From positions 1 to 61,789 of the forward strand of contig JAJVHV010000028.1 of the NCBI GenBank assembly GCA_022072445.1: a DNA stretch of 61,789 nucleotides, written 5' to 3'. Origin of the DNA: Phycisphaerae bacterium. Its GTDB lineage: Bacteria > Planctomycetota > Phycisphaerae > UBA1845 > Fen-1342. This document shows positions 1-61,789 of this stretch, one piece after another. The first letter of the stretch is position 1, and every line of letters begins with the position of its first letter. Position numbers and translations under genes: made by a program. Under the pieces are notes generated by a model that saw nothing but the letters and a program-made list of their open reading frames with translations, searched no databases and was not told the origin of the DNA.

Positions 1-840
1 CGCGGGGCTAAGAAACCGCTTCCTTACGGTCGCGGCTCGGACAGGCGCGGGCGCGGCTCGATCGCGCGGCGCGGCGCGGATCGCGCGGCGCGGCTCGGAT
101 CGCGCGGCGCGGCGCGGATCGCGCGGCGGCCGGAACCGAGCCGCGCGCGTCAGCAAGCGGTTTCCTGGCCGAGCCGGAGCGCGAGCGGCGGTCGAAGGGT
201 CCGCGCGCGGGGCTAAGAAACCGCTCCCTTACGGTCGCGGCTCGGATCGCGCGGCGCGGCGCGGATCGCGCGGGGCTGGAACCGAGCCGCGCGCGTCAGC
301 AAGCGGTTTCCTGGCCGAGCGGGAGTGCGAGCGGCGGTCGAAGGGTCCGCGCGCGGGGCTAAGAAACCGCTCCCTTACGGTCGCGGCTCGGACAGGCGCG
401 GGGCAGCTCGGACAGGCGCGGGCGCGGCGCGGATCGCGCTGTCGCGGCGCGGATCGCGCGGGGCTGGAACCGAGCCGCGCGCGTCAGCAAGCGGTTTCCT
501 GGCCGAGCCGGAGTGCGAGCGGCGGTCGGAGGGTCCACGCGCGGGGCTAAGAAACCGCTCCCTTACGGTCGCGGCTCGGATCGCGCGGCGCGGCTCGGAT
601 CGCGCTGTCGCGGCGCGGATCGCGCGGGGCGGCTCGGACAGGCACGTGCGCGGCTCGGACAGGCACGGTCGCGGCGCGGATCGCGCGGGGCTGGAACCGA
701 GCCGCGCGCGTCAGCAAGCGGTTTCCTGGCCGAGCCGGAGTGCGAGCGGCGGTCGGAGGGTCCACGCGCGGGGCTAAGAAACCGCTCCCTTACGGTCGCG
801 GCTCGGATCGCGCGGCGCGGCGCGGATCGTGCGGGGCGGC
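1..840. repeat. Mosaic of GC-rich repeats in alternating orientation (BIME-like)
   Basis: No credible gene lies here. A motif beginning aagaaaccgct and ending cgcggctcgg occurs in direct orientation near 10, 215, 361, 549 and 776. Its diverged reverse complement (ccgagccgcgcgcgtcagca followed by agcggttt) occurs near 132, 269, 466 and 690. The order is strictly direct-inverted-direct throughout. Spacers are made of gcgcggatcgcgcgg-type filler. Alternating orientation is the layout of bacterial interspersed mosaic elements built from REP sequences. The long open frames across it are a by-product of stop-poor GC-rich repeats. The same motif is found inside the kinase gene at 20478-20515. Confidence 0.85.
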
Positions 841-880
841 TCTGGCTCTCAACGGAAGTCTCGCCCTCCCCAGAGAACAA

Positions 881-910
881 GTGGGGCACAGCCGGGGGCG
901 GCTGTGCCAC
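881..910. repeat. Palindromic repeat, cacagcc family, in the ispG leader
   Basis: A perfect 9-bp stem (ggcacagcc at 885-893 and ggctgtgcc at 900-908) flanks a gggggc loop. The same stem with a different loop is repeated four times inside tyrS at 51737-51886. Here it is intergenic, about 80 bp before ispG. Confidence 0.85.
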
Positions 911-946
911 AACCCGCGCACGCGACCCAAGCCGCCTCGCAGGCCG

Positions 947-952
947 TACAAT
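947..952 (+). promoter_or_regulatory. Candidate -10 box of ispG (TACAAT)
   Basis: TACAAT matches five of six bases of the sigma-70 -10 consensus and lies 40 bp before the ispG start. No good -35 is visible at 17 bp. Similar TA(G/C)AAT boxes sit about 40-80 bp before other genes in this window (24917, 14556, 56352), which supports the call. Confidence 0.4.
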
Positions 953-991
953 CGGACGGATGCTTCGCGGAAACCGAGGAAACGGGAACCC

Positions 992-2206
992 ATGACTCCA
1001 CGCCGCAAGACGCGACAGGTGAATGTTGGACCGGTACCGCTGGGCGGCGACGCGCCGGTGGTGTTGCAGAGCATGACCGCCGGCTACACGCACGAGGTCG
1101 ATAAGTGCATCGCCGAGATTCAGAAACTCGCGCGGGCCGGGGCGGATATCGTGCGCGTCGCCGTGCCGGAGAAGGCCGATACGGACGCGCTGCGGACGAT
1201 CATTCCGGCGTCGCCGGTGCCGATCGTGGCGGACGTGCACTTTCACTTTCAGCGGGCGCTGGAGGCGATTGAGGCGGGCGTGCACAAGATTCGGCTGAAC
1301 CCGGGGAATCTTCAGGATCGGGCACAGGTGCTGAAGGTGATCGCGGCGTGCAAGGAGCGACGGATTCCGATTCGCGTGGGCGTGAACGAAGGCGGGATCG
1401 TCGAGCGGCGCGACAAGGAGCAGCGGGCGGAGGAGAAGGCGCGGCTGGCGTCGCAGGAAGGCTATGCGGCGGGGCTGATCCGGATCATGCTCGAAAAGCT
1501 GGAGGAGTATCTGCGGATTTTCGACGAGGCGGATTATCACGACATCGTGATCTCGGCCAAGAGCATCGACCCGCGGATCGTGATCGACGCGTACACGGCG
1601 ATCAGCGCGCGCTTCGACTTTCCGCTGCACCTGGGCGTGACGCACGCCGGCCCGCCGGAGACGGGGCGGATTCGCAGCGTGACGGCGCTGGGGGCGCTGC
1701 TGGCGAACGGGATCGGCGACACGATCCGCATCAGCTATGCGGCCGACCCGGTCTATGAAGTCGAGGATGGCAAGGAGCTGCTGTGCTGCCTGGGGCTGCG
1801 GAGCCGTACGGAGCCGGAGCTGATCGCGTGTCCGAGCTGCGGGCGGATCGAGGTAGACTTGTTCAAGCTGGTGACGGACGTGCGCCGCAAGCTGGCCGAG
1901 GAGAAGCTGCCGCCCCTGAAGCTGGCCGTGATGGGCTGCGTGGTGAACGGGCCGGGGGAGTGCGAGGGGGCGGACGTGGCAATTTTCGCGGGGCGCGGCA
2001 AGGGCATCTTGTACGTGCAGGGTGAGTTGCGGCAGACGGTGCCCGAGTCGGGCATGCTCGACGCGCTGCTGCACGAGTGCCGGGCGCTGGCGGCGCGGGT
2101 GGAGCGCGGCGAGGCGCGGCTGCTGGGCGCGCACGTCGACATCACGCCGCCGGACCCGCTGCCGCGCGGGGATGGGAGCGTGCCGCTAGCGGTAGTTCGC
2201 CGATAG
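992..2206 (+). CDS. ispG: 4-hydroxy-3-methylbut-2-enyl-diphosphate synthase IspG
   Basis: A 404-residue protein, cytosolic, catalysing the penultimate step of the MEP isoprenoid pathway (MEcPP to HMBPP) with a [4Fe-4S] cluster. Family signatures are clear. The N-terminal TIM-barrel includes the region around VNVGPVPLGGDAPVVLQSM. The C-terminal cluster domain has C280-P-S-C283-G-R, the third cysteine C316 in MGCVVNGPGE and the conserved glutamate at about 323. Length fits the bacterial two-domain form. I chose ATG 992 because the protein family begins there. The open frame extends upstream only because it runs through stop-poor repeats. A -10-like TACAAT lies 40 bp upstream. No operon partner is apparent. 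The next gene is a broken one. Confidence 0.97.
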   Translation: MTPRRKTRQVNVGPVPLGGDAPVVLQSMTAGYTHEVDKCIAEIQKLARAGADIVRVAVPEKADTDALRTIIPASPVPIVADVHFHFQRALEAIEAGVHKIRLNPGNLQDRAQVLKVIAACKERRIPIRVGVNEGGIVERRDKEQRAEEKARLASQEGYAAGLIRIMLEKLEEYLRIFDEADYHDIVISAKSIDPRIVIDAYTAISARFDFPLHLGVTHAGPPETGRIRSVTALGALLANGIGDTIRISYAADPVYEVEDGKELLCCLGLRSRTEPELIACPSCGRIEVDLFKLVTDVRRKLAEEKLPPLKLAVMGCVVNGPGECEGADVAIFAGRGKGILYVQGELRQTVPESGMLDALLHECRALAARVERGEARLLGAHVDITPPDPLPRGDGSVPLAVVRR

Positions 2207-2216
2207 GCTATTCGGC

Positions 2217-2458
2217 ATGCCACTGACTAATGCCGAGCTTGAACGGCTAGCGCGCAAGGAAGGCGAGCGCTGCGAGTTCAAGAAATCGCTTTCCGACCGC
2301 GCCAAGATCAAGCACGCCATCTGCGCATTCGCGAACGACCTCACCAATCATCGCTCGCCGAGCGTCATCTTCGTCGGATTGCGCGACGACGGAAGTTGCT
2401 GCGGCCTGGAGATCACCGATGAGCGGCCTAAGCTCGCCGCGGACTTTCGCTCCGACGG
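2217..2458 (+). pseudogene. N-terminal fragment of an AlbA_2 (Schlafen-type) ATP-binding protein
   Basis: The first 80 or so residues from ATG 2217 match the start of AlbA_2/divergent-AAA proteins. They show E-x-K-K-S-L-S-D near residue 20, A-F-A-N-D-L near 38, the strand VIFVGLRDDGS near 50, then ADFRSDG. The family then expects a proline-rich SDG-xxxPxP segment, but similarity stops at about 2456. The following 28 residues to the stop at 2543 look like out-of-frame reading of the next gene. It is therefore a truncated remnant joined to a ParA-like gene. A function for the fragment is unlikely. Confidence 0.7.
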
Positions 2459-3334
2459 CAGACAGCCGCATTTCTCGATGAAGATCGGCTTGAAACACTT
2501 TTCGATTCCCAAACGCAATCGGAGACTGTCTATGATTGCCTGAGACCACTCATAAAGGGCGTCGGCGACATCAAGCCCCCGCGGCTAGAGGCAATCAGCG
2601 CGCGGCTTGCGTTGATCGTCGGAGACATGTCCCTATCCACATTTGAGGACCAGCTCTCTGAAGTCTGGCCCAAGTGCCTGAGCAGGGACGAGCGCGCCTT
2701 TCGCGTGACTTCCGCTTTCTGGCGCGTTCTGCAGCTCGGTGCCAACACTCATCAAGCGCAGGTAGTGCTCATCGATCTGGGGCCGAACCTTGGTGCAATC
2801 AACCGCGCGGCGCTGATCGCCGCGGATTTCGTCGTCATCCCGCTCGGTCCCGACTTGTTCTCCCTTCAGGGGTTGAAGAATCTGGGCCCCGCGCTTCGCG
2901 AGTGGCGGACAGAGTGGCACGAGCGCATCAAGAAGAACCCCGCGCCCGACCAACTTCGATTGCCTTCCGGCGGGCTGAAACCGGTCGGATACATTGTGCT
3001 TCGCCACTCGATTCGTCTTGATCGACCTGTGCAGGCGTTTGACCGCTGGATGGCGAAGATGCCTTCCGTCTATCAGGAGCACGTGCTTCAGCAGGAGAGC
3101 AACACCAATCGGCGAATCGAAGACGACGAGAACTGCATCGCGCGGCTTCGGGACTACCGCAGCCTCATGCCCCTTGCGCAGGAGGCCCGCAAGCCGATCT
3201 TCTTCCTGAAGCCGGCGGATGGGGCGCTCGGTGCGCACACGAGCGCTGTCACGCGTGCGTACGCGGACTTTCTCGACGTTGCCCGCAAGATTGCCACGCG
3301 GACGAACGTGCCTCTGATGGTGGATCGAGAGTGA
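2459..3334 (+). pseudogene. ParA/MinD-like ATPase lacking its N-terminus
   Basis: Read in the frame ending at 3334, the sequence matches the middle and end of a ParA-type ATPase. It starts with AAFLDEDRLE (about 2465), then a segment near DCLRPLIKGVGDI, then the Walker-B-like VLIDLGPNLGAINRAALIAAD, PLGPDLFSLQGL and a conserved C-terminal region. The Walker A P-loop and the first ~50-60 residues are missing, replaced by the AlbA_2 fragment in another frame. The best remaining start, ATG 2612, lies inside the conserved domain. Without a P-loop it could not hydrolyse ATP. This looks like a deletion or recombination scar between two unrelated genes rather than a working fusion. Confidence 0.75.
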
Positions 3335-3815
3335 GAGACTTCGGATGCTGTTTGTCGTCTTCATCCGGGACCTGGCGTGAGTCGACTTCGTCACCGCGGG
3401 CGTCGTGACTGCCGACAAGTCGAATCGACAACTCGATTAAGGGTTGCCCGGGTGATTTCCGACAGGACTTTTTGCCGGACACCTGGGAAGCGAAGCTGGG
3501 GGAGCAATCCGGGTGCCATTGCGTGAATTCCGCGCGCGGAGTTTCGCGACCTAGCGCGTCGGCTTGACTTGCCGCCGATGCGCGGCGTAGCAGCGGAAAT
3601 CGCGCGAGTTAGCGAGCGCGACGCGGCATCGTGCGCGCTGCGTGGGCGGGGGCTCATTCGTTTGTCGTGTTTGCCGCGTTCGCTCCGCGCGGCGGGTCAG
3701 GCCCTTGTCGCGGCTGAATTCCGCCCAACGATTTCCCCGTGAGAGCCGGTCGCACGTTCGGCCGAACGGTCGGTCGATCGAAAAGACCAGCGCGAGAAAC
3801 TTCTGGAGCCTGCCT
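3335..3815. other. 481-bp gap without a convincing gene
   Basis: I see no open frame with coding character, no RNA gene and no clear member of the palindromic families found elsewhere. It follows the chimeric pseudogene and may hold further decayed sequence. Confidence 0.5.
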
Positions 3816-4058
3816 ATGACGACGCAAACGAAGACGCGGTTCCGCACGGGCGATGTGTGCATCCAGGCGGGTCGATACCACTTCGATCGCTACGTGGACG
3901 ACCGCACGACGCCCACGCCGGCGCCGTCCGAGCTGGTCATCGAACTGGCGCCGGGCGACCGCTTCCCGCAGATCACGACGATCGGCAAGGAGTGCTGGTG
4001 GCTTCCGCCCGACGTGCCGATCGGTGACGACCTGGATGAACTGCGCGGCGACGCGTAG
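3816..4058 (+). CDS. Small YjzC-like protein
   Basis: An 80-residue protein. The N-terminal RFRTGDVCIQAGRYHF and the later LAPGDRFPQIT resemble the YjzC family (roughly RF-x-TG, then GDRFP), whose function is unknown. It has no signal peptide, so it is probably cytosolic. I chose ATG 3816 because upstream codons in this frame are arginine-rich and look non-coding. A weak ggag lies 8 bp before the start. The next gene is 95 bp downstream in the same direction. The family match is from memory of a short motif, so confidence in the name is moderate. Confidence 0.6.
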   Translation: MTTQTKTRFRTGDVCIQAGRYHFDRYVDDRTTPTPAPSELVIELAPGDRFPQITTIGKECWWLPPDVPIGDDLDELRGDA

Positions 4059-4153
4059 GAGATTTCAACGTGGCGCAACGGACTTGAATTCGGTTCTGGC
4101 TGGCGCGGCGTGCAGCGCGTGGCTGTGCGCCCTCCCGGCCCAAGGAGAGCACC

Positions 4154-4561
4154 ATGTGCCGTAGGACGCTTCGTACTGTGTTCGTGGCGACGCTCGTGGC
4201 CGTTCCGGCAGGGCTGCTCGTCTGGCCCGTGCTGGCGGAGGGCAGTGACGACGCCGGCCAGGCGCGTGAGATCGTGAAGCTGATCGAGCAGGGACAGCTT
4301 GCCCTGCCGCAGGCGGTTGAGCTGGCTGAGAAACACGTGCGCGGCCGCGCCATCGGCGTCTCGTGCAACCTGCAACGCGCCGCCGCGGGCGACGAGAAGA
4401 AGCCGGGTGACGAGAAGAAGCCTGGCGGTCCGTCCCAGGATGCGGCCGCGATGACGAGCCGCGTCATGTACAGCATCCAGTGCTTTGCCAAGGACAAGGT
4501 GCAGGCCGTCACGGTTGACGGCCTCAGCCGGCAAGTCACCGACGGCAAGCAGCCGAAGTAG
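4154..4561 (+). CDS. Exported PepSY-like small protein
   Basis: A 135-residue protein with a clear signal peptide (hydrophobic run VFVATLVAVPAGLLVWPV, cleavage near ALAEG at about 29). The mature part has LPQAVELAEKHVRGRAIG followed by a strand pair ending VQAVTVDGLSRQV. This resembles a PepSY domain, which in other proteins binds or inhibits peptidases or senses the envelope. A lysine-rich EKKPGDEKKPG linker splits the domain. A strong aaggagag Shine-Dalgarno at 4141-4148 fixes the start. Location: periplasm. Specific role unknown. Confidence 0.7.
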   Translation: MCRRTLRTVFVATLVAVPAGLLVWPVLAEGSDDAGQAREIVKLIEQGQLALPQAVELAEKHVRGRAIGVSCNLQRAAAGDEKKPGDEKKPGGPSQDAAAMTSRVMYSIQCFAKDKVQAVTVDGLSRQVTDGKQPK

Positions 4562-4752
4562 TCGATGCGCTCGCTGACGCGCGCCACGCCGCAGCCTGAC
4601 GCCCGACGCGCGCCAGCGAAGCATCCGTGACGCCCCTCCGGGCCGGTTCGACGCTTCGCGTTGGTCCATCACGAGCGACCACGCGACGTCGATCCCCGGG
4701 GGGGATTTTCCTTGTGCTTCTGGTGGTGCGCTTTTCGAGTTTGAGCCCCAGC

Positions 4753-4781
4753 TTGACGCAGCGCGTGGCGCGTGAGACTAT
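4753..4781 (+). promoter_or_regulatory. Possible promoter of the DUF4185-like gene
   Basis: TTGACG at 4753-4758, then a 17-bp spacer, then GACTAT at 4776-4781, about 50 bp before the start codon at 4833. The -35 is good, the -10 weak. Confidence 0.35.
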
Positions 4782-4832
4782 CCGGCGCGTACGCTGCTCA
4801 GCAGCCGCGCCTACTCAGGAAGGGGTTCGACG

Positions 4833-6413
4833 ATGGCAACCCAAGTCCACTTCCGCCGATCGGCCACTGCGCCACGACTTTTCGCGGCGGCATTCGCCTG
4901 GCTGCTGATTGTGGCTACGCCATCCTTCGCCGCGGATGGAAAGCCGTTCCGCATCGCGGTGGTCGACGCGGCGACGAATCGTGGCGTACCGCTGGTCGAG
5001 CTGACCACGGTCAACGGAGTTACGTACGTGACCGACTCAGCGGGGATGATTGCGTTCGACGAACCGGGTCTGATGAACCAGGAGGTGTTCTTCGCGATCC
5101 GCAGCCACGGCTACACGCACCCCAAAGACGGCTTCGGCAACGCCGGCGTACGGCTCACCCCCACGGAGGGCGGCGCCGCCACGGTGCGCATCGAGCGCGT
5201 GAACATCGCCACGCGGCTCTATCGACTCACCGGCCAGGGCATCTATCGCGACTCGGTCCTGCTCGGCGACACGCCGCCGACCGCCGAGCCGCTGCTGAAT
5301 GGCGGCGTCTTGGGGCAGGACAGCGTGCAGCGCGCCCTGTATCGCGGGAAGATCTACTGGTTCTGGGGAGACACGGCGCGGGCCAGCTACCCGCTTGGAA
5401 ACTTCGCGATGTCCGGCGCAACGTCGGAGCTGCCTTCGCCGCGGGGCAACGGTCTCGATCCTGCGAAGGGCGTGGACTACCGCTACTTCACGGGTTCCGA
5501 CGGCTTCTCGCGTCCGATGTGCCCAATCGAGGGGCAGCCGGGGCCGGTCTGGTGCGACGGGATGACGACGATCGCCGACAAGAGCGGCCGAGAGCGGCTG
5601 CTGTGCCACTTCGCGCGGATGAAGTCGCTCGGCGAGATGTATGAGCAGGGCATCGCACTGTACAACGACGAGCGCGAGCTGTTTGAGCCGATCAAGCGGA
5701 TTCCGCTCGACGCGCTGCTGTTCATGCGCGGGAATCCGCTGCGCGTGAAGGACGAGGGTGGCGACTATTACTACTTTGCGACGCCGCTGCCGCTGGTGCG
5801 CTGCCGCGCGGATTACGACGCGTTGCTCGATCCCGGGCAGTACGAGGCGTACACGTGTCTGGAGGCAGGTGCGCGGTATGACATCAGCAATCCGCGACTC
5901 GAGCGCCGCGAGGGCCGACTGGTGTATGGCTGGAAGCGCGACACAGCCCTCGTGCAACAGAAGGAGCAGAAGGAGCTCATCGACAAGGGCCACATGCGGC
6001 CGGAGGAGGCGCTCATCCGGCTGGCCGACGCCGCGAGCGGCAAGACCGTGCTCGCGCATGCGGGAACCGTGGCGTGGAACGCGTATTGCGGCGCGTGGCT
6101 GATGGTCTTTCAGGAAGGCTGGGGAAGCTCGATGTGCGGCGAAAGCTGGCTGGCCACCGCGCCGCGTCTGACCGGTCCGTGGGAGAAGGCGACCAAGATC
6201 ATCACGCACGTCGACTACTCGTTCTACAACGTGTCGCATCATCCGTTCTTCGATCAGGACGGCGGCCGCGTGATCTATCTCGAAGGCACGTACACGATGA
6301 CGTTCTCGGGCACAAAAGTGCCCACGCCGCGGTATGACTACAACCAGATCATGTACGCGGTCGATCTGTCTGATCCGCGGCTGGGAAACACGGCGAGTCG
6401 GTCGGGTCGATGA
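4833..6413 (+). CDS. Secreted DUF4185-like beta-propeller protein
   Basis: A 526-residue protein with a signal peptide (LFAAAFAWLLIVATPSFA, cleavage near residue 33). The first ~100 mature residues look like a small beta-sandwich (IAVVDAATNRGVPLVELTTV). The rest has GGVLGQDSVQRALYRGKIYWFWGDT, a pattern typical of DUF4185 proteins, which are related to five-bladed-propeller glycosidase folds. Many aromatic and acidic residues suggest carbohydrate binding, but I cannot assign a catalytic pair. The caggaaggggttcgacg leader gives a usable ribosome site. It is monocistronic and followed by a repeat cluster. Substrate unknown. Confidence 0.65.
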   Translation: MATQVHFRRSATAPRLFAAAFAWLLIVATPSFAADGKPFRIAVVDAATNRGVPLVELTTVNGVTYVTDSAGMIAFDEPGLMNQEVFFAIRSHGYTHPKDGFGNAGVRLTPTEGGAATVRIERVNIATRLYRLTGQGIYRDSVLLGDTPPTAEPLLNGGVLGQDSVQRALYRGKIYWFWGDTARASYPLGNFAMSGATSELPSPRGNGLDPAKGVDYRYFTGSDGFSRPMCPIEGQPGPVWCDGMTTIADKSGRERLLCHFARMKSLGEMYEQGIALYNDERELFEPIKRIPLDALLFMRGNPLRVKDEGGDYYYFATPLPLVRCRADYDALLDPGQYEAYTCLEAGARYDISNPRLERREGRLVYGWKRDTALVQQKEQKELIDKGHMRPEEALIRLADAASGKTVLAHAGTVAWNAYCGAWLMVFQEGWGSSMCGESWLATAPRLTGPWEKATKIITHVDYSFYNVSHHPFFDQDGGRVIYLEGTYTMTFSGTKVPTPRYDYNQIMYAVDLSDPRLGNTASRSGR

Positions 6414-6458
6414 CCCGACCTGCGTGCTCGAAGAACGCCGACGCTTCACGCGTGTCGG

Positions 6459-6600
6459 GGAGTGCGGGCGTCTCGCCCGCACTGGCGGGTTTTCAACCCG
6501 CTTCGGGTAGAGCGGGCATCCTGCCCGCTGCTGCTGTGGTACGAGAGGTCAGGCACGGCGGCCTGCCCCCCTTTCACTATGCCCCCCTCGGTGGTGCGGG
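6459..6600. repeat. Palindromic repeat cluster (gcgggcgtctcgcccgc family)
   Basis: Self-complementary units lie side by side: gcgggcgtctcgcccgc near 6467, gcgggttttcaacccgc near 6486, gcgggcatcctgcccgc near 6512 and a ggcacggcggcctgcc unit near 6554. Each could form a short hairpin. They fill the gap between the DUF4185-like gene and mrr. Confidence 0.8.
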
Positions 6601-6695
6601 CGTCTCTGCCGCCAGCGCTCGGCGAGCTTGATGCTGGATGGCACACGTAGTGTGCGTCGGGTAAGCTCGGGGCGCAGCTAGGTCTGGAGAAAACA

Positions 6696-7595
6696 ATGGC
6701 CACAGAGCGCATCTCGACCGACCGACGTGGCGAAATACTCAAGGCGGTCCTCGAAGAGCTCAACCGACTAGGTGGGCAGGCTGCACCTCGAGATTTGTTC
6801 GCCCAGGTAGCTCAGAAGATCAAGCTGTCGGATCACGAGTCCAGCCAGAACGCGTCGGGAAACGTGCGTTGGCAGACCGACGTTCGATTTCACTCGGTCA
6901 ACTGTGTACGCGCCGGGTGGCTCCAAAAGTCACATGGAGTGTGGACGCTTACGGATCAAGGTAAGGAAGCGCTTCGGCTTCCTGCCGCCGAGCTCATTCG
7001 CAAAGCGATGCGCCAATATCAAGCTTGGCTGAAGGGGCGCGCTGAGGGTCGGGAGTTGATTGACAGCGAGGCGAGCTTGGGCGACGACGAGCCCGCCGTC
7101 CGCCAAGCGGTCTACGACGAGGCGAACGAAAGGGCCAGCCTGGAGATCAGGAAACACATCGACGACCTAGCCCCGTACGACTTTCAGCAACTTGTCGCCG
7201 AGTTGCTAATCGCGATGGGTTACCACGTCACGCGCGTCGCCGCGCCCGGCCCCGACGGAGGAGTCGACGTCATTGCCTATCGCGATCCGCTTGGTACAAC
7301 GACGCCTCGCATCAAGGTTCAGGTGAAGCACCGCGAGCAGAAGGCAAGCGTCACCGAAGTGCGAGAGCTTGAAGGGCTTCTACGAAAGGACGGCGATAGC
7401 GGATTGTTCGTATCGTCCGCCGGGTTTACCAAAGAGGCCGAGCAAGAAATTCGCTCGTCGCATCGGCACATCGAGGCAATCGACCTCGATCGTCTCATTG
7501 ATCTTTGGACGAAGCACTACGAAAAAGTCCGTCCGAAAGGAAAAGAGCTACTTCCGCTTGTGACGGTCCACTTCCTCGCACCAATCAATGAGTAG
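6696..7595 (+). CDS. mrr: Mrr-type restriction endonuclease (type IV)
   Basis: A 299-residue cytosolic nuclease. Residues 1-95 form a winged-helix Mrr_N-like DNA-binding domain (ILKAVLEELNRLGGQAAPRDL, ending VWTLTDQGKEAL). Residues ~150-270 are the Mrr catalytic fold: DFQQLVAELLIAMGY, then PGPDGGVDVIA near 185 with the active-site D, then IKVQVKH near 210 supplying the Q-x-K. Mrr enzymes cut modified DNA. No methyltransferase or specificity subunit is adjacent, so a stand-alone type IV role is likely. ctggaga 6 bp upstream supports ATG 6696. The next gene starts 34 bp later. A housekeeping repair function is the main alternative. Confidence 0.85.
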   Translation: MATERISTDRRGEILKAVLEELNRLGGQAAPRDLFAQVAQKIKLSDHESSQNASGNVRWQTDVRFHSVNCVRAGWLQKSHGVWTLTDQGKEALRLPAAELIRKAMRQYQAWLKGRAEGRELIDSEASLGDDEPAVRQAVYDEANERASLEIRKHIDDLAPYDFQQLVAELLIAMGYHVTRVAAPGPDGGVDVIAYRDPLGTTTPRIKVQVKHREQKASVTEVRELEGLLRKDGDSGLFVSSAGFTKEAEQEIRSSHRHIEAIDLDRLIDLWTKHYEKVRPKGKELLPLVTVHFLAPINE

Positions 7596-7629
7596 CTTGG
7601 ACCAGAGGTTTTCACCGAGGAGAAGAAGC

Positions 7630-8484
7630 ATGAACAAGCTGTGCCTATGGTCGCTTTGCGGCATGCTGGTCGCGTCGCCGATCGCTCTTGGACAGCCCCA
7701 GACGACACTGACAACCACGGCGGGGCAGTACACCATCCATGCCAACAGCTTTCTCAGCCCGACGGCGCTGGGCGGCGCGGCGGACTTTTCGGTCTCGGGA
7801 GTGCTGGGCGACTACCTCGACCGTCACATGTTTGCCTATCGGCAGACGGGCGACACCCGCGAATACATGGTCGCGGACTCGGCGGCGACCTTCTCAAGCA
7901 CCGCCAACACCTGGGACGCCACCATTCTCAGGAACGTGAACAACGCCGGCCCGGATACGCTTCGGTTCGACGTCAATTACACGCTCACGTCCCTGAATCC
8001 CAACTCGCCCCTGCTGACCTGGTGCGTCATCGTCACGAACATCTCCAACCAGACGATCGACTACTCGCTTTTCGCGTACTACGATTTCGACATCCCCGAC
8101 GCGACCGGCGTCCCGACGGCGGATCAGATCGTCACACACCAGTCCGTGGGCAGCGGCTTCTACTCGAAGCAGCAGAACACCACCACGCCCAGCAACTACG
8201 TCACGACCTACGCGGCGATGGTCGGTGCTTTCCAGCACGGCCCCGTCTATGAGTCGATCTTCTCCAACGGAGGCATCGACAACCTCAACAATGTGTGGAA
8301 CCCGGGCATCGGCGAGATGGCGATGGGATTCCAATTCTTTGGTACTCTCCAGCCGGGGCAGTCGAGCATATGCCCCGGTCAGGGGACGGCGCTCAATGGC
8401 GAGGTTCCCGAGCCGGCGACTTTGCTCTGCCTGGGTGCCGGCGCGGCGGTGTTGTTTGCCAGACGGCGTCAGCGGGTACGGTAG
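7630..8484 (+). CDS. PEP-CTERM sorting-signal protein
   Basis: A 284-residue exported protein. Signal peptide: LWSLCGMLVASPIALG, cleavage near residue 20. The middle is a beta-rich domain with many T, N and S (for example LRFDVNYTLTSLNPNSPLLTW). The C-terminus is a canonical PEP-CTERM tail, VPEPATLLCLGAGAAVLFA followed by RRRQRVR. Such tails are cut by exosortase, which is not encoded here. The start at ATG 7630 is preferred over an earlier one because gaggagaag lies 8 bp before it and the signal peptide then follows directly. Ligand or role unknown, probably a cell-envelope or matrix protein. Confidence 0.85.
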   Translation: MNKLCLWSLCGMLVASPIALGQPQTTLTTTAGQYTIHANSFLSPTALGGAADFSVSGVLGDYLDRHMFAYRQTGDTREYMVADSAATFSSTANTWDATILRNVNNAGPDTLRFDVNYTLTSLNPNSPLLTWCVIVTNISNQTIDYSLFAYYDFDIPDATGVPTADQIVTHQSVGSGFYSKQQNTTTPSNYVTTYAAMVGAFQHGPVYESIFSNGGIDNLNNVWNPGIGEMAMGFQFFGTLQPGQSSICPGQGTALNGEVPEPATLLCLGAGAAVLFARRRQRVR

Positions 8485-8666
8485 CACGTCGTTTGCAGGG
8501 CGCGGCAGGCGTGTTACGCCAGGAACGTCGCCAGGGCGCGGCGGCGGCGGCGCCGTTCTGCCCCCGACTTGCATCCGGGTTCGGATGCGCTTGCGTCGAG
8601 GTTCGGATCGGGCATCCGACGAACGTCGGTTACAGTGCTCGTCGGATCAGCCGGAGAGACGAGACC

Positions 8667-10031
8667 GTGTCCGACGCAAGCGCCGCTTCCTCGCCCGACG
8701 GAACCACCGACCCAACGGCCCACACGACCGCCGCAGCGCCCACCACACGCACCGCATCGCCGGACACGGCCGCCACCGCTTCGCCCGCCGCGGCCGTCGC
8801 GCCCCGGCACGGCCGGGCGGCGGTGATGTTCATCTTCGTCACGGTCGTGCTCGACGTGCTGGCGTTGGGCGTTGTCATCCCCGTGCTGCCCGACCTGGTC
8901 AAGGGATTCCTGGGCGGCGACACGCCGAAGGCGGCGCAGATTTACGGCGCGTTCGGCACGGTCTGGGCGCTCATGCAGTTCGTGTTCTCGCCGCTGCTGG
9001 GGGCGGCGTCGGACCGCTTCGGCCGGCGCGCCGTCATCCTGACTTCCAATTTCGGGCTGGGCTTCGACTACATCCTGATGGCGGTGGCCCCGTCGCTGGG
9101 CTGGCTCTTCCTCGGCCGCGTCATCTCGGGAATCACAGCCGCCGGTTTCGCGACCGCCGGCGCGTACATCGCCGACGTCTCGCCGCCGGAGAAGCGTGCC
9201 GCCAGCTACGGGATCATCGGGGCGGCGTGGGGGCTGGGATTCGTACTCGGGCCGGCGATGGGCGGCGTGCTGGGCAACGTCGATTTGCGGCTGCCATTCT
9301 GGGTCGCCGCCGCGCTGACATTGCTGAACGCGACCTATGGCATCTTTGTGCTTCCCGAGTCGCTTCCCCCCGAACGCCGCAGCGGCTTTACCTGGGCGCG
9401 TGCCAATCCGCTCGGCTCGATGAAGCTGCTACGCTCACACTCGGAGCTGACTGGGCTGGCCGGCGTCTACGCGCTGAATGGCCTGGCGCATTACGTCCTC
9501 TCCAGCGTCTTCGTGCTCTATGCCGGCTTTCGCTACGGTTGGGGCGAGCGGGCGGTCGGTCTGACGCTGGCACTGGTGGGCGTGTGCAACATCATCGTGC
9601 AGGCGGTGCTTGTGCGGCGGGTCGTCGCGTGGATCGGCGAACGGGCCGCCCTGCTCACCGGGCTGACGTTTGGAATCGCCGGCTATGCGACTTATGGTCT
9701 GGCTCCGAGCGGCGCCGTGTTTCTGGTCGCGGTCCCCGTGTTTGCGGGCATCGGGCTGTTCGGGCCGTCGGCGCAGGGGTTGATGACGCGCCGCGTGAGC
9801 CCGACGGAGCAGGGGCAGCTTCAGGGCGCCAACAGTTGCATCATGGGCATCGTCGGCATGCTCGGCCCAGGGCTGTTCACGCAGACGTTCTCATACTGCA
9901 TCCGCCCCGGCGGCCCGGTAAACGTCCCGGGCGCGCCGTTCCTGCTGGCGGCTGCGTTGCTCGTTGTCGCCATCCCGCTGGCGGCCTGGGCCACGCGCCG
10001 CCGCGCCGCGCCGGTGCGATCCGGCGTGTGA
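8667..10031 (+). CDS. MFS drug-efflux-type transporter (TetA-like)
   Basis: A 454-residue inner-membrane protein with about 12 hydrophobic segments. The MFS loop 2-3 signature is present as SDRFGRRAVIL, and LDVLALGVVIPVLPDLV resembles TetA/Bmr-type proton antiporters. The first 50 residues are a Ser/Thr/Ala-rich cytoplasmic extension. I chose GTG 8667 because ggagag lies 8 bp before it and a TACAGT -10-like box lies 31 bp upstream. ATG 8826 would remove the extension and is the alternative. The convergent neighbour is a lipoprotein, and a TetR gene lies 1.2 kb away on the other strand. Whether TetR controls this exporter cannot be seen. Substrate unknown. Confidence 0.8.
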   Translation: MSDASAASSPDGTTDPTAHTTAAAPTTRTASPDTAATASPAAAVAPRHGRAAVMFIFVTVVLDVLALGVVIPVLPDLVKGFLGGDTPKAAQIYGAFGTVWALMQFVFSPLLGAASDRFGRRAVILTSNFGLGFDYILMAVAPSLGWLFLGRVISGITAAGFATAGAYIADVSPPEKRAASYGIIGAAWGLGFVLGPAMGGVLGNVDLRLPFWVAAALTLLNATYGIFVLPESLPPERRSGFTWARANPLGSMKLLRSHSELTGLAGVYALNGLAHYVLSSVFVLYAGFRYGWGERAVGLTLALVGVCNIIVQAVLVRRVVAWIGERAALLTGLTFGIAGYATYGLAPSGAVFLVAVPVFAGIGLFGPSAQGLMTRRVSPTEQGQLQGANSCIMGIVGMLGPGLFTQTFSYCIRPGGPVNVPGAPFLLAAALLVVAIPLAAWATRRRAAPVRSGV

Positions 10032-10074
10032 TTGCCCGGCTGAACCGCGGCCCCGCCGCACCGCCGATTCGCAG

Positions 10075-11196
10075 CTACTCGTGCGACCGCACGGCCCGCG
10101 CCAGCCGCGCGGCGGCCAGTTTCTCGCCGTCTTCGGTCGACTTCGGGGCGGCGCGGCGATAATCGTCGTGCTGATCGTTGCAGAAATCGACGACGACGGG
10201 CTGGCCCGATCCGTCGCAGAGCACGACGTGGACGTAGCCGCGCGACGGGTTGGCGGGGCTGACTCCGATCTCAGCGACCAGCACGTATTGCGCATCAAAG
10301 CCGCCGGCGCCGACGTGGGCGCACAGCGCACGGGCCAGGTCCCAGAGGCGTTTCTGCTCGTTGCTGGTGGGTTTGGGCGTCGCGGCCAGCGGCCGCTCGA
10401 CGAACGTCGCCTTGCACTTCAGCTCAGCCGCGATCAGCTTGGCGAGACGCGCGGCGCTGGCGGAATCGCGCTTGTCGCCCAGCACCGTCGGGATGACGGC
10501 AATGCTGGCGCCGGACAAACCAGCCTGCAGTGCCGCACGGCGCTCACCCATGGCCTTCTGCTCGTCGCGCCCGGGCGTACCCGACTTCTCGGCCCACAGC
10601 CGCGCGAAGCGGCCCTCCCCCGCCGGTGGCTGCTTCGACCAGCGGCACAGCTTGAAGACACGCTCCGCCACCAGCACCGAGCAGCCCATCGGGTCCGGAT
10701 CGCGACCGGCGGTGCGCTTGAATTCAGCGTCCTTCGGCGTCTGCCGGTCGCTCAGCATCACCTTTCCATCCGCCGCGCAGACGACGAAGCGAACTTCGCT
10801 CGGCCCGCTCCGCGGATCGCCGAGATACTCGCCGTAAAGGACGAACGCTTCGGCGATCGGATTGGCTTTCAGGTGCGCGGCCAGCAGTGCGGGCACGTTT
10901 TCCCAGGGCGTGTCGGCGGGTGGGGCGAACGCCGTGTCGGTCGCGGCCAGGTTCGGCATGCCCGACTTTTCGAGCACCAGGCCGAGTGCGTCGGCGACGT
11001 TGCGATCGGGTTTACCCAGCACGCGGACCGGCAGGATCAGCAGCGCGGCTTCGCGGCCGGCGCGCTGCAGCTCAGCCGCGGACACGTCCTGCGCGGCGCT
11101 CGGCTCGTTCTGCCCCAGGGCCACGCAGCCCGCCGAGAGCAGGGCCACGGCGCCCAGCAGTCCGAGACGTCCAAAGTCATAATTGCGATGCGTCAC
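10075..11196 (-). CDS. Lipoprotein of unknown function, co-transcribed with tetR
   Basis: A 373-residue protein with a lipoprotein signal: GLLGAVALLSAGC, lipid-modified cysteine at residue 24. I recognise no named domain. The body is alpha/beta and contains two similar halves with phrases such as ALLILPVRVLGK and IAVIPTVLGDK, as if predicting two duplicated surface-binding domains. It begins 21 bp after the tetR stop on the same strand, so one transcript is likely and it may be repressed by that TetR. Location: periplasmic face of a membrane. Confidence 0.65.
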   Translation of the reverse strand: MTHRNYDFGRLGLLGAVALLSAGCVALGQNEPSAAQDVSAAELQRAGREAALLILPVRVLGKPDRNVADALGLVLEKSGMPNLAATDTAFAPPADTPWENVPALLAAHLKANPIAEAFVLYGEYLGDPRSGPSEVRFVVCAADGKVMLSDRQTPKDAEFKRTAGRDPDPMGCSVLVAERVFKLCRWSKQPPAGEGRFARLWAEKSGTPGRDEQKAMGERRAALQAGLSGASIAVIPTVLGDKRDSASAARLAKLIAAELKCKATFVERPLAATPKPTSNEQKRLWDLARALCAHVGAGGFDAQYVLVAEIGVSPANPSRGYVHVVLCDGSGQPVVVDFCNDQHDDYRRAAPKSTEDGEKLAAARLARAVRSHE

Positions 11197-11217
11197 GAGA
11201 CACCTCCTGTTCAGTTG

Positions 11218-11862
11218 CTACGTAAGTGTGTGCTTACTCGCGCGGCGCCCGCGGCCGGCCGATGGGCGCCCCGCACCGCCCGACGACAGCAGCAGGCCGC
11301 CGATCTGTTCGATCAGGCCGCGGCGCTGCGCGTCGTCCAGCAGACCGAGCTCGCGGCTGATGTTGGCGATGGTGCCCAGTCCGATCGCGGCCCAGGCGGC
11401 CAGCTCCGCCGGGCACGCCGCCGCCCCACCGCCGCCGGAGCGCTGCGTCAGCATCTGGGCCAGCAGGAAACGATGGAACCGGGCGAACGTGCGGCGGAGA
11501 GCCGCGCGGATGTCGGCGTCGTCGATCTCGGGCAGGCCGGCGAAAAGAATGCGATAATGGCCGAATTCGCCGTGATGGTGCGATTCGTACTCCAGCAGGC
11601 GGCGGGCGGAGCTGGCGCCGCCGCCGTCGCGCTCCAGCAGCCGCAGCCAGGTCTGCTCCGAGAATTCGTAGACGAAATCGATCGCGGCCAGGTACATGGC
11701 CTTCTTGTCGGGCCAGAGGCGATAAAGAATGTTCTCCTGCACGCCGCAGGCCTCGGACAGTTCCGCGGTGGTCGCCCGCCGGTAGCCCAGGCGCGTGAAC
11801 ACGCCGGCCACGACGGGCAGGAGTTCGCGGCGTTTGTCATCGAGCTGGCTGGGTCGCGGCAT
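11218..11862 (-). CDS. TetR/AcrR-family transcriptional repressor
   Basis: A 214-residue protein. Residues ~8-55 form the TetR helix-turn-helix (RRELLPVVAGVFTRLGY, then TTAELSEACGVQENILYRLWPDKKAMYLAAID). The rest is the all-helical ligand domain. It is a dimeric DNA-binding repressor by family knowledge. A strong promoter with a repeated AGTATT motif lies just upstream (11898-11939), consistent with autorepression. The downstream lipoprotein shares the transcript. Ligand unknown. Confidence 0.88.
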   Translation of the reverse strand: MPRPSQLDDKRRELLPVVAGVFTRLGYRRATTAELSEACGVQENILYRLWPDKKAMYLAAIDFVYEFSEQTWLRLLERDGGGASSARRLLEYESHHHGEFGHYRILFAGLPEIDDADIRAALRRTFARFHRFLLAQMLTQRSGGGGAAACPAELAAWAAIGLGTIANISRELGLLDDAQRRGLIEQIGGLLLSSGGAGRPSAGRGRRASKHTLT

Positions 11863-11897
11863 GCGTCACCTGCAATGCGAGTCGTCACTATAGAGTA

Positions 11898-11939
11898 AGT
11901 ATTCACATACAGTATTGCTCATATCGGCATACCTGTCAA
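11898..11939 (-). promoter_or_regulatory. Promoter and possible operator of the tetR operon
   Basis: Read on the minus strand there is a perfect TTGACA -35 (11934-11939), a 17-bp spacer and AATACT as -10 (11911-11916), 49 bp before the tetR start. AATACT is repeated at 11898-11903, 13 bp away, which could form a TetR half-site pair covering the -10. The block is strikingly AT-rich for this genome. Confidence 0.6.
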
Positions 11940-12118
11940 GCCCGTTGGCGAAATTTTTCTGCGGAAGGACGCCCAAGGACGTACGCAGCCGAGCCGCGAC
12001 CCTGACGGCGAGCGACGAGCGAGCCTGAGTGGGGGTTTTCATTTCAGACTTTCAAACCCGGTGCGAACCCATCCCTCCCCCACGTTCTCAGAAGATCACT
12101 CTCACACCGCGGTGCCGG

Positions 12119-13054
12119 TCACGGCAGCAAACGCGGCAGCCGAAGCACGTGCTCCAACCCCCTGCCGTCCCGACCCGGCCGCCCCCGCGCCTCGCCCGGA
12201 TCGGCCGGTCGCAGCTCGTACCAGAAACCCGCCGGACTCTCCCCCACCTGAGACGGACTGCATCGGCACAGCGCTGTCGTCACCGCTCCTTCAATAGAGA
12301 GATACACCCACGGTCCCATCGGCGTCGGACCGTCGGTCAGCACGCGCGCCACGACAACGTCCGGACATTCGTCGACGCCGCGCTCGATCGCGAATGCGCG
12401 CCCCGCCAGCGGACCGCCGAACTCCGCCGCCGCCGCACGTTCCACGGCCTCGCCCACGTAAATGACGCGCAGGCCGTCAACGGGCGTGAGCAGTTCGTAG
12501 ATCGTCGGCCGCCCATCGGTGGCCAATGTCAGCCGCACGCCGCCGTCCGTTTCGGCGCCGCGGTCGCGGTCGGCGAAATGCCACGTGTACGCGAGCTGCT
12601 TTCGCTGCTGGGAGCCAAGCCGAATCTGGCCGCGCTCGAAGTGGACGCGCGGCGCGGCGGGCGGCGGCGCGTCTGCGGATTCCGCCTCGACCGCAAGCAG
12701 CGGCGCCAGAGCGAACACTTCCTCGTCGGCGAAATCCGCCGGCTTGCCGAACAGCGCCAGCGCAAATAGCCGCGCCGTCTCCCGCCGTATGCGCGCATGT
12801 GCCGCCGGTATCTTGCGCTCAGCCGCGCGCAGCTCGGCGGGCGCAGCCGCCGTTGCGGCCGCGCCGCGCTGGCAGCCGCCGCCGCAGAGCACCATCGCGC
12901 CGCACAGGGCGGCCGACAGCGCCGCCGCGCATCGGGCGTTCCGTGCTGCCCCTGCGCCGACGCCCGCCCCCGCGCCGGGGCAGGCTGTCGCGCGGACCCG
13001 AGCGGGCCGCGGCGTACGGCTATCGGGGTGGCGCCGCGTTTGCCACGGAATCAT
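12119..13054 (-). CDS. Lipoprotein of unknown function
   Basis: About 311 residues. A hydrophobic segment AAALSAALCGAMVLCGGGC ends in a lipobox cysteine, but it is preceded by ~45 Pro/Arg/Ala-rich residues, so the true start is uncertain. ATGs at 13084, 13081 and 13054 are all possible and all overlap the 3' end of the upstream GNAT gene. The mature part contains YTWHFADRD, a two-strand segment near RPTIYELLTPVDGLRVIYVG and a possible FAIERGVDECPDVVVARVLT. I do not recognise the family. Confidence 0.55.
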   Translation of the reverse strand: MIPWQTRRHPDSRTPRPARVRATACPGAGAGVGAGAARNARCAAALSAALCGAMVLCGGGCQRGAAATAAAPAELRAAERKIPAAHARIRRETARLFALALFGKPADFADEEVFALAPLLAVEAESADAPPPAAPRVHFERGQIRLGSQQRKQLAYTWHFADRDRGAETDGGVRLTLATDGRPTIYELLTPVDGLRVIYVGEAVERAAAAEFGGPLAGRAFAIERGVDECPDVVVARVLTDGPTPMGPWVYLSIEGAVTTALCRCSPSQVGESPAGFWYELRPADPGEARGRPGRDGRGLEHVLRLPRLLP

Positions 13055-13547
13055 CGAGCGGGAATTCAAGCTCAATCTCATCATGCAGCGGGATACGGTT
13101 CATTCCCATCCGTGGAATACCCGGCTTGAGCAGCCGGCAGCGGTCGACCTCGCCGACCCACACGCGCACCAGCCGCCAGCCGCGACGCTGATAGAACCCC
13201 AGGGCGCGCAGATTGTCATTCGACGTCGTCAGCGACAAACGCCGGGCGCCGCACTCGCGGGCGTAGTTCACCGCCGCATCGAGCAGCGCTGTCCCGACGC
13301 GCCGGTTCTCAACCGCCGCACTAAGTGTAACAACCTCGTACTCTCCACCCGGCAGCGCGGCGATCGTCACGAGACCGACCGGCTGATCGTCGTGAAAAGC
13401 GACGAACCCGGGCAGCGCGTCGGCCGCGAAGCAGACGCCGCGCGACCAGATCTCCGTCGAAAACCAGTTTCGGTTCAACTCGCCGCGTACGAACGACAGG
13501 TCGTCGGCGGAAAGCGGCCGGGTCGAAAGCGTCGGCGCGTCAAGCAT
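13020..13547 (-). CDS. GNAT-family N-acetyltransferase
   Basis: A 175-residue cytosolic enzyme using acetyl-CoA. GNAT features appear in order: FVAFHDDQPVGLVTI (strand pair), then YEVVTLSAAVENRRVGTALLDAA, which is the acetyl-CoA-binding motif A (the usual Q/RxxGxG/A read here as NRRVGTA), then RRLSLTTSNDNLRALGFYQRRGW (motif B). ATG 13547 starts just before the fold. The longer frame is only an upstream Arg/Pro-rich run. The stop overlaps the next gene's 5' end. Substrate unknown. Confidence 0.82.
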   Translation of the reverse strand: MLDAPTLSTRPLSADDLSFVRGELNRNWFSTEIWSRGVCFAADALPGFVAFHDDQPVGLVTIAALPGGEYEVVTLSAAVENRRVGTALLDAAVNYARECGARRLSLTTSNDNLRALGFYQRRGWRLVRVWVGEVDRCRLLKPGIPRMGMNRIPLHDEIELEFPLDDSVANAAPPR

Positions 13548-13572
13548 GGCGGTACCGCCCGCGGGCCCCGTG

Positions 13573-14244
13573 TCAGCGCGCGCGCCGACGGACGGCCTTG
13601 CGCGTTGCTCTCCGCGTGGCCTCGCGGGTTGCTGTCTGGGCGACCTTGCGGCTCGCTTTCCGCGCGGCGGAACGCGGCTTCGAGCTGACTTTCGGGGCGG
13701 TCCGCGTGGCAGCTCGGGCCTTGGCGGGCTTTCGGCCGCTGGCGGGCTTTCGGCCGCTAGCCATGCCTTTCGGCCGCGCCGCATCGACGCCCGCCGCCTT
13801 GCGCTGCTGAACGTAGTACTCGATGTACGCCCGCGCCGGCATGCGACGAATGGCCTCGGCGATGACGTCGAGCGCCAGGTCGTCGAGTTTTCGGAAGCGG
13901 ACGCAGCACTTGCCCATGTCGAGTTTCTTGCCGGCCCTGGCCCAGGCCGTGCGGAACCAGTTCTCCTCGCCGCCGGGCGCGTAGATCGACATCAGATACA
14001 GCGCCATGTGGTTCTTCTGCGACGCCAGGTTGGCGAACGGCAGCGGCTGGCGCGGGTCGCAGTGGTAGCCCGCCGGGAAGACGCGATGCGGCACGTAGTA
14101 GCCGATCATGCCGTAGGTCATGCCCTCCTCGTATTCGGAGTCGAGGTTTTTCAAGATCGTCTCGCGGACGACCTGAAGGGCTTCGCGGCGGTCCGGTGGG
14201 AGTTCGGCCAGATACTGCTCGACGGTGGCGGCTTTGCTTTGCAT
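13573..14244 (-). CDS. DUF1801 protein with a histone-H1-like basic tail
   Basis: A 223-residue protein. Residues 1-150 are a DUF1801/YdhG-like domain: AATVEQYLAELPPDRREALQVVRETI, then GMTYGMIGYYVPHRVFPAGYH and later MGKCCVRFRKLDDL. From about residue 165 to the end it is almost only K, R, A, S, T and P (SGRKPASGRKPAKARAATR and so on), like bacterial histone-H1-like nucleoid tails. The tail could bind DNA or RNA. The combination is unusual. The start at ATG 14244 places MQSKAATVEQYL at the family start. A tail made by expanded Arg/Ala codons is the trivial alternative. Confidence 0.75.
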   Translation of the reverse strand: MQSKAATVEQYLAELPPDRREALQVVRETILKNLDSEYEEGMTYGMIGYYVPHRVFPAGYHCDPRQPLPFANLASQKNHMALYLMSIYAPGGEENWFRTAWARAGKKLDMGKCCVRFRKLDDLALDVIAEAIRRMPARAYIEYYVQQRKAAGVDAARPKGMASGRKPASGRKPAKARAATRTAPKVSSKPRSAARKASRKVAQTATREATRRATRKAVRRRAR

Positions 14245-14328
14245 GAGGCGGCAGTGTAGCCCGCGGCACGAGCAACAGCCAGCGCGGTCGAGAGCACCCG
14301 CCCCGGGCTTCACGCGCGCCCTGAAACC

Positions 14329-14363
14329 GTGTGGAGAGCAGCCGCCCTCGGCTGCACTCTCAT
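14329..14363. repeat. Palindromic repeat, gtggagagcagccg family
   Basis: gtgtggagagcagccg, a ccctc loop, then cggctgcactc. The same element occurs inverted at 16164-16194 and three times inside gcvP (27451, 27961, 28021). Confidence 0.85.
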
Positions 14364-14555
14364 CCCCGCGGGCGAGTCCTCACCCCTGTTGACGGCGATG
14401 CTGCTTTTGACCGGGCCGCCCCCCCCAAACGCACCATCACGCCGGCGCGGAGTCATGCTGCCAATGTCGATCCCTCTTCATCAACCGGCGTGCAGGCACG
14501 CTGGCTCGGATGCGCGACAGGCGCGACAGTGGTTCCCGGTCACGCGGCGGCAAGA

Positions 14556-14561
14556 TAGAAT
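14556..14561 (+). promoter_or_regulatory. Candidate -10 box (TAGAAT) of the cyclophilin gene
   Basis: Five of six matches to TATAAT, 47 bp before the start codon. No clear -35. Confidence 0.35.
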
Positions 14562-14608
14562 CGATGGGCTTCGGCAGAGGACATTGTTGACCGATATGAG
14601 AGCCTGAC

Positions 14609-15835
14609 ATGATCCGGATTTCCCTACTCGCGGTCGGAATGACGACGCTGGCGCAGATCGTGCCTGGCTGCCCGCTGACCGATTCCACGACCGATAACAC
14701 GACACACCGCGGCAACATCACCACCGCCGCATCCACCAGCGCCACCAACGCCGACGTGGGCGAGACGGTGACCCTCAGCGCCACGGCGCAGGGCGGCGGC
14801 GTGAGCTTCTCATGGTTCCAGATCGCCGGCAGCGGCGTGCGACTCTCCGACGCGTCCAGCGCGTCGGCGACGTTCGTGGCCCCCTCGCTGTCGGCGGCGC
14901 AAACGCTGAAATTCCGCGTCTCGACGCGCAACGCCGACGGGGACGTCGGATATGCCGACGTCGAAGTCGCGATCTCAGCCGATCCAAACTTCGGGCAATC
15001 GGACGACGACGACGACGGGGGAGGCGGTGGCGGCGGGACCGCGGTCGTCGCGCGGGCCGGGTCCGACCAGACCGTCGATCAATCCACGACCGTCTCGCTT
15101 GACGGCCGCGCCAGCAGCGGCACGGGCCTGACGTTCCGCTGGAAACAGCTTTCCGGACCGACCGTCCTGCTGGCAAACGCCGACACGTCCGTCGCCTCGT
15201 TCAACGCGCCGTTCTTTTCGCCCGGGACGGCGGACAACCGGCTGGTGTTCGAGCTGCTGGTGCGCGACGCGTCCGGCCGCAGCTCGACCGACACCGTGAC
15301 GATCACGATCCGAAACCCCGCCTTCGGCGGCAAATCGCGCGTGCGGATGAAGACGTCGATGGGCGACATCGTCGTCGAGCTGGAGGACGACAAATCGCCG
15401 CTGACGGTGACGAACTTCCTGCAGTACGTCGATGATCAGTTCTACGACGACACGCTTATTCACCGCGTCATTCCAGACTTCGTCATTCAAGGCGGCGGTT
15501 TCACGGCTAACGGCAACGAGAAGACGACGCGGGCCGCGATCATCAACGAGGCGAAAACCAGCGGACTGCTCAACACGCGCGGCACCATCGCCATGGCGCG
15601 CACCAACGACGCCAATTCGGCGACCTCACAGTTCTTCATCAACCTGAAGGACAACACGACGCTCGATCCGACCGATTCGAACCCCGGATACGCCGTGTTC
15701 GGCACCGTCGTCGAGGGAATGAGCATCGTCGACGAGATTGCCGGCGTGGAGACCACGACGAAGAATTTCAACGGTTCGCCTTACGACGACGTGCCGGTCG
15801 AAGACGTCGTGGTGAATTCGATCCGTCGGGAGTAA
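14609..15835 (+). CDS. Lipoprotein with Ig/PKD-like domains and a cyclophilin PPIase
   Basis: A 408-residue protein. The N-terminus gives a lipobox (GMTTLAQIVPGC, cysteine 21). Two Ig/PKD-like beta-sandwiches follow: ~residues 35-125 (VGETVTLSATAQGGGVSFSW) and 145-240 (ARAGSDQTVDQSTTVSLDG, then TFRWKQLSGP). They are joined by a DDDDD-GGGGGGG linker. Residues ~245-408 are a cyclophilin: MKTSMGDIVVELEDDKSP, FYDDTLIHRVIPDFVIQGG with the catalytic arginine, TIAMARTNDANSATSQFFI and the late YAVFG. It probably helps fold exported proteins from the cell envelope. Cyclophilin fused to PKD domains is uncommon. It is not in an operon. Confidence 0.88.
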   Translation: MIRISLLAVGMTTLAQIVPGCPLTDSTTDNTTHRGNITTAASTSATNADVGETVTLSATAQGGGVSFSWFQIAGSGVRLSDASSASATFVAPSLSAAQTLKFRVSTRNADGDVGYADVEVAISADPNFGQSDDDDDGGGGGGGTAVVARAGSDQTVDQSTTVSLDGRASSGTGLTFRWKQLSGPTVLLANADTSVASFNAPFFSPGTADNRLVFELLVRDASGRSSTDTVTITIRNPAFGGKSRVRMKTSMGDIVVELEDDKSPLTVTNFLQYVDDQFYDDTLIHRVIPDFVIQGGGFTANGNEKTTRAAIINEAKTSGLLNTRGTIAMARTNDANSATSQFFINLKDNTTLDPTDSNPGYAVFGTVVEGMSIVDEIAGVETTTKNFNGSPYDDVPVEDVVVNSIRRE

Positions 15836-15837
15836 GC

Positions 15838-16194
15838 GTGTCGGGCGTGCAGAAGTCTCGCCGCGCGTCAAAGCGCCCCCGCCGCGCGTCGCAGCGCCCC
15901 CGCCGAGCCCCGACCGTAAGGGAGGGGTTCGACCGCCAGCGATCCCCGCCGCGCGTCAAAGCGCCCCGCCCCCGCCGCGCGTCGAAGCACCCCCGCCGAG
16001 CCCCGACCGTAAGGGAGGGGTTCGACCGCCAGCGATCCCCGACGAGCTTCGAAGCGCCCCGCCCCCGCCGCGCGTCGAAGCACCCCCGCCGAGCCCCGAC
16101 CGTAAGGGAGGGGTTCGACCGCCAGCGATCCCCGACGAGCGCAGACTCGCGCCGGCCTGAACTGAGTGCAACCGGGGGCGGCTGCTCTCCACAC
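15838..16194. repeat. Three 93-bp tandem units plus an inverted palindrome
   Basis: A unit containing gagccccgaccgtaaggg then aggggttcgaccgccagcga begins at 15905, 15998 and 16091, an exact 93-bp period. The core is self-complementary (gagccccgaccgtaa opposite ggaggggttc). The block ends with the gtggagagcagccg palindrome in inverted orientation (16164-16194). It fills the gap between the cyclophilin gene and rhaI. Confidence 0.88.
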
Positions 16195-16234
16195 CGCGCG
16201 CGAGGGAAGCCGGCAGGATGCCCGCTCCAGGCCC

Positions 16235-17446
16235 TCACGCGTACTGCCCCGCGGACCGCGGCTTGTTGGCGGCTCGCGCCGCCGCCACGCGCTGCTCGTA
16301 GCCGCTCGCGCGAAACGCCGCCAGCGGATCGGCCGGCAGCCCGCGTCGCTGGCGGTACTCGCACAGAAACGGCCGCACGTCGCGCTCGAACGCGTCCCGC
16401 AGCACGCGCTCCGACGCGACCAGATCCTCCGCGCTGCGGGCCGCCTCCAGTGCTTCGAAATCCACCCGCAGGGCCCGCGCGAAGTACTCCTGCGCTGTCA
16501 TCACCGTCTGGATCATGGCCTGAATCTTGGGCTTCAGATTGTGCGACTGGTCGATCATGTACTCGATCGGCACGTCCGCCGCCGCGCTGCCCGCTCCGCC
16601 GCGCTCGTGCTCGGCGGCGGCGATCTCGAAAAAGATGCGGAAGAGCTGATACGGATCGATGCTGCCCATCGTCAGGTCGTCGTCGGCGTATTTGCGGTCG
16701 TTAAAATGAAAGCCGCCCAGCAGTTGCTCGTCGATCAAAAACGCGACGATGTGTTCGATGTTGGCGCCCGGCAGATGATGTCCCGTGTCGACCAGCACGC
16801 CCGCCCGCGGCCCCGCCGCTCGCGCCAACGCCGCCGCCATGCCCCAGTCCGCGATGTCCGTGTGATAGAAGGCCGGCTCGAACGGCTTGTATTCGATCAG
16901 CAGACGCATCGACGGCGGCATCGCCTCGTGAATTTCGCGCAGCCCCTCGGCCAGCCACCGCTTCCGCTGCCGCAGGTGCGCCTGGCCGGGGTAGTTCGTC
17001 CCGTCAGCCAGCCACAGGCTCAGCACGTCCGAGCCGACCACACGGCCGATCTCGATCGAGTCGCGCACGTGCTGGATCGCGCGCCGCCGGATCGCCGGGT
17101 CGCGGTTCGTCAGCGAGCCCCACTTGTAGCACGCGTCCTGAAACAGGTTGGGATTGATCGAGCCGATGCGCACGCCGCGCGCCGCGGCGTATTCGCCCAC
17201 CTCGCGCGGTTCGGTCCCGCCTGGAAAGTCCCACAAGACGTGCACCGCAACGGTCGGACAGCAGCCCGTGAGCGCGTGCACCTGCGCGGCGTCGTCGAGC
17301 CTCTCGCGCCAATTCGTGGCGGCGGCGTCCTGCAGGAACTTGCCGAAGCGCGTGCCCGTGTCAGCATAGCCCCACGACGGCGTCTCGATCCGAAAGCGAT
17401 CCAGCCGCTGCGCGACGCGCTCCTCATCCACCCGCCTGGCACCCAC
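16235..17446 (-). CDS. rhaI: L-rhamnose isomerase (RhaI type)
   Basis: A 403-residue cytosolic TIM-barrel enzyme that converts L-rhamnose to L-rhamnulose. It matches the rhamnose catabolism isomerase family of the Pseudomonas stutzeri type, not E. coli RhaA. It has RIETPSWGYADTGTRFGKF near 18, DAAQVHALTGCCPTVAVHVLWD near 50, GSINPNLFQDACYKWGSLTN near 93, then LIEYKPFEP (metal-binding Glu), VLVDTGHHLPGANIEH and GFHFNDRKY. The start is GTG 17446, with ggag eight bases before it, since only a few residues precede the conserved region. rhaB lies 26 kb away, so the pathway is dispersed. Related sugars are possible substrates. Confidence 0.85.
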   Translation of the reverse strand: MGARRVDEERVAQRLDRFRIETPSWGYADTGTRFGKFLQDAAATNWRERLDDAAQVHALTGCCPTVAVHVLWDFPGGTEPREVGEYAAARGVRIGSINPNLFQDACYKWGSLTNRDPAIRRRAIQHVRDSIEIGRVVGSDVLSLWLADGTNYPGQAHLRQRKRWLAEGLREIHEAMPPSMRLLIEYKPFEPAFYHTDIADWGMAAALARAAGPRAGVLVDTGHHLPGANIEHIVAFLIDEQLLGGFHFNDRKYADDDLTMGSIDPYQLFRIFFEIAAAEHERGGAGSAAADVPIEYMIDQSHNLKPKIQAMIQTVMTAQEYFARALRVDFEALEAARSAEDLVASERVLRDAFERDVRPFLCEYRQRRGLPADPLAAFRASGYEQRVAAARAANKPRSAGQYA

Positions 17447-17907
17447 GGCTCACGCTCCGGATTCTTGGCGCGCTTGCTGAACGATCTCTTACGCCTTGCA
17501 GACACGAGGTTATGGCGCCAGCCCGCGCGCGGCAACTGCACACCAGCGCCGAGAGCACGCGGCACGCAGCTCCCGGTTCCCCGCCTGTCGTCAACCCCGC
17601 TTCGTTCCCACCGGGCGGTTTGGTAGAATCCAAGTCGCAGGTTCTCGGTCGATCGGCGGCTCAGGATGCGATCGCGCCCCAGCCGAGCCCCGAGCGTTAG
17701 CGAGGGGTTCGGCTGGGGCGTGCCTCCGGACTCGTCGCATGGCACCCGCGCGAACGGCGGCGATCTTCACCAAGTCATCAACACGTGTCTCCACTCCGGG
17801 CCCCTCCCTCGCGGTCGGGCCTCGGCCGGGGCGCCCCTTCGCGCAGCGGCGCCCGACACGCGCCTGTCGCGCAAGAGAACGCCCACGCGCATGGCGCCCA
17901 GTCCCCG
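17447..17907. other. Intergenic repeat-rich gap with an orphan -10-like box
   Basis: 461 bp without a gene. It contains gagccccgagcgttagcg and agggg-type palindrome near 17681-17712 and a related cggtcgggcctcgg unit near 17810. A TAGAAT box at 17624-17629 resembles those upstream of real genes. It precedes an ATG at 17665 whose frame runs straight into the repeat, so it may mark a lost gene. Confidence 0.55.
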
Positions 17908-19119
17908 CTACTTCGCGGCCGCAAGCAGCTCCCGAATCGCGATCGTGAGGATTTCTTCGCCCCCGCCGCGCTGCACGCCGACGCGCAGCGATTCGCCACG
18001 CATCAACCCCTCCCATCGGGCGGCGTCGAAACACTCGTCCACCGGCCGGCCATTGATCGAGCCGATCACGTCACCATCGCGGATTCCCGCCTTCTCCGCC
18101 GGCAGCCCGCTCATCACGCCGAAGACCTGTCCGCCAGTCGCGCAGCGCTGCATGCGAAAGCCCGCCGTGCGCAGCGGCGGCGCGACGATCGTATCCTTCG
18201 ACGGTCGCGCGAAACGCAGCCGATGATGCTTCTGATCCAGCGTTAAGGCAAAGTGCTCAAGCGCCAAACCGCCCATCAGCGGAAACCCGATCGCGTCGTC
18301 TACGACGCCGTGCGGCGACTCGAACACCACGTCGCCGCACTTGAGCGCGCCATCCAGCCGGCACACCTGCGTCTTGAGCTCGCGGTCGACCGTGCGTGCG
18401 ACCGGACCATCGACCGGACCCTGCGCCATCCCGCATTGCTTGACGACGTCTGGCGTGAACCGGAACCAGCCGGTCATGCCGGTGTCGAGCGTGAAATCGA
18501 CGTCCTGCCCGCAGCAGTTCACCGCAATGACCGGGTGACTGTACGGCTGCCGCGGCGTGCGAAAGGTGACGATGTCGCGCCCGTTGGCTGCCGGCAGCTC
18601 GCCGCGCTCGATCCGCAGCCGCCCGTTCGGATAGTCAAACGTCAGCAACAGCTCGGCGAACATGCCAATCCCCAGCACGCCGTCGGCGCTCTCGCCCTGC
18701 GGCTGCGGAACCGCCAGCGCCCGCAGCCCGCGGAACTCGGCGTCCCCCAGCCGGAGCGACTCGATCGTGTGCAACGTCGCATCAAGCCCCTTTCCGCCGG
18801 GACTCGCCACCCGCACCCGAACGCCGCTGGACTTCGCCTCCGGCAATTCCAGCCGCTTCACGAACTCCGGCGACAGATAGATGCCCGGCGCACCGGTGTC
18901 GACGATCAGCCGCACGGGATGCTTGTCATTGATCCGCCCTTCGACGATCGCCCAGCCCAGGTCGCGCCTCAGCGGCAGCTCAACCGGCTCGTCCGGCACG
19001 CGCACCTCGCTCGCCAACGGCGACGGACCGCTGTGGCGGCTGATGACCTGTGCGTCAGACCGGGCGGCCAGCGCGGCGCAGACCGCGAGGAGAGCGACGC
19101 GATATCTCCAGGTGGACAT
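17908..19119 (-). CDS. Exported double retropepsin-like aspartyl protease with PDZ domain
   Basis: A 403-residue protein. Signal peptide YRVALLAVCAALAARSDA, cleavage near 23. The first aspartic-protease-like domain has LIVDTGAPG (D74), the second DFTLDTGMTG (near 200), so the two D-T-G motifs of a pepsin-like dimer are in one chain. Near 320-400 a PDZ domain follows: FGVMSGLPAEKAGIRDGDVIGSINGRPV. Planctomycetes have many such proteins. Role: probably periplasmic peptide processing or peptide binding. ATG 19119 is chosen since it opens the signal peptide directly. The 77 codons upstream are Arg-rich filler. Confidence 0.82.
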   Translation of the reverse strand: MSTWRYRVALLAVCAALAARSDAQVISRHSGPSPLASEVRVPDEPVELPLRRDLGWAIVEGRINDKHPVRLIVDTGAPGIYLSPEFVKRLELPEAKSSGVRVRVASPGGKGLDATLHTIESLRLGDAEFRGLRALAVPQPQGESADGVLGIGMFAELLLTFDYPNGRLRIERGELPAANGRDIVTFRTPRQPYSHPVIAVNCCGQDVDFTLDTGMTGWFRFTPDVVKQCGMAQGPVDGPVARTVDRELKTQVCRLDGALKCGDVVFESPHGVVDDAIGFPLMGGLALEHFALTLDQKHHRLRFARPSKDTIVAPPLRTAGFRMQRCATGGQVFGVMSGLPAEKAGIRDGDVIGSINGRPVDECFDAARWEGLMRGESLRVGVQRGGGEEILTIAIRELLAAAK

Positions 19120-19354
19120 TGGGTCGATCCCGGCGCGCGGACCCGGCTCAGCACCGCGCCGCCATGCTAACCCATGACGCCGCACGCCGCCGTTTCCGTC
19201 GCCAATTCCGCTGATCCAGGCGACGGCACACCGCTTTCGCGGGCGCAGGAGCGCATCCATCGTCCGCCGCGTGCTGACGCGCGCGGCTCTGGCAGCGACT
19301 GTGTCACCGGCCGTCGTTTCGTTACGAACAAACAAGTGAACGGCGCGCATTACT

Positions 19355-19427
19355 TGAGCCGCTACCAGAACCCACCACGAGAGTGATGGGTCCAGCCACC
19401 CCCCACTGGCGTGCGGGGTTCTGATAG
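19355..19427. repeat. Palindromic repeat, ggggttctg family
   Basis: cagaacccaccacgagagtg is followed by gggtccagccaccccccactggcgtgcggggttctgatag. The two ends are partly complementary. A close relative at 52118-52158 supplies the last codons and the stop of tyrS. Confidence 0.75.
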
Positions 19428-19450
19428 GTGCTTTTTGTCACGGACGGCCC

Positions 19451-19566
19451 GACTCCGCCCAGCGCAAAGTGTCTGGCCTGACTCCGCCCAGCGCGGAGTG
19501 TCTGGCCTGACTCCGCCCAGCGCAAAGTGTCTGGCCTGACTCCGCCCAGCGCGGAGTGTCTGGCTT
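19451..19566. repeat. Four 29-bp tandem repeats
   Basis: Units of 29 bp start gactccgcccagcgc and end gtgtctggcct. Copies alternate between caaag and cggag at positions 15-19. There are no spacers, so this is not CRISPR. It lies immediately upstream of the TPR-kinase promoter region. Confidence 0.9.
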
Positions 19567-19645
19567 GACTCGGCCGGCGGCAAACACTGCGCGCCGCGCG
19601 GGCTGGCATCGGGTATTCTGGTCGGCGTTCGCGAGGCCACGTCTC

Positions 19646-21787
19646 ATGTCACACGATCCGCCGTCGACCGTCACGATTCTCACCGACAGCTTTGAGCCGC
19701 CGGAGCGCATCGGCCCGTATCGCCTGTTGGACCGCAAACCGATCGGCGCGGGGGGCATGGGCGAGGTGTATCTGGCCGAGCAGGACACGCCGCGGCGGCG
19801 GGTGGCGCTGAAGATCATCAAGCTGGGTATGGACACGCGGCAGGTGATCGCGCGCTTCGAGCAGGAGCGCGAGGCGCTGGGGCTGATGGAGCATCCGAAC
19901 GTCGCGCGGATTTACGACGCCGGCAGCACGCCGGAGGGCCGGCCCTATTTCGTGATGGAGTACGTCCGCGGCGTGCCGATCACGAAGCACTGCGACGAGC
20001 AGCGCTTGACCATCCGCCAGCGGATCGAGCTTTTTCTGGCGGTGTGCGACGGCATTCAGCACGCGCACCAGAAGGCGATCATTCATCGCGACGTGACGCC
20101 GCGGAACGTGCTGGTCGAGTTCGCCGACGGCCGCGCGACACCCAAGGTGATCGACTTCGGTCTGGCCAAGGCGCTCGGCGCGCGGCTGACGGATCGGACG
20201 CTGTCGCGCGAGGGCGGCGGATTCGTCGGCACGCTGCCCTACAGCAGCCCGGAGCAGGCCGGCGGGAACCGCGACATCGACACGAGGACGGACATCTACT
20301 CGCTTGGCGCGCTGCTGTACGAGCTGCTGGCCGGCGTGCCGCCGATTGATTTCGAGTGGGCCTCGCCGCTGGAAGATTGTCTGCGGCGGATTCGCGAGGC
20401 GGAGCCGCTGCCGCCGAGCGTGCGAGTTGGCCAGGGGAGCGTCGGCGTCCCGCCGGCCGATCCGAGCCGCGCGTCGGATCCGAGCCGCGCCCGTAAGGAA
20501 GCGGTTTCTCAGCCCAGCGCGCAGCAGCCGGCCGCCACCAGTGCAGTTATCACGTTTTCACATTCGCACATTAACACGCTGGCACACACCCGCCGCACCG
20601 ACCCGCGCGGGCTCGTCCGCGAGCTGCGCAACGAGCCCGACTGGATTGTGATGAAATGCCTGGAGAAAGAGCGCGCCCGGCGTTACGAATCGCTGCTGGG
20701 CCAAGAACATCCGGATGTCGCGCAGAGCCTGAACAACCTGGCGAGCCTGTACCAGGTCCGGGGCGACTACAGCGCGGCCGAGCCGGTCTTGCGCGAGGCA
20801 CTCGCGATGAAGCGCAAGCTGCTCGGCGACGAGCATCCGGGTGTAGCGGCTGGCCTGAACAACTTGGCCGTCGTGTTGGCGTCCAAGGGTGATTTTGCCG
20901 CTGCCGAGCCGCTGTACCGTGAAGCACTGGCCATCAAGCGGAAGACACTTGGTGATGAACATCCGGACGTGGCGGCCGGGCTGAACAATCTCGCGGCGCT
21001 GCTCCAAGCTGAAGGCGACTACACCGCAGCGGAGTCGCTCTTTCGTCAGGCGCTGGCGCTGTGCCGCGAGGTGTTGGGGGAATCGCACCCGAACGTGGCG
21101 AGCAGCATGAACAACCTGGCGCATCTGTTGCACAGGAGACATGACTACAGCGCGGCAGAAGAACTATACCGGGGAGCCCTCGCCAAGTACCGGCAATCGC
21201 TTGGGGACGAACATCCGCACGTGGCGAGCACGCTGAACAACCTGGCCGGATTGCTACAGGAGACGGGCAACTACGCCGCTGCTGAGCCGTTCTATCGAGA
21301 GTCGCTGACGATTCGGCGGAAGAGGCTGGGCAATGAGCATCCCGAAGTGGCGAACAGCCTGAGCAACCTGGCGAGCCTGCTTTACAGGAGCGGCAAGTAC
21401 GCAGCAGCGGAGCCGCTGTATCGTGAAGCGCTCGACTTGTGCCGGCGAATACTCCCGCTCGGACATCTTCAGACGCTTTATCCGCAAGTCGGTTTGGGCG
21501 GGACATTGACCAAGCTTGGGCAGTTTGCTGAAGCCGAAGGCATGCTGCTGGAAGTGGCCAATACGTGCGAGCGTGTGCCCAACGCAAAGCGCATGCTTTG
21601 GGCAAGCGTACTTCGCGCGATGTACGACCTCTATTCCGCCTGGCACGCCGCCGAACCGGAAAAGGGCTACGACGGCAAGGCGGCCGACTGGCGCGCGAAG
21701 CTGGAGGAGTGGCGCGCCAGCACGCAACCCGCGACGACGCAATCGACGGCGACGCAGCCGACGACGCGTGCGTCCGCGACGCCGTAG
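19646..21787 (+). CDS. Ser/Thr protein kinase with TPR tail, membrane segment missing
   Basis: A 713-residue protein. The kinase domain runs ~25-350: GAGGMGEVYLAE (P-loop), VALKII (Lys), HRDVTPRN at 147-154, DFGLAK and GTLPYSSPEQA. The catalytic loop has Thr151 where HRDxKPxN kinases have a conserved Lys, so activity may be weakened. Residues ~264-295 (GSVGVPPADPSRASDPSRAR) are translated palindromic repeats. After RRYES (346-350) planctomycete relatives normally carry a transmembrane helix and coiled region. Here six 42-residue kinesin-light-chain-type TPRs (LGDEHPxVAxxLNNLA) follow at once, implying an in-frame deletion of the anchor. ATG 19646 sits 27 bp after TATTCT. Probably cytosolic. 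Confidence 0.85.
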   Translation: MSHDPPSTVTILTDSFEPPERIGPYRLLDRKPIGAGGMGEVYLAEQDTPRRRVALKIIKLGMDTRQVIARFEQEREALGLMEHPNVARIYDAGSTPEGRPYFVMEYVRGVPITKHCDEQRLTIRQRIELFLAVCDGIQHAHQKAIIHRDVTPRNVLVEFADGRATPKVIDFGLAKALGARLTDRTLSREGGGFVGTLPYSSPEQAGGNRDIDTRTDIYSLGALLYELLAGVPPIDFEWASPLEDCLRRIREAEPLPPSVRVGQGSVGVPPADPSRASDPSRARKEAVSQPSAQQPAATSAVITFSHSHINTLAHTRRTDPRGLVRELRNEPDWIVMKCLEKERARRYESLLGQEHPDVAQSLNNLASLYQVRGDYSAAEPVLREALAMKRKLLGDEHPGVAAGLNNLAVVLASKGDFAAAEPLYREALAIKRKTLGDEHPDVAAGLNNLAALLQAEGDYTAAESLFRQALALCREVLGESHPNVASSMNNLAHLLHRRHDYSAAEELYRGALAKYRQSLGDEHPHVASTLNNLAGLLQETGNYAAAEPFYRESLTIRRKRLGNEHPEVANSLSNLASLLYRSGKYAAAEPLYREALDLCRRILPLGHLQTLYPQVGLGGTLTKLGQFAEAEGMLLEVANTCERVPNAKRMLWASVLRAMYDLYSAWHAAEPEKGYDGKAADWRAKLEEWRASTQPATTQSTATQPTTRASATP
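20437..20530. repeat. In-frame palindromic repeats inside the kinase gene
   Basis: It starts with ggggagcgtcggcgtcccgc (the family that dominates ileS), then two gatccgagccgcgcgtcg-type copies, then cccgtaaggaagcggtttct followed by cagccc. The last matches the window's first repeat (reverse complement of 1-40), but that copy reads ttcttagccc, which would give a stop in this frame. Here it is ttctcagccc. Confidence 0.82.
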
Positions 21788-22217
21788 TCGACGACTCCTG
21801 GCTTCATCGGAGCTGCGCGAATGGGCGCGCCGCTCGCGCGAATAAGCGCGTCCGTCGTCCGCCGCTTGCTGACGCGCGCGGCTCCGAACGGGATGCGCGG
21901 CTCGGCTCCAGCGCGCGGCTCCGCCCCTGCCGACGCGAACAGCCGTCGGCAGGGCACCCGCCGCGATCGGTGCTCCTGCCGCCCGCGATCGGCGTCAATT
22001 CGCCTCCGCTCTCGCCGTCGGCGGGAGACGCGCCGACTCGTTATCGGACCCACATACCACCCTGCAAGAAAAAAAGTCGCCCGGTCCTTGCATTTCTAGA
22101 TTTCTGTGTTACACTATGAACATGCTCAATCTGAACACCGCCGCCAGCCGTTACCGCACCCGCCGGCCGAACCTCAGCCGCTCCGTCCGTCCGACAACAA
22201 ACGCACCGCCACCGGCC
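21788..22217. other. Intergenic gap with scattered repeat fragments
   Basis: 430 bp between convergent genes. It holds cgcttgctgacgcgcgcggc-type fragments of the first-kilobase family near 21864. An AT-rich patch with tacact precedes ATG 22116, but no protein-like frame follows because the DNA is the 3' end of the lipoprotein gene on the other strand. Confidence 0.55.
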
Positions 22218-24695
22218 CTAGTCGCACACACCCACAAAGACGTCGCTCTGCCCGTTCGTATCGCCCGGCACCAGGTCCGTCGCGCCGCTGATGAACGCGA
22301 TCACGTCCCCGGCCGCCGAGAGCGCGTTGCTGACGCTGTTGCGATTGCCCGACGAGCCGTCGATGCCGATCGAAATGAGCTGCATCGCGCCGCTCGCCCG
22401 ATCGACGCGCACCACGTCGAGCTGATCGGCCGATTTCTCGACGCCCAGATTCGTCGCCAGTGTCGAAAACGTGACGAACCGGCCGGTCTGCGAAAGCCGC
22501 GGCAGCCAGCTCGCCTCGTTGCCGGCCTCGCCGCCCGAGCTGCGGCTGACACGCTCCAGCGTGTTGGCCGGCATCGCCACCGCGTAAATCTGCGAGTCGC
22601 CGCCGGTGAATGCGACCACGTGCCCATCGCCCGAGATCGTCGGAGTCAGCGCACCGGCCCCGCCGTCATCGACCCACCGCGTCTGCCCCATATTCCGGTC
22701 GCGCACGTACGCCGAATAACCGTTCCCGCCGGCCGCCAGATTCGTCGGGTCGCCGCCGAACGCCGCCACGCGGCCGTCCGCCGACAGCGCCGGCCACAGC
22801 ACGTGGCGGTCGGCGGCGGCGCCGCCGCTCGAGACGCTGACGCACTCGGCCTGGCCGGTCGCCAGATCGACGGCGTAGATTTGATAGATTCCGGCGGCTC
22901 CGCTGGGTCCGCCGCGGCACGCCAGCGCGATCGAGCTGCCGTCCGCCGAGAGCGCCGGCTGGCGCGACTCGTCGTCCGGCGCCAGCGAGATCAGGCGTGT
23001 TTCGCCGGTGACGCAGGAGTGGACATACACGTCGCCGAGGTTGTCCGCGTCCGCTCCGGCGAGCCGGGCGGCGGTTTCGAACGCGACGAGCGCTCCGTCG
23101 CCGGAGATGCTGACGTTGTCAACGGGCAGCGGGCTCTGAGCGCCGTCGCTGGTCAAGCTGACGCGCGTCACCGTGCCGGTCGCCAGCTCGCAGACGAACG
23201 CGTCGGCGACGCCGTTCGTGTCGCCCGGCACAAGGTCGGCCGCGGAGCTGACGAAAGCGACGAACTGACCGTTCGCGCTGACGGCGGGCCGGCTGGCGCC
23301 GCCGGTGGACTGCTCCTGACTCGGCGTCAGGTTGACGCGCGCCAGGGAGCTGGGGCAGCTCAGGCCGGTGTTGGAGCTCCCACCGCCGCCGCCACCGCCC
23401 GCGCCGCCGCCGCCACCGCCCGCGCCGCCGCCGTCACCGCCGCCCGTTGCGCCGCCGGTGGCGAACGCCCATATCGGACCGGCGGTCGAGCCGTGCACAT
23501 TCCGCGCGACGACCTGCCAGGCGTAAAGCGAGCCAGTGCGCAGCGCGGCACTCGGACGAAATTCCGCGCTGAAAACGGTGGCGACGTACACCGCCGTGTG
23601 CTCGCCGAGCAAGACGTCATAGCTGTCGGCGTCGGGCACAGAGCGCCAGCGCAGCACCGTGTCAGCGGGCACTCCGGCCGCGCCGTCCTCGGGTTGCGGG
23701 CGGTCCGGCACCAGCGGCGGCAGGTGCGTCGCCGCCGTGCGGAAGCTCCACACGTCGGACGCGGTTTCCGCCAGTTCCCCTTCGGCGACAACGCGCCAGT
23801 AGTAAACGGTATCGAGCGCCAGTTCGGCGGGGGTGGTGAAGTCGGTGTCGATCGTCGTGCCCAGCGCGGGTGGATCGGCGGCGGTCCCAAAATGGACGCG
23901 GTAGCGCAGCGCGCCGGGTGAACCGGTCCACTCCAGGCGCAGGCGCGTCGGCAGTCCGGACGCACCGTCGGCCGGAAACGCGGCGACCGCCGGCCGCGGC
24001 GCGTTCGAGTCGGCGGTCGTGCGGAACTGCCACTGGCGCGAAGATTGCACGCCGTCGGCGTTGACGGCGACGACGCGCCAGTAGTAGGTACGGCCCTCGC
24101 GCACGTCCGGCAACGAAGCAAGCGCCGGCGTGTAAGCGCTGGCGAGGTACGCCGGCGTCGGCGTGCTGCCGAAGTACACGTCGTAGCGCTCGGCCCGCGG
24201 CGCCGCCGACCAGTTGAGCGCCGTGCCGAGCGGGACGCCCACGTCGTCGTGGGCGGGCGAGGGATTGAGCGGCGCATCGGGTTTGTCCGCCGGACAGGCG
24301 GTGCGGAACGAGTAGACCTCGCTGGCGGCGCTGCGGCCGTCGAGCCAGTGGGCGTCGACGCGCCAGAAGTACGTCGCGCAAAGCGCCAACCCGTCAGCGC
24401 TATAGGACGTGCTGGTCAGATTGTAAAGGAAGTGCGGCGGATTCTCGGTTCCCAGGTGCAGCGCGTAGTAGTCGGGTGCGCCGCTTGCGTTCCAGCGCAG
24501 CGTGGTGCTCGTGCCGTCAACACGCTCGCCAGGACTGAGACGGCCGGGAGCGGGGATCGAGTTGTTGCCGGGTTCGACGTCCGATGCATGCTGACTCGAA
24601 TCCGCCGAATTGTCAGCCAGGTCTGTGTTGGTCGGGCAGCCGGCCAGCACGGCCGCCGCCGCCGTGACACTGAGCAACGCCCATGGCGCCTTCAT
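22218..24695 (-). CDS. Large lipoprotein with FN3-like repeats and a beta-propeller
   Basis: An 825-residue protein. Lipobox: LLSVTAAAAVLAGC, cysteine 19. Residues ~40-420 hold four FN3-like repeats, each ending in YYWRVVA or similar followed by W-x-F-x-T. A glycine-rich linker (GGGGGGAGGGGGGG, near 435-455) leads to a C-terminal propeller. The propeller has TolB/PD40-like blades with repeated SADG-x-x-x-AF or SGDG-x-x-VAF motifs, and both its start and end share a SSAADLVPGDTNGVADAFV-type phrase. It is likely a surface-exposed binding protein. ATG 24695 opens the signal peptide, with gaaaggg upstream. Ligand unknown. Confidence 0.78.
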   Translation of the reverse strand: MKAPWALLSVTAAAAVLAGCPTNTDLADNSADSSQHASDVEPGNNSIPAPGRLSPGERVDGTSTTLRWNASGAPDYYALHLGTENPPHFLYNLTSTSYSADGLALCATYFWRVDAHWLDGRSAASEVYSFRTACPADKPDAPLNPSPAHDDVGVPLGTALNWSAAPRAERYDVYFGSTPTPAYLASAYTPALASLPDVREGRTYYWRVVAVNADGVQSSRQWQFRTTADSNAPRPAVAAFPADGASGLPTRLRLEWTGSPGALRYRVHFGTAADPPALGTTIDTDFTTPAELALDTVYYWRVVAEGELAETASDVWSFRTAATHLPPLVPDRPQPEDGAAGVPADTVLRWRSVPDADSYDVLLGEHTAVYVATVFSAEFRPSAALRTGSLYAWQVVARNVHGSTAGPIWAFATGGATGGGDGGGAGGGGGGAGGGGGGGSSNTGLSCPSSLARVNLTPSQEQSTGGASRPAVSANGQFVAFVSSAADLVPGDTNGVADAFVCELATGTVTRVSLTSDGAQSPLPVDNVSISGDGALVAFETAARLAGADADNLGDVYVHSCVTGETRLISLAPDDESRQPALSADGSSIALACRGGPSGAAGIYQIYAVDLATGQAECVSVSSGGAAADRHVLWPALSADGRVAAFGGDPTNLAAGGNGYSAYVRDRNMGQTRWVDDGGAGALTPTISGDGHVVAFTGGDSQIYAVAMPANTLERVSRSSGGEAGNEASWLPRLSQTGRFVTFSTLATNLGVEKSADQLDVVRVDRASGAMQLISIGIDGSSGNRNSVSNALSAAGDVIAFISGATDLVPGDTNGQSDVFVGVCD

Positions 24696-24916
24696 GACGA
24701 GCCCTTTCGATGAGGATTGCCGCGCGAGATGCGGAGTTAGCAAGGCAGGGGAACATCACGTCACCACTCATCCGAAATCGTCGGGCCACCCGACTGACCA
24801 GTCAATTGGGGAATCGTGTGGCTGCGGAATTCGCACTCACTCGGAGCGATTTCGGCGATGGCCCGGGCAGTGTCCGGATCGCCACTCGACCGCTCACGGC
24901 CGGCGCCGGGATCGGA

Positions 24917-24922
24917 TAGAAT
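24917..24922 (+). promoter_or_regulatory. Candidate -10 box (TAGAAT) of gcvH-gcvP
   Basis: Five of six matches to the consensus, 78 bp before the gcvH start. No clear -35 and no recognisable glycine riboswitch between it and gcvH. Confidence 0.4.
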
Positions 24923-25000
24923 CCGCGGTCTTTCCCGGACCACGTCGGCCGGGAGCAAGGGAGTCGAATCGAGTGCCAGCGCGGCACGGAGAGCGTGCAG

Positions 25001-25381
25001 ATGCCTGTACCCACCGATCGGAAGTACGCCAAGACGCATGAGTGGTTTCTCGCGCAGGGCGACGTCGTCACCATCGGCATCACCAAGTTCGCCGCCGACG
25101 AACTGACCGACGTCACCTACGTCGAGCTCCCCGCGGCCGGGAAGGCGGTCGCGGCCGGCGAGAGCTTCGGCGAGATCGAGTCGGTCAAAGCAACGAGCGG
25201 ACTTTACTCGGCGATCAGCGGCACGGTGCTGGAGGTCAACAAGAAGCTGGCCGACAAGCCGGAGCTGGTGAACAACGACTCGTTCAACGAGGGCTGGATG
25301 ATCCGCGTGAAGTGCAGCGATCTCAGCCCGCTGTCCAAGCTCATGGACGCCGCCGAATACGATCGTCAGACCAGCGTCTGA
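25001..25381 (+). CDS. gcvH: Glycine cleavage system H protein
   Basis: A 126-residue lipoyl carrier of the glycine cleavage complex. It shuttles the aminomethyl group between GcvP, GcvT and the Lpd protein. Lipoylation site: K63 in [18 protein letters not shown]. The N-terminal YAKTHEWF and [23 protein letters not shown] match the family. ATG 25001 fits cggagag nine bases upstream. GTG 24995 would leave only 3 bp spacing. gcvP follows after 217 bp containing a palindrome. GcvT is not in the window. The lipA gene at 52.2-53.1 kb can supply the lipoyl group. Confidence 0.96.
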
Positions 25382-25448
25382 CGCGTGCGTCCGAGAAAAA
25401 GCCGCGGCCGGCGATGAGGCAACGCAACGTCCGGTGGCGGCGTCCGTC

Positions 25449-25468
25449 GGGCAGGCAGTCGCCTGCCC
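25449..25468. repeat. Palindrome between gcvH and gcvP
   Basis: gggcaggc, agtc, gcctgccc: a perfect 8-bp stem with a 4-base loop. Another short palindrome family of this genome. It could also act as a weak transcription attenuator between the two genes. Confidence 0.7.
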
Positions 25469-25598
25469 CACTCCTGGCAGGGAATCGCTCAACATGCCCG
25501 GCAGAACATTATCATCGACAGGTGTTGACCCATCATTGCATCCCGATGCGGCGCGCGGCACGACCGCCGGCGTCGAGCGGGAGGAGACAGGTTCGCTC

Positions 25599-28769
<3,171 letters not shown>

Positions 28770-28839
28770 CGATCTGGTTGTGCCGCGGCGACAAGGAGTA
28801 GGGTGGATTGGCCATCGGCTGTTGGAGTTTGGTTGACGC

Positions 28840-29235
28840 ATGTTGACGGTTCGAGAGCTTAAGTCCATCGCCCGCGCGCGACTTGCAGATGCGCGAGCGC
28901 TTTTGGCTGCGGATCGCTACGACAGCGCGATCTATCTGGCTGGATACGCGATCGAGGTGGCGCTGAAGGGACGATCATGCCGGACGTTGCGCTGGACTGA
29001 ATTTCCGCTGACAGATTCCGAGTTCAAGGGTCTGACCAGCTTCAAGACGCACGATCTCGACCGGCTGCTTCGGCTTTCAGGTGTAGAGGCCCGGATCAAG
29101 CGCGACCACATGAACGACTGGGTGATTGTTAAGAAATGGGACTCCGAAGCGCGTTATCATCCTCCAGGGCAGGCAACGAAGGCGGACGCTGAGCGGATGC
29201 TCGCAGCGACGTCCGTGTTGCTGAGGACGCTATGA
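28840..29235 (+). CDS. HEPN-domain protein, possible RNase toxin
   Basis: A 131-residue all-helical protein. LADARALLAADRYDSAIYLAGYAIEVALKG is a typical HEPN core. R85-x4-H90 (RIKRDH) fits the R-x4-6-H motif of HEPN ribonucleases, so RNase activity is plausible but not proven. The second gene overlaps its stop by four bases (atga), a tight two-gene layout like many toxin-antitoxin or HEPN-MNT modules. The partner is not a recognisable nucleotidyltransferase. It lies 70 bp after gcvP. An alternative is a HEPN protein with no nuclease role, such as a sugar- or nucleotide-metabolism accessory. Confidence 0.75.
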   Translation: MLTVRELKSIARARLADARALLAADRYDSAIYLAGYAIEVALKGRSCRTLRWTEFPLTDSEFKGLTSFKTHDLDRLLRLSGVEARIKRDHMNDWVIVKKWDSEARYHPPGQATKADAERMLAATSVLLRTL

Positions 29236-29666
29236 GAGAATTGGCCGAGAATCTCCGAATCTTCGAGCGCAGAGTGACTGAGGAGAAGGGGCCGTTCGTA
29301 CTCTTCGCACTGTTCCTGCGCGAGAATGCGCCGAATCGCTGGGACCTGGTCGTGTCCGCCCCCTGGATCGACACCGACGAATACGCGGCCCTTGAATATC
29401 TTTCCGACAAGCTTCGCACCCACTTGACGGAGCCGGAGTTGGTGGCGATTTCCCGCATCGCGCCCGTGCCCAGCACTGATCCACGCCTCAGCGACGTTCA
29501 GCGCGCGCTCAATTGCTCTCACGCCATCGTCGAAGTCCGCAACTGCGAGTTCTTCGGCCTGGCGATCGCGCACGCGTTCATCATTACCTCGCGCAAAGCA
29601 AAACCGCGGCGCGCATCCCCACGACCGCGCCGTCGCTCCCGGGCTGTCGCCTCACGGCGGAAGTGA
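29232..29666 (+). CDS. Partner of the HEPN gene, unknown family
   Basis: A 144-residue protein. It starts in an ATGA overlap with the HEPN gene, so the two are surely co-translated. The visible body is alpha/beta: FVLFALFLRENAPNRWDLVVSAPWIDT, then EYAALEYLSDKLRTHLTEPEL, then AIVEVRNCEFFGLAIAHAFII. The last ~23 residues are basic (KPRRASPRPRRRSR), suggesting RNA or DNA contact. I do not recognise a named family. The context suggests an antitoxin, regulator or cofactor for the HEPN protein. It ends 24 bp before the convergent nrnA. Confidence 0.65.
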   Translation: MRELAENLRIFERRVTEEKGPFVLFALFLRENAPNRWDLVVSAPWIDTDEYAALEYLSDKLRTHLTEPELVAISRIAPVPSTDPRLSDVQRALNCSHAIVEVRNCEFFGLAIAHAFIITSRKAKPRRASPRPRRRSRAVASRRK

Positions 29667-29690
29667 ACCCGGATTGTCCCACATCGCGAA

Positions 29691-30692
29691 TTAGCGCGTG
29701 GTACGCCGCAGGTCGCTCAGATACCCGCGCGCTTCGGCCAACACGCGCTGCGAAACCTCCGCGATCGTCCCGTCCAGAATCGCTCCGGCCGACTCGTGGT
29801 GCCCGCCGCCGCCGAAGCGCTGCGCCAGGGCCAGCACGTCGGTGCCGCGTTCGCCGCGGAAGTTCATGCGGATTTTGCCGCGGTTTCCTTCGCTGAAAAG
29901 GATGGCGATGGAGATGCCCTCGATCGAGCGCGGCACGTTCACCTGGTCGTCGATGTCGGCGGCGTTGCAGCCCGCGGCCCGGATTTCGTCGAAATCGGCC
30001 GTGCTCCAGGCCAGCGCGCCGTCGTCGCTGACGCGTGTGTTGCCATAGATCACGCGCAGCAGCTCGAACTCGCCCTTGCTGAAGCTGCGGTGCAGCCGCT
30101 CGCACAGGTGCGGAATGTCCACGCCGGCCTGCGCCAGCTCGTGCGCCACGTCGAGGCTTCGCGGCGTCGTGTTCGGCAGCGAAAAGCCCTGCGTGTCGGC
30201 GTGAACGCCGGCGTACAGCAACGTCGCGATTTCGCGCGTCATGCGGCAGTCCAGCGCTGCCAGTACCTCGTACACCATCTCGGCCGCGCTGCTGCGGTCG
30301 CCGTCGACCCAGTTGTAGCGTCCGAAGCCGATGTTGGTGGCGTGGTGGTCGACGTTCGCCACCGGCAGCGACGGATACGCCTCGAGCTTGCCCTCCAGGT
30401 TCACCCGCGCCGCCTTGGCCGTGTCCACCGCGATCAGCAGGTCGCACGCGGCGATCTCCTCGCGGCTGGCCGGGGCGATCGGCACGCTGTCGGCCAGAAA
30501 CGTCAGCTTGCGCGAAACCGAGCCGGGAGGCATCGAGACGACCACCTGCTTGCCCAGGCCGCGCAATCCGAGGCAAAAGCCGCCGATCGAGCCGATGCAG
30601 TCGGCGTCGGGCGTGACGTGGCCGGCCAGAGCGATCCGCCGTGCCGCGCGGATGGCCTCGCGAAGATCCGCGGGAACGACGCCAGTTTCCAT
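29691..30692 (-). CDS. nrnA: NrnA-like DHH phosphoesterase (oligoribonuclease / pAp phosphatase)
   Basis: A 333-residue cytosolic enzyme. DHH motifs in order: HVTPDADCIGS (motif I, D-x-D), LIAVDTAK (motif II), NVDHHATN (motif III, DHH) and a later YAGVHADTQGF (motif IV). DHHA1 signature FGGGGHHESAGA near 302. NrnA enzymes degrade 2-5-mer RNA and dephosphorylate pAp. ATG 30692 is used. A GTG at 30701 in the same frame is equally possible, and neither has a clear ribosome site. It is probably monocistronic. Confidence 0.88.
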   Translation of the reverse strand: METGVVPADLREAIRAARRIALAGHVTPDADCIGSIGGFCLGLRGLGKQVVVSMPPGSVSRKLTFLADSVPIAPASREEIAACDLLIAVDTAKAARVNLEGKLEAYPSLPVANVDHHATNIGFGRYNWVDGDRSSAAEMVYEVLAALDCRMTREIATLLYAGVHADTQGFSLPNTTPRSLDVAHELAQAGVDIPHLCERLHRSFSKGEFELLRVIYGNTRVSDDGALAWSTADFDEIRAAGCNAADIDDQVNVPRSIEGISIAILFSEGNRGKIRMNFRGERGTDVLALAQRFGGGGHHESAGAILDGTIAEVSQRVLAEARGYLSDLRRTTR

Positions 30693-30777
30693 ACGATTCA
30701 CGTATCACGCCTCGTCATGTTTTCGCCCTCCTCGTTGCTTGGCATCCCACCGGCGCCGGCCCAGCAAGCCGCCCGCC

Positions 30778-30963
30778 TCAATCGTCGCCGCCGTCGTCCG
30801 CGTTCGACTCGCCGACCTCATCGAGGTATTTCTGAAACGCGGCCATCTGATAGGAAATGAAGCAGAACGCGTGATTCAGGGCGATGTATTCCAGATCGTC
30901 CTTGTCGCCGGAGGCGTCTTTCCGCAGTTCGTAGAGTTTCGCGAGGATGGTTTCGGGTTTCAT
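30778..30963 (-). CDS. Small acidic protein of unknown function
   Basis: A 61-residue protein, helical, with an aspartate-rich end (ESNADDGGDD) and the phrase YIALNHAFCFISYQMAAFQKYLDE. It reads like a real, compact helical protein rather than a chance frame. It lies upstream of nrnA on the same strand, so the two may share a transcript. No family recognised. Confidence 0.5.
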   Translation of the reverse strand: MKPETILAKLYELRKDASGDKDDLEYIALNHAFCFISYQMAAFQKYLDEVGESNADDGGDD

Positions 30964-31228
30964 GTTTCGGTCTTGTCAGGGGGCCACCATGGCCCGATTC
31001 CGGGTCACGAGTGTAAAAGCGATTCGGCGCGGCCGCCACTCGTGGTTGCGTTTACCGTGAAGCGCAGCGCCTCTGCGAGGGCTCGAGGCGAGGCTGGGCG
31101 CGAGGATCGAGCTCGCGGCGCGAAAAACCCGCTCTGGCCAGCCGAATATTCGGTCGATTAGCATGTCTGGGGCAGCCCGCGCAGTGGGCGCATCAGCGGC
31201 GGCGAAGCCGCGTGTCGAAGGAGCAACC

Positions 31229-32407
31229 ATGCGAATGAGCCGCGTTGCACGGGGCATACAGGCACGACCCGTCGAGCCGACGTGCCGGCGGTTGCGGACG
31301 TTTTGCGCACCGCTCGCGGCGCTGGCTGTGCTGTTGCCCGCGATGCCCGCCGCCGCCGAAATCCTCTCGATTCAGGGATCCAGCGCCGTCTCGGTGCAGG
31401 AATTCCGCTCGGGCGCGGCGGGCGATCTGAGCGAGTCGTTTGACGACTATCCGGCGACGAGCGGCACGCTGCCGATCCGGGTGAACGCGCGGCTGATCAC
31501 GACGGGCGACGAGCTGGCCGCCGCGATCGCCGCGGCCCAGTTCGCCGATCCGCTGACACTCGACCAGCCGAACCCGGAGGAGTTCGCCATCAATCTGGCA
31601 TTGAACAGCCTCACGCCGCGGACGCGTTACGAATCGACGGCCCGCTGCGAGGAGGTGCGCCGCGCGCGGCTCAGTGCGGCCGATCTGCCGCCGCTGCGCG
31701 TGGGGCAGCGCGGGACGATCGAGGGCCGGCTGTTTCTGGATGGCGCGCTGGCGATCTATGCGGCGCAACCCGGCCGCGATCTGACCGGCAACCGCGTCTC
31801 CCTGAAGATCAACATCGCCTACGCCGACGACGCCGGCGCGGAGGCGATCGTGTTCGACGGCGGCGTCGAGCTGAACGGCGCGGCCGGCGGCGGCGTGTCG
31901 GTCAGCGTCGAGGGCGATCTGCCGTTCGATTCGCTCGTGCTCTCGGATGCGTCCGACGCGCTGGACCCGTTCGGCGTTTTCCACATTCTCATCATCCCGC
32001 CGCTGGAGCTGCCGTACACCTATTCCGCAGTCGTGGGTCTGCCTTATACGCTGCGGGCGAGCATCGTGGTTGACGCGGCGAACGTCGAGAGCGGCTCGGG
32101 TGTGGCGGCGGTGATCGGCGCGCCGACGGACGCGATTCGCGACGTCGTCGACGCGACGCAGGGCGGCACGGCTTCGTCCCGCGCGGTGGGGCTGCTCGAA
32201 CAGGCCCGCGCCGACGCCGGATCGGCAAAGCGCGCGGCACCGGCCGGCGACGGGAGCGCCGGCGATGGACGCGATGCCGCGGGTGAGACTGGCTCGGCGC
32301 CCGCGCTGTGCGGGCTGCTCGGGATGGAATGCTCGCTGGTGCCGCTGGCGCTGTGCGCGCTTCGGGCGGCGAGGCTCACCGGGGTGCGGGGCCGACCGCG
32401 TCCGTAA
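31229..32407 (+). CDS. Exported protein of unknown function with a Cys-rich C-terminal tail
   Basis: A 392-residue protein. The start is fixed by aaggag at 31218-31223 before ATG 31229. A signal peptide follows: LRTFCAPLAALAVLLPAMPAAA. The mature part is beta-rich (SIQGSSAVSVQEFRSG, LIIPPLELPYTYSAVVGLPYTLRASIVVDAA). The C-terminus is SAPALCGLLGMECSLVPLALCALRAARL plus an Arg-rich end. Two cysteines, a short hydrophobic run and a basic end resemble a cell-surface sorting tail, but not PEP-CTERM. No domain recognised. Confidence 0.65.
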   Translation: MRMSRVARGIQARPVEPTCRRLRTFCAPLAALAVLLPAMPAAAEILSIQGSSAVSVQEFRSGAAGDLSESFDDYPATSGTLPIRVNARLITTGDELAAAIAAAQFADPLTLDQPNPEEFAINLALNSLTPRTRYESTARCEEVRRARLSAADLPPLRVGQRGTIEGRLFLDGALAIYAAQPGRDLTGNRVSLKINIAYADDAGAEAIVFDGGVELNGAAGGGVSVSVEGDLPFDSLVLSDASDALDPFGVFHILIIPPLELPYTYSAVVGLPYTLRASIVVDAANVESGSGVAAVIGAPTDAIRDVVDATQGGTASSRAVGLLEQARADAGSAKRAAPAGDGSAGDGRDAAGETGSAPALCGLLGMECSLVPLALCALRAARLTGVRGRPRP

Positions 32408-32442
32408 GCACTGACCGTGGACGCTGAAGTGCAACGCCGATG

Positions 32443-34074
32443 TTATGGCGCGCGGGCCGGGAACGGCATGTCGGGTGTGAGAATCAGGGCGCGGTTGCGG
32501 CGGATGAAATCTTCCCACTCGGTCTGCATCTCGCCGGCGGTATCGATGAACAGCCGCACGAGCTCGGGGTCGAACTGGCCGCCGGCCTGGGAGCGAACCT
32601 CCTCGATCGCGTCGGCGATGCTGCGCTGCGGGCGATAGGCCCGGCCGCTGGTCATCGAATCGAACGCCTCGGCGATCGCCAGGAGTCGCGAGCCGATCGG
32701 GATGTTCGGTCCGATCAGCCCGTCGGGAAAGCCGGTGCCGTCGTAGCGCTCGCGCAGGTGGCGGATGATGACCAGCTCGGTGTCGAAGACGCGCAGCGGC
32801 TCGAGAATCTTGCAGGTCAGCAGCGGCACCTGGCGGACGATCGCCGCTTCGGCCTCGGTCAGCGACCCGCGTTTGAGAAGAATGTGGTCGGACACGCCGA
32901 TCTTGCCCAGGTCGTGCAGCATGGCGGCGTTGGCGACGCGTGTGCGGAGCGACTCGGACCAGCCGGCGCGGCCCGAAAGGCACTCGATGTAGTAGCGGAC
33001 GCTGAGCGAGTGCCGCGCGGTGTAGGAGTCGCGCGCTTCGAGCGCCTGGACCAGCGCCCAGATGCTTTGAAGGCAGAGCTCCTTGGTCTGCATGCTGAGC
33101 GAGACCACTTGCTTCTGAAGCAGGTCCACATCTTCCATCTGTACCGAAGGGCCGGTCGCGGGAAACGTGACGTCGCGCGCCGTGCGAACGCGGTCGCGCC
33201 CGTCGCTCTTGGCCGCGTACAGCGCCTGGTCGGCCAGGTTGATCATATCGACCGGCGAGTTGATCCGCGGGTCGGTGCTGGTGACCAGCCCCAACGACGC
33301 CGTCACACGCAACTGCGGACATTCGAGAAGCTGCACGCTGCGCGAGAGCGACGAGCGGACGCGTTCGGCGAGCTGAAGGGCATCGTCGTGCTCGGTCTGC
33401 GGCAGGATGATGGCAAATTCCTCGCCGCCGTAGCGCGCCACCAGGTCGATGTCGCGGACGAGGCTCTTGAGGTGCTTAGCGGTGCCGCGCAGCACGAGGT
33501 TGCCGACTTCGTGGCCGTAGGTGTCGTTGACGGCCTTGAAGTGGTCCAGGTCAAGCATGATGAGCGACAGCAGCCCGCCGTAACGCCGGGTGCGCGAGAA
33601 TTCGAGATCGAGCTGATTGCGGAACTGGGAGTGGTTCCACAGTCCGGTGACGCCGTCGGTCAGGGCGGCGTTGCGGAGGCGGTCTTGAAGCTGGCTGATG
33701 CGGATGCCGTTGCGGATGCGGGCGCAGAGCTCCGCCATGTCGCAGGGTTTGGAGATGTAGTCGTCGGCCCCGGCGACCAGGGCGCGGGTCTTGAACTCCT
33801 GGGTGTTTTCGACGCTGACGATGACGAAGTAGGTGCCGTGGAGCGAGTCGTCGGAGCGTACCTCGCGGCACAGCTCGATGCCGTCCATGTCGGGAATCTG
33901 AAGGTCGCAGAGCACGACCCGCGGGCGGTGGTCGCGAATCTGACGCAGCCCCTCCCCGGCCGACTCGGCCTGCACGACGCTGTATTGCTCGCGCAGAAGC
34001 CGCGCCCGCAGCAGCGCCCGCTGGGCGGGATCGTCCTCGATGATGCACACGTCGACTTTGGTGTCGTGGCTCAT
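32443..34074 (-). CDS. Response regulator with GGDEF and HD-GYP domains
   Basis: A 543-residue cytosolic protein that may both make and break cyclic-di-GMP. Residues 1-125: receiver (phospho-Asp D57 in LCDLQIPDMDG, preceded by DD at 14-15). Residues ~140-305: GGDEF with an intact RYGGEEF active site and the inhibitory RDID I-site exactly five residues before it. Residues ~345-520: HD-GYP with HDLGKIGVSD. The usual HHE-x-x-DG-x-GYP segment reads RHLRERYDGTGFP, so part of the HH and the Tyr are lost and phosphodiesterase activity is uncertain. Start MSHDTKV at 34074. The partner kinase is not nearby. Confidence 0.9.
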   Translation of the reverse strand: MSHDTKVDVCIIEDDPAQRALLRARLLREQYSVVQAESAGEGLRQIRDHRPRVVLCDLQIPDMDGIELCREVRSDDSLHGTYFVIVSVENTQEFKTRALVAGADDYISKPCDMAELCARIRNGIRISQLQDRLRNAALTDGVTGLWNHSQFRNQLDLEFSRTRRYGGLLSLIMLDLDHFKAVNDTYGHEVGNLVLRGTAKHLKSLVRDIDLVARYGGEEFAIILPQTEHDDALQLAERVRSSLSRSVQLLECPQLRVTASLGLVTSTDPRINSPVDMINLADQALYAAKSDGRDRVRTARDVTFPATGPSVQMEDVDLLQKQVVSLSMQTKELCLQSIWALVQALEARDSYTARHSLSVRYYIECLSGRAGWSESLRTRVANAAMLHDLGKIGVSDHILLKRGSLTEAEAAIVRQVPLLTCKILEPLRVFDTELVIIRHLRERYDGTGFPDGLIGPNIPIGSRLLAIAEAFDSMTSGRAYRPQRSIADAIEEVRSQAGGQFDPELVRLFIDTAGEMQTEWEDFIRRNRALILTPDMPFPARAP

Positions 34075-34331
34075 CAGCGATCCGGTCACGCCATGCCTGT
34101 CAGGAGCCCGCGGCCACGGTGGATGCGGCGGCACCGACATCGTCGTATCGGCTCGCCTGCGCCCATGTATCAATTATCGAATTCAACGATGGCCCGGAGC
34201 CAGGGTCAGGAAATGCGCGGTGGGTGGTTGCGAAGGGTGCGGACGAATATGATATGAGACTTTGGGCGCTCTCCCGGCGGCGTGTGCGCCCGGGGCGCCC
34301 GGACCAGGAAGTACACAGAGGGAATCGCAAC

Positions 34332-34754
34332 GTGAAAGCTCAGGGTCTCATGCTGTCGGTGCTGGGGGTTATTTCGGCGGTCACGTGGCTGACGGTGCTG
34401 ACCAGCCAGGCGCAGGATCAGCCCGCGGGTGGTGCGGGCTTCAAGCCGGCGGCGCCGCGCGAGGCGCTGATGGAGTGGCACGAGAAGGCGTTCAACAACG
34501 CGCGAAAGGCCGTCAGCGGGAAGAAGGCCAAGGACCTGGCCGAGAACGCGTGGCTGCTGTCCGAACTGGCGAACGTGAACGGCTTTCACGGCGAGAATGA
34601 TGATTACCGGAACTGGGCCCGGGAGGTGAGCACAAAGGCGGCGGAGCTGGCGGCGGCCGGCAAGGAGAAGCAGTTTGACAAGGCCGCCGAGATCGTGAAG
34701 GGGCTGAACGCGACGTGCAAGTCGTGTCACGACGTGTACAAGAAGCGCGACTGA
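34332..34754 (+). CDS. Exported monoheme cytochrome c (cytochrome c-prime-like)
   Basis: A 140-residue protein. Signal peptide LMLSVLGVISAVTWLTVLTSQA. The mature part is helical, and the only heme site, C129-K-S-C132-H133, is nine residues before the end. That is the position in cytochrome c-prime and cytochrome b562-like four-helix proteins. Location: periplasm. Role: electron transfer or gas binding. Start GTG 34332, with agaggga about ten bases upstream. panB starts 38 bp downstream in the same direction. Confidence 0.82.
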   Translation: MKAQGLMLSVLGVISAVTWLTVLTSQAQDQPAGGAGFKPAAPREALMEWHEKAFNNARKAVSGKKAKDLAENAWLLSELANVNGFHGENDDYRNWAREVSTKAAELAAAGKEKQFDKAAEIVKGLNATCKSCHDVYKKRD

Positions 34755-34792
34755 CGGTCAGGTCCGGGAATGACCGCAGTGCGGAGGCAACG

Positions 34793-35626
34793 ATGAGCCA
34801 GCGAATCACGCTGCAGACGCTGGGCGAGCTGAAATCCGCCGGCCGAAAATTCGCCATGCTGACGGCGTACGACTTTCCGACGGCGCAGGCCGCGCAGCAG
34901 GCCGGCGTTCACGCCCTGCTGGTCGGCGACTCGATGGGGACGGTTCTTCTCGGGCACACGTCGACCCGCGGCGTGCCGCTGAATCTCATGGTCATTCTGG
35001 CCGAAGCGGTGCGGCGCGGCGCACCGGACGTCTTTCTGGTGGGTGATCTGCCGCACGAGACCATGCAGAGCTGCGAGACGCTGTGCGCGGGAGCGCGGCG
35101 ATTCACGCGCGAGGCGGGCTGCGACGCGGTCAAAGTCGAGGCCGGCATCGAGCACGTCGCGTGGATCGCCGAGCTGGCGCGCGGCGGCGTGTGCGTCATC
35201 GCGCACATCGGTCTGCGCCCGCAATCGGTTCTCTCGCCCGACGGCTACCGCGCGCAGGCCCGCGACGCCGACGGCGTCCTGCGGTTGGTGGACGACGCGC
35301 GGGCGCTGGTCGACGCGGGCGCCGCGATGCTGCTGATCGAAGCGGTTCCGCCGGACGCATCGGCGGCCGTGCTGCGTGAAGTGTCGGTGCCGGTGATCGG
35401 CTGCGGCGCGGGACCCGCATGCGACGGGCACGTCGTCGTGACCGAGGACATGCTGGGGTTGACGACCGTGCGTCCGCCGCGGTTTGTGCCGGTGCACGCG
35501 GCGCTGGGCGCGGAGCGCAGTGCGGCGATGCGGCGCTGGGTCGAGGAGATCGAGGCGGGCACGTACCCCGGACCGCAACATCTGTACCCGATGCGGACCG
35601 CGCCCCAGCCGCAGACCACGACATGA
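34793..35626 (+). CDS. panB: 3-methyl-2-oxobutanoate hydroxymethyltransferase
   Basis: A 277-residue cytosolic TIM-barrel enzyme. It is the first step of pantothenate (CoA) synthesis, transferring a hydroxymethyl group from methylene-tetrahydrofolate to ketoisovalerate. Metal-ligand aspartates in LLVGDSMGTVLLGH and VFLVGDLPHETM. Also AVKVEAG, CVIAHIGLRPQSV and the catalytic MLLIEAVPP. A strong gcggagg six bases before ATG 34793. It overlaps the following methyltransferase by four bases (atga). panC is not in the window. Confidence 0.96.
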   Translation: MSQRITLQTLGELKSAGRKFAMLTAYDFPTAQAAQQAGVHALLVGDSMGTVLLGHTSTRGVPLNLMVILAEAVRRGAPDVFLVGDLPHETMQSCETLCAGARRFTREAGCDAVKVEAGIEHVAWIAELARGGVCVIAHIGLRPQSVLSPDGYRAQARDADGVLRLVDDARALVDAGAAMLLIEAVPPDASAAVLREVSVPVIGCGAGPACDGHVVVTEDMLGLTTVRPPRFVPVHAALGAERSAAMRRWVEEIEAGTYPGPQHLYPMRTAPQPQTTT

Positions 35627-36504
35627 GCCTGCCGGCCGCACCGAGTGTCTGTCCGGCGTGCGGCGTTGGGCCGAGACGGTCGTTTGAGCTTTCCAACGGT
35701 TTTCCACTGCTGCGCTGCCCAGAGTGCGGGATGGGCTGGTGGGATTTTCCGGCACTCGATCCGGCGGCTTTCTATGATCGCGACTATTTTCAGTCGAGCG
35801 ACGCGGCCAAGGGGTACGACGATTACGCCTCGCTGGAAGCTGGATTGCGCATCACGGCGCGCGCGCGGCTGCGGCGGATCGAGCGCCTGGCCGGCCGTGC
35901 CGCAGGGGCGAACGGCCACGGCGCGGCGACGCTGCTGGACGTGGGGTGCAGCACGGGGACGTTTCTGGACGAAGCGCGGCGGCGCGGCTGGGACGTGCGC
36001 GGGCTGGAGGTGAGCGACTACGCAGCCGGCGTGGCGCGCGCCCGCGGGATGGCCGTGCAGTGCGGCACGATCGACGACGCGGCACCCGCCGATGCGAGTC
36101 TCGACTGCGTGACGCTGTGGGACGTGATCGAGCATCTGCGCGTGCCAGCGAACGCCATCGCGGCGGCGGCGCGCGGGCTGCGCGCGGGCGGCGTGCTGGC
36201 GCTGTCGACCGGCGACCTCTCGTCGTGGTGTGCGCGTCTGAGCGGGCCGCGCTGGCACCTGTTCAATCTGCCCGAACATCTGTACTTTTTCACCGCCAAG
36301 TCGCTGCGCCTGCTTCTCGAGCGCGCCGGGCTGAGCGTGCGGGCGGTGCGACGGGAAATCACCTGGTTTCCGATGGGCTATCTGACCGAACGATTGTCCA
36401 AGACGCTCCTGGGCGGGCGGCGGAAGCCGCGTCGCCGGGGCGGCTGGGTTGTGCCGATCACGCTTTTCGACATCATCAGCGTCTATGCCGTCAAGCGACC
36501 ATGA
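35623..36504 (+). CDS. Zinc-ribbon class I SAM methyltransferase
   Basis: A 293-residue protein. Residues 8-33 hold a CPAC...CPEC zinc ribbon. The Rossmann fold follows with LLDVGCSTGTFLDEA (SAM motif I) near 103 and DCVTLWDVIEHLRVP (motif IV-like) near 165. The C-terminal PITLFDIISVYAVKRP is typical of Methyltransf_11/23 proteins that act on polysaccharide or lipid precursors. Translationally coupled to panB by an ATGA overlap, although their roles need not be related. Substrate unknown. Confidence 0.85.
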   Translation: MSLPAAPSVCPACGVGPRRSFELSNGFPLLRCPECGMGWWDFPALDPAAFYDRDYFQSSDAAKGYDDYASLEAGLRITARARLRRIERLAGRAAGANGHGAATLLDVGCSTGTFLDEARRRGWDVRGLEVSDYAAGVARARGMAVQCGTIDDAAPADASLDCVTLWDVIEHLRVPANAIAAAARGLRAGGVLALSTGDLSSWCARLSGPRWHLFNLPEHLYFFTAKSLRLLLERAGLSVRAVRREITWFPMGYLTERLSKTLLGGRRKPRRRGGWVVPITLFDIISVYAVKRP

Positions 36505-36619
36505 GCCGTCAAGCGAGACGTAAAACCGCCTGGCGCCGCCGCGGAATCGGCGTGCGTGGCACGCCGGTTGCAATGTGTCTTAACGCGGCGGGTGCACCGC
36601 CCATGCGAGCGAGTGAAAC

Positions 36620-37333
36620 GTGGATGCGTCGACGATCACACTCTGCATCACGGCGGCGACGATCGGTTTCGTGCATACGCTGGCCGGTCCGGACCACTAT
36701 GTGCCGTTCGTCGCCATGGCGCGGGCCGGCCGCTGGTCGCTGCGCTGGACCGTGCTGATCACGCTGTTGTGCGGGCTGGGTCACGTGTTCAGCTCGGTGA
36801 TTCTGGGGATGATCGGAATCGCGGCGGGCCGCGCGGTTGAAGAGCTGGTGCACATCGAGTCGTGGCGCGGCGACCTGGCGGGCTGGCTGCTGCTGGCGTT
36901 CGGAATCGCGTACGCGGCCTGGGGGCTCCGCCGCGCGTGGCGGAACATCCCGCACCGTCATCTGCACGTACACGCCGATGGCACTGCCCACAGCCACGAG
37001 CACAATCACCACGGCGCGCACGTTCACGTTCACACGGCCGAATCCGGCCGCGCCAGCCTGACGCCCTGGATCATCTTCACGATCTTTGTGTTCGGCCCGT
37101 GCGAACCATTGATACCGCTGCTGATGTATCCAGCGGCGACATCGGGCCTGGTGAACACGGCGGTCGTCGCGACGGTGTTCGGGGTGGTGACCATCGGCAC
37201 GATGCTGGCGGTGGTCTCGGCGCTTTATTGCGGCCTGGGGGCGATCCGCGTGAGCGGATTGGAGCGCTACGCGCATGCGGCGGCCGGCGCGACCATCGCG
37301 CTGTGTGGGCTGCTGATCCAGTGGGGGTTGTAG
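36620..37333 (+). CDS. Metal- or sulfite-exporter-like membrane protein with a His-rich loop
   Basis: A 237-residue integral membrane protein with six hydrophobic segments. GFVHTLAGPDHYVPF and IFGPCEPLIPLLMYPAA resemble the NicO/UreH/SafE superfamily, with G-x-DH and GPCEP-like motifs. A cytoplasmic or periplasmic loop near 112-140 is very rich in histidine (HRHLHVHADGTAHSHEHNHH), which suggests nickel, cobalt or zinc binding. The start is GTG 36620. No strong ribosome site is seen. Substrate is inference. Confidence 0.75.
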   Translation: MDASTITLCITAATIGFVHTLAGPDHYVPFVAMARAGRWSLRWTVLITLLCGLGHVFSSVILGMIGIAAGRAVEELVHIESWRGDLAGWLLLAFGIAYAAWGLRRAWRNIPHRHLHVHADGTAHSHEHNHHGAHVHVHTAESGRASLTPWIIFTIFVFGPCEPLIPLLMYPAATSGLVNTAVVATVFGVVTIGTMLAVVSALYCGLGAIRVSGLERYAHAAAGATIALCGLLIQWGL

Positions 37334-37340
37334 CCGCGGT

Positions 37341-37420
37341 GAATGGCGAATGGCGAGTTAAGAATAACGAGTTGAACTGCGACGGCGGAATTCGTTGTTC
37401 GCCATTCGTTATTCGCTATT
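37341..37420. repeat. Inverted repeat of gaatggcgaatggcg type
   Basis: gaatggcgaatggcgagtta then agaataacga face ttcgttgttcgccattcgtt. The same gaatggcgaatggcg phrase appears in ileS at 60296, and the related gaatgcagaatgcag phrase in gcvP. This marks an inverted-repeat family with variable sequence but constant layout. Confidence 0.72.
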
Positions 37421-37569
37421 TATCCGCGTGGCGACGGAGGGCCAACGCTACCGGACACGCGAGCGCTTGACCCGGCGCGGCGAGCGCGTGACATTCTCGC
37501 GGCCGGCAAGCCGATGCGCCCGCCGCGAGGCGGCGGCAACACGGCGCCCCGCGGCTCGTGAGGTGTCCG

Positions 37570-37965
37570 ATGGAAGTGAGAATGGACCTGGCCCAGATTC
37601 GAATCTCGGACACGCACGAGAACCAGCTCATCGTGCTGCGCGAGCGCGACGGCGAGCGCGTCCTTCCGATTGTGATCGGGACGAACGAGGCACAATCGAT
37701 CGACCGCCGGCTGAAGGGGCATCAGCAGGCCCGGCCGATGACGCACGATCTGCTGGCCAACGTGATCGACACGCTCAGCGCCGAGCTGGAGAAGATCGTG
37801 ATCAACGATCTGAAACATCACACGTTTTACGCCAAGCTGGTCATCCGGCAGAACGGGCGCGTCGTCGAGGTCGACAGCCGGCCGTCTGACGCGATCGCGC
37901 TGGGCGTGGCGGGCGAAGTGCCGATCTACGTCGAGGAGCACGTGCTGCGGGCGGCGACGAATTGA
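37570..37965 (+). CDS. Bifunctional nuclease (BFN/DUF151) family protein
   Basis: A 131-residue protein of the family with RNase/DNase activity in plants and unknown roles in bacteria. Typical strings: QLIVLRERDGERVLPIVIGTNEAQSI, THDLLANVIDTL and VDSRPSDAIALGV. ATG 37570 with gaggtg six bases upstream. Monocistronic between the transporter and convergent genes. Confidence 0.88.
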   Translation: MEVRMDLAQIRISDTHENQLIVLRERDGERVLPIVIGTNEAQSIDRRLKGHQQARPMTHDLLANVIDTLSAELEKIVINDLKHHTFYAKLVIRQNGRVVEVDSRPSDAIALGVAGEVPIYVEEHVLRAATN

Positions 37966-38038
37966 CTTGACGCTCCGTTCGCGCGGTTTTTCCGGGCCGG
38001 CGTGTCCCCGCGCCGGTTGCGTCGAACCGTTCCCCCCG

Positions 38039-38710
38039 CTACCTGGCGCGACGCGCGCAGCACCGCGTTACGCCACGCAGAATCAAATAGGCAACGAAGA
38101 TGGTCACCGCGGTCAGCGCGGCGCCCGCGATCGGGTTCAGCGTGAACGAGCCGTGCCGCGACGACCGCACGTAGCGTTCCAGCGCGTCAATGTCGATGCG
38201 GTAGGTCACGTCGCCCAGCAGCCGCCGCGCATCCTGCGGGTCGACGCGGTGGCTCGCACTGCGCGGCGCTGATTCCAGCACGCGGGCCGCGATCGCCCGC
38301 CACTCGTCGGCCGACCGGTCGGCCACGTCGCTGCCCCAGCGGTGCACATCGTGCGCCAGCGATTCGATCCGTTCGGCCAGTTCCACGGCCGCGCCGCGGC
38401 GCGCCACGCGCTCAAGCTCGCGCTCCGCGCGTGCATCGAGCCCGCCCGTCGTCGCAACCGCGTCGGCAGCACCGCTCTGGCGCAGTGTGCCGCGGCCGAC
38501 GATCACCAGCTCGTCGGGCGCGCCCAGATCTTTGCATTTGGCCGTGGACTCTGCGCCTTCGACCTCGGCGACGGCGAACGGCCGCGTTTCGAGCTGGGTC
38601 CGCCGCAGGGCCAACATCGCGGCTCCGCCGACCGCCGCGAGCGCCAGGCCCGTCAGCAACATGCGCGGCCAGGGGTTTGGAATGGTCAGCGGGTCTTTTC
38701 GTCGAAACAT
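38039..38710 (-). CDS. Two-TM membrane protein of unknown function
   Basis: A 223-residue protein with a TM helix near 17-35 (MLLTGLALAAVGGAAML) and another near the C-terminus (IAGAALTAVTIFVAYLIL). Between them is a ~140-residue mostly helical, charged region with a GRGTLRQSGAADAV loop. It starts 20 bp after the kinase gene on the same strand, so it is a likely third gene of the kinase/FHA operon. It could be a kinase substrate. No family recognised. Confidence 0.7.
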   Translation of the reverse strand: MFRRKDPLTIPNPWPRMLLTGLALAAVGGAAMLALRRTQLETRPFAVAEVEGAESTAKCKDLGAPDELVIVGRGTLRQSGAADAVATTGGLDARAERELERVARRGAAVELAERIESLAHDVHRWGSDVADRSADEWRAIAARVLESAPRSASHRVDPQDARRLLGDVTYRIDIDALERYVRSSRHGSFTLNPIAGAALTAVTIFVAYLILRGVTRCCARRAR

Positions 38711-38729
38711 GTGAGTCTTCCTGCGTCGA

Positions 38730-41465
38730 TCAGACCACCACCGTGCGGCTGTAGCGCGTCTTGGGCCACAGCAGCAGCGTGACCGCCAGCGAGCCGAACG
38801 CGGCCATCGGAATCAGCGGGATGGCCTTGCCCAAGTCGCGGAACTGATCCCACTCGCCGTCGTTCACCAGCAGCCGGACGCTCTCGGCCGACGGTCCGAC
38901 GACGAAAAACGCGCACGCCATTGCACAGATCGTGCCGACCAAGCCGCGCGCGAAGTGCGCGCCGCCGTCGTTCCGCCGCGAAAACGCCAGCCCGGCGCCG
39001 CCCACCACGATCGGGGCCAGCACCAGCAGCGGGTGAATCGCAAAGTCCTGCCGCTCGCCGTTTTTTAACAGCGTCAGCTTGCGATCGGCCAGCACAAAGC
39101 CGCTGCCGCGCCCGGACAGATCGACGGGGCGATCGACGCTGTAGGCCACGGCCAGCAGCACGCCGAAGAGCAGCAGCAGTTTTCCGACAAACGCCAGGCC
39201 CGCGTTCGCGGTCCGGCCGACGAATGAGGGCGCGGCCACGTCCATCTGCGGATTGGCTCGCGGCATCTGCACCGCGGACCTGCGCGAACCGCGCGAGGCT
39301 CCCGGACCGCGGAAGAATCCACAGACCAGGGAGACGACGACCGCGGCACTCAGCCCGAAGATCGCACCCGCCAGCTCTTCATCCTGCAGATTCTCGACGC
39401 TCATGAGCGTGATCATGCCGCCCGCCAGCGTCAACCCGGCCGACATCACCGCCCAGCGCATCGTCCCGCGCCACAACGGCAGACGATACTCCTGGAACGA
39501 CTTGATCAGCCAGAACGGCAGCCAGGCGACACCCGCGAACATGAAGAACATCAGCGGGGCAAACACTTCGTCGCTGCGCGGCTGGGCGATGACCAGCGCG
39601 AAAAAGCAACCCACCGCCGCGATCAGCGAAACCGTCGCCAGGATGCCCGATGCGAAACGCAGAACGGGGTTGCGCGGCTGCCGCGGCGCCTCGGCGGCCG
39701 GCTCGTCGTGCTCGTCACGAAAGCCCGCCTCGATCACCACGAACGGTCCATCCGTCGCCTTGCCCCGCCGATCGATCTCCGGCGCGGACGGAGCTGCTCC
39801 CGCGGCCGCCGGTCGCCCACCACCCGCCACACCCGTGGTACGCGGCGCGGCGCTCCGCGGCCACATGGCGGCGGCGGTCTGCGTGAGCAGCGACAACGCC
39901 GCGCACGCCCCGGCCGCGACCACGGGCTGCGTACGCGTCATGCCGCCGGCCACGAAGCCGATCACCGCCGGCCAGAAGGCTTCGCCCGCTTCGATGTGCC
40001 GCATGCGTCCCATGTCCATGCGGCGGCTCCAGTCACAGAGCACGATGGACGCCAGCATTGGGATGGCGAGCTTTTCCACGGTTCGCGCGTCGTCGGCGAT
40101 CGCGATGCCCGGAACCATGCAGATTGCGGCGATGATGCCGTAAGCCATGCGTTCGGTGAACCAGTTGGCCGCCAGCGTGTTGCGCAAGATCGCCAGATGC
40201 GCCAGAACAAGGCCGCCGGTCGCACCCGCCAGGTGGAACCAGATGCTGATCGGCGTCTCGGGCATGCGACCGCCGGCGACCATCCCCAGGACGATGGCAA
40301 CGGCCACGGACGTGGTCGCCAGCACAACTGCCTGCGAGGCCCGCGATCCGGCCGGAACGGGTGACGTCGCTGCGCCGCCGGCCATTGGAATCGGCGGCGG
40401 CGCCGGGCGGCCCGCATGCCGCGCTTCCGCGCCGGCCTTCTTTCCCGCGCGGCGTTCGATCCGCGCGACGCGCTTCTCGAGCCGCGCCGCCAGGCGGTCA
40501 GCCCGCTTCTGCAAGCGCTGCGGGAGCTGCCCCAACTCGGTCACGCGTGCGTCGAGCGCCGGGATGGGCGGCAGGGCCGGCGTCCGCGTCACCGTACGGT
40601 CGGGATCGCCCGTGTCCTCTTGACGTTGAATCGCCGAAAGCGAGGCCGGGTCGAAGCTGCTGACGCTCGTGGCCGGGTCGACGCGGCTCAGGACGGCGTC
40701 GACCATGTCGTTGACGTCCTGGAAGCGCTGCAAGGGGTCCTTGGCCAGCGCCCGTCCGATGACCGAGGCGAACGGCTCGGGCACGCCGGTGAGGTCGGGC
40801 TGCTCGCTGAGGTGCCGCATGAGGATTTCGCCCATGCTGCTGCCACTGAAGGGCAGGCGGCCGGTGAGAATCTCGAAGAGAATCACGCCCAAGGCGTAGA
40901 TGTCGATCGCCTTGGTATAGCTTCCTGAACCGATCTCGGGCGCCATGTAGTGCACGGTGCCCACGCTGACGGTCTGGCCGCTGTGCTTGCTGACCGAGAT
41001 GTGTTTGCTCAGACCGTAGTCGCCGATCTTCACGTAGCCGTCGTCATAGAAGATGTTGCCCGGCTTCAGATCGCGATGGACGATGCCGCGGTCGTGCAGA
41101 TAGCTCAGCCCCGCCGCGATGCCCTTCAGAAAGTACGCGGCCTTCTCCGGCGACATGCCCTGCGGATCGTTGTTGATCAGGTCGCGCAGCGACGGACCGC
41201 TGATGTACTCCATGACGACGAACGGGTCGCCCTGATCGGTCTTCTTGACGTCGTAGATCGTGATCAGATGCGGGCTCTTGAGGTTCATGACGTGGGCGAT
41301 CCCGCGCAGCTCGACCTCGGCGTTGTCGCGCAGGTACTTCAGCGCCACCTGCTTGCCCGAGTCGGTCAGCGCGTAATACACCTCGCCGAAACCGCCGCGA
41401 CCCACCGCCCGCTGGATGGTGTGTCCATCCAGCGGCCGATCACCATGTTTGAACGTGTAGGCCAC
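38730..41465 (-). CDS. Membrane Ser/Thr protein kinase with polytopic C-terminus
   Basis: A 911-residue protein. Kinase ~15-265: GRGGFGEVY, VALKYL, HRDLKPGN, then DYGLSK (DYG instead of DFG), and YMAPEIGSG. A K/R-rich segment with coiled-coil character follows near 315-350. From ~375 to the end there are about ten hydrophobic segments in two blocks, joined by a cytoplasmic Ala/Pro-rich loop. The start is GTG 41465, fixed by a perfect ggaggtg at 41471-41477. The FHA gene ends 98 bp upstream on the same strand, and the small membrane protein follows 20 bp downstream. Confidence 0.88.
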   Translation of the reverse strand: MAYTFKHGDRPLDGHTIQRAVGRGGFGEVYYALTDSGKQVALKYLRDNAEVELRGIAHVMNLKSPHLITIYDVKKTDQGDPFVVMEYISGPSLRDLINNDPQGMSPEKAAYFLKGIAAGLSYLHDRGIVHRDLKPGNIFYDDGYVKIGDYGLSKHISVSKHSGQTVSVGTVHYMAPEIGSGSYTKAIDIYALGVILFEILTGRLPFSGSSMGEILMRHLSEQPDLTGVPEPFASVIGRALAKDPLQRFQDVNDMVDAVLSRVDPATSVSSFDPASLSAIQRQEDTGDPDRTVTRTPALPPIPALDARVTELGQLPQRLQKRADRLAARLEKRVARIERRAGKKAGAEARHAGRPAPPPIPMAGGAATSPVPAGSRASQAVVLATTSVAVAIVLGMVAGGRMPETPISIWFHLAGATGGLVLAHLAILRNTLAANWFTERMAYGIIAAICMVPGIAIADDARTVEKLAIPMLASIVLCDWSRRMDMGRMRHIEAGEAFWPAVIGFVAGGMTRTQPVVAAGACAALSLLTQTAAAMWPRSAAPRTTGVAGGGRPAAAGAAPSAPEIDRRGKATDGPFVVIEAGFRDEHDEPAAEAPRQPRNPVLRFASGILATVSLIAAVGCFFALVIAQPRSDEVFAPLMFFMFAGVAWLPFWLIKSFQEYRLPLWRGTMRWAVMSAGLTLAGGMITLMSVENLQDEELAGAIFGLSAAVVVSLVCGFFRGPGASRGSRRSAVQMPRANPQMDVAAPSFVGRTANAGLAFVGKLLLLFGVLLAVAYSVDRPVDLSGRGSGFVLADRKLTLLKNGERQDFAIHPLLVLAPIVVGGAGLAFSRRNDGGAHFARGLVGTICAMACAFFVVGPSAESVRLLVNDGEWDQFRDLGKAIPLIPMAAFGSLAVTLLLWPKTRYSRTVVV

Positions 41466-41562
41466 GTCATCACCTCCGCGGTCTGCCTGGCCGGCACGGC
41501 CGCCACGCCGCCAACTTCAACACTCCAGCCTGCATGCTCCGTCGCGCGCCGGCATCTCCGCC

Positions 41563-43167
41563 TCAGGCGTGCTCCGGACGCCAGCGCACGTCGTACGCCT
41601 TCAGCGTCAGACGCACGTCGCCGAACTCCGACGTCGCGCCCATCGGCAACGGCCGCGCCTCCTGCGGGCGGTCGCCGCCATTCTGCGGCCGCAGCCGCAC
41701 GCTGTACTGCCCATCCCGGACGAACAGCACCAGCCGCGAGTCGCCCTCGCGCGTGCGGATGTGGCAGCTCGCGTCCGGGCCGATCAGGCACGTGTCGCGC
41801 AGCAGCACGACGCGGTCCACGTCCTGCGGCAGACGATAGCGGTCGCCGAACGTCAGCACCGCCGTTTCGCTCCGCTCGCTCGGCTTGCGGAACGTCAGTT
41901 TCGCACTGCCCAGCGTGATGCGGTCGCCGTCGCGCAGCAGCACGCGCGTCGCGCGGCGGCCGTTGACCGTCGTCGGCCCCAGCGCCGCGAGAAAATAGTC
42001 CTCGCCGTGCCGCACGATGTCGGCGTGATGCGATTGCAGATCAGCCGGAATCGGCACGTCGATGCTCTCCTCGCCGCCGGCGCGCCCGATGCGCACCAGA
42101 TCGCGCCGGTGCAGCACGCTGCTGCCCGTGCCGTCCACCAGCAGCAGCATCGGCGCGTCACCCGCCTCGCGGGCATCGCCGCCGGCGCCGAACGCGGCCA
42201 CGCGGACCGTATCATCGCCGCGCGCCGCGGCCGGCGGCATTCCAATTGCCGGCGTTTTTTCAAGCGGCACCACCAGACCCAGCGCCGAGGCCAGCAACGA
42301 TTCCTGTGCCTGCGCCGCCGCCGCAACCGCCTTCTGCGCGTCGCTGAGCCACCCGGCCCGGCGGCCGACCGAGTTCAGTCGCGCCAGGCACTCGCGCAGC
42401 GCGCCGAACTGAACGCCCGCCAGGTCACGCCCTGCCTGACCGACCAGCTCCGCCAGCGTGCGATACTCCCGGAGCGTCGCGTCCATCGCGTGCAGCGCGC
42501 CGCCCGCCGCCACCAGCCCCACAAACCGATCCAGCCGGCCCTCGACAAACCAGCGCTCCAGCGCCGTCCGATACGCCGACACCAGCTCCGACGCGAAGGA
42601 TTCCGTCGACGCGGTCCGCCCGTGGCGGCTGCGGGCTTCCTCCCAGAAGCGCAGCGCCGCGGAAACGTCCGACTTCTTCAGCGCCGCGCGGGCCTGCTCG
42701 ATCAACTGATCGCTGCGGCGCATCCGCAGATCGAGTTCGCTGGCCAGCGCCGCACGCCGGTCGTCGTCGGCCGGGACTTCGTCGAGCGCCACGCGGACGG
42801 AGTCGAGCTGCCCGGCCCGCAGCCGTGCCGCGGCCTTCTCAAAAGCATCCTCGCGCCGCGCCCGGCGACCCTGCTGCTCAGTCAGCATGTTCATCACGAC
42901 CTGCCGCAGCTCGCGCGCGTCGGGGCTCTCGCGACTCAGCGCCCCAAGCCGGTCGAGATCTTCCATCGCCTCGCGATATCGGCCGGCCTGAGCGTGCAGC
43001 CGGGCGCGCGCCAGCAGCGGCCGCGCCAGGTCGTCGCGAAGCGCGTCAAGACGGCGGTCGCCACGCAGCGCCGGGTCGATCGCGACGCGGTAGGCGTCGT
43101 CGATGCGGCCGTCGGCGAGAGCGGACTGTGCTGCCTGGACTTTGGAGCTGATTCCGCGGGCAAACAT
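41563..43167 (-). CDS. FHA-domain protein with helical N-terminus
   Basis: A 534-residue protein. The first ~260 residues are Ala/Arg/Leu-rich helical hairpins, TPR-like (ARPLLARARLHAQAGRYREAMEDLDRLG). Residues ~350-430 form an FHA domain: VRIGRAG, LQSHHADIVRHGEDYF and TTVNG, the phosphothreonine-reading residues. A second FHA-like block follows near 440-530 (TCLIGPDASCHIRT). It should bind phosphothreonine made by the adjacent kinase. The rhaB stop is 155 bp upstream. Confidence 0.85.
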   Translation of the reverse strand: MFARGISSKVQAAQSALADGRIDDAYRVAIDPALRGDRRLDALRDDLARPLLARARLHAQAGRYREAMEDLDRLGALSRESPDARELRQVVMNMLTEQQGRRARREDAFEKAAARLRAGQLDSVRVALDEVPADDDRRAALASELDLRMRRSDQLIEQARAALKKSDVSAALRFWEEARSRHGRTASTESFASELVSAYRTALERWFVEGRLDRFVGLVAAGGALHAMDATLREYRTLAELVGQAGRDLAGVQFGALRECLARLNSVGRRAGWLSDAQKAVAAAAQAQESLLASALGLVVPLEKTPAIGMPPAAARGDDTVRVAAFGAGGDAREAGDAPMLLLVDGTGSSVLHRRDLVRIGRAGGEESIDVPIPADLQSHHADIVRHGEDYFLAALGPTTVNGRRATRVLLRDGDRITLGSAKLTFRKPSERSETAVLTFGDRYRLPQDVDRVVLLRDTCLIGPDASCHIRTREGDSRLVLFVRDGQYSVRLRPQNGGDRPQEARPLPMGATSEFGDVRLTLKAYDVRWRPEHA

Positions 43168-43322
43168 CGGGCCCTCTTACGCGTTCGAAAGGCACGTGTG
43201 CGTCACTCGCACCGTAGTTATCCGAAACGTATTCGTCGGCCCGGCCCGGATATTGCTTGCCACTCAACCCCACTATCCAAAGCCCGAGCGGCCGAAATCG
43301 CAACCACCTTCGGACGCAGAAC

Positions 43323-44825
43323 TTACGACTCGTCCCACCCCGCCGCAGCCAGCGCCGACCGATATTCCGGGATTCGCGCCGCCGCCCGGTCCCACGGACC
43401 GCGATCACCGGGTTCATGCCGCTCCAGCGGAAACGAGTTTGCAATGATCCGCCGGCCGTGCTCCCGCGAGCGGATCGCACCCCGCGCCATCCCTTGCGCC
43501 AGCAGGTTCCCGATCGCCGTCGCCTCGTGCGGACCGGCGACGACGCGGCGGCCCGTGGCGTCCGCGACCCATTGGTTCAGCAGCCCGTTGCGACTCCCGC
43601 CGCCGACGATGTGAATCACGTCGATCGGGCGATTGCCGAGCCGCTGAGCCGTCTCGATCACCGTCCGATACTTCAGCGCCAGACTCTCCATGATGCAGCG
43701 GATGAGTTGTCCCTTCGACTGCGGCGGCGGTTGCCGCGAGCGTGTGCACCATGCCCGGATGCGCGCCGGCATGTCCCCCGGGTCCGCGAAGACCGGATCA
43801 TCCGGCTCGATGAGTGCGGCGAAGGGCGCAGCGCCCTGCGCCAGCGCCGCGAACTGCATCGCGTCGACCGCTTCCCCCTGCCCCGCCCAGGTGCGCTGGC
43901 ACTCCTGGAGCAACCACAATCCCGCGACGTTGGTCAGGAATCGCACCGTCCCGCAGATTCCGCCTTCGTTCGTGAAATTCGCCGCCAGCGAATCGGGCGT
44001 CTTGATGGCCCGCGGCAGCTCCAGCCCCATCGGCGACCAGGTGCCCGAGCTGATATAGGCCCAGTTCTCGCCTTCGGCCGGCACGGCCGTCACCGCCGAG
44101 GCGGTGTCGTGGCTGCCGGGCGCGACGACACGCGTCGGCGACAGGCCGCACTCGCGCGCGATGTCGTCGCGCAGCGCACCGACTTCCGTCGCCGGCTCGG
44201 CCACCGGCGGCATGATCCGCGCCGGAATATCCAGCCGGCGCAGGAGTTCGGCGTCCCAGCACCGCGCGGTGGTGTCGTAAAGCTGCGACGTGCTGGCGAT
44301 CGTGTATTCGCTGCGGGCCACGCCCGTCAGAAAGTAGTTCATCAGGTCCGGCATGAAGAGCAGCGTGCCCGCCGCGTCGAGCAGCCCGCCGGCGCGGCGT
44401 TCGGCGACGAGCTGATAGATCGTGTTGAACGGCATGAATTGAATGCCGGTGCGCGCGTAGATATCGGCCCGCGGCACGCGCCGCAGCGTCTCATCCATCG
44501 CTACGCGGTTTCGCGGGTCGCGGTAGTGCCGCGGAACGCCCAGCAGCTCGCCCCCCGGCGAGAGGAGCCCGTAATCGACGCCCCACGTGTCAATCCCGAT
44601 CGCGTCGAGCTGCGGCTGCTCCGCGGCGCACTTCGCCAGGCCGCTGCGAACCTCCTCAAACAGGCGCAGAACGTCCCAGTGCAGGCCGTCGAGCAGCCGC
44701 ACGGGCCCATTAGCGAATCGATGAACTTCCTGCAATTGCAGCCGGTCGTCGGCCAGCCGGCCGAGCAGCAGGCGCCCCCCGGACGCGCCGAGGTCGATTG
44801 CCAGATAGGACGAGGCGGGCTTCAT
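43323..44825 (-). CDS. rhaB: Rhamnulokinase
   Basis: A 500-residue cytosolic FGGY-family sugar kinase. It phosphorylates L-rhamnulose, the product of rhaI. LAIDLGASGGRLLLG (phosphate 1 motif), DAIGIDTWGVDYGLL, APGSHDTASAVTAVP, AYISSGTWSPMGLEL and HIVGGGSRNGLLNQWVADATG are all standard. ATG 44825. The DEAD-box helicase ends 42 bp upstream on the same strand, but the two are functionally unrelated. Related L-fuculose use is possible. No rhaD aldolase in the window. Confidence 0.93.
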   Translation of the reverse strand: MKPASSYLAIDLGASGGRLLLGRLADDRLQLQEVHRFANGPVRLLDGLHWDVLRLFEEVRSGLAKCAAEQPQLDAIGIDTWGVDYGLLSPGGELLGVPRHYRDPRNRVAMDETLRRVPRADIYARTGIQFMPFNTIYQLVAERRAGGLLDAAGTLLFMPDLMNYFLTGVARSEYTIASTSQLYDTTARCWDAELLRRLDIPARIMPPVAEPATEVGALRDDIARECGLSPTRVVAPGSHDTASAVTAVPAEGENWAYISSGTWSPMGLELPRAIKTPDSLAANFTNEGGICGTVRFLTNVAGLWLLQECQRTWAGQGEAVDAMQFAALAQGAAPFAALIEPDDPVFADPGDMPARIRAWCTRSRQPPPQSKGQLIRCIMESLALKYRTVIETAQRLGNRPIDVIHIVGGGSRNGLLNQWVADATGRRVVAGPHEATAIGNLLAQGMARGAIRSREHGRRIIANSFPLERHEPGDRGPWDRAAARIPEYRSALAAAGWDES

Positions 44826-44866
44826 CTCAGTGTCGGTCCGCGGCGCGCGGTCTTCGACGCGGCCCG

Positions 44867-46414
44867 TCAGGGGAAGCGCCGAAGCCGCTTGCTGGAGCGA
44901 AAGCGGCTGCCGAGCGTGCGGCGGATCGGGCGCAGGCCCAGCGACTCGAAGACATCATCGCGGCGGAGCGCCTCGGTCAGGCGCGAGCCGGCGCGGGCCG
45001 CTTCGGGCTCGGCGGCGGGCAGCAGAGCCCCGGCCTCGTCGCCGCGCGGCTTGTGGTCGGGCGCGCGGCGCCCGTGCCCGCGCTCGCCGTGCTCGCGATG
45101 GGCGTGGTCGCGCCGGACAACCCACGGCCCTTCCAGCCGCGGCAACTCCTTGTTGATGTGCATCTCGATCGCCGTCAGCATCTTGCCCTGGTCGGGCGAG
45201 ACCAGCGTGACCGCAAATCCGCTGCGCCCCATCCGCGCCGTGCGGCCCACGCGATGCACGTAAACCGACGGATCCTGCGGAACGTCGTAGTTCACGATGT
45301 GCGACACTTCCATCACGTCGATGCCGCGCGAGGCCAGATCGGTCGCCACCAGCACCTGAATCTGGGCGGTGCGAAAACTCTCCATGACGCGCTCTCGCCG
45401 ATTCTGCATCAGGTCGCCGTGAATCTCTTTACACTTCACGCCGGCTTCCTTGAGCCGCTTGCCGATCCGCTGCGCGCCGGCTTTCGTGTTCGTGAAGACG
45501 ATCGCCAACGTCGGGTTCTCATGCTTGAGAAAACCGAGCAGCGTCGGAAACTTGTCGTGCGGATCGACCGTCACAAAGCCTTGCTCGATCGACTCGACCG
45601 TCAGCACGTCGCGCGAAACGTTCACCTCCACCGGTTCGCGCATGAACGACTTCGCCAGCTTGCGAATCTCCTCGTCCAGCGTCGCCGACACGAAAATCGT
45701 CTGCCGCTCCGCCGATATGTCACGCAGAATGCGGCGGATGTCGTCGCGAAAACCGATGTCCAGCATGCGGTCCACTTCATCGAGCACCGCGATGCGCACG
45801 CCCCCGAGATTGAGGTTGCCGCGCCGCATCATGTCGAGGATGCGGCCCGGCGTCCCGATCACGACCTCCGGGTGCTTCTCCATCTGCTTGACCTGCGTGC
45901 TGATCCGCCGGCCGCCATAGAACAGCGCGACCTTCAGCGGATGACGCTTGCCGAGCTGGCTGAAATGTTCGTCGACCTGCATCGCCAGCTCGCGCGTCGG
46001 CACCAGCACCAGCGCCTGGACCCCGCCACCCACCGCCGTCCGTTGCAGGATGGGCAGCGCGAAGGCGGCGGTCTTGCCGGTGCCGGTCTTGGCAAGGCCG
46101 ATGCAATCCTTGCCCTGCAGGGCAACGGGGATGAGGGCGTGCTGGATTTCGGTCGGCGTGTGAAAGCCGAGTTCATCCAGGCCGTCGAGGAGCGACTGCT
46201 GAAGGCCCAGCGCTCGAAACGTGGGAACCGGGCCGGCGGACTCTGGCGCGTGCGCAGCGGCTTCGGGAATCGGCCCTGCGGCTTCGGCCGCCGGGGTGAG
46301 CGGGTCAGCGTCGGGTGCGTCGGGCGGGACAGGCGATCGGGGACGGCGTATTTTCTGGGTCAATTTGGCTCTTGATCGTTCGATTGCGATACTCGTCGCG
46401 GAAGCTCCCGACAC
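44867..46414 (-). CDS. DEAD-box RNA helicase (motif II DEVD)
   Basis: A 515-residue RNA helicase. Residues 1-65 are a Pro/Ala-rich leader. Q motif F-x-x-LGLQQSLLDGL with GFHTPTEIQ. Motif I AKTGTGKT. Ia PTRELA. II is DEVD rather than DEAD. III SAT. V ATDLASRGID. VI HRVGRTARMG. The C-terminal ~120 residues are His/Arg-rich (HAHREHGERGHGRR) and basic, typical of RNA-binding tails. DEVD retains both metal-binding acids, so activity is expected. The start is GTG 46414, the only start before the domain, with aaggg upstream. Confidence 0.92.
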   Translation of the reverse strand: MSGASATSIAIERSRAKLTQKIRRPRSPVPPDAPDADPLTPAAEAAGPIPEAAAHAPESAGPVPTFRALGLQQSLLDGLDELGFHTPTEIQHALIPVALQGKDCIGLAKTGTGKTAAFALPILQRTAVGGGVQALVLVPTRELAMQVDEHFSQLGKRHPLKVALFYGGRRISTQVKQMEKHPEVVIGTPGRILDMMRRGNLNLGGVRIAVLDEVDRMLDIGFRDDIRRILRDISAERQTIFVSATLDEEIRKLAKSFMREPVEVNVSRDVLTVESIEQGFVTVDPHDKFPTLLGFLKHENPTLAIVFTNTKAGAQRIGKRLKEAGVKCKEIHGDLMQNRRERVMESFRTAQIQVLVATDLASRGIDVMEVSHIVNYDVPQDPSVYVHRVGRTARMGRSGFAVTLVSPDQGKMLTAIEMHINKELPRLEGPWVVRRDHAHREHGERGHGRRAPDHKPRGDEAGALLPAAEPEAARAGSRLTEALRRDDVFESLGLRPIRRTLGSRFRSSKRLRRFP

Positions 46415-46541
46415 CGCATGGAGCCCTTGCTCGCCGCGGCCCGGGTCGCTGGAACCACTAATCTAAGCGTTATCCGAACGGCTGCAAGCGCGAATCGCAC
46501 TCGCCGCGAGCGGGCGCGGTGCCTTCGGGGCCCGATGACGG

Positions 46542-46778
46542 TCACGTACCACGGCCGAACGCGGTCAGCGGTCCCGCCGGCGAATTCAGCCACGCGTCGC
46601 GCTCTTCGTCGTAGCGCTTGAGGATCGGCGGCTCGAACGGCGGGTCGGTTGTGTTCAGCCGCTGCGCCGCGTCGGCGCCGATGAATCGCGCGTCGTTGTC
46701 GGCTGGGTCGTTGGCGAGGATGGCGCGCGCCGCCCGAAAGCGGTTCGAGTACCTTCTGGATGCCCTGAGACGTGTCAC
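46542..46778 (-). CDS. Possible remnant of an unknown gene
   Basis: A 78-residue frame whose last ~60 residues (RFRAARAILANDPADNDAR, then LNTTDPPFEPPILKRYDEER) look coding. The first residues look like another frame. A nearby frame starting at ATG 46794 (MIGAGRDTSQGIQKVLEPLS) also looks coding for ~20 residues. A single frameshift would join them. It probably represents a decayed or frameshifted gene. Function unknown. Confidence 0.3.
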   Translation of the reverse strand: MTRLRASRRYSNRFRAARAILANDPADNDARFIGADAAQRLNTTDPPFEPPILKRYDEERDAWLNSPAGPLTAFGRGT

Positions 46779-46790
46779 GACCTGCCCCGA

Positions 46791-46898
46791 TCATCGCGAG
46801 GCCAGCACCGACAGCGTCGATGCGGCCGCCTCTGTCGTGTCACCCCTTTGTTGAGTCCCGCTGTGACTGGTCTGCGAGCGGCCTGATTCTGCGGACAT
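46791..46898 (-). CDS. Candidate 35-residue small protein
   Basis: ATG 46898 is preceded six bases away by a perfect ggagg. The frame encodes a hydrophilic MSAESGRSQTSHSGTQQRG... and stops in an atga that is also the start of the next frame at 46794. The ribosome site and stop-start overlap suggest a real small open frame or a decayed gene leader. Low confidence. Confidence 0.3.
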   Translation of the reverse strand: MSAESGRSQTSHSGTQQRGDTTEAAASTLSVLASR

Positions 46899-47060
46899 GG
46901 GCCACCTCCGGCTCGTCGGAGATTGTACGTTGTGACCGAAGCCGATGAAAGCACGCCAAGCCCTGAGCGACGCAGGCGAAACGCGTTCCCAGCCGGGCGG
47001 GCCCAAAGTCGTGTGGATGTCTTGGCGAACGTCGCTGGCGTTCGCGGGGGAGCGGGGTGC

Positions 47061-47745
47061 GATGCTCCGAGTTCGAAGGCGCACTCCGTCCGGACCCCTC
47101 CCTCACGGTCGGGGCTCGGTTGGGCGCGCCCTTCGTGGTCGGGGCGCGGCTGGGCGCGGCGTGCGATGCTCCGAGTTCGAAGGCGCACTCCGTCCGGACC
47201 CCTCCCTCACGGTCGGGGCTCGGCTGGGCGCGCCCTTCACGGTCGGGGCTCGGTTGGGCGCGCCCTTCGTGGTCGGGGCTCGGCCGGGCGCGGCGTGCGA
47301 TGCTCCGAGTTCGAAGGCGCACTTCGTCTGGACCCCTCCCTCACGGTCGGGGCTCGGCCGGGCGCGCCCTCCGTGGTCGGGGCTCGGCCGGGCGCGGCGT
47401 GCGATGCTCCGAGTTCGAAGGCGCACTCCGTCCGGACCCCTCCCTCACGGTCGGGGCTCGGCTGGGAGCGGCGTGCGATGCTCCGAGTTCGAAGGCGCAC
47501 TCCGTCCGGACCCCTCCCTCACGGTCGGGGCTCGGCTGGGCGCGCCCTTCGTGGTCGGGGCTCGGTTGGGCGCGCCCTTCTTGGTCGACGCTCGGCTGGG
47601 AGCGGCGTGCGATGCTCCGAGTTCGAAGGCGCACTCCGTCCGGACCCCTCCCTCACGGTCGGGGCTCGGCTGGGCGCGCCCTTCACGGTCGGGGCTCGGC
47701 TGGGCGCGCCCTTCGCGGTCGGGGCGCGGCTGGGGACGCGAATTG
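47061..47745. repeat. Nested tandem array: 74-bp core plus 0-2 copies of a 30-bp unit
   Basis: The phrase gatgctccgagttcgaaggc recurs at 47061, 47165, 47299, 47403, 47477 and 47611. The spacings are 104, 134, 104, 74 and 134 bp, exactly 74 + 0, 1 or 2 x 30. The 30-bp unit is tcggggctcggctgggcgcg followed by cccttcgtgg, and its relatives occur at 15.9 kb and 17.8 kb. Several frames stay open throughout, which creates misleading long frames on both strands. There is no gene here. Confidence 0.93.
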
Positions 47746-47769
47746 AGGTTCGACTCGAAAGCCCGGTCG

Positions 47770-48510
47770 CTACTTCTTCGACGACATCTTCGCCAGCAGC
47801 CGCAGAATCTCCAGGTACAGCCACACCAGCGTCACCATCAGCCCGAACGACGCGTACCACTCCATGTATTTGGGCGCCCCGCGGCGTACGCCGTTTTCGA
47901 TCAGGTCGAAATCCAGCACCAGGTTCAAGGCGGCGATGCCGACCACGATCAGGCTGAAGGCGATGCCCATCGGACCGGCGCTGTGGATCAGAGGCACCGT
48001 GACGCCAAACAGATTGCAGACGATCGAGACCACGTAATACAGCGCGATCGCCCCGGTCGCGGCGAACACGCCCAGCTTGAAATTCTCCGTCGCGCGGATC
48101 AGCCCCGACGTGTACGCCACCAGCAGGCAGCCCATCGTACCAAACGTGAGCGAGATCGCCGGAATGACGATGCCCGGAAACCTCGCCTCGAACATCGCCG
48201 AAATGCCGCCCAGCGCCAGCCCCTCGAGCACCGCGTAAATCGGCGCGGTGATGGGCGCGCTGGTCATGCTGAAGCTGGTAATCATCGCGACGATAAACCC
48301 GGCCAGGGCGCCGCCGATCATCCACGGCTGCGCCGCGGCGAAACCCGCCGCGTAAAACCGCTGCCACGTAAACGCCGCGGCGAGCACGCACAGACCGAGC
48401 AGGATGGCGGTCTTGTTGATCGTGCCCTGCAACGTCATCACGTCGCCTTCGCGTGTGACGGAAAGGCCGTCAAACGTCTTTTCGTTCAGCGTGGGGTTGC
48501 CGCTCCGCAT
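47770..48510 (-). CDS. Bax inhibitor-1/YccA-like membrane protein
   Basis: A 246-residue integral membrane protein with seven hydrophobic segments. MRSGNPTLNEKTF at the start is typical of the family's N-terminus, and APIYAVLEGLALGGISAMFEA is the conserved core. The related YbhL/YetJ proteins act as pH-sensitive calcium leaks. The start is ATG 48510 with gggaga upstream. The 3' end abuts the tandem array. PEP-CTERM genes lie upstream on the same strand. Confidence 0.9.
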   Translation of the reverse strand: MRSGNPTLNEKTFDGLSVTREGDVMTLQGTINKTAILLGLCVLAAAFTWQRFYAAGFAAAQPWMIGGALAGFIVAMITSFSMTSAPITAPIYAVLEGLALGGISAMFEARFPGIVIPAISLTFGTMGCLLVAYTSGLIRATENFKLGVFAATGAIALYYVVSIVCNLFGVTVPLIHSAGPMGIAFSLIVVGIAALNLVLDFDLIENGVRRGAPKYMEWYASFGLMVTLVWLYLEILRLLAKMSSKK

Positions 48511-48690
48511 TTCGAGTCTCCCGAAGTAAGCTCGGCGCGTCGATTCACTTGCCGATGTCGCCAATATCATACGCCGAAGCCGTCCGTCAGGTGACTCGAC
48601 AGGGCCGCGACAGTTGGGGGGCGTCCTCAGTTCTCCGCTTCCTTGCGGGCGCGGCTCTGGCAGGCTCGGACCAGTCATCGCCGGACGCGG

Positions 48691-49464
48691 CTACGGAGAA
48701 GTCGCGGGCAGCGAACGGCGTTTCGCGCGCGCGGCAAAGTAACCGGCCAGCAGGAGCACGAGCGCGCCCGGCTCGGGCGAGCGCAGGCGGGCGTCGAAGA
48801 GCGTGCTGGTGCCATTGGCCGGGAAAACCGGCACGGACGCGTCGCCAAAGCCGAAGTACACCGGATCGTTCGGGCCGTTCTGCCTAGCGATCAGCCCCGG
48901 CCCGACGTCCAGAAACAGCTCCGCCCACGGCCCATCCAGCCGCAGATCGACCCAGCCCAGCAGCGCGGTTCCGCGGACACTCCCGCCGTCCTCGGTGCTG
49001 CGGTTGTAATGCGGATCATGGTTCGCAGCCGTTGCATTGTTCTGCGCGCCAAACTGCGTGACATTGATCATCGCCACGCCCTTGATCTCTCTCACGTCGC
49101 TGGCGCCCGCGCGATTGCCGATTCCGTTCCAGCGCGTCTGAATGCTGATGTTCGTGTTGTAAATGTGCCAAGCAGCAATCATCCCCTCACCGACCACTCG
49201 CACGTCGATGTCGATCACGCTCATTCTCATGTTCGCGAGGTGAAACTCCCAGTACAGATACATCCGCTCCACCGCGCCAACCGGCCGCAGCAAGTCAGGA
49301 TTGTCAAAGGCGCGCACGTCTGGCGTCGGCCGCCAATCGAACTCGCCTACGCTGGGCGTTCCGCCCTGCGCGTCAGAGTTGAAAAAGAGACGGCCGATCT
49401 CTGTCTGTGCCAAGCAGACTGACGCCGGCAGGCACGTGGCAATGAAGGCTGTCCAGCGGATCAT
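48691..49464 (-). CDS. PEP-CTERM protein, downstream copy of a tandem pair
   Basis: A 257-residue exported protein. Signal peptide: FIATCLPASVCLA. Beta-rich domain with TEIGRLFFNSDAQGGTPSVG and NVTQFGAQNNATAANHDPHYNR. Tail: SPEPGALVLLLAGYFAA plus RAKRR. About 75% identical by eye to the next gene. The ATG overlaps that gene's stop by four bases, so they are co-translated. Exosortase substrate. Role unknown. Confidence 0.87.
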   Translation of the reverse strand: MIRWTAFIATCLPASVCLAQTEIGRLFFNSDAQGGTPSVGEFDWRPTPDVRAFDNPDLLRPVGAVERMYLYWEFHLANMRMSVIDIDVRVVGEGMIAAWHIYNTNISIQTRWNGIGNRAGASDVREIKGVAMINVTQFGAQNNATAANHDPHYNRSTEDGGSVRGTALLGWVDLRLDGPWAELFLDVGPGLIARQNGPNDPVYFGFGDASVPVFPANGTSTLFDARLRSPEPGALVLLLAGYFAARAKRRSLPATSP

Positions 49465-50237
49465 GAGCAGTACCTCGCCCGTGCACGCCTCAGCCGGATG
49501 AGCGTGAGCGCCGTGAGCACGAGGACTGCGCCCGGCTCGGGCACGCGCAACCGTGCGTCGAAGAGCGTGCTGGTGTTGTTCGCTGTTGAAACCAATACTG
49601 ACGCATCGCCGAACCCGAAGTACACACGGTCTTGCGGCCCGTCGTGCCTTGCGATGAGGGCGGGCCCAACATCCAGAAAGAGCTCGGCGCTCGCCCCATC
49701 CAACCGCAGATCGACCCAGCCCAGCAACGTCGTGCCACGGACGCTCCCGCCGTCGTCGTAATTGCGGTTGTAGTGCGGGTCGGATGAATTCGCCGTCCGG
49801 TTGTTCTGCACGCCGAACTGCGTGACGTTGATCATCGCCACTTGCCTGATCTCGCTTACGTCGCCCACGGTTGCACGATTGCCGATGCCGTTCCAGCGCG
49901 TCTGCACGCCGATATTCGTGTTATATATCCGCCAACCCACAATCATGCCGTCGCCGACCACGCGAATGTCAACGTCGATTGCCGTCATGTACAAGTTGGC
50001 GATGTGACATTCCCAGTAGAGGTACATCCGCTCCACCGCGCCAACCGGCCGCAGCAAATCGGGATTGTCGAAGACGCGCACGTCCGGCGTCGGCCGCCAA
50101 TCAAACTCGCCGACGCTGGGCGTTCCGCCCTGGGCGTCGGCGTTGAAAAAGAGACGGCCGATCTCGGTCTGGGCGAACGAGGAATGACCGCAAAGCAAAC
50201 CGACGACGCACCATGCGAGCGTGTAACGGCGCGACAT
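49461..50237 (-). CDS. PEP-CTERM protein, upstream copy of a tandem pair
   Basis: A 258-residue exported protein. ATG 50237 has a perfect ggaggtgc five bases upstream, so longer frames are rejected. Signal peptide LAWCVVGLLCGHSSFA. Same domain as the downstream gene (RLYYxxDAQGGTPSVGEFDW-like). Tail: VPEPGAVLVLTALTLIRLRRARA. First gene of a two-gene operon made by tandem duplication. Confidence 0.87.
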   Translation of the reverse strand: MSRRYTLAWCVVGLLCGHSSFAQTEIGRLFFNADAQGGTPSVGEFDWRPTPDVRVFDNPDLLRPVGAVERMYLYWECHIANLYMTAIDVDIRVVGDGMIVGWRIYNTNIGVQTRWNGIGNRATVGDVSEIRQVAMINVTQFGVQNNRTANSSDPHYNRNYDDGGSVRGTTLLGWVDLRLDGASAELFLDVGPALIARHDGPQDRVYFGFGDASVLVSTANNTSTLFDARLRVPEPGAVLVLTALTLIRLRRARARYCS

Positions 50238-50596
50238 GTCGCACCTCCGAAGCGGCGTGTGTCGCCGCCTGCACCCCATCCAGCCCCACCTGCGCTCTAT
50301 TGCAGCATATCGCGCCCCAACGCACGTCGCAATCGCATCGCCGCGATTGGACGATGCTGCGGCGGCGCGGCTGGTACGCAGGGGAGCATCGGCCTCTGGC
50401 CGGTGCGTATCTGCCTCTGGCCGGCGCGGATGCGCCTCTGGCCGGTGCGTGAACCTCACACACCGGCGGGACGCCGATGCTCCCCGGCGGGTTCCACTCC
50501 GCTCCGCCCGTGCCGCGTGAATCGCACCGCACGGATCGGCGCGGAGCGGAACGCACCCTACCAAAAGCACCCCACGCTCCCTAAGATCGTCGCCCT
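50238..50596. other. Intergenic gap with a REP-like cluster
   Basis: 359 bp between divergent PEP-CTERM and tyrS genes. It holds the palindrome cluster at 50381-50485. A TAAGAT box (50581-50586) just before tyrS could be its -10. Confidence 0.55.
50381..50485. repeat. Pair of inverted ggggagcatcggc palindromes with internal tandem repeats
   Basis: ggggagcatcggcctctggc at 50381 faces accggcgggacgccgatgct, ending at 50485. Between them three cctctggccggtgcg units are spaced 15-21 bp. It is the same family as the ileS array and has the head-to-head pairing expected of a mobile REP doublet. Confidence 0.82.
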
Positions 50597-52159
50597 ATGA
50601 GCGACCTCGGCCACAACGACCTGCTCCGCGGCTGCGAGCACGTGTTCACCGACGCCGAGCTGCGCGAGCGGCTGGAAAAGGCCCACAAGCTCGGCCACCA
50701 GCTCCGCGTCAAGCTCGGCATGGACCCCACCGCGCCCGACATCCACCTCGGCCACACCGTCGTCCTGCGAAAAATGCGACAGTTTCAGGACCTCGGCCAC
50801 AAGGCTGTGCTCATCATCGGCGACTTCACCAGCCGCATCGGCGACCCCACCGGCCGCAGCAAGACGCGGCCCGTGCTGACCGACGCCGAGATCGAGGCCA
50901 ACGCGCAGACCTACTTGCAGCAGGCCGGCCGCGTGCTCGACACGTCGGCCGACAAACTGGAGCTGCGGCACAACTCCGAGTGGCTCGGCAAGATGAATTT
51001 CGCCGACGTGATCCGTCTGGCCGGCAAGATGACCGTCGGCCAGATGCTGAAGCGCGAGGACTTCCGCAAACGCTTCGAATCCGAAACGCCGATCAGCGTG
51101 CACGAACTGCTCTACCCGCTCGCGCAGGGTTGGGACTCCGTCAACATCCATTCCGACGTCGAGCTCGGCGGCACCGACCAGACCTACAACAACCTGGTCG
51201 GCCGCGACCTCCAGATCGACGCCGGCCAGCCGCCGCAGATCGTCATGATCATGCCCATCCTGCGCGGGCTGGACGGCGAAAAGAAAATGTCCAAGAGCTT
51301 GGGCAACTACATCGGCGTGACCGATCCGCCGCGCGACGTGTTCGGCAAGACGATGAGCATCCCCGATGCGCTGCTGGAGGAGTGGTTCCGCCTGCTGACC
51401 GACGTGCCCGAAGCCGATTATCGCGCCCGCATCGCCGATCATCCCATGAAAGCCAAGGATTTCCTGGCGCGCAAGATCGGCGCGCGACTCTACAGCGCGG
51501 CGGAAATGGAGGACGCCGCGGCCTGGTGGCACGACTCCTTCGGTGGCGGCAAGCGCAAGTCCGCCGGCACTACCGCCGCGGCCAACCCCGGCGACCTGGT
51601 CCAGGTCCGCATCCCGCCGGCGGAGCTGAACGCCGACGGCACGATCGCGGCCTGGAAGCTCTGCTGGCTGGCGCACGACCAGGAAATCAGCAAATCCGAA
51701 GCGCGGCGCATGGTGGAGGGCGGTGCGTTCGAACTTGTGGCACAGCCGCCCTCGGCTGTGACCTCTCCGCCCTCTCCTGTGGCACAGCCGCCCTCGGCTG
51801 TGGCCGCGCCAGCCGCACCTGTGGCACAGCCGCCCTCGGCTGTGACCTCTCCGCCCTCTCCTGTGGCACAGCCGCCCTCGGCTATGGCCGCGCCAGCCCC
51901 ATCCGAACCCCCCGCGCCAGCCCCATCCGAACCCCCCGCGACAGCGGGGGGTCCGAACGCGAACACCGCCCCAATTCCCGGCACGTCCGCCGTCGGGAAA
52001 GTCACCGACCCGAACGCCCCCATCTGCCCCGTCCCCGGCACGCAATTCAAAGCCGGCCGCCACCGTAAAGGCGAACGCGTCAAGCAGCCGCTGATGGCGG
52101 TGATTGCCACCGCGCGAGTGGTGGGTGCAGCCGCCCCGCACTCGCGTGCGGGGTTCTGA
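50597..52159 (+). CDS. tyrS: Tyrosyl-tRNA synthetase with repeat array in the S4 domain
   Basis: A 520-residue cytosolic enzyme. Typical TyrRS has about 400-425 residues. HIGH motif H50-L-G-H. KMSKS at 230-234. QIVMIMPILRG precedes it. The C-terminal S4 tRNA-binding domain begins QEISKSEARRMVEGGAFEL and should continue with a strand leading to VTDPNAPICPVPGTQF. Instead, ~87 codons from V381 are inserted: four VAQPPSAV units spaced exactly 14 residues apart, then Pro/Ala-rich sequence. The final VVGAAAPHSRAGF and the stop come from another repeat (52118-52158). All in frame. Catalytic core intact, so probably active. Confidence 0.95.
   Translation: MSDLGHNDLLRGCEHVFTDAELRERLEKAHKLGHQLRVKLGMDPTAPDIHLGHTVVLRKMRQFQDLGHKAVLIIGDFTSRIGDPTGRSKTRPVLTDAEIEANAQTYLQQAGRVLDTSADKLELRHNSEWLGKMNFADVIRLAGKMTVGQMLKREDFRKRFESETPISVHELLYPLAQGWDSVNIHSDVELGGTDQTYNNLVGRDLQIDAGQPPQIVMIMPILRGLDGEKKMSKSLGNYIGVTDPPRDVFGKTMSIPDALLEEWFRLLTDVPEADYRARIADHPMKAKDFLARKIGARLYSAAEMEDAAAWWHDSFGGGKRKSAGTTAAANPGDLVQVRIPPAELNADGTIAAWKLCWLAHDQEISKSEARRMVEGGAFELVAQPPSAVTSPPSPVAQPPSAVAAPAAPVAQPPSAVTSPPSPVAQPPSAMAAPAPSEPPAPAPSEPPATAGGPNANTAPIPGTSAVGKVTDPNAPICPVPGTQFKAGRHRKGERVKQPLMAVIATARVVGAAAPHSRAGF
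51737..51886. repeat. 42-bp tandem array of cacagcc palindromes in tyrS
   Basis: gtggcacagccgccctcggc at 51737, 51779, 51821 and 51863: four copies, exactly 42 bp apart. Stem ggcacagcc/ggctgtg(g). The inter-unit segments alternate between acctctccgccctctcct and a gccgcgccagccgc type. It encodes VAQPPSAV each time. Confidence 0.93.
52118..52158. repeat. Palindromic repeat giving the end of tyrS
   Basis: gtggtgggtgcagccgcccc then gcactcgcgtgcggggttct, followed by gataag. Relative of 19355-19427. Its tga is the tyrS stop codon (52157-52159). Confidence 0.8.
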
Positions 52160-52200
52160 TAAGCGTCCTGAACCCCGAACCCTTACCCCCCCCCGACTCT

Positions 52201-53121
52201 TCACGATGTCTCGCTGAACAGCGTCTCCGCGAAATAGCTGCTGCGCACAAACGGCCCGCTCGCCACCGCCTCGAAGCCCAGACGCTCCGCCAGCCGGCCC
52301 AGCTCGTCGAATTCGTCCGGCGGCACGAAACGCTCCACCGGCAGATGTTCCAGACTTGGCCGCAGATACTGCCCGATGGTGAGCATCTGGCAGCCCGCGG
52401 CGCGCAGGTCGCGCAGCGTCGTCTCCAGCTCGCCACGCGTCTCGCCCAGCCCCAGCATGATGCCGCTCTTGGCGCGGACGCGCGGGTCGATCTGCCGCGC
52501 GGTCCGCAGCACGTCGAGCGAGCGCTGGTAGCGCCCCGCCGGCCGGATCCTCTTCTGGAGGCGTGCGACGGTCTCGATGTTGTGATTGAACACTTCCGGC
52601 CGCGCCGCCACCACCGTGCGGATCAGCTCCGGCCGGGCGTGAAAATCGGGCACCAGGACCTCGATCGTCGCCTGCGGCAGGCGCTCGCGTACGGCGGCGA
52701 TGCAGCTCGCGAAATGTGCGGCGCCCTCGTCGGGCAGATCGTCGCGCGCCACGGACGTGATCACCACGTGCCGCAGCCCCAGCGACGCCGCCGCCTCGGC
52801 CAACCGAGCCGGTTCATCGTCGGCGGGCGGCTCGGGCCGGGCGGTGCTGACGGCGCAGAAGCCGCACCGGCGCGTGCAGCGGTCGCCCAGAATCATGAAG
52901 GTCGCGGTGCCACGCGTCCAGCATTCGGTCAGGTTCGGGCAATGCGCTTCGGCGCAGACGGTGTTAAGCCGCAATCCGTTGAGCAGAGCCCGCGTGCGCA
53001 GCATGGCGTCGCCCGGCGGCAGCGGCTTGCGCAGCCACGCCGGCAGCCGGCGCCGCGCGGCGTCCGCGTTTCCCGCCGGCGCATCGTGCGCCGGCACCAC
53101 TGGCAACGAGCGCGATTCCAT
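52201..53121 (-). CDS. lipA: Lipoyl synthase
   Basis: A 306-residue radical SAM enzyme that inserts two sulfurs into octanoyl-GcvH or other lipoyl domains. Auxiliary cluster cysteines C56, C61 and C67 (CAEAHCPNLTEC), SAM cluster C82, C86 and C89 (CTRRCGFC), and the C-terminal RSSY serine near 296. ATG 53121. The divergent glycosidase begins just upstream. tyrS converges from the other side with 41 bp between the stops. lipB is absent. Confidence 0.96.
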   Translation of the reverse strand: MESRSLPVVPAHDAPAGNADAARRRLPAWLRKPLPPGDAMLRTRALLNGLRLNTVCAEAHCPNLTECWTRGTATFMILGDRCTRRCGFCAVSTARPEPPADDEPARLAEAAASLGLRHVVITSVARDDLPDEGAAHFASCIAAVRERLPQATIEVLVPDFHARPELIRTVVAARPEVFNHNIETVARLQKRIRPAGRYQRSLDVLRTARQIDPRVRAKSGIMLGLGETRGELETTLRDLRAAGCQMLTIGQYLRPSLEHLPVERFVPPDEFDELGRLAERLGFEAVASGPFVRSSYFAETLFSETS

Positions 53122-53236
53122 GGCAGCATTCTACGAGCGCCGAACCGAACCCGCCAAGCGGCTCCGATGCGGCCGTGTCGCCGCGCGCCTCCGTGACGCG
53201 CGGACCCGTTCGAGGCGCGCCAGAATTGGAGCCGAT

Positions 53237-55474
53237 GTGATCGCTGAGGTTCGACCGTGGCGCGGCCGTCCGGTGCTCTTTCTCGACGGCGCGCCGACCA
53301 CCGAAACCTGGTGCTACGGCTGGCCGAACGCCATCCGCGACTTTCTCGCCGCGGGCTTGCGCATCTGCCAGTTTCACGTCGCCAGCCCCTCCTGGTGGAC
53401 CGGCCCGGAGCGCTACGACTTCAGCCGCGTCGAAGCCCAGATCGATGAATTCCTCGCCGCCTCGCCGCGCGTGCTGCTCGTGCCGCGGGTCTGCTTTGGA
53501 TTCGAGGGCGAGGATTGGTGGGCCGCGGCACACCCCGACGAGCTCTCGATCGGCCTGGCGCTGAACGGCCAGCCGGTGAAATACCGCGACGTCGGCCCCA
53601 ACGGCGCACGCTGCTGGCAATCAGCCGGTTCCGACACCTGGACGCGCGACGCATCGACCGCGATCGCCGCGTTCGTCCGCCACTTCGAAGCACGCAACGG
53701 TGACCCGATCGTCGGCTACCAGATCGGCGCCGGCATTTCGGTCGAGTGGTTCCGCTGGTGGAATTTCATCCCCGACGTCTACGAAGACTACTCCCCCGCC
53801 GCCGCCCGTGCGTTCCGGCGCTTCCTGCGGGAGCGCTACGGTGACGACGACGCCCTGCGCCGGGCGTGGAACCAGCCCGCGGCGCGCCTCGACGACGCCG
53901 TCCCGCCGTCGCCGCTGCGCCTCCACCACTCCGCCGCGGGATTCTTGCGCGACCCCGGCACGGAGCGCGACGTCATCGACTGGCTGGAATGGCTGAGCAT
54001 CGCAAACGCCGATCAGCTCATCGCCCTGTGCCGCGCGGCGAAGGCGGCCTGCGGCGGCCGCAAGCTGGTGGGCTCGTTCTACGGCTACCTCTGGCCGCAC
54101 TGGAACACGCAGAATCCCGCCCGCAGCGGGCACATGGCGGTGCAGCGCGTGCTCGAGACGCGCGAAATCGACTACATCAGCTCGCCCTATCACTACGACA
54201 ATCGCGGCATGGGCGGCGTGCACAGCAGTCAGACCGTGCCCGCCTCCATCGCCTTGGCCGGCAAGTTGCATCTCGACGAGATCGACACGTTTACCCACCT
54301 CGCCGTCCCGCACCACTGGGGCGAAGATTTCAAAGCCGTCAACGTGCCCCAGGACGTGGCCAGCGCCCGCGCCCTCCTGCGGCGCGACGCGGCCAGCCTG
54401 CTCGGCATGGGCGGCAGCGCGTGGTGGATGGACCTCCTGCACGAGCGCTGGTACGCCGACGCGGAGATTCAGCGCGAAGTCGCCACGCTGGACCGTCTCC
54501 TTGCCGCCCAGGTCGACGCAACGGCCGACTCGCGCGCCGAAGTCGCGCTCGTCATCGACGAAGCCAGCTACGCGTATTGCGACCTGCAAAGCAACCTGAA
54601 CCTCTTCTTCAGCTCGCTGCCGCGCCAGTTCGAATGGAGCGACCTCGGTTTCGCGATCGATCACATCCGCCTCGCGGACGTGCCGCGCCGGCCCCCCTAC
54701 CGCGTCTATGTCTTCCTGAACGCGTGGTACGTCCCCAATTCGCTCCGTGTCGCCCTCGCCCCGCGGCTCACCCACCCCGGCACAACCAGCGTCTGGTTCC
54801 ACGCCGCCGGCTATTTCTCCGACCGCGGCGCCGGCGTCGCGCTGGCCGCCAGTTTGACCGGTTTCGAGTGCACGCGGCATGATTCCGAGTCGTTCGGCGA
54901 CGTGCTGCTCGATCGCGCCTCACTCGCGCGCTGTCTGCCGACAACCTGCGAGGACGCGTCGCATCTCCCCGATCACTTCGCCCCGACGCTCGCTCCCGAC
55001 CGCGTCCGCCGCACCGTCCACCCCAATCCGCGCGGCTGGGACACGCCGCTGACGCCCTGGTTCTCGGTCGACGAGCCCGCTCCTGCCAGTGTCGAACGCC
55101 ACGTTCTCGGCCGCTACCGCGAATCCGGAGATGCGGCGCTCGTGCTCGATCAGGCCGCCGGCAACGTCCGCCGCATCTACTGCGCCGCCCCCATGCTCCC
55201 CGGCGACGTCCTTCGCGCCATCGCCCGCCAGGCCGGCGTTCACATCGTCACCCGCCCCGGCTGTGCCGTGCACCAGCGCGGCGACCTGCTCGGCGTCAGC
55301 GCCTCACGCGCCGGCGAAGCAGAAATCTGCGCGCCACCCGGCTGCATGATCGCTGAATTGACTTCTGACGAAACCGGAAATCGGCAGGCGCGCGGCGCCG
55401 CGGCAGCGCGTTGCGGCATCACGCTTGAACGCGACGAAACGCGTTTCTTCCGCGTGATCGACGCTTCGAAATAA
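53237..55474 (+). CDS. GH42-like glycoside hydrolase
   Basis: A 745-residue protein with no signal peptide. The TIM-barrel starts at once (RPVLFLDGAPTTETWCYGWP). IVGYQIGAGISVEWFRWWN has the acid/base Glu of the beta-galactosidase-type (GH42) family, and LHLDEIDTFTHL carries a likely nucleophile Glu. A beta-galactosidase-trimerisation-like domain follows (~420-620), then a small beta domain. GTG 53237 is chosen since ggag lies five bases upstream. The 39 codons between ATG 53120 and it are Arg-rich and look non-coding. Acts on galactosides or other plant or algal sugars. Confidence 0.75.
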   Translation: MIAEVRPWRGRPVLFLDGAPTTETWCYGWPNAIRDFLAAGLRICQFHVASPSWWTGPERYDFSRVEAQIDEFLAASPRVLLVPRVCFGFEGEDWWAAAHPDELSIGLALNGQPVKYRDVGPNGARCWQSAGSDTWTRDASTAIAAFVRHFEARNGDPIVGYQIGAGISVEWFRWWNFIPDVYEDYSPAAARAFRRFLRERYGDDDALRRAWNQPAARLDDAVPPSPLRLHHSAAGFLRDPGTERDVIDWLEWLSIANADQLIALCRAAKAACGGRKLVGSFYGYLWPHWNTQNPARSGHMAVQRVLETREIDYISSPYHYDNRGMGGVHSSQTVPASIALAGKLHLDEIDTFTHLAVPHHWGEDFKAVNVPQDVASARALLRRDAASLLGMGGSAWWMDLLHERWYADAEIQREVATLDRLLAAQVDATADSRAEVALVIDEASYAYCDLQSNLNLFFSSLPRQFEWSDLGFAIDHIRLADVPRRPPYRVYVFLNAWYVPNSLRVALAPRLTHPGTTSVWFHAAGYFSDRGAGVALAASLTGFECTRHDSESFGDVLLDRASLARCLPTTCEDASHLPDHFAPTLAPDRVRRTVHPNPRGWDTPLTPWFSVDEPAPASVERHVLGRYRESGDAALVLDQAAGNVRRIYCAAPMLPGDVLRAIARQAGVHIVTRPGCAVHQRGDLLGVSASRAGEAEICAPPGCMIAELTSDETGNRQARGAAAARCGITLERDETRFFRVIDASK

Positions 55475-55557
55475 ACGCCCCGCGCGAAACCCTCCCCCGG
55501 GCTACGAACGATCAGACTTTCGGTCTGCGTGCGCTGCCCTGAGAAGGAGAGCGGGTG

Positions 55558-56115
55558 CTAGCTCGGCGCGCTGCTGGGCGCGGCGCCGTCGGAGTCGTCC
55601 GCCTCCTCAGCACTCGGCTCGACGTGCACCGTCTCGTCGTGATCGTGGCCCAGAATCTGCCGGCTCACGTGCCCGTCGCTTTCCATGACCGCATACGGCG
55701 GCGTCACAACGGCGCTGCCCGGCAGGCAGATCAGATTCAGATAGTGCCGCGCCGGCGAATAGAGCAGCGCGACGTAATCCTCCCAGCCGGCGCGATACGT
55801 GCTCACCCCCGTGCCGAATTCGTCGAACGGCCCGTCTCCGCTGCCCTTGTCGACAAACGGGTCTTCAAACCAGATCGGCCAGTGCGTCACGCCGCCGCTG
55901 ACCAGCGACAGATGCACGGCGTCGCCGTCTCGGCGGCGCTGCGCCGCCGGCTGGTTCTCCGCGATGATCTGCAACGCCGATGGCGAGTTCCACTCCGTCG
56001 TCGCCGCCGGCCCGTCCTCGCGAAAGTGATTCTCGACGTGCGCGCATCCACTGGCGACGCTCAGCACCGCCACCATCACGCCCACTGCCCGAGCCGTCCC
56101 GCGCACCGATCTCAT
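55558..56115 (-). CDS. Lipoprotein of unknown function
   Basis: A 185-residue protein. Lipobox AVGVMVAVLSVASGC, cysteine near 25. Then VENHFREDGPAATTEWNSPSALQIIAENQPAAQR and THWPIWFEDPFVDKG. Acidic C-terminus (DDSDGAAPSSAPS). I do not recognise it. ATG 56115 opens the signal. Longer frames run into the repeat cluster. Convergent with the GH42-like gene. Confidence 0.7.
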   Translation of the reverse strand: MRSVRGTARAVGVMVAVLSVASGCAHVENHFREDGPAATTEWNSPSALQIIAENQPAAQRRRDGDAVHLSLVSGGVTHWPIWFEDPFVDKGSGDGPFDEFGTGVSTYRAGWEDYVALLYSPARHYLNLICLPGSAVVTPPYAVMESDGHVSRQILGHDHDETVHVEPSAEEADDSDGAAPSSAPS

Positions 56116-56212
56116 GTCACAGCTCTCCGCACGGTCCCACGTCGCGCCCATCGCGACCTGCCGCAGCAGCATAGCGACCTCCGGTGTTCGCGGCGAGCGT
56201 CGCCCCCCCTTG

Positions 56213-56300
56213 GGGAACCGGTCTCCGGCCGGTCCTTTTCGTGAACGCCGTGACTCACAGAAGACCGGTCGCAGACCGGTCGGAGTCCGGTCCCCAAGAC
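56213..56300. repeat. Palindromic repeat cluster, ggaccggtc family
   Basis: ggaaccggtctccggccggt at left and agaccggtcgcagaccggtc then ggagtccggtccccaag at right. Opposed arms are complementary. Upstream of ileS, it is another family of self-complementary elements. Confidence 0.75.
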
Positions 56301-56351
56301 TTGAGACACTACTCTCCGGCGATCCGCCGCGCCAGACCGCGCCGCTCAAGT

Positions 56352-56357
56352 TACAAT
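56352..56357 (+). promoter_or_regulatory. Candidate -10 box (TACAAT) of ileS
   Basis: TACAAT, 41 bp before ATG 56399. Five of six consensus bases. No T-box leader and no clear -35. Confidence 0.35.
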
Positions 56358-56398
56358 AACCCGCTTTGAACCGCGTTCCAGCCCGCACGGAGAGCCGG

Positions 56399-59300
56399 AT
56401 GTTTCAGCCGTTGCCGAGCAAATTCGACTTCCCCGAATCTGAGAAGCGCGTGCTCGAATTCTGGCGGCAGCACGACGTCTTCAACGAATCGCTGCGGCAG
56501 CGCGCCGCCGCCCCGCGCTTCGTCTTTTACGAGGGCCCACCGACCGCCAATGGCCTGCCGCACCCGGGCCACTGCCTGACGCGCGTCATGAAGGACATCT
56601 TCCCGCGCTACAAGACCATGCGCGGCTTCCTGGTCGAGCGCAAGGGCGGCTGGGACACGCACGGGCTGCCGGTCGAGCGTGAGGTCTGCAAAGAGCTGAC
56701 CGCCGAGCTCGGCCGCCCGATGCACACCAAGCAGGACATCGAGGCCTACGGCGTCGAGAAGTTCAACCTCAAGTGCATCCAGAGCGTCTTCCGCTATACG
56801 CGCGAATGGGAGGAGATGACTCGCCGGCTGGCGTACTGGGTCGATCTGAAGGAGGCGTACGTCACGTTTCATCAGTCGTATGTCGAGAGCGTCTGGTGGT
56901 CGCTCAAGACGCTCTTCGAACACCGCGACGCGCACGGCCGGCCCGATCCGCTGCTCTACCTGGGGCACAAGGTGGTCTGGTGGTGGGCGCAAGGCGGCAC
57001 GGCGCTCTCCAGCGGCGAGGTCGGCGAGGGCTATCGCACGGTCGACGATCCGTCGGTATTCGTGAAATTCCCGATTCCGGGGAGCATCGGCGTCCCGCCG
57101 GTGCCGAGCGCCCAATCACCGGGGAGCATCGGCGTCCCGCCGGTATCGAGCGCCCAATCACCGGGGAGCATCGGCGTCCCGCCGGTATCGAGCGCCCAAT
57201 CACCGGGGAGCATCGGCGTCCCGCCGGTTCCGAGCGCCCAATCACCGGGGAGCATCGGCGTCCCGCCGGTTCCGAGCGCCCAATCACCGGGGAGCATCGG
57301 CGTCCCGCCGGTACCGAGCGCCCAATCGACGGGGAGCATCGGCGTCCCGCCGGTATCGAGTATGCCATCGACGGGGAGCATCGGCGTCCCGCCGGTATCG
57401 AGTATGCCATCGACGGGGAGCATCGGCGTCCCGCCGGTACCGAGCGCCCAATCACCGGGGAGCATCGGCGTCCCGCCGGTACCGAGCGCCCAATCACCGG
57501 GGAGCATCGGCGTCCCGCCGGTACCGAGCGCGCCATCACCCGGGAGCATCGGCGTCCCGCCGGTGTCGAGTATGCCATCGACGGGGAGCATCGGCGTCCC
57601 GCCGGTGTCGAGTATGCCATCGACGGGGAGCATCGGCGTCCCGCCGGTGCGTACTCCGGAATCCGGGCATCGCGGCGTCCTGAAGTCAAGAGTCGGCCCG
57701 ACACTTTCAACGCGCTCGCGCATTCTGCCGCATTGGGAATCTGGCGGCAGCACCTATTTCTTCACGTTTCGCCTCCTCGGCGGCGAACTAACCGACGACG
57801 AGCGCACGATCGTCCTGAACGCGTGTCAACATTGGGATTCTCAACGAATCCTTCTACACGCTGCGGTCGTGATGCCTGATCACGCGCACGTGCTTTGCAC
57901 GCCGCTTGAAAAATCGAAGGGCGAATGGTGGTCCATCGCGGATTTGATGCACAGCATCAAGGGATTTTCGGCGAAAGAGATCAACCGGTTGCGAGGTACG
58001 AGCGGACTCGTGTGGCAGCGCGAGTATTACGACCGGATCATTCGATCGCCGGACGACTTCGAGGAGAAATGGAACTACATCGTTACGAACCCGGTCCGTC
58101 GGGGGTTGCCCGAAACGTATCCATGGGTTTGGGTCGAAGTCAGCCACGCCCGATCACCGGGGAGCATCGGCGTCCCGCCGGTGAACTCAGGTGAGGTTTC
58201 GCACCGGCGAGACGCCGATGCTCCCCATTCGCTCTCGCATCAACAGCCAGCAACGTCCGAACAAACGCAAATGCTCGCGCACCGGCGAGACGCCGATGCT
58301 CCCCGTCGCGTTTCCCTCCTCGTCTGGACCACAACACCCTGGACGCTGGTCAGCAACCACTTCGCCGCCGTGCATCCCGATCTCGAGTACGCGCTGGTCC
58401 ACGACCCGGTCGATGACGAGCATCTTTACATCGCGGCGGCGCTCGTCGAAACGATCGCGAAGAAGGTCAAGCGCGAGCTGCGCGTCGTCGCGACCTGCAA
58501 AGGCGTCGACCTCGTCGGACTCGCCTATCTCCCGCCATTCCCCGAAGTCTACCACGACGCCATGCACGCCCGCCGTGCCGCGTTGACAACCGGCGGGGAG
58601 GCGTCGATCGGCTGGCGTGTCACCGCGGCGGACTTTGTCACGATCGAGAGTGGCAGCGGGCTGGTACACGAGGCGCCGGCCTTCGGCGAAGTCGACTTCA
58701 ACCTGCTTCAGCAGGAGCGCGAGCGGTTCATCGACCGCGACGCGATCCGGCTGATCTGCGCGGTCGCACCCGATGGAAGTTTCAACGACGAAGCCCCGCA
58801 GCGCTACCGCGGCCGCTGGGTCAAGGATTGCGACAAGGAGATCGTCCGCGAACTGCGCGACGAGCGCAAAACGCCCTGGGGCACGCCGCTGCTCTATCAC
58901 CAGGAGCAATACCGCCACGATTATCCCTTCTGCCCGCAGTCGCCCGACGACCCGCTCATCCAGTACGCCCGCAAAGGCTGGTTCGTCCGCACGTCGCAGT
59001 TCAAGGACGAGTTCCTGAAGAACAACGCCGGCGTCAACTGGCTGCCCGAGCACATCAAGGAAGGCCGCTTCGGCGACTTTCTGCGGAACAACGTCGATTG
59101 GGCGCTGTCGCGCGAGCGCTACTGGGGCACGCCGCTGCCGATCTGGGTCTGCGAGGCGTGCGGCAACATGGAGGCGATCGGCTCGTTCGCCGAACTGCAA
59201 AGCAAGCCCGGCGCGACCGACGCGTCGCCGGAGTATCCGCAGGGATACTGGAACGCAAAAGTCGCCGAGCACAAGGGCGAGGAGTTTCCGGCGCATCTGC

Positions 59301-61303
59301 GCGTACACAAGCCGTATATCGATGAGTGGCGGTACCGCTGCGCGGCTTGCGAGGGAGCAGGGAACAGGGAACAGGGAACAGAAGGGACGCAGGGACGCAG
59401 GGACGCAGGGACGAAGGAAAACCTCAGCATGCGGCGGGTGCCGGAGGTCATCGACTGCTGGTGGGATGCGGGCAGCATGCCCTTTGCGCAGTGGGGATTT
59501 CCGCACGCAGACGGAAGCGCCGCGCTGTTCGAGCAGCGCTTTCCGGCCGATTTCATCAGCGAGGCGATCGATCAGACGCGCGGGTGGTTTTATGGACTGC
59601 TGGCGATCTCGACGCTCCTGTTCAATCACCGCGACGCCGCCACGAGTCTGGCGACCGGGGCGCTCGCCATAACCCCCGGCGGGCCGGACACGCGCGTGGC
59701 GCACCGTGGCGGCGTGTTGGCGCCGTACCGTTTCGCGGAGCGCGCGCAATACCCGCTTCCATTCCGCACCTGCATCGTCCTCGGCCACATCATGGGCGAG
59801 GACGGCAACAAGATGTCCAAGAAGCTCCGCAACTACAAGGAGCCGTCGTACATCTTCGACACGCTCGGGGCGGATGCGATGCGCTGGTATTTCCTGAGCG
59901 CTCAGGCCCCCTGGACCAGCACGCGCTTCGCCGAAGCCGCCATCCGCGACAGCCAGCGCGAGTTTCTCGTGAAACTCTACAACGTCATGAGCTTCTTCAC
60001 CATCTACGCCAGCATCGACGGATTCGACCCGCGCCGCCGCGACGAACCCGGCAACCCCATGGCCTGGCGGCCCACCGAACAGCGCGGCGAGCTCGACCGC
60101 TGGATCGTCACCGAACTCCGCCGCACCATCGCCGCCGCCCGCGAATCCATGGACCGCTTCGAGAACTACCCCGCGGCTCAGCGGCTCAACGACTTTGTCG
60201 ACGCGCTCAGCAACTGGTACGTCCGGCGATCCAGGGATCGTTTCTGGCGGCCGTTCGAGGGCGCGAAACCGCGCAGCCGCGAAGCCAGACAGGGAATGGC
60301 GAATGGCGCTGTCGCCGAACCCTTCAAGGCTTCGTCGCTTCGTGGCTCCGTGGCTGATTCCGACCAGGAAAAGTGGGACGCCTACCACACGCTCTACGGC
60401 TGCCTCCGAACGCTCAGCCGCCTGATCGCACCCTTCACGCCGTTCTTCGCCGAGACCATGCACCAGTATTTGCGGGTCACCGCCGATCCACTCTCGGTGC
60501 ACTTGTGCGACTATCCCGCACCGGACGACGTGACGTATCACGATGACGACCTCGCCGCGACGATGGAGACCGTCCGCGACCTCGTCACGCTCGGCCGGGC
60601 GGCCCGGGCCGGAGCCAAGCTCAAGGTGCGCCAGCCTCTCGCGCTGGTCGAGCTGATCCTGGCGCGGCCCGGCGAGGCCGGCGCCATCCGCGATCACGCC
60701 GCCCTGATTTCCGAAGAGCTGAACGTCAAGCGCGTCGAACTCGTCGACGAGGCCGATAAGTACGTCACCTACAAGGTCGTGCCGAACTTCAAGGCGATTG
60801 GCGCCAAGTTCCGAGAGCTCGTACCGAAACTGAAGGAAGCGCTCGGCAGAATCTCCGACGCCGCCGCCGCCCGGCGGGCCCTGCTGGAGACCGGTTCGCT
60901 GCCGGTCGCGCTCGGCGATCAGACTTTGCACCTTACGGTCGAAGAAGTCGAAATCCGTCTCGAGGCCAAGCCAGGCTGGTCGGCGGCACAGGGCAAGGCC
61001 GGCGTGGTCGTGGTCAGCACCGAGCTTACGCCGGAACTGATCGACGAGGGACTGATCCGCGAGCTGATTCACCATGTCCAGGCGCTGCGCAAGGAGCGCG
61101 AGCTGGCGTACGAGGCGCGAATCGTGCTGTTCATCGAAACCTCGCCCGAATTCAGGCGTGTCGTCGACCGATTCGCCGAGATCGTCCGCGGCGAGTGCCT
61201 CGTGCGGCGGATCGAGTGGTCCGTCCCCGCCGGGGAAAGCTGCGTCGAGGTGCAGGTCGATCGCCACTCCGCTCGCCTGGCGCTGCGAACGGAAGAGAGC
61301 TGA
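56399..61303 (+). CDS. ileS: Isoleucyl-tRNA synthetase carrying an in-frame RAYT transposase and repeat insertions
   Basis: A 1634-residue protein. Normal IleRS of this class has about 1050-1150. Catalytic HIGH equivalent: GPPTANGLPHPGHCLTR. KMSKS equivalent: KMSKK. CP1 editing domain begins near 205 (VFVKFPI) and resumes at LLVWTTTPWTL. Between them lies an insert of 412 codons (57077-58312): fourteen 14-residue GSIGVPPV units, a RAYT domain (442-580), then inverted repeats. Two smaller inserts: 26 codons of REQGTEGTQGRRDAG type at 59351-59428 and ~33 codons at 60262-60360. All keep the frame. ATG 56399 with ggag eight bases before. Essential core motifs are intact, so it is presumably active. 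Confidence 0.95.
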   Translation: MFQPLPSKFDFPESEKRVLEFWRQHDVFNESLRQRAAAPRFVFYEGPPTANGLPHPGHCLTRVMKDIFPRYKTMRGFLVERKGGWDTHGLPVEREVCKELTAELGRPMHTKQDIEAYGVEKFNLKCIQSVFRYTREWEEMTRRLAYWVDLKEAYVTFHQSYVESVWWSLKTLFEHRDAHGRPDPLLYLGHKVVWWWAQGGTALSSGEVGEGYRTVDDPSVFVKFPIPGSIGVPPVPSAQSPGSIGVPPVSSAQSPGSIGVPPVSSAQSPGSIGVPPVPSAQSPGSIGVPPVPSAQSPGSIGVPPVPSAQSTGSIGVPPVSSMPSTGSIGVPPVSSMPSTGSIGVPPVPSAQSPGSIGVPPVPSAQSPGSIGVPPVPSAPSPGSIGVPPVSSMPSTGSIGVPPVSSMPSTGSIGVPPVRTPESGHRGVLKSRVGPTLSTRSRILPHWESGGSTYFFTFRLLGGELTDDERTIVLNACQHWDSQRILLHAAVVMPDHAHVLCTPLEKSKGEWWSIADLMHSIKGFSAKEINRLRGTSGLVWQREYYDRIIRSPDDFEEKWNYIVTNPVRRGLPETYPWVWVEVSHARSPGSIGVPPVNSGEVSHRRDADAPHSLSHQQPATSEQTQMLAHRRDADAPRRVSLLVWTTTPWTLVSNHFAAVHPDLEYALVHDPVDDEHLYIAAALVETIAKKVKRELRVVATCKGVDLVGLAYLPPFPEVYHDAMHARRAALTTGGEASIGWRVTAADFVTIESGSGLVHEAPAFGEVDFNLLQQERERFIDRDAIRLICAVAPDGSFNDEAPQRYRGRWVKDCDKEIVRELRDERKTPWGTPLLYHQEQYRHDYPFCPQSPDDPLIQYARKGWFVRTSQFKDEFLKNNAGVNWLPEHIKEGRFGDFLRNNVDWALSRERYWGTPLPIWVCEACGNMEAIGSFAELQSKPGATDASPEYPQGYWNAKVAEHKGEEFPAHLRVHKPYIDEWRYRCAACEGAGNREQGTEGTQGRRDAGTKENLSMRRVPEVIDCWWDAGSMPFAQWGFPHADGSAALFEQRFPADFISEAIDQTRGWFYGLLAISTLLFNHRDAATSLATGALAITPGGPDTRVAHRGGVLAPYRFAERAQYPLPFRTCIVLGHIMGEDGNKMSKKLRNYKEPSYIFDTLGADAMRWYFLSAQAPWTSTRFAEAAIRDSQREFLVKLYNVMSFFTIYASIDGFDPRRRDEPGNPMAWRPTEQRGELDRWIVTELRRTIAAARESMDRFENYPAAQRLNDFVDALSNWYVRRSRDRFWRPFEGAKPRSREARQGMANGAVAEPFKASSLRGSVADSDQEKWDAYHTLYGCLRTLSRLIAPFTPFFAETMHQYLRVTADPLSVHLCDYPAPDDVTYHDDDLAATMETVRDLVTLGRAARAGAKLKVRQPLALVELILARPGEAGAIRDHAALISEELNVKRVELVDEADKYVTYKVVPNFKAIGAKFRELVPKLKEALGRISDAAAARRALLETGSLPVALGDQTLHLTVEEVEIRLEAKPGWSAAQGKAGVVVVSTELTPELIDEGLIRELIHHVQALRKERELAYEARIVLFIETSPEFRRVVDRFAEIVRGECLVRRIEWSVPAGESCVEVQVDRHSARLALRTEES
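57077..57655. repeat. Fourteen 42-bp REP-like tandem units in ileS
   Basis: Each unit contains ggggagcatcggcgtcccgc then cggtaccgagcgcccaat(ca) or cggtatcgagtatgccat(cg). Two alternating sub-types (SAQSP and SMPST in translation) occur in runs. The inner part (gcatcggcgtcccgccggtgc) is imperfectly self-complementary. The array is open in at least four of six frames. Confidence 0.95.
57722..58139 (+). mobile_element. REP-associated tyrosine transposase (RAYT) domain, in frame in ileS
   Basis: About 139 residues of Y1/HUH transposase sequence. HWESGGSTYFFTFRL begins the fold. LLHAAVVMPDHAHVL carries the HUH motif (H495 and H497 in IleRS numbering). A later WSIADLMHSIKGFSAKEINR and VWQREYYDRIIRSPDDF carry the tyrosine nucleophile (Y543 or Y544), followed by KWNYIVTNPVRRGL. 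There is no stop codon and no Met start before it. A GTG at 57648 is the only plausible internal start. REP-like repeats flank it on both sides, as in typical RAYT loci. Catalytic residues look intact, so it could still be active if folded or separately translated. Confidence 0.9.
58157..58304. repeat. Right flank of the RAYT unit: one direct and two inverted REP copies
   Basis: A direct copy at 58157-58182 and inverted copies (caccggcgagacgccgatgc then tcccc) at 58202-58226 and 58280-58304. The inverted copies carry tctcgcc where most left-flank copies have tcccgcc. Confidence 0.9.
59351..59428. repeat. Second ileS insertion (simple repeat)
   Basis: gagcagggaacagggaacag then aagggacgcagggacgcagg: two short simple repeats, 78 bp, exactly 26 codons. 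They lie between YRCAAC and MRRVPEVIDCW, a joint next to a zinc-finger-like segment. Confidence 0.82.
60262..60360. repeat. Third ileS insertion
   Basis: gcgcagccgcgaagccagac, gggaatggcgaatggcgctg and cttcgtcgcttcgtggctcc: three different simple repeats. The last is the reverse complement of the agccacggagccacg phrase in gcvP insertion 1. About 33 codons. Confidence 0.75.
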
Positions 61304-61705
61304 ACGAGTCCGAACCCCGACGCAAGTCAATTGGATCCGAACCCCCGACGCCAGTCGGGGGCCGACCCGCGAGGACGCTCTTCGCCCTGACAACCATCCT
61401 GACGCAATACGCCTGCCGCGCCTCCGACCCCTCACTCGCGTGAGGGGTTCGGAAGGGTCGACGCTCGTCGGGCGTCCCATCCGAACCCCCGACGCCAGTC
61501 GGGGGCCGACCGGCGAGGACGCTCTTCGCCCTGACAACCATCCTGACGCAATACGCCTGCCGCGCCTCCGACCCCTCACTCGCGTGAGGGGTTCGGATGC
61601 GTCAGCGATCCGGTCAGCGCTCGTCGGGCACCCGATCCGGTCAGCGCTCGTCGGACGGCCCGATCCGAACCCCCGACGCCAGTCGGGGGCCTCGACTTTG
61701 GCCCT
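61304..61705. repeat. Tandem 144-bp duplication built from palindromes
   Basis: The 113-bp block starting acccccgacgccagtcgggg at 61341 is repeated almost exactly at 61485 (period 144). Each holds the palindrome ccccgacgccagtcgggg and a gacccctcactcgcgtgagg hairpin. A third partial copy starts near 61669. Downstream of ileS, no gene. Confidence 0.9.
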
Positions 61706-61756
61706 TTCTAGATTTCGCGAAGTGATTTCGCTTCGGCTGGTGGAGATTGCGCGGAT

Positions 61757-61786
61757 CGGTTATCTAGTTATATAACTAGATAGCCG
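61757..61786. promoter_or_regulatory. AT-rich 22-bp perfect palindrome at the window end
   Basis: TATCTAGTTATATAACTAGA followed by TA (61761-61782) is a perfect palindrome, and the flanks continue cgg-ccg with one mismatch. Very AT-rich in ~67% GC DNA. It looks like an operator for a dimeric regulator (PadR-type operators can look like this) placed before a gene beyond the edge. Confidence 0.5.
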
Positions 61787-61789
61787 CCG

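Follow-up and report, generated by a model that had tools for sequence, protein, structure and literature searches.

The nested array and its hairpin unit

The window analysed here, the whole stretch of 61,789 nucleotides, holds at 47058-47741 a repeat array that lies between a Bax inhibitor-1 like gene, whose stop codon is 28 bp from the array, and a DEAD-box RNA helicase gene on its other side. The array consists of six 44-bp heads (starting at 47058, 47162, 47296, 47400, 47474 and 47608), five of them identical and the sixth with 2 changes, followed by 2, 3, 2, 1, 3 and 3 thirty-bp modules, respectively. The distances from head to head, 104, 134, 104, 74 and 134 bp, equal 74 + 30 x (1, 2, 1, 0, 2), in agreement with the 74 + 30n rule that the first-pass annotation had read from the spacing. 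TRF returned periods of 30, 74, 104 and 134 bp within the array and a further one of 312 bp (93% matches), and a 274-nt pair within the array, 92% identical, lies at the same 312-bp offset; to the two levels of duplication that had been correctly recognized, these results add a third, of 312 bp. The features of the locus are as follows, a full REP being the complete hairpin unit and a half-REP the module that ends after the hairpin loop.

44867-46363, minus strand: DEAD-box RNA helicase gene, on the same strand as the Bax inhibitor-1 like gene
47058-47741, minus strand: nested head-to-tail REP array of 6 full REP units (74 bp) and 8 half-REP modules (30 bp)
47095-47119, minus strand: full REP hairpin 1 (CCGAG tag, CCCC/GGGG stem, GA/GA internal loop, CC/GG inner stem and GTGA loop)
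47132-47161, minus strand: half-REP 30-bp module of unit 1
47137-47708, no strand: 312-bp duplication of second order, present in 1.8 copies with 93% matches
47199-47223, minus strand: full REP hairpin 2
47236-47295, minus strand: two half-REP 30-bp modules of unit 2
47333-47357, minus strand: full REP hairpin 3
47370-47399, minus strand: half-REP 30-bp module of unit 3
47437-47461, minus strand: full REP hairpin 4, in the unit without a preceding half-REP (spacing 74)
47511-47535, minus strand: full REP hairpin 5
47548-47607, minus strand: two half-REP 30-bp modules of unit 5
47645-47669, minus strand: full REP hairpin 6
47682-47741, minus strand: two half-REP 30-bp modules of unit 6
47770-48510, minus strand: Bax inhibitor-1 like gene (PF12811, E 6.6e-77)

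On the minus strand, which is also the transcript strand of the Bax inhibitor-1 like gene, each 74-bp unit contains one complete hairpin, CCCAGCCGAG-CCCC-GA-CC-GTGA-GG-GA-GGGG. In this element of about 40 nt, a 5' tag precedes an outer stem of 4 bp, which is separated by a GA/GA internal loop from an inner stem of 2 bp that carries the GTNA loop (consensus CCGAG-CCCC-GA-CC-GTNA-GG-GA-GGGG). The extra 30-bp module comprises an 8-nt flank, CCCAGCCGAG, and the 5' arm and loop (CCCCGACCGTNA), after which the next 8-nt flank stands in place of the 3' arm; that is, the module is a half-REP, stacked 5' of the full REP. The numeric rule follows from this layout, because a full REP with its spacer measures 74 bp and each half-REP adds 30 bp. 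The first-pass annotation had recognized neither the REP hairpin in the unit nor its half in the module, nor that the family is genome-wide. Folding of the entire 134-bp unit gave z -0.30 on the plus strand, which is not unusual, and z -2.87 on the minus strand, and single hairpins were therefore used for folding; as DNA these folded modestly better than shuffles, and RNA folds of the CCCC-stem class reached -18.6 to -21 kcal/mol (z -3 to -5).

The 30-bp module had been said to exist elsewhere, and half-REP runs were indeed found at C37 (9 x 30), C9:155.5 kb (6 x 30) and C9:152.8 kb (about 8 x 30), with a 28-bp version at C32:29 kb (6 x 28). Modules with matching end-points and differing 8-nt flanks occur at about five loci in all (C27, C37, C9 twice, C32), and either duplication directed by the hairpin or descent from a common half-REP could account for the similar end-points. 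The proposal that 30 bp represents three helical turns did not hold up: 74 locus-distinct spacings showed no 10.4-10.6-bp phasing (Rayleigh p 0.75-0.80), and the p of 0.017 obtained at 10.0 bp, one of six periods tried, is discounted as evidence. Separately, a second family of repeats is chimeric, the 5' half of the array's REP being fused in it to CATGAAGGCGAGCGAGGA (C8:148205-149088, C15:40.9-41.5 kb, C7:367 and others).

Several other identities for the array were considered and rejected. The intervals that a CRISPR array would have as spacers are repeats of the same REP unit; Rfam 15 gave no match to a known structured RNA, at gathering thresholds or at E up to 1; a protein-coding tandem repeat would be thrown out of frame by periods of 74, 104 and 134 bp, and a trained gene finder called no gene at the array; and no site resembling an intrinsic terminator lies within the array.

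A genome-wide hairpin family

The core CCCCTCCCTNNCGGTCGGGG has 199 exact matches in the 5.25-Mb genome, vs. 0 in the reversed control, and a strict structural motif, searched for in 1.4 Mb of the genome, has 207 copies there, again vs. 0 in the reversed control. Among the strict copies the outer stem is CCCC or CCGC and the inner stem CC or GC, and all four combinations are present (133, 33, 24 and 15 copies), so that the stems change in a compensating manner. When copies were picked solely by the tag, the first two stem bases and the loop, all six pairs were formed in 240 of 312, the two variable stem positions exchanging C-G for G-C (198/88 and 200/88). Covariation was scored on 54 distinct sequences of this genome and its relatives, and the score was 0.306; shuffles gave 0.094, with none of 500 as high, and sliding gave no more than 0.10. 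The 54 had been hand-picked from 88 distinct types by setting aside sequences unlike the element, namely half-REPs and hairpins of other stem design; this choice makes the covariation count lean towards structure and leaves the 240 of 312 unaffected.

Gene context was taken from six whole contigs (about 1.05 Mb), partly chosen for holding matches and including the window, in which 105 of 108 copies are intergenic. Where both neighbours of a locus were known (n = 26), they were convergent in 14 cases, in the same direction in 10 and divergent in 2, the convergent background being 124 of 743 gene pairs. The family thus favours the 3' ends of genes and avoids divergent promoters. Among the unidirectional loci of the six contigs, hairpin orientation was independent of the direction of the upstream gene.

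Arrays of the family mostly run head to tail, with periods typical of the locus (69, 68, 93, 107, 109, 142 and 148 bp, among others). Within an array, neighbouring copies have flanks that agree at 63% upstream and 85% downstream, vs. 31% and 42% between loci, which argues for local duplication after dispersal. Two further arrays lie in the window itself:

221-801, minus strand: sister-hairpin array (stem CCGC/GCGG), running in the direction of the contig end
15908-16113, plus strand: another array of the CCCC-class REP, 3 copies, 93-bp period

The window also has GC-rich tandem arrays that lack the REP hairpin, at 51736-51945, 19446-19575 and 61335-61597 (21/42/84 bp, 29/58 bp and 144 bp).

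The exact hairpin of the array was not found among 60 relatives; the sister class (CCGC/GCGG) is present in some of them and sparse across the phylum. For an empty-site comparison at the Bax-inhibitor locus, the sole family member with the gene (G015, 60% identity) had no such hairpin in the surrounding 3.7 kb, a result of no decisive weight at that identity. The internal loop of hairpins in relatives (e.g. L235, L237) was seen to vary in concert, as GA/GA, GC/AA or AA/GC, a pattern suggesting that the mismatches themselves are constrained. Tags in relatives read CAGAG, ACGAG or ACTAG, vs. CCGAG in this genome, the common part being the final AG.

RAYT transposases and their hairpins

The genome has ten Y1_Tnp matches, two of which are genes at C11 that each lie between inward-facing hairpins. 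Around one of these RAYTs the hairpins are of the array's own class (CCCC/GGGG), with an altered internal-loop base in the copy on one side; around the other they belong to the sister class (CCGC/GCGG). Across the genome and its relatives, an inward-facing hairpin pair within 250 bp was present at 11 of 23 homologous RAYT loci, vs. 0 of 23 in the reversed control, and absent at the other 12. The hairpins at these loci differ in sequence between genomes and keep their architecture, with a tag mostly ending in AG. H93 and H95 (HUH) and Y153 are kept in 23 of 23 aligned RAYT proteins, and the cognate transposase scores above the cut-off for Pfam Y1_Tnp (PF01797). Because the hairpin flanks RAYT genes, we take the transposase to be involved in the hairpin family.

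The C11 RAYTs would, by analogy, act on the CCGAG-hairpin family as the E. coli TnpA-REP does on REP; that enzyme cuts and joins single-stranded REP, and requires the tag and the stem mismatches (PMC8266576). In one group 3 system, with a CT-bearing substrate, strong selection was found solely for the last two letters of the tag (PMC8266576). The presence of two REP classes, CCCC-stem and CCGC-stem, around two RAYTs in one gene makes specificity testable.

The genome's remaining RAYTs have other repeats at their sides or no repeats at all. Two of them, at C1:68782-69126 (L114) and C18:5605-5946 (L115), lie between other inverted repeats, GGAATGTAGCCACGGGTG and GCAGCCCGAAGGGCTG, respectively. 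Several REP/RAYT systems thus coexist in the genome.

RAYTs within the frames of tRNA-synthetase genes and purH

Both cognate RAYTs are in frame within alaS (C11:68779-73830, L037:6780-11831, minus strand), the sole alaS gene, which encodes 1684 residues and whose frame is open through both hairpins; in translation the REPs inside it read EPxxDRKxxV and PLPHGRGS. G058 and G037 also have homologous RAYTs within alaS, as apparently do G034 and G059, judged by coordinates, and these RAYTs mostly occupy two positions of the profile, near 263 and near 378. In G015, one lies within a class I synthetase gene. Intragenic REPs have been described before, including within tRNA-synthetase genes (PMC3733652); in the literature searched we found no earlier description of whole RAYT genes within such frames. 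In-frame RAYTs in tRNA-synthetase genes could explain the housekeeping-like retention of RAYTs.

In this genome, two similar arrangements were seen outside alaS. An IleRS-like frame in the window (56399-61303, plus strand), open throughout, holds another RAYT at about 57650-58130, preceded by an array of GGGGAGCATCGGCGTC hairpins (13.6 x 42 bp) and set among the domains tRNA-synt_1, Anticodon_1 and DUF5915. A purH (AICARFT/IMPCHase) frame at C22 (L116:959-3763) holds a third kind of RAYT, flanked by other inverted repeats (GGTGTGGCACAGGCTAT).

Proposed origin of the array

A hairpin spread through the genome, inverted copies of it at RAYTs and local duplication together identify the array, with high confidence, as a REP cluster of a RAYT/TnpA-REP system that grew by tandem duplication. 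The hairpin family, its RAYT association, the local tandem growth and the half-REP layout are what the data show, and the following course of events is proposed to connect them. The RAYT would nick and join single-stranded REP DNA, so that single or paired hairpins reach new intergenic sites, and one REP copy would have landed behind the Bax-inhibitor gene before local growth. There the hairpin would have eased replication slippage or unequal recombination, which would then have made the array by duplicating the 5' half of the hairpin to its loop (30 bp), the whole REP with its spacer (74 bp) and a 312-bp block. Any present function would be secondary; the array might, for instance, act as an RNA barrier at the 3' end of the upstream transcript or be bound by a protein. 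The earlier suggestion of slippage or transposase-driven amplification therefore stands in part: flank similarity bears out local tandem duplication and the transposase is tied to the hairpin family, but there is no evidence that the transposase made the tandem copies. What had appeared as a numeric rule is explained by a REP family whose stem has an internal GA/GA mismatch, whose tag is relaxed and whose copies tend to form head-to-tail ladders.

The array might instead be an RNA element, its hairpins being 3' untranslated structures of the Bax-inhibitor transcript that were selected to end transcription or protect the message. Their placement on the transcript strand 28 bp past the stop codon would suit this, as would the stable RNA folds of the CCCC-stem class, a loop compatible with GNNA, the GA/GA internal loop and the preference of the family for 3' ends and convergent gene pairs. 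We nonetheless judge it unlikely, since orientation is independent of the upstream gene strand among unidirectional loci, the array has neither a T tract nor an intrinsic terminator-like site, Rfam gave no match, and an RNA function does not predict inverted hairpin pairs at transposase genes. Less probable still is that the regular array is an artefact of assembly, by repeat expansion or collapse. Arrays of the REP family do stand at the beginning of C7, C16, C25, C26 and the window's contig (position 1), and one array (C26) contains an N run; the array studied here is however internal to one contig with unique flanks on both sides, its copies carry many private differences, and the nested half-REP layout was found again at other loci. 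Contig ends inside such arrays, in an assembly of 50 contigs, mean that exact copy numbers are to be taken with caution.

For the 30-bp step within the REP cluster, an alternative to slippage is that the RAYT made it directly, by nicking and strand transfer at the 5' end of the element and at the boundary of loop and 3' arm. Half-REP runs have closely matching end-points, as 30-mers (C27, C37, C9 twice) or a 28-mer (C32), and in vitro TnpA-REP cleaves REPs on both their 5' and their 3' side and joins them again (PMC8266576). This route seems improbable to us, given that neither CT nor CA, the dinucleotides at which cutting is known (CA in one system; PMC8266576), stands at the module boundaries, that alike 8-nt starts mean that the modules may share descent rather than have arisen independently, and that slippage at a hairpin likewise predicts a break inside it. 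It is similarly doubtful that the RAYT persists in essential genes (alaS, IleRS-like, purH) as a passenger domain, in frame and free of stops, and that its enzyme builds fixed-end half-REP ladders, the nested 74 + 30n pattern being its nicking footprint.

Comparison with known systems

The system works like REP/BIME and fits REPs in the wide sense, as a short high-copy hairpin that is intergenic and rarely between divergent genes, with inverted copies flanking a RAYT; the predicted product of the cognate gene has the Y1_Tnp domain, HUH motif and catalytic tyrosine of RAYT/TnpA-REP proteins. A literature search for the hairpin sequence gave no match. With its CCGAG tag the family lies outside the GTAG super-family, defined by an unpaired GTAG at the 5' foot, and it likewise falls outside the CGTC super-family, defined by an unpaired CGTC at one end and no association with a transposase. 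It resembles CGTC-type REPs (PMC3733652) as a set of short palindromic dispersed repeats, some of them clustered, and differs from them in lacking the CGTC terminal tag and in its clear transposase association. TIRYT/TIRtrons (PMC3733652) similarly have RAYT-like genes between inverted repeats, but what flanks the gene here is one hairpin from a dispersed family rather than a long terminal inverted repeat; the other RAYT of the window, with its GGGGAGCA-type repeats, may be nearer to TIRYT/TIRtrons.

The likeness is to GTAG REP/BIME with RAYT (in particular the imperfect-stem 'group 2', as in Escherichia coli), which shares the short hairpin, the 5' tag ending in AG, the mismatched 2x2 internal loop, the high copy number, the intergenic/convergent bias and the inverted copies flanking an HUH/Tyr transposase gene. 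The AA/GC internal loop of some relatives is the mismatch quoted for E. coli REPs (PMC3733652). Unlike GTAG REPs, the hairpins here have an inner stem that is very short and bears a GTNA loop, and the cognate transposase sits in the frame of another gene. The family departs from described REPs in its xxAG tag (CGAG, CTAG or AGAG), in its half-REP modules with matching end-points, and in its abundant arrays, which mostly run head to tail with locus-specific periods, an order that is common here and was reported to be rare for REPs (PMC3733652).
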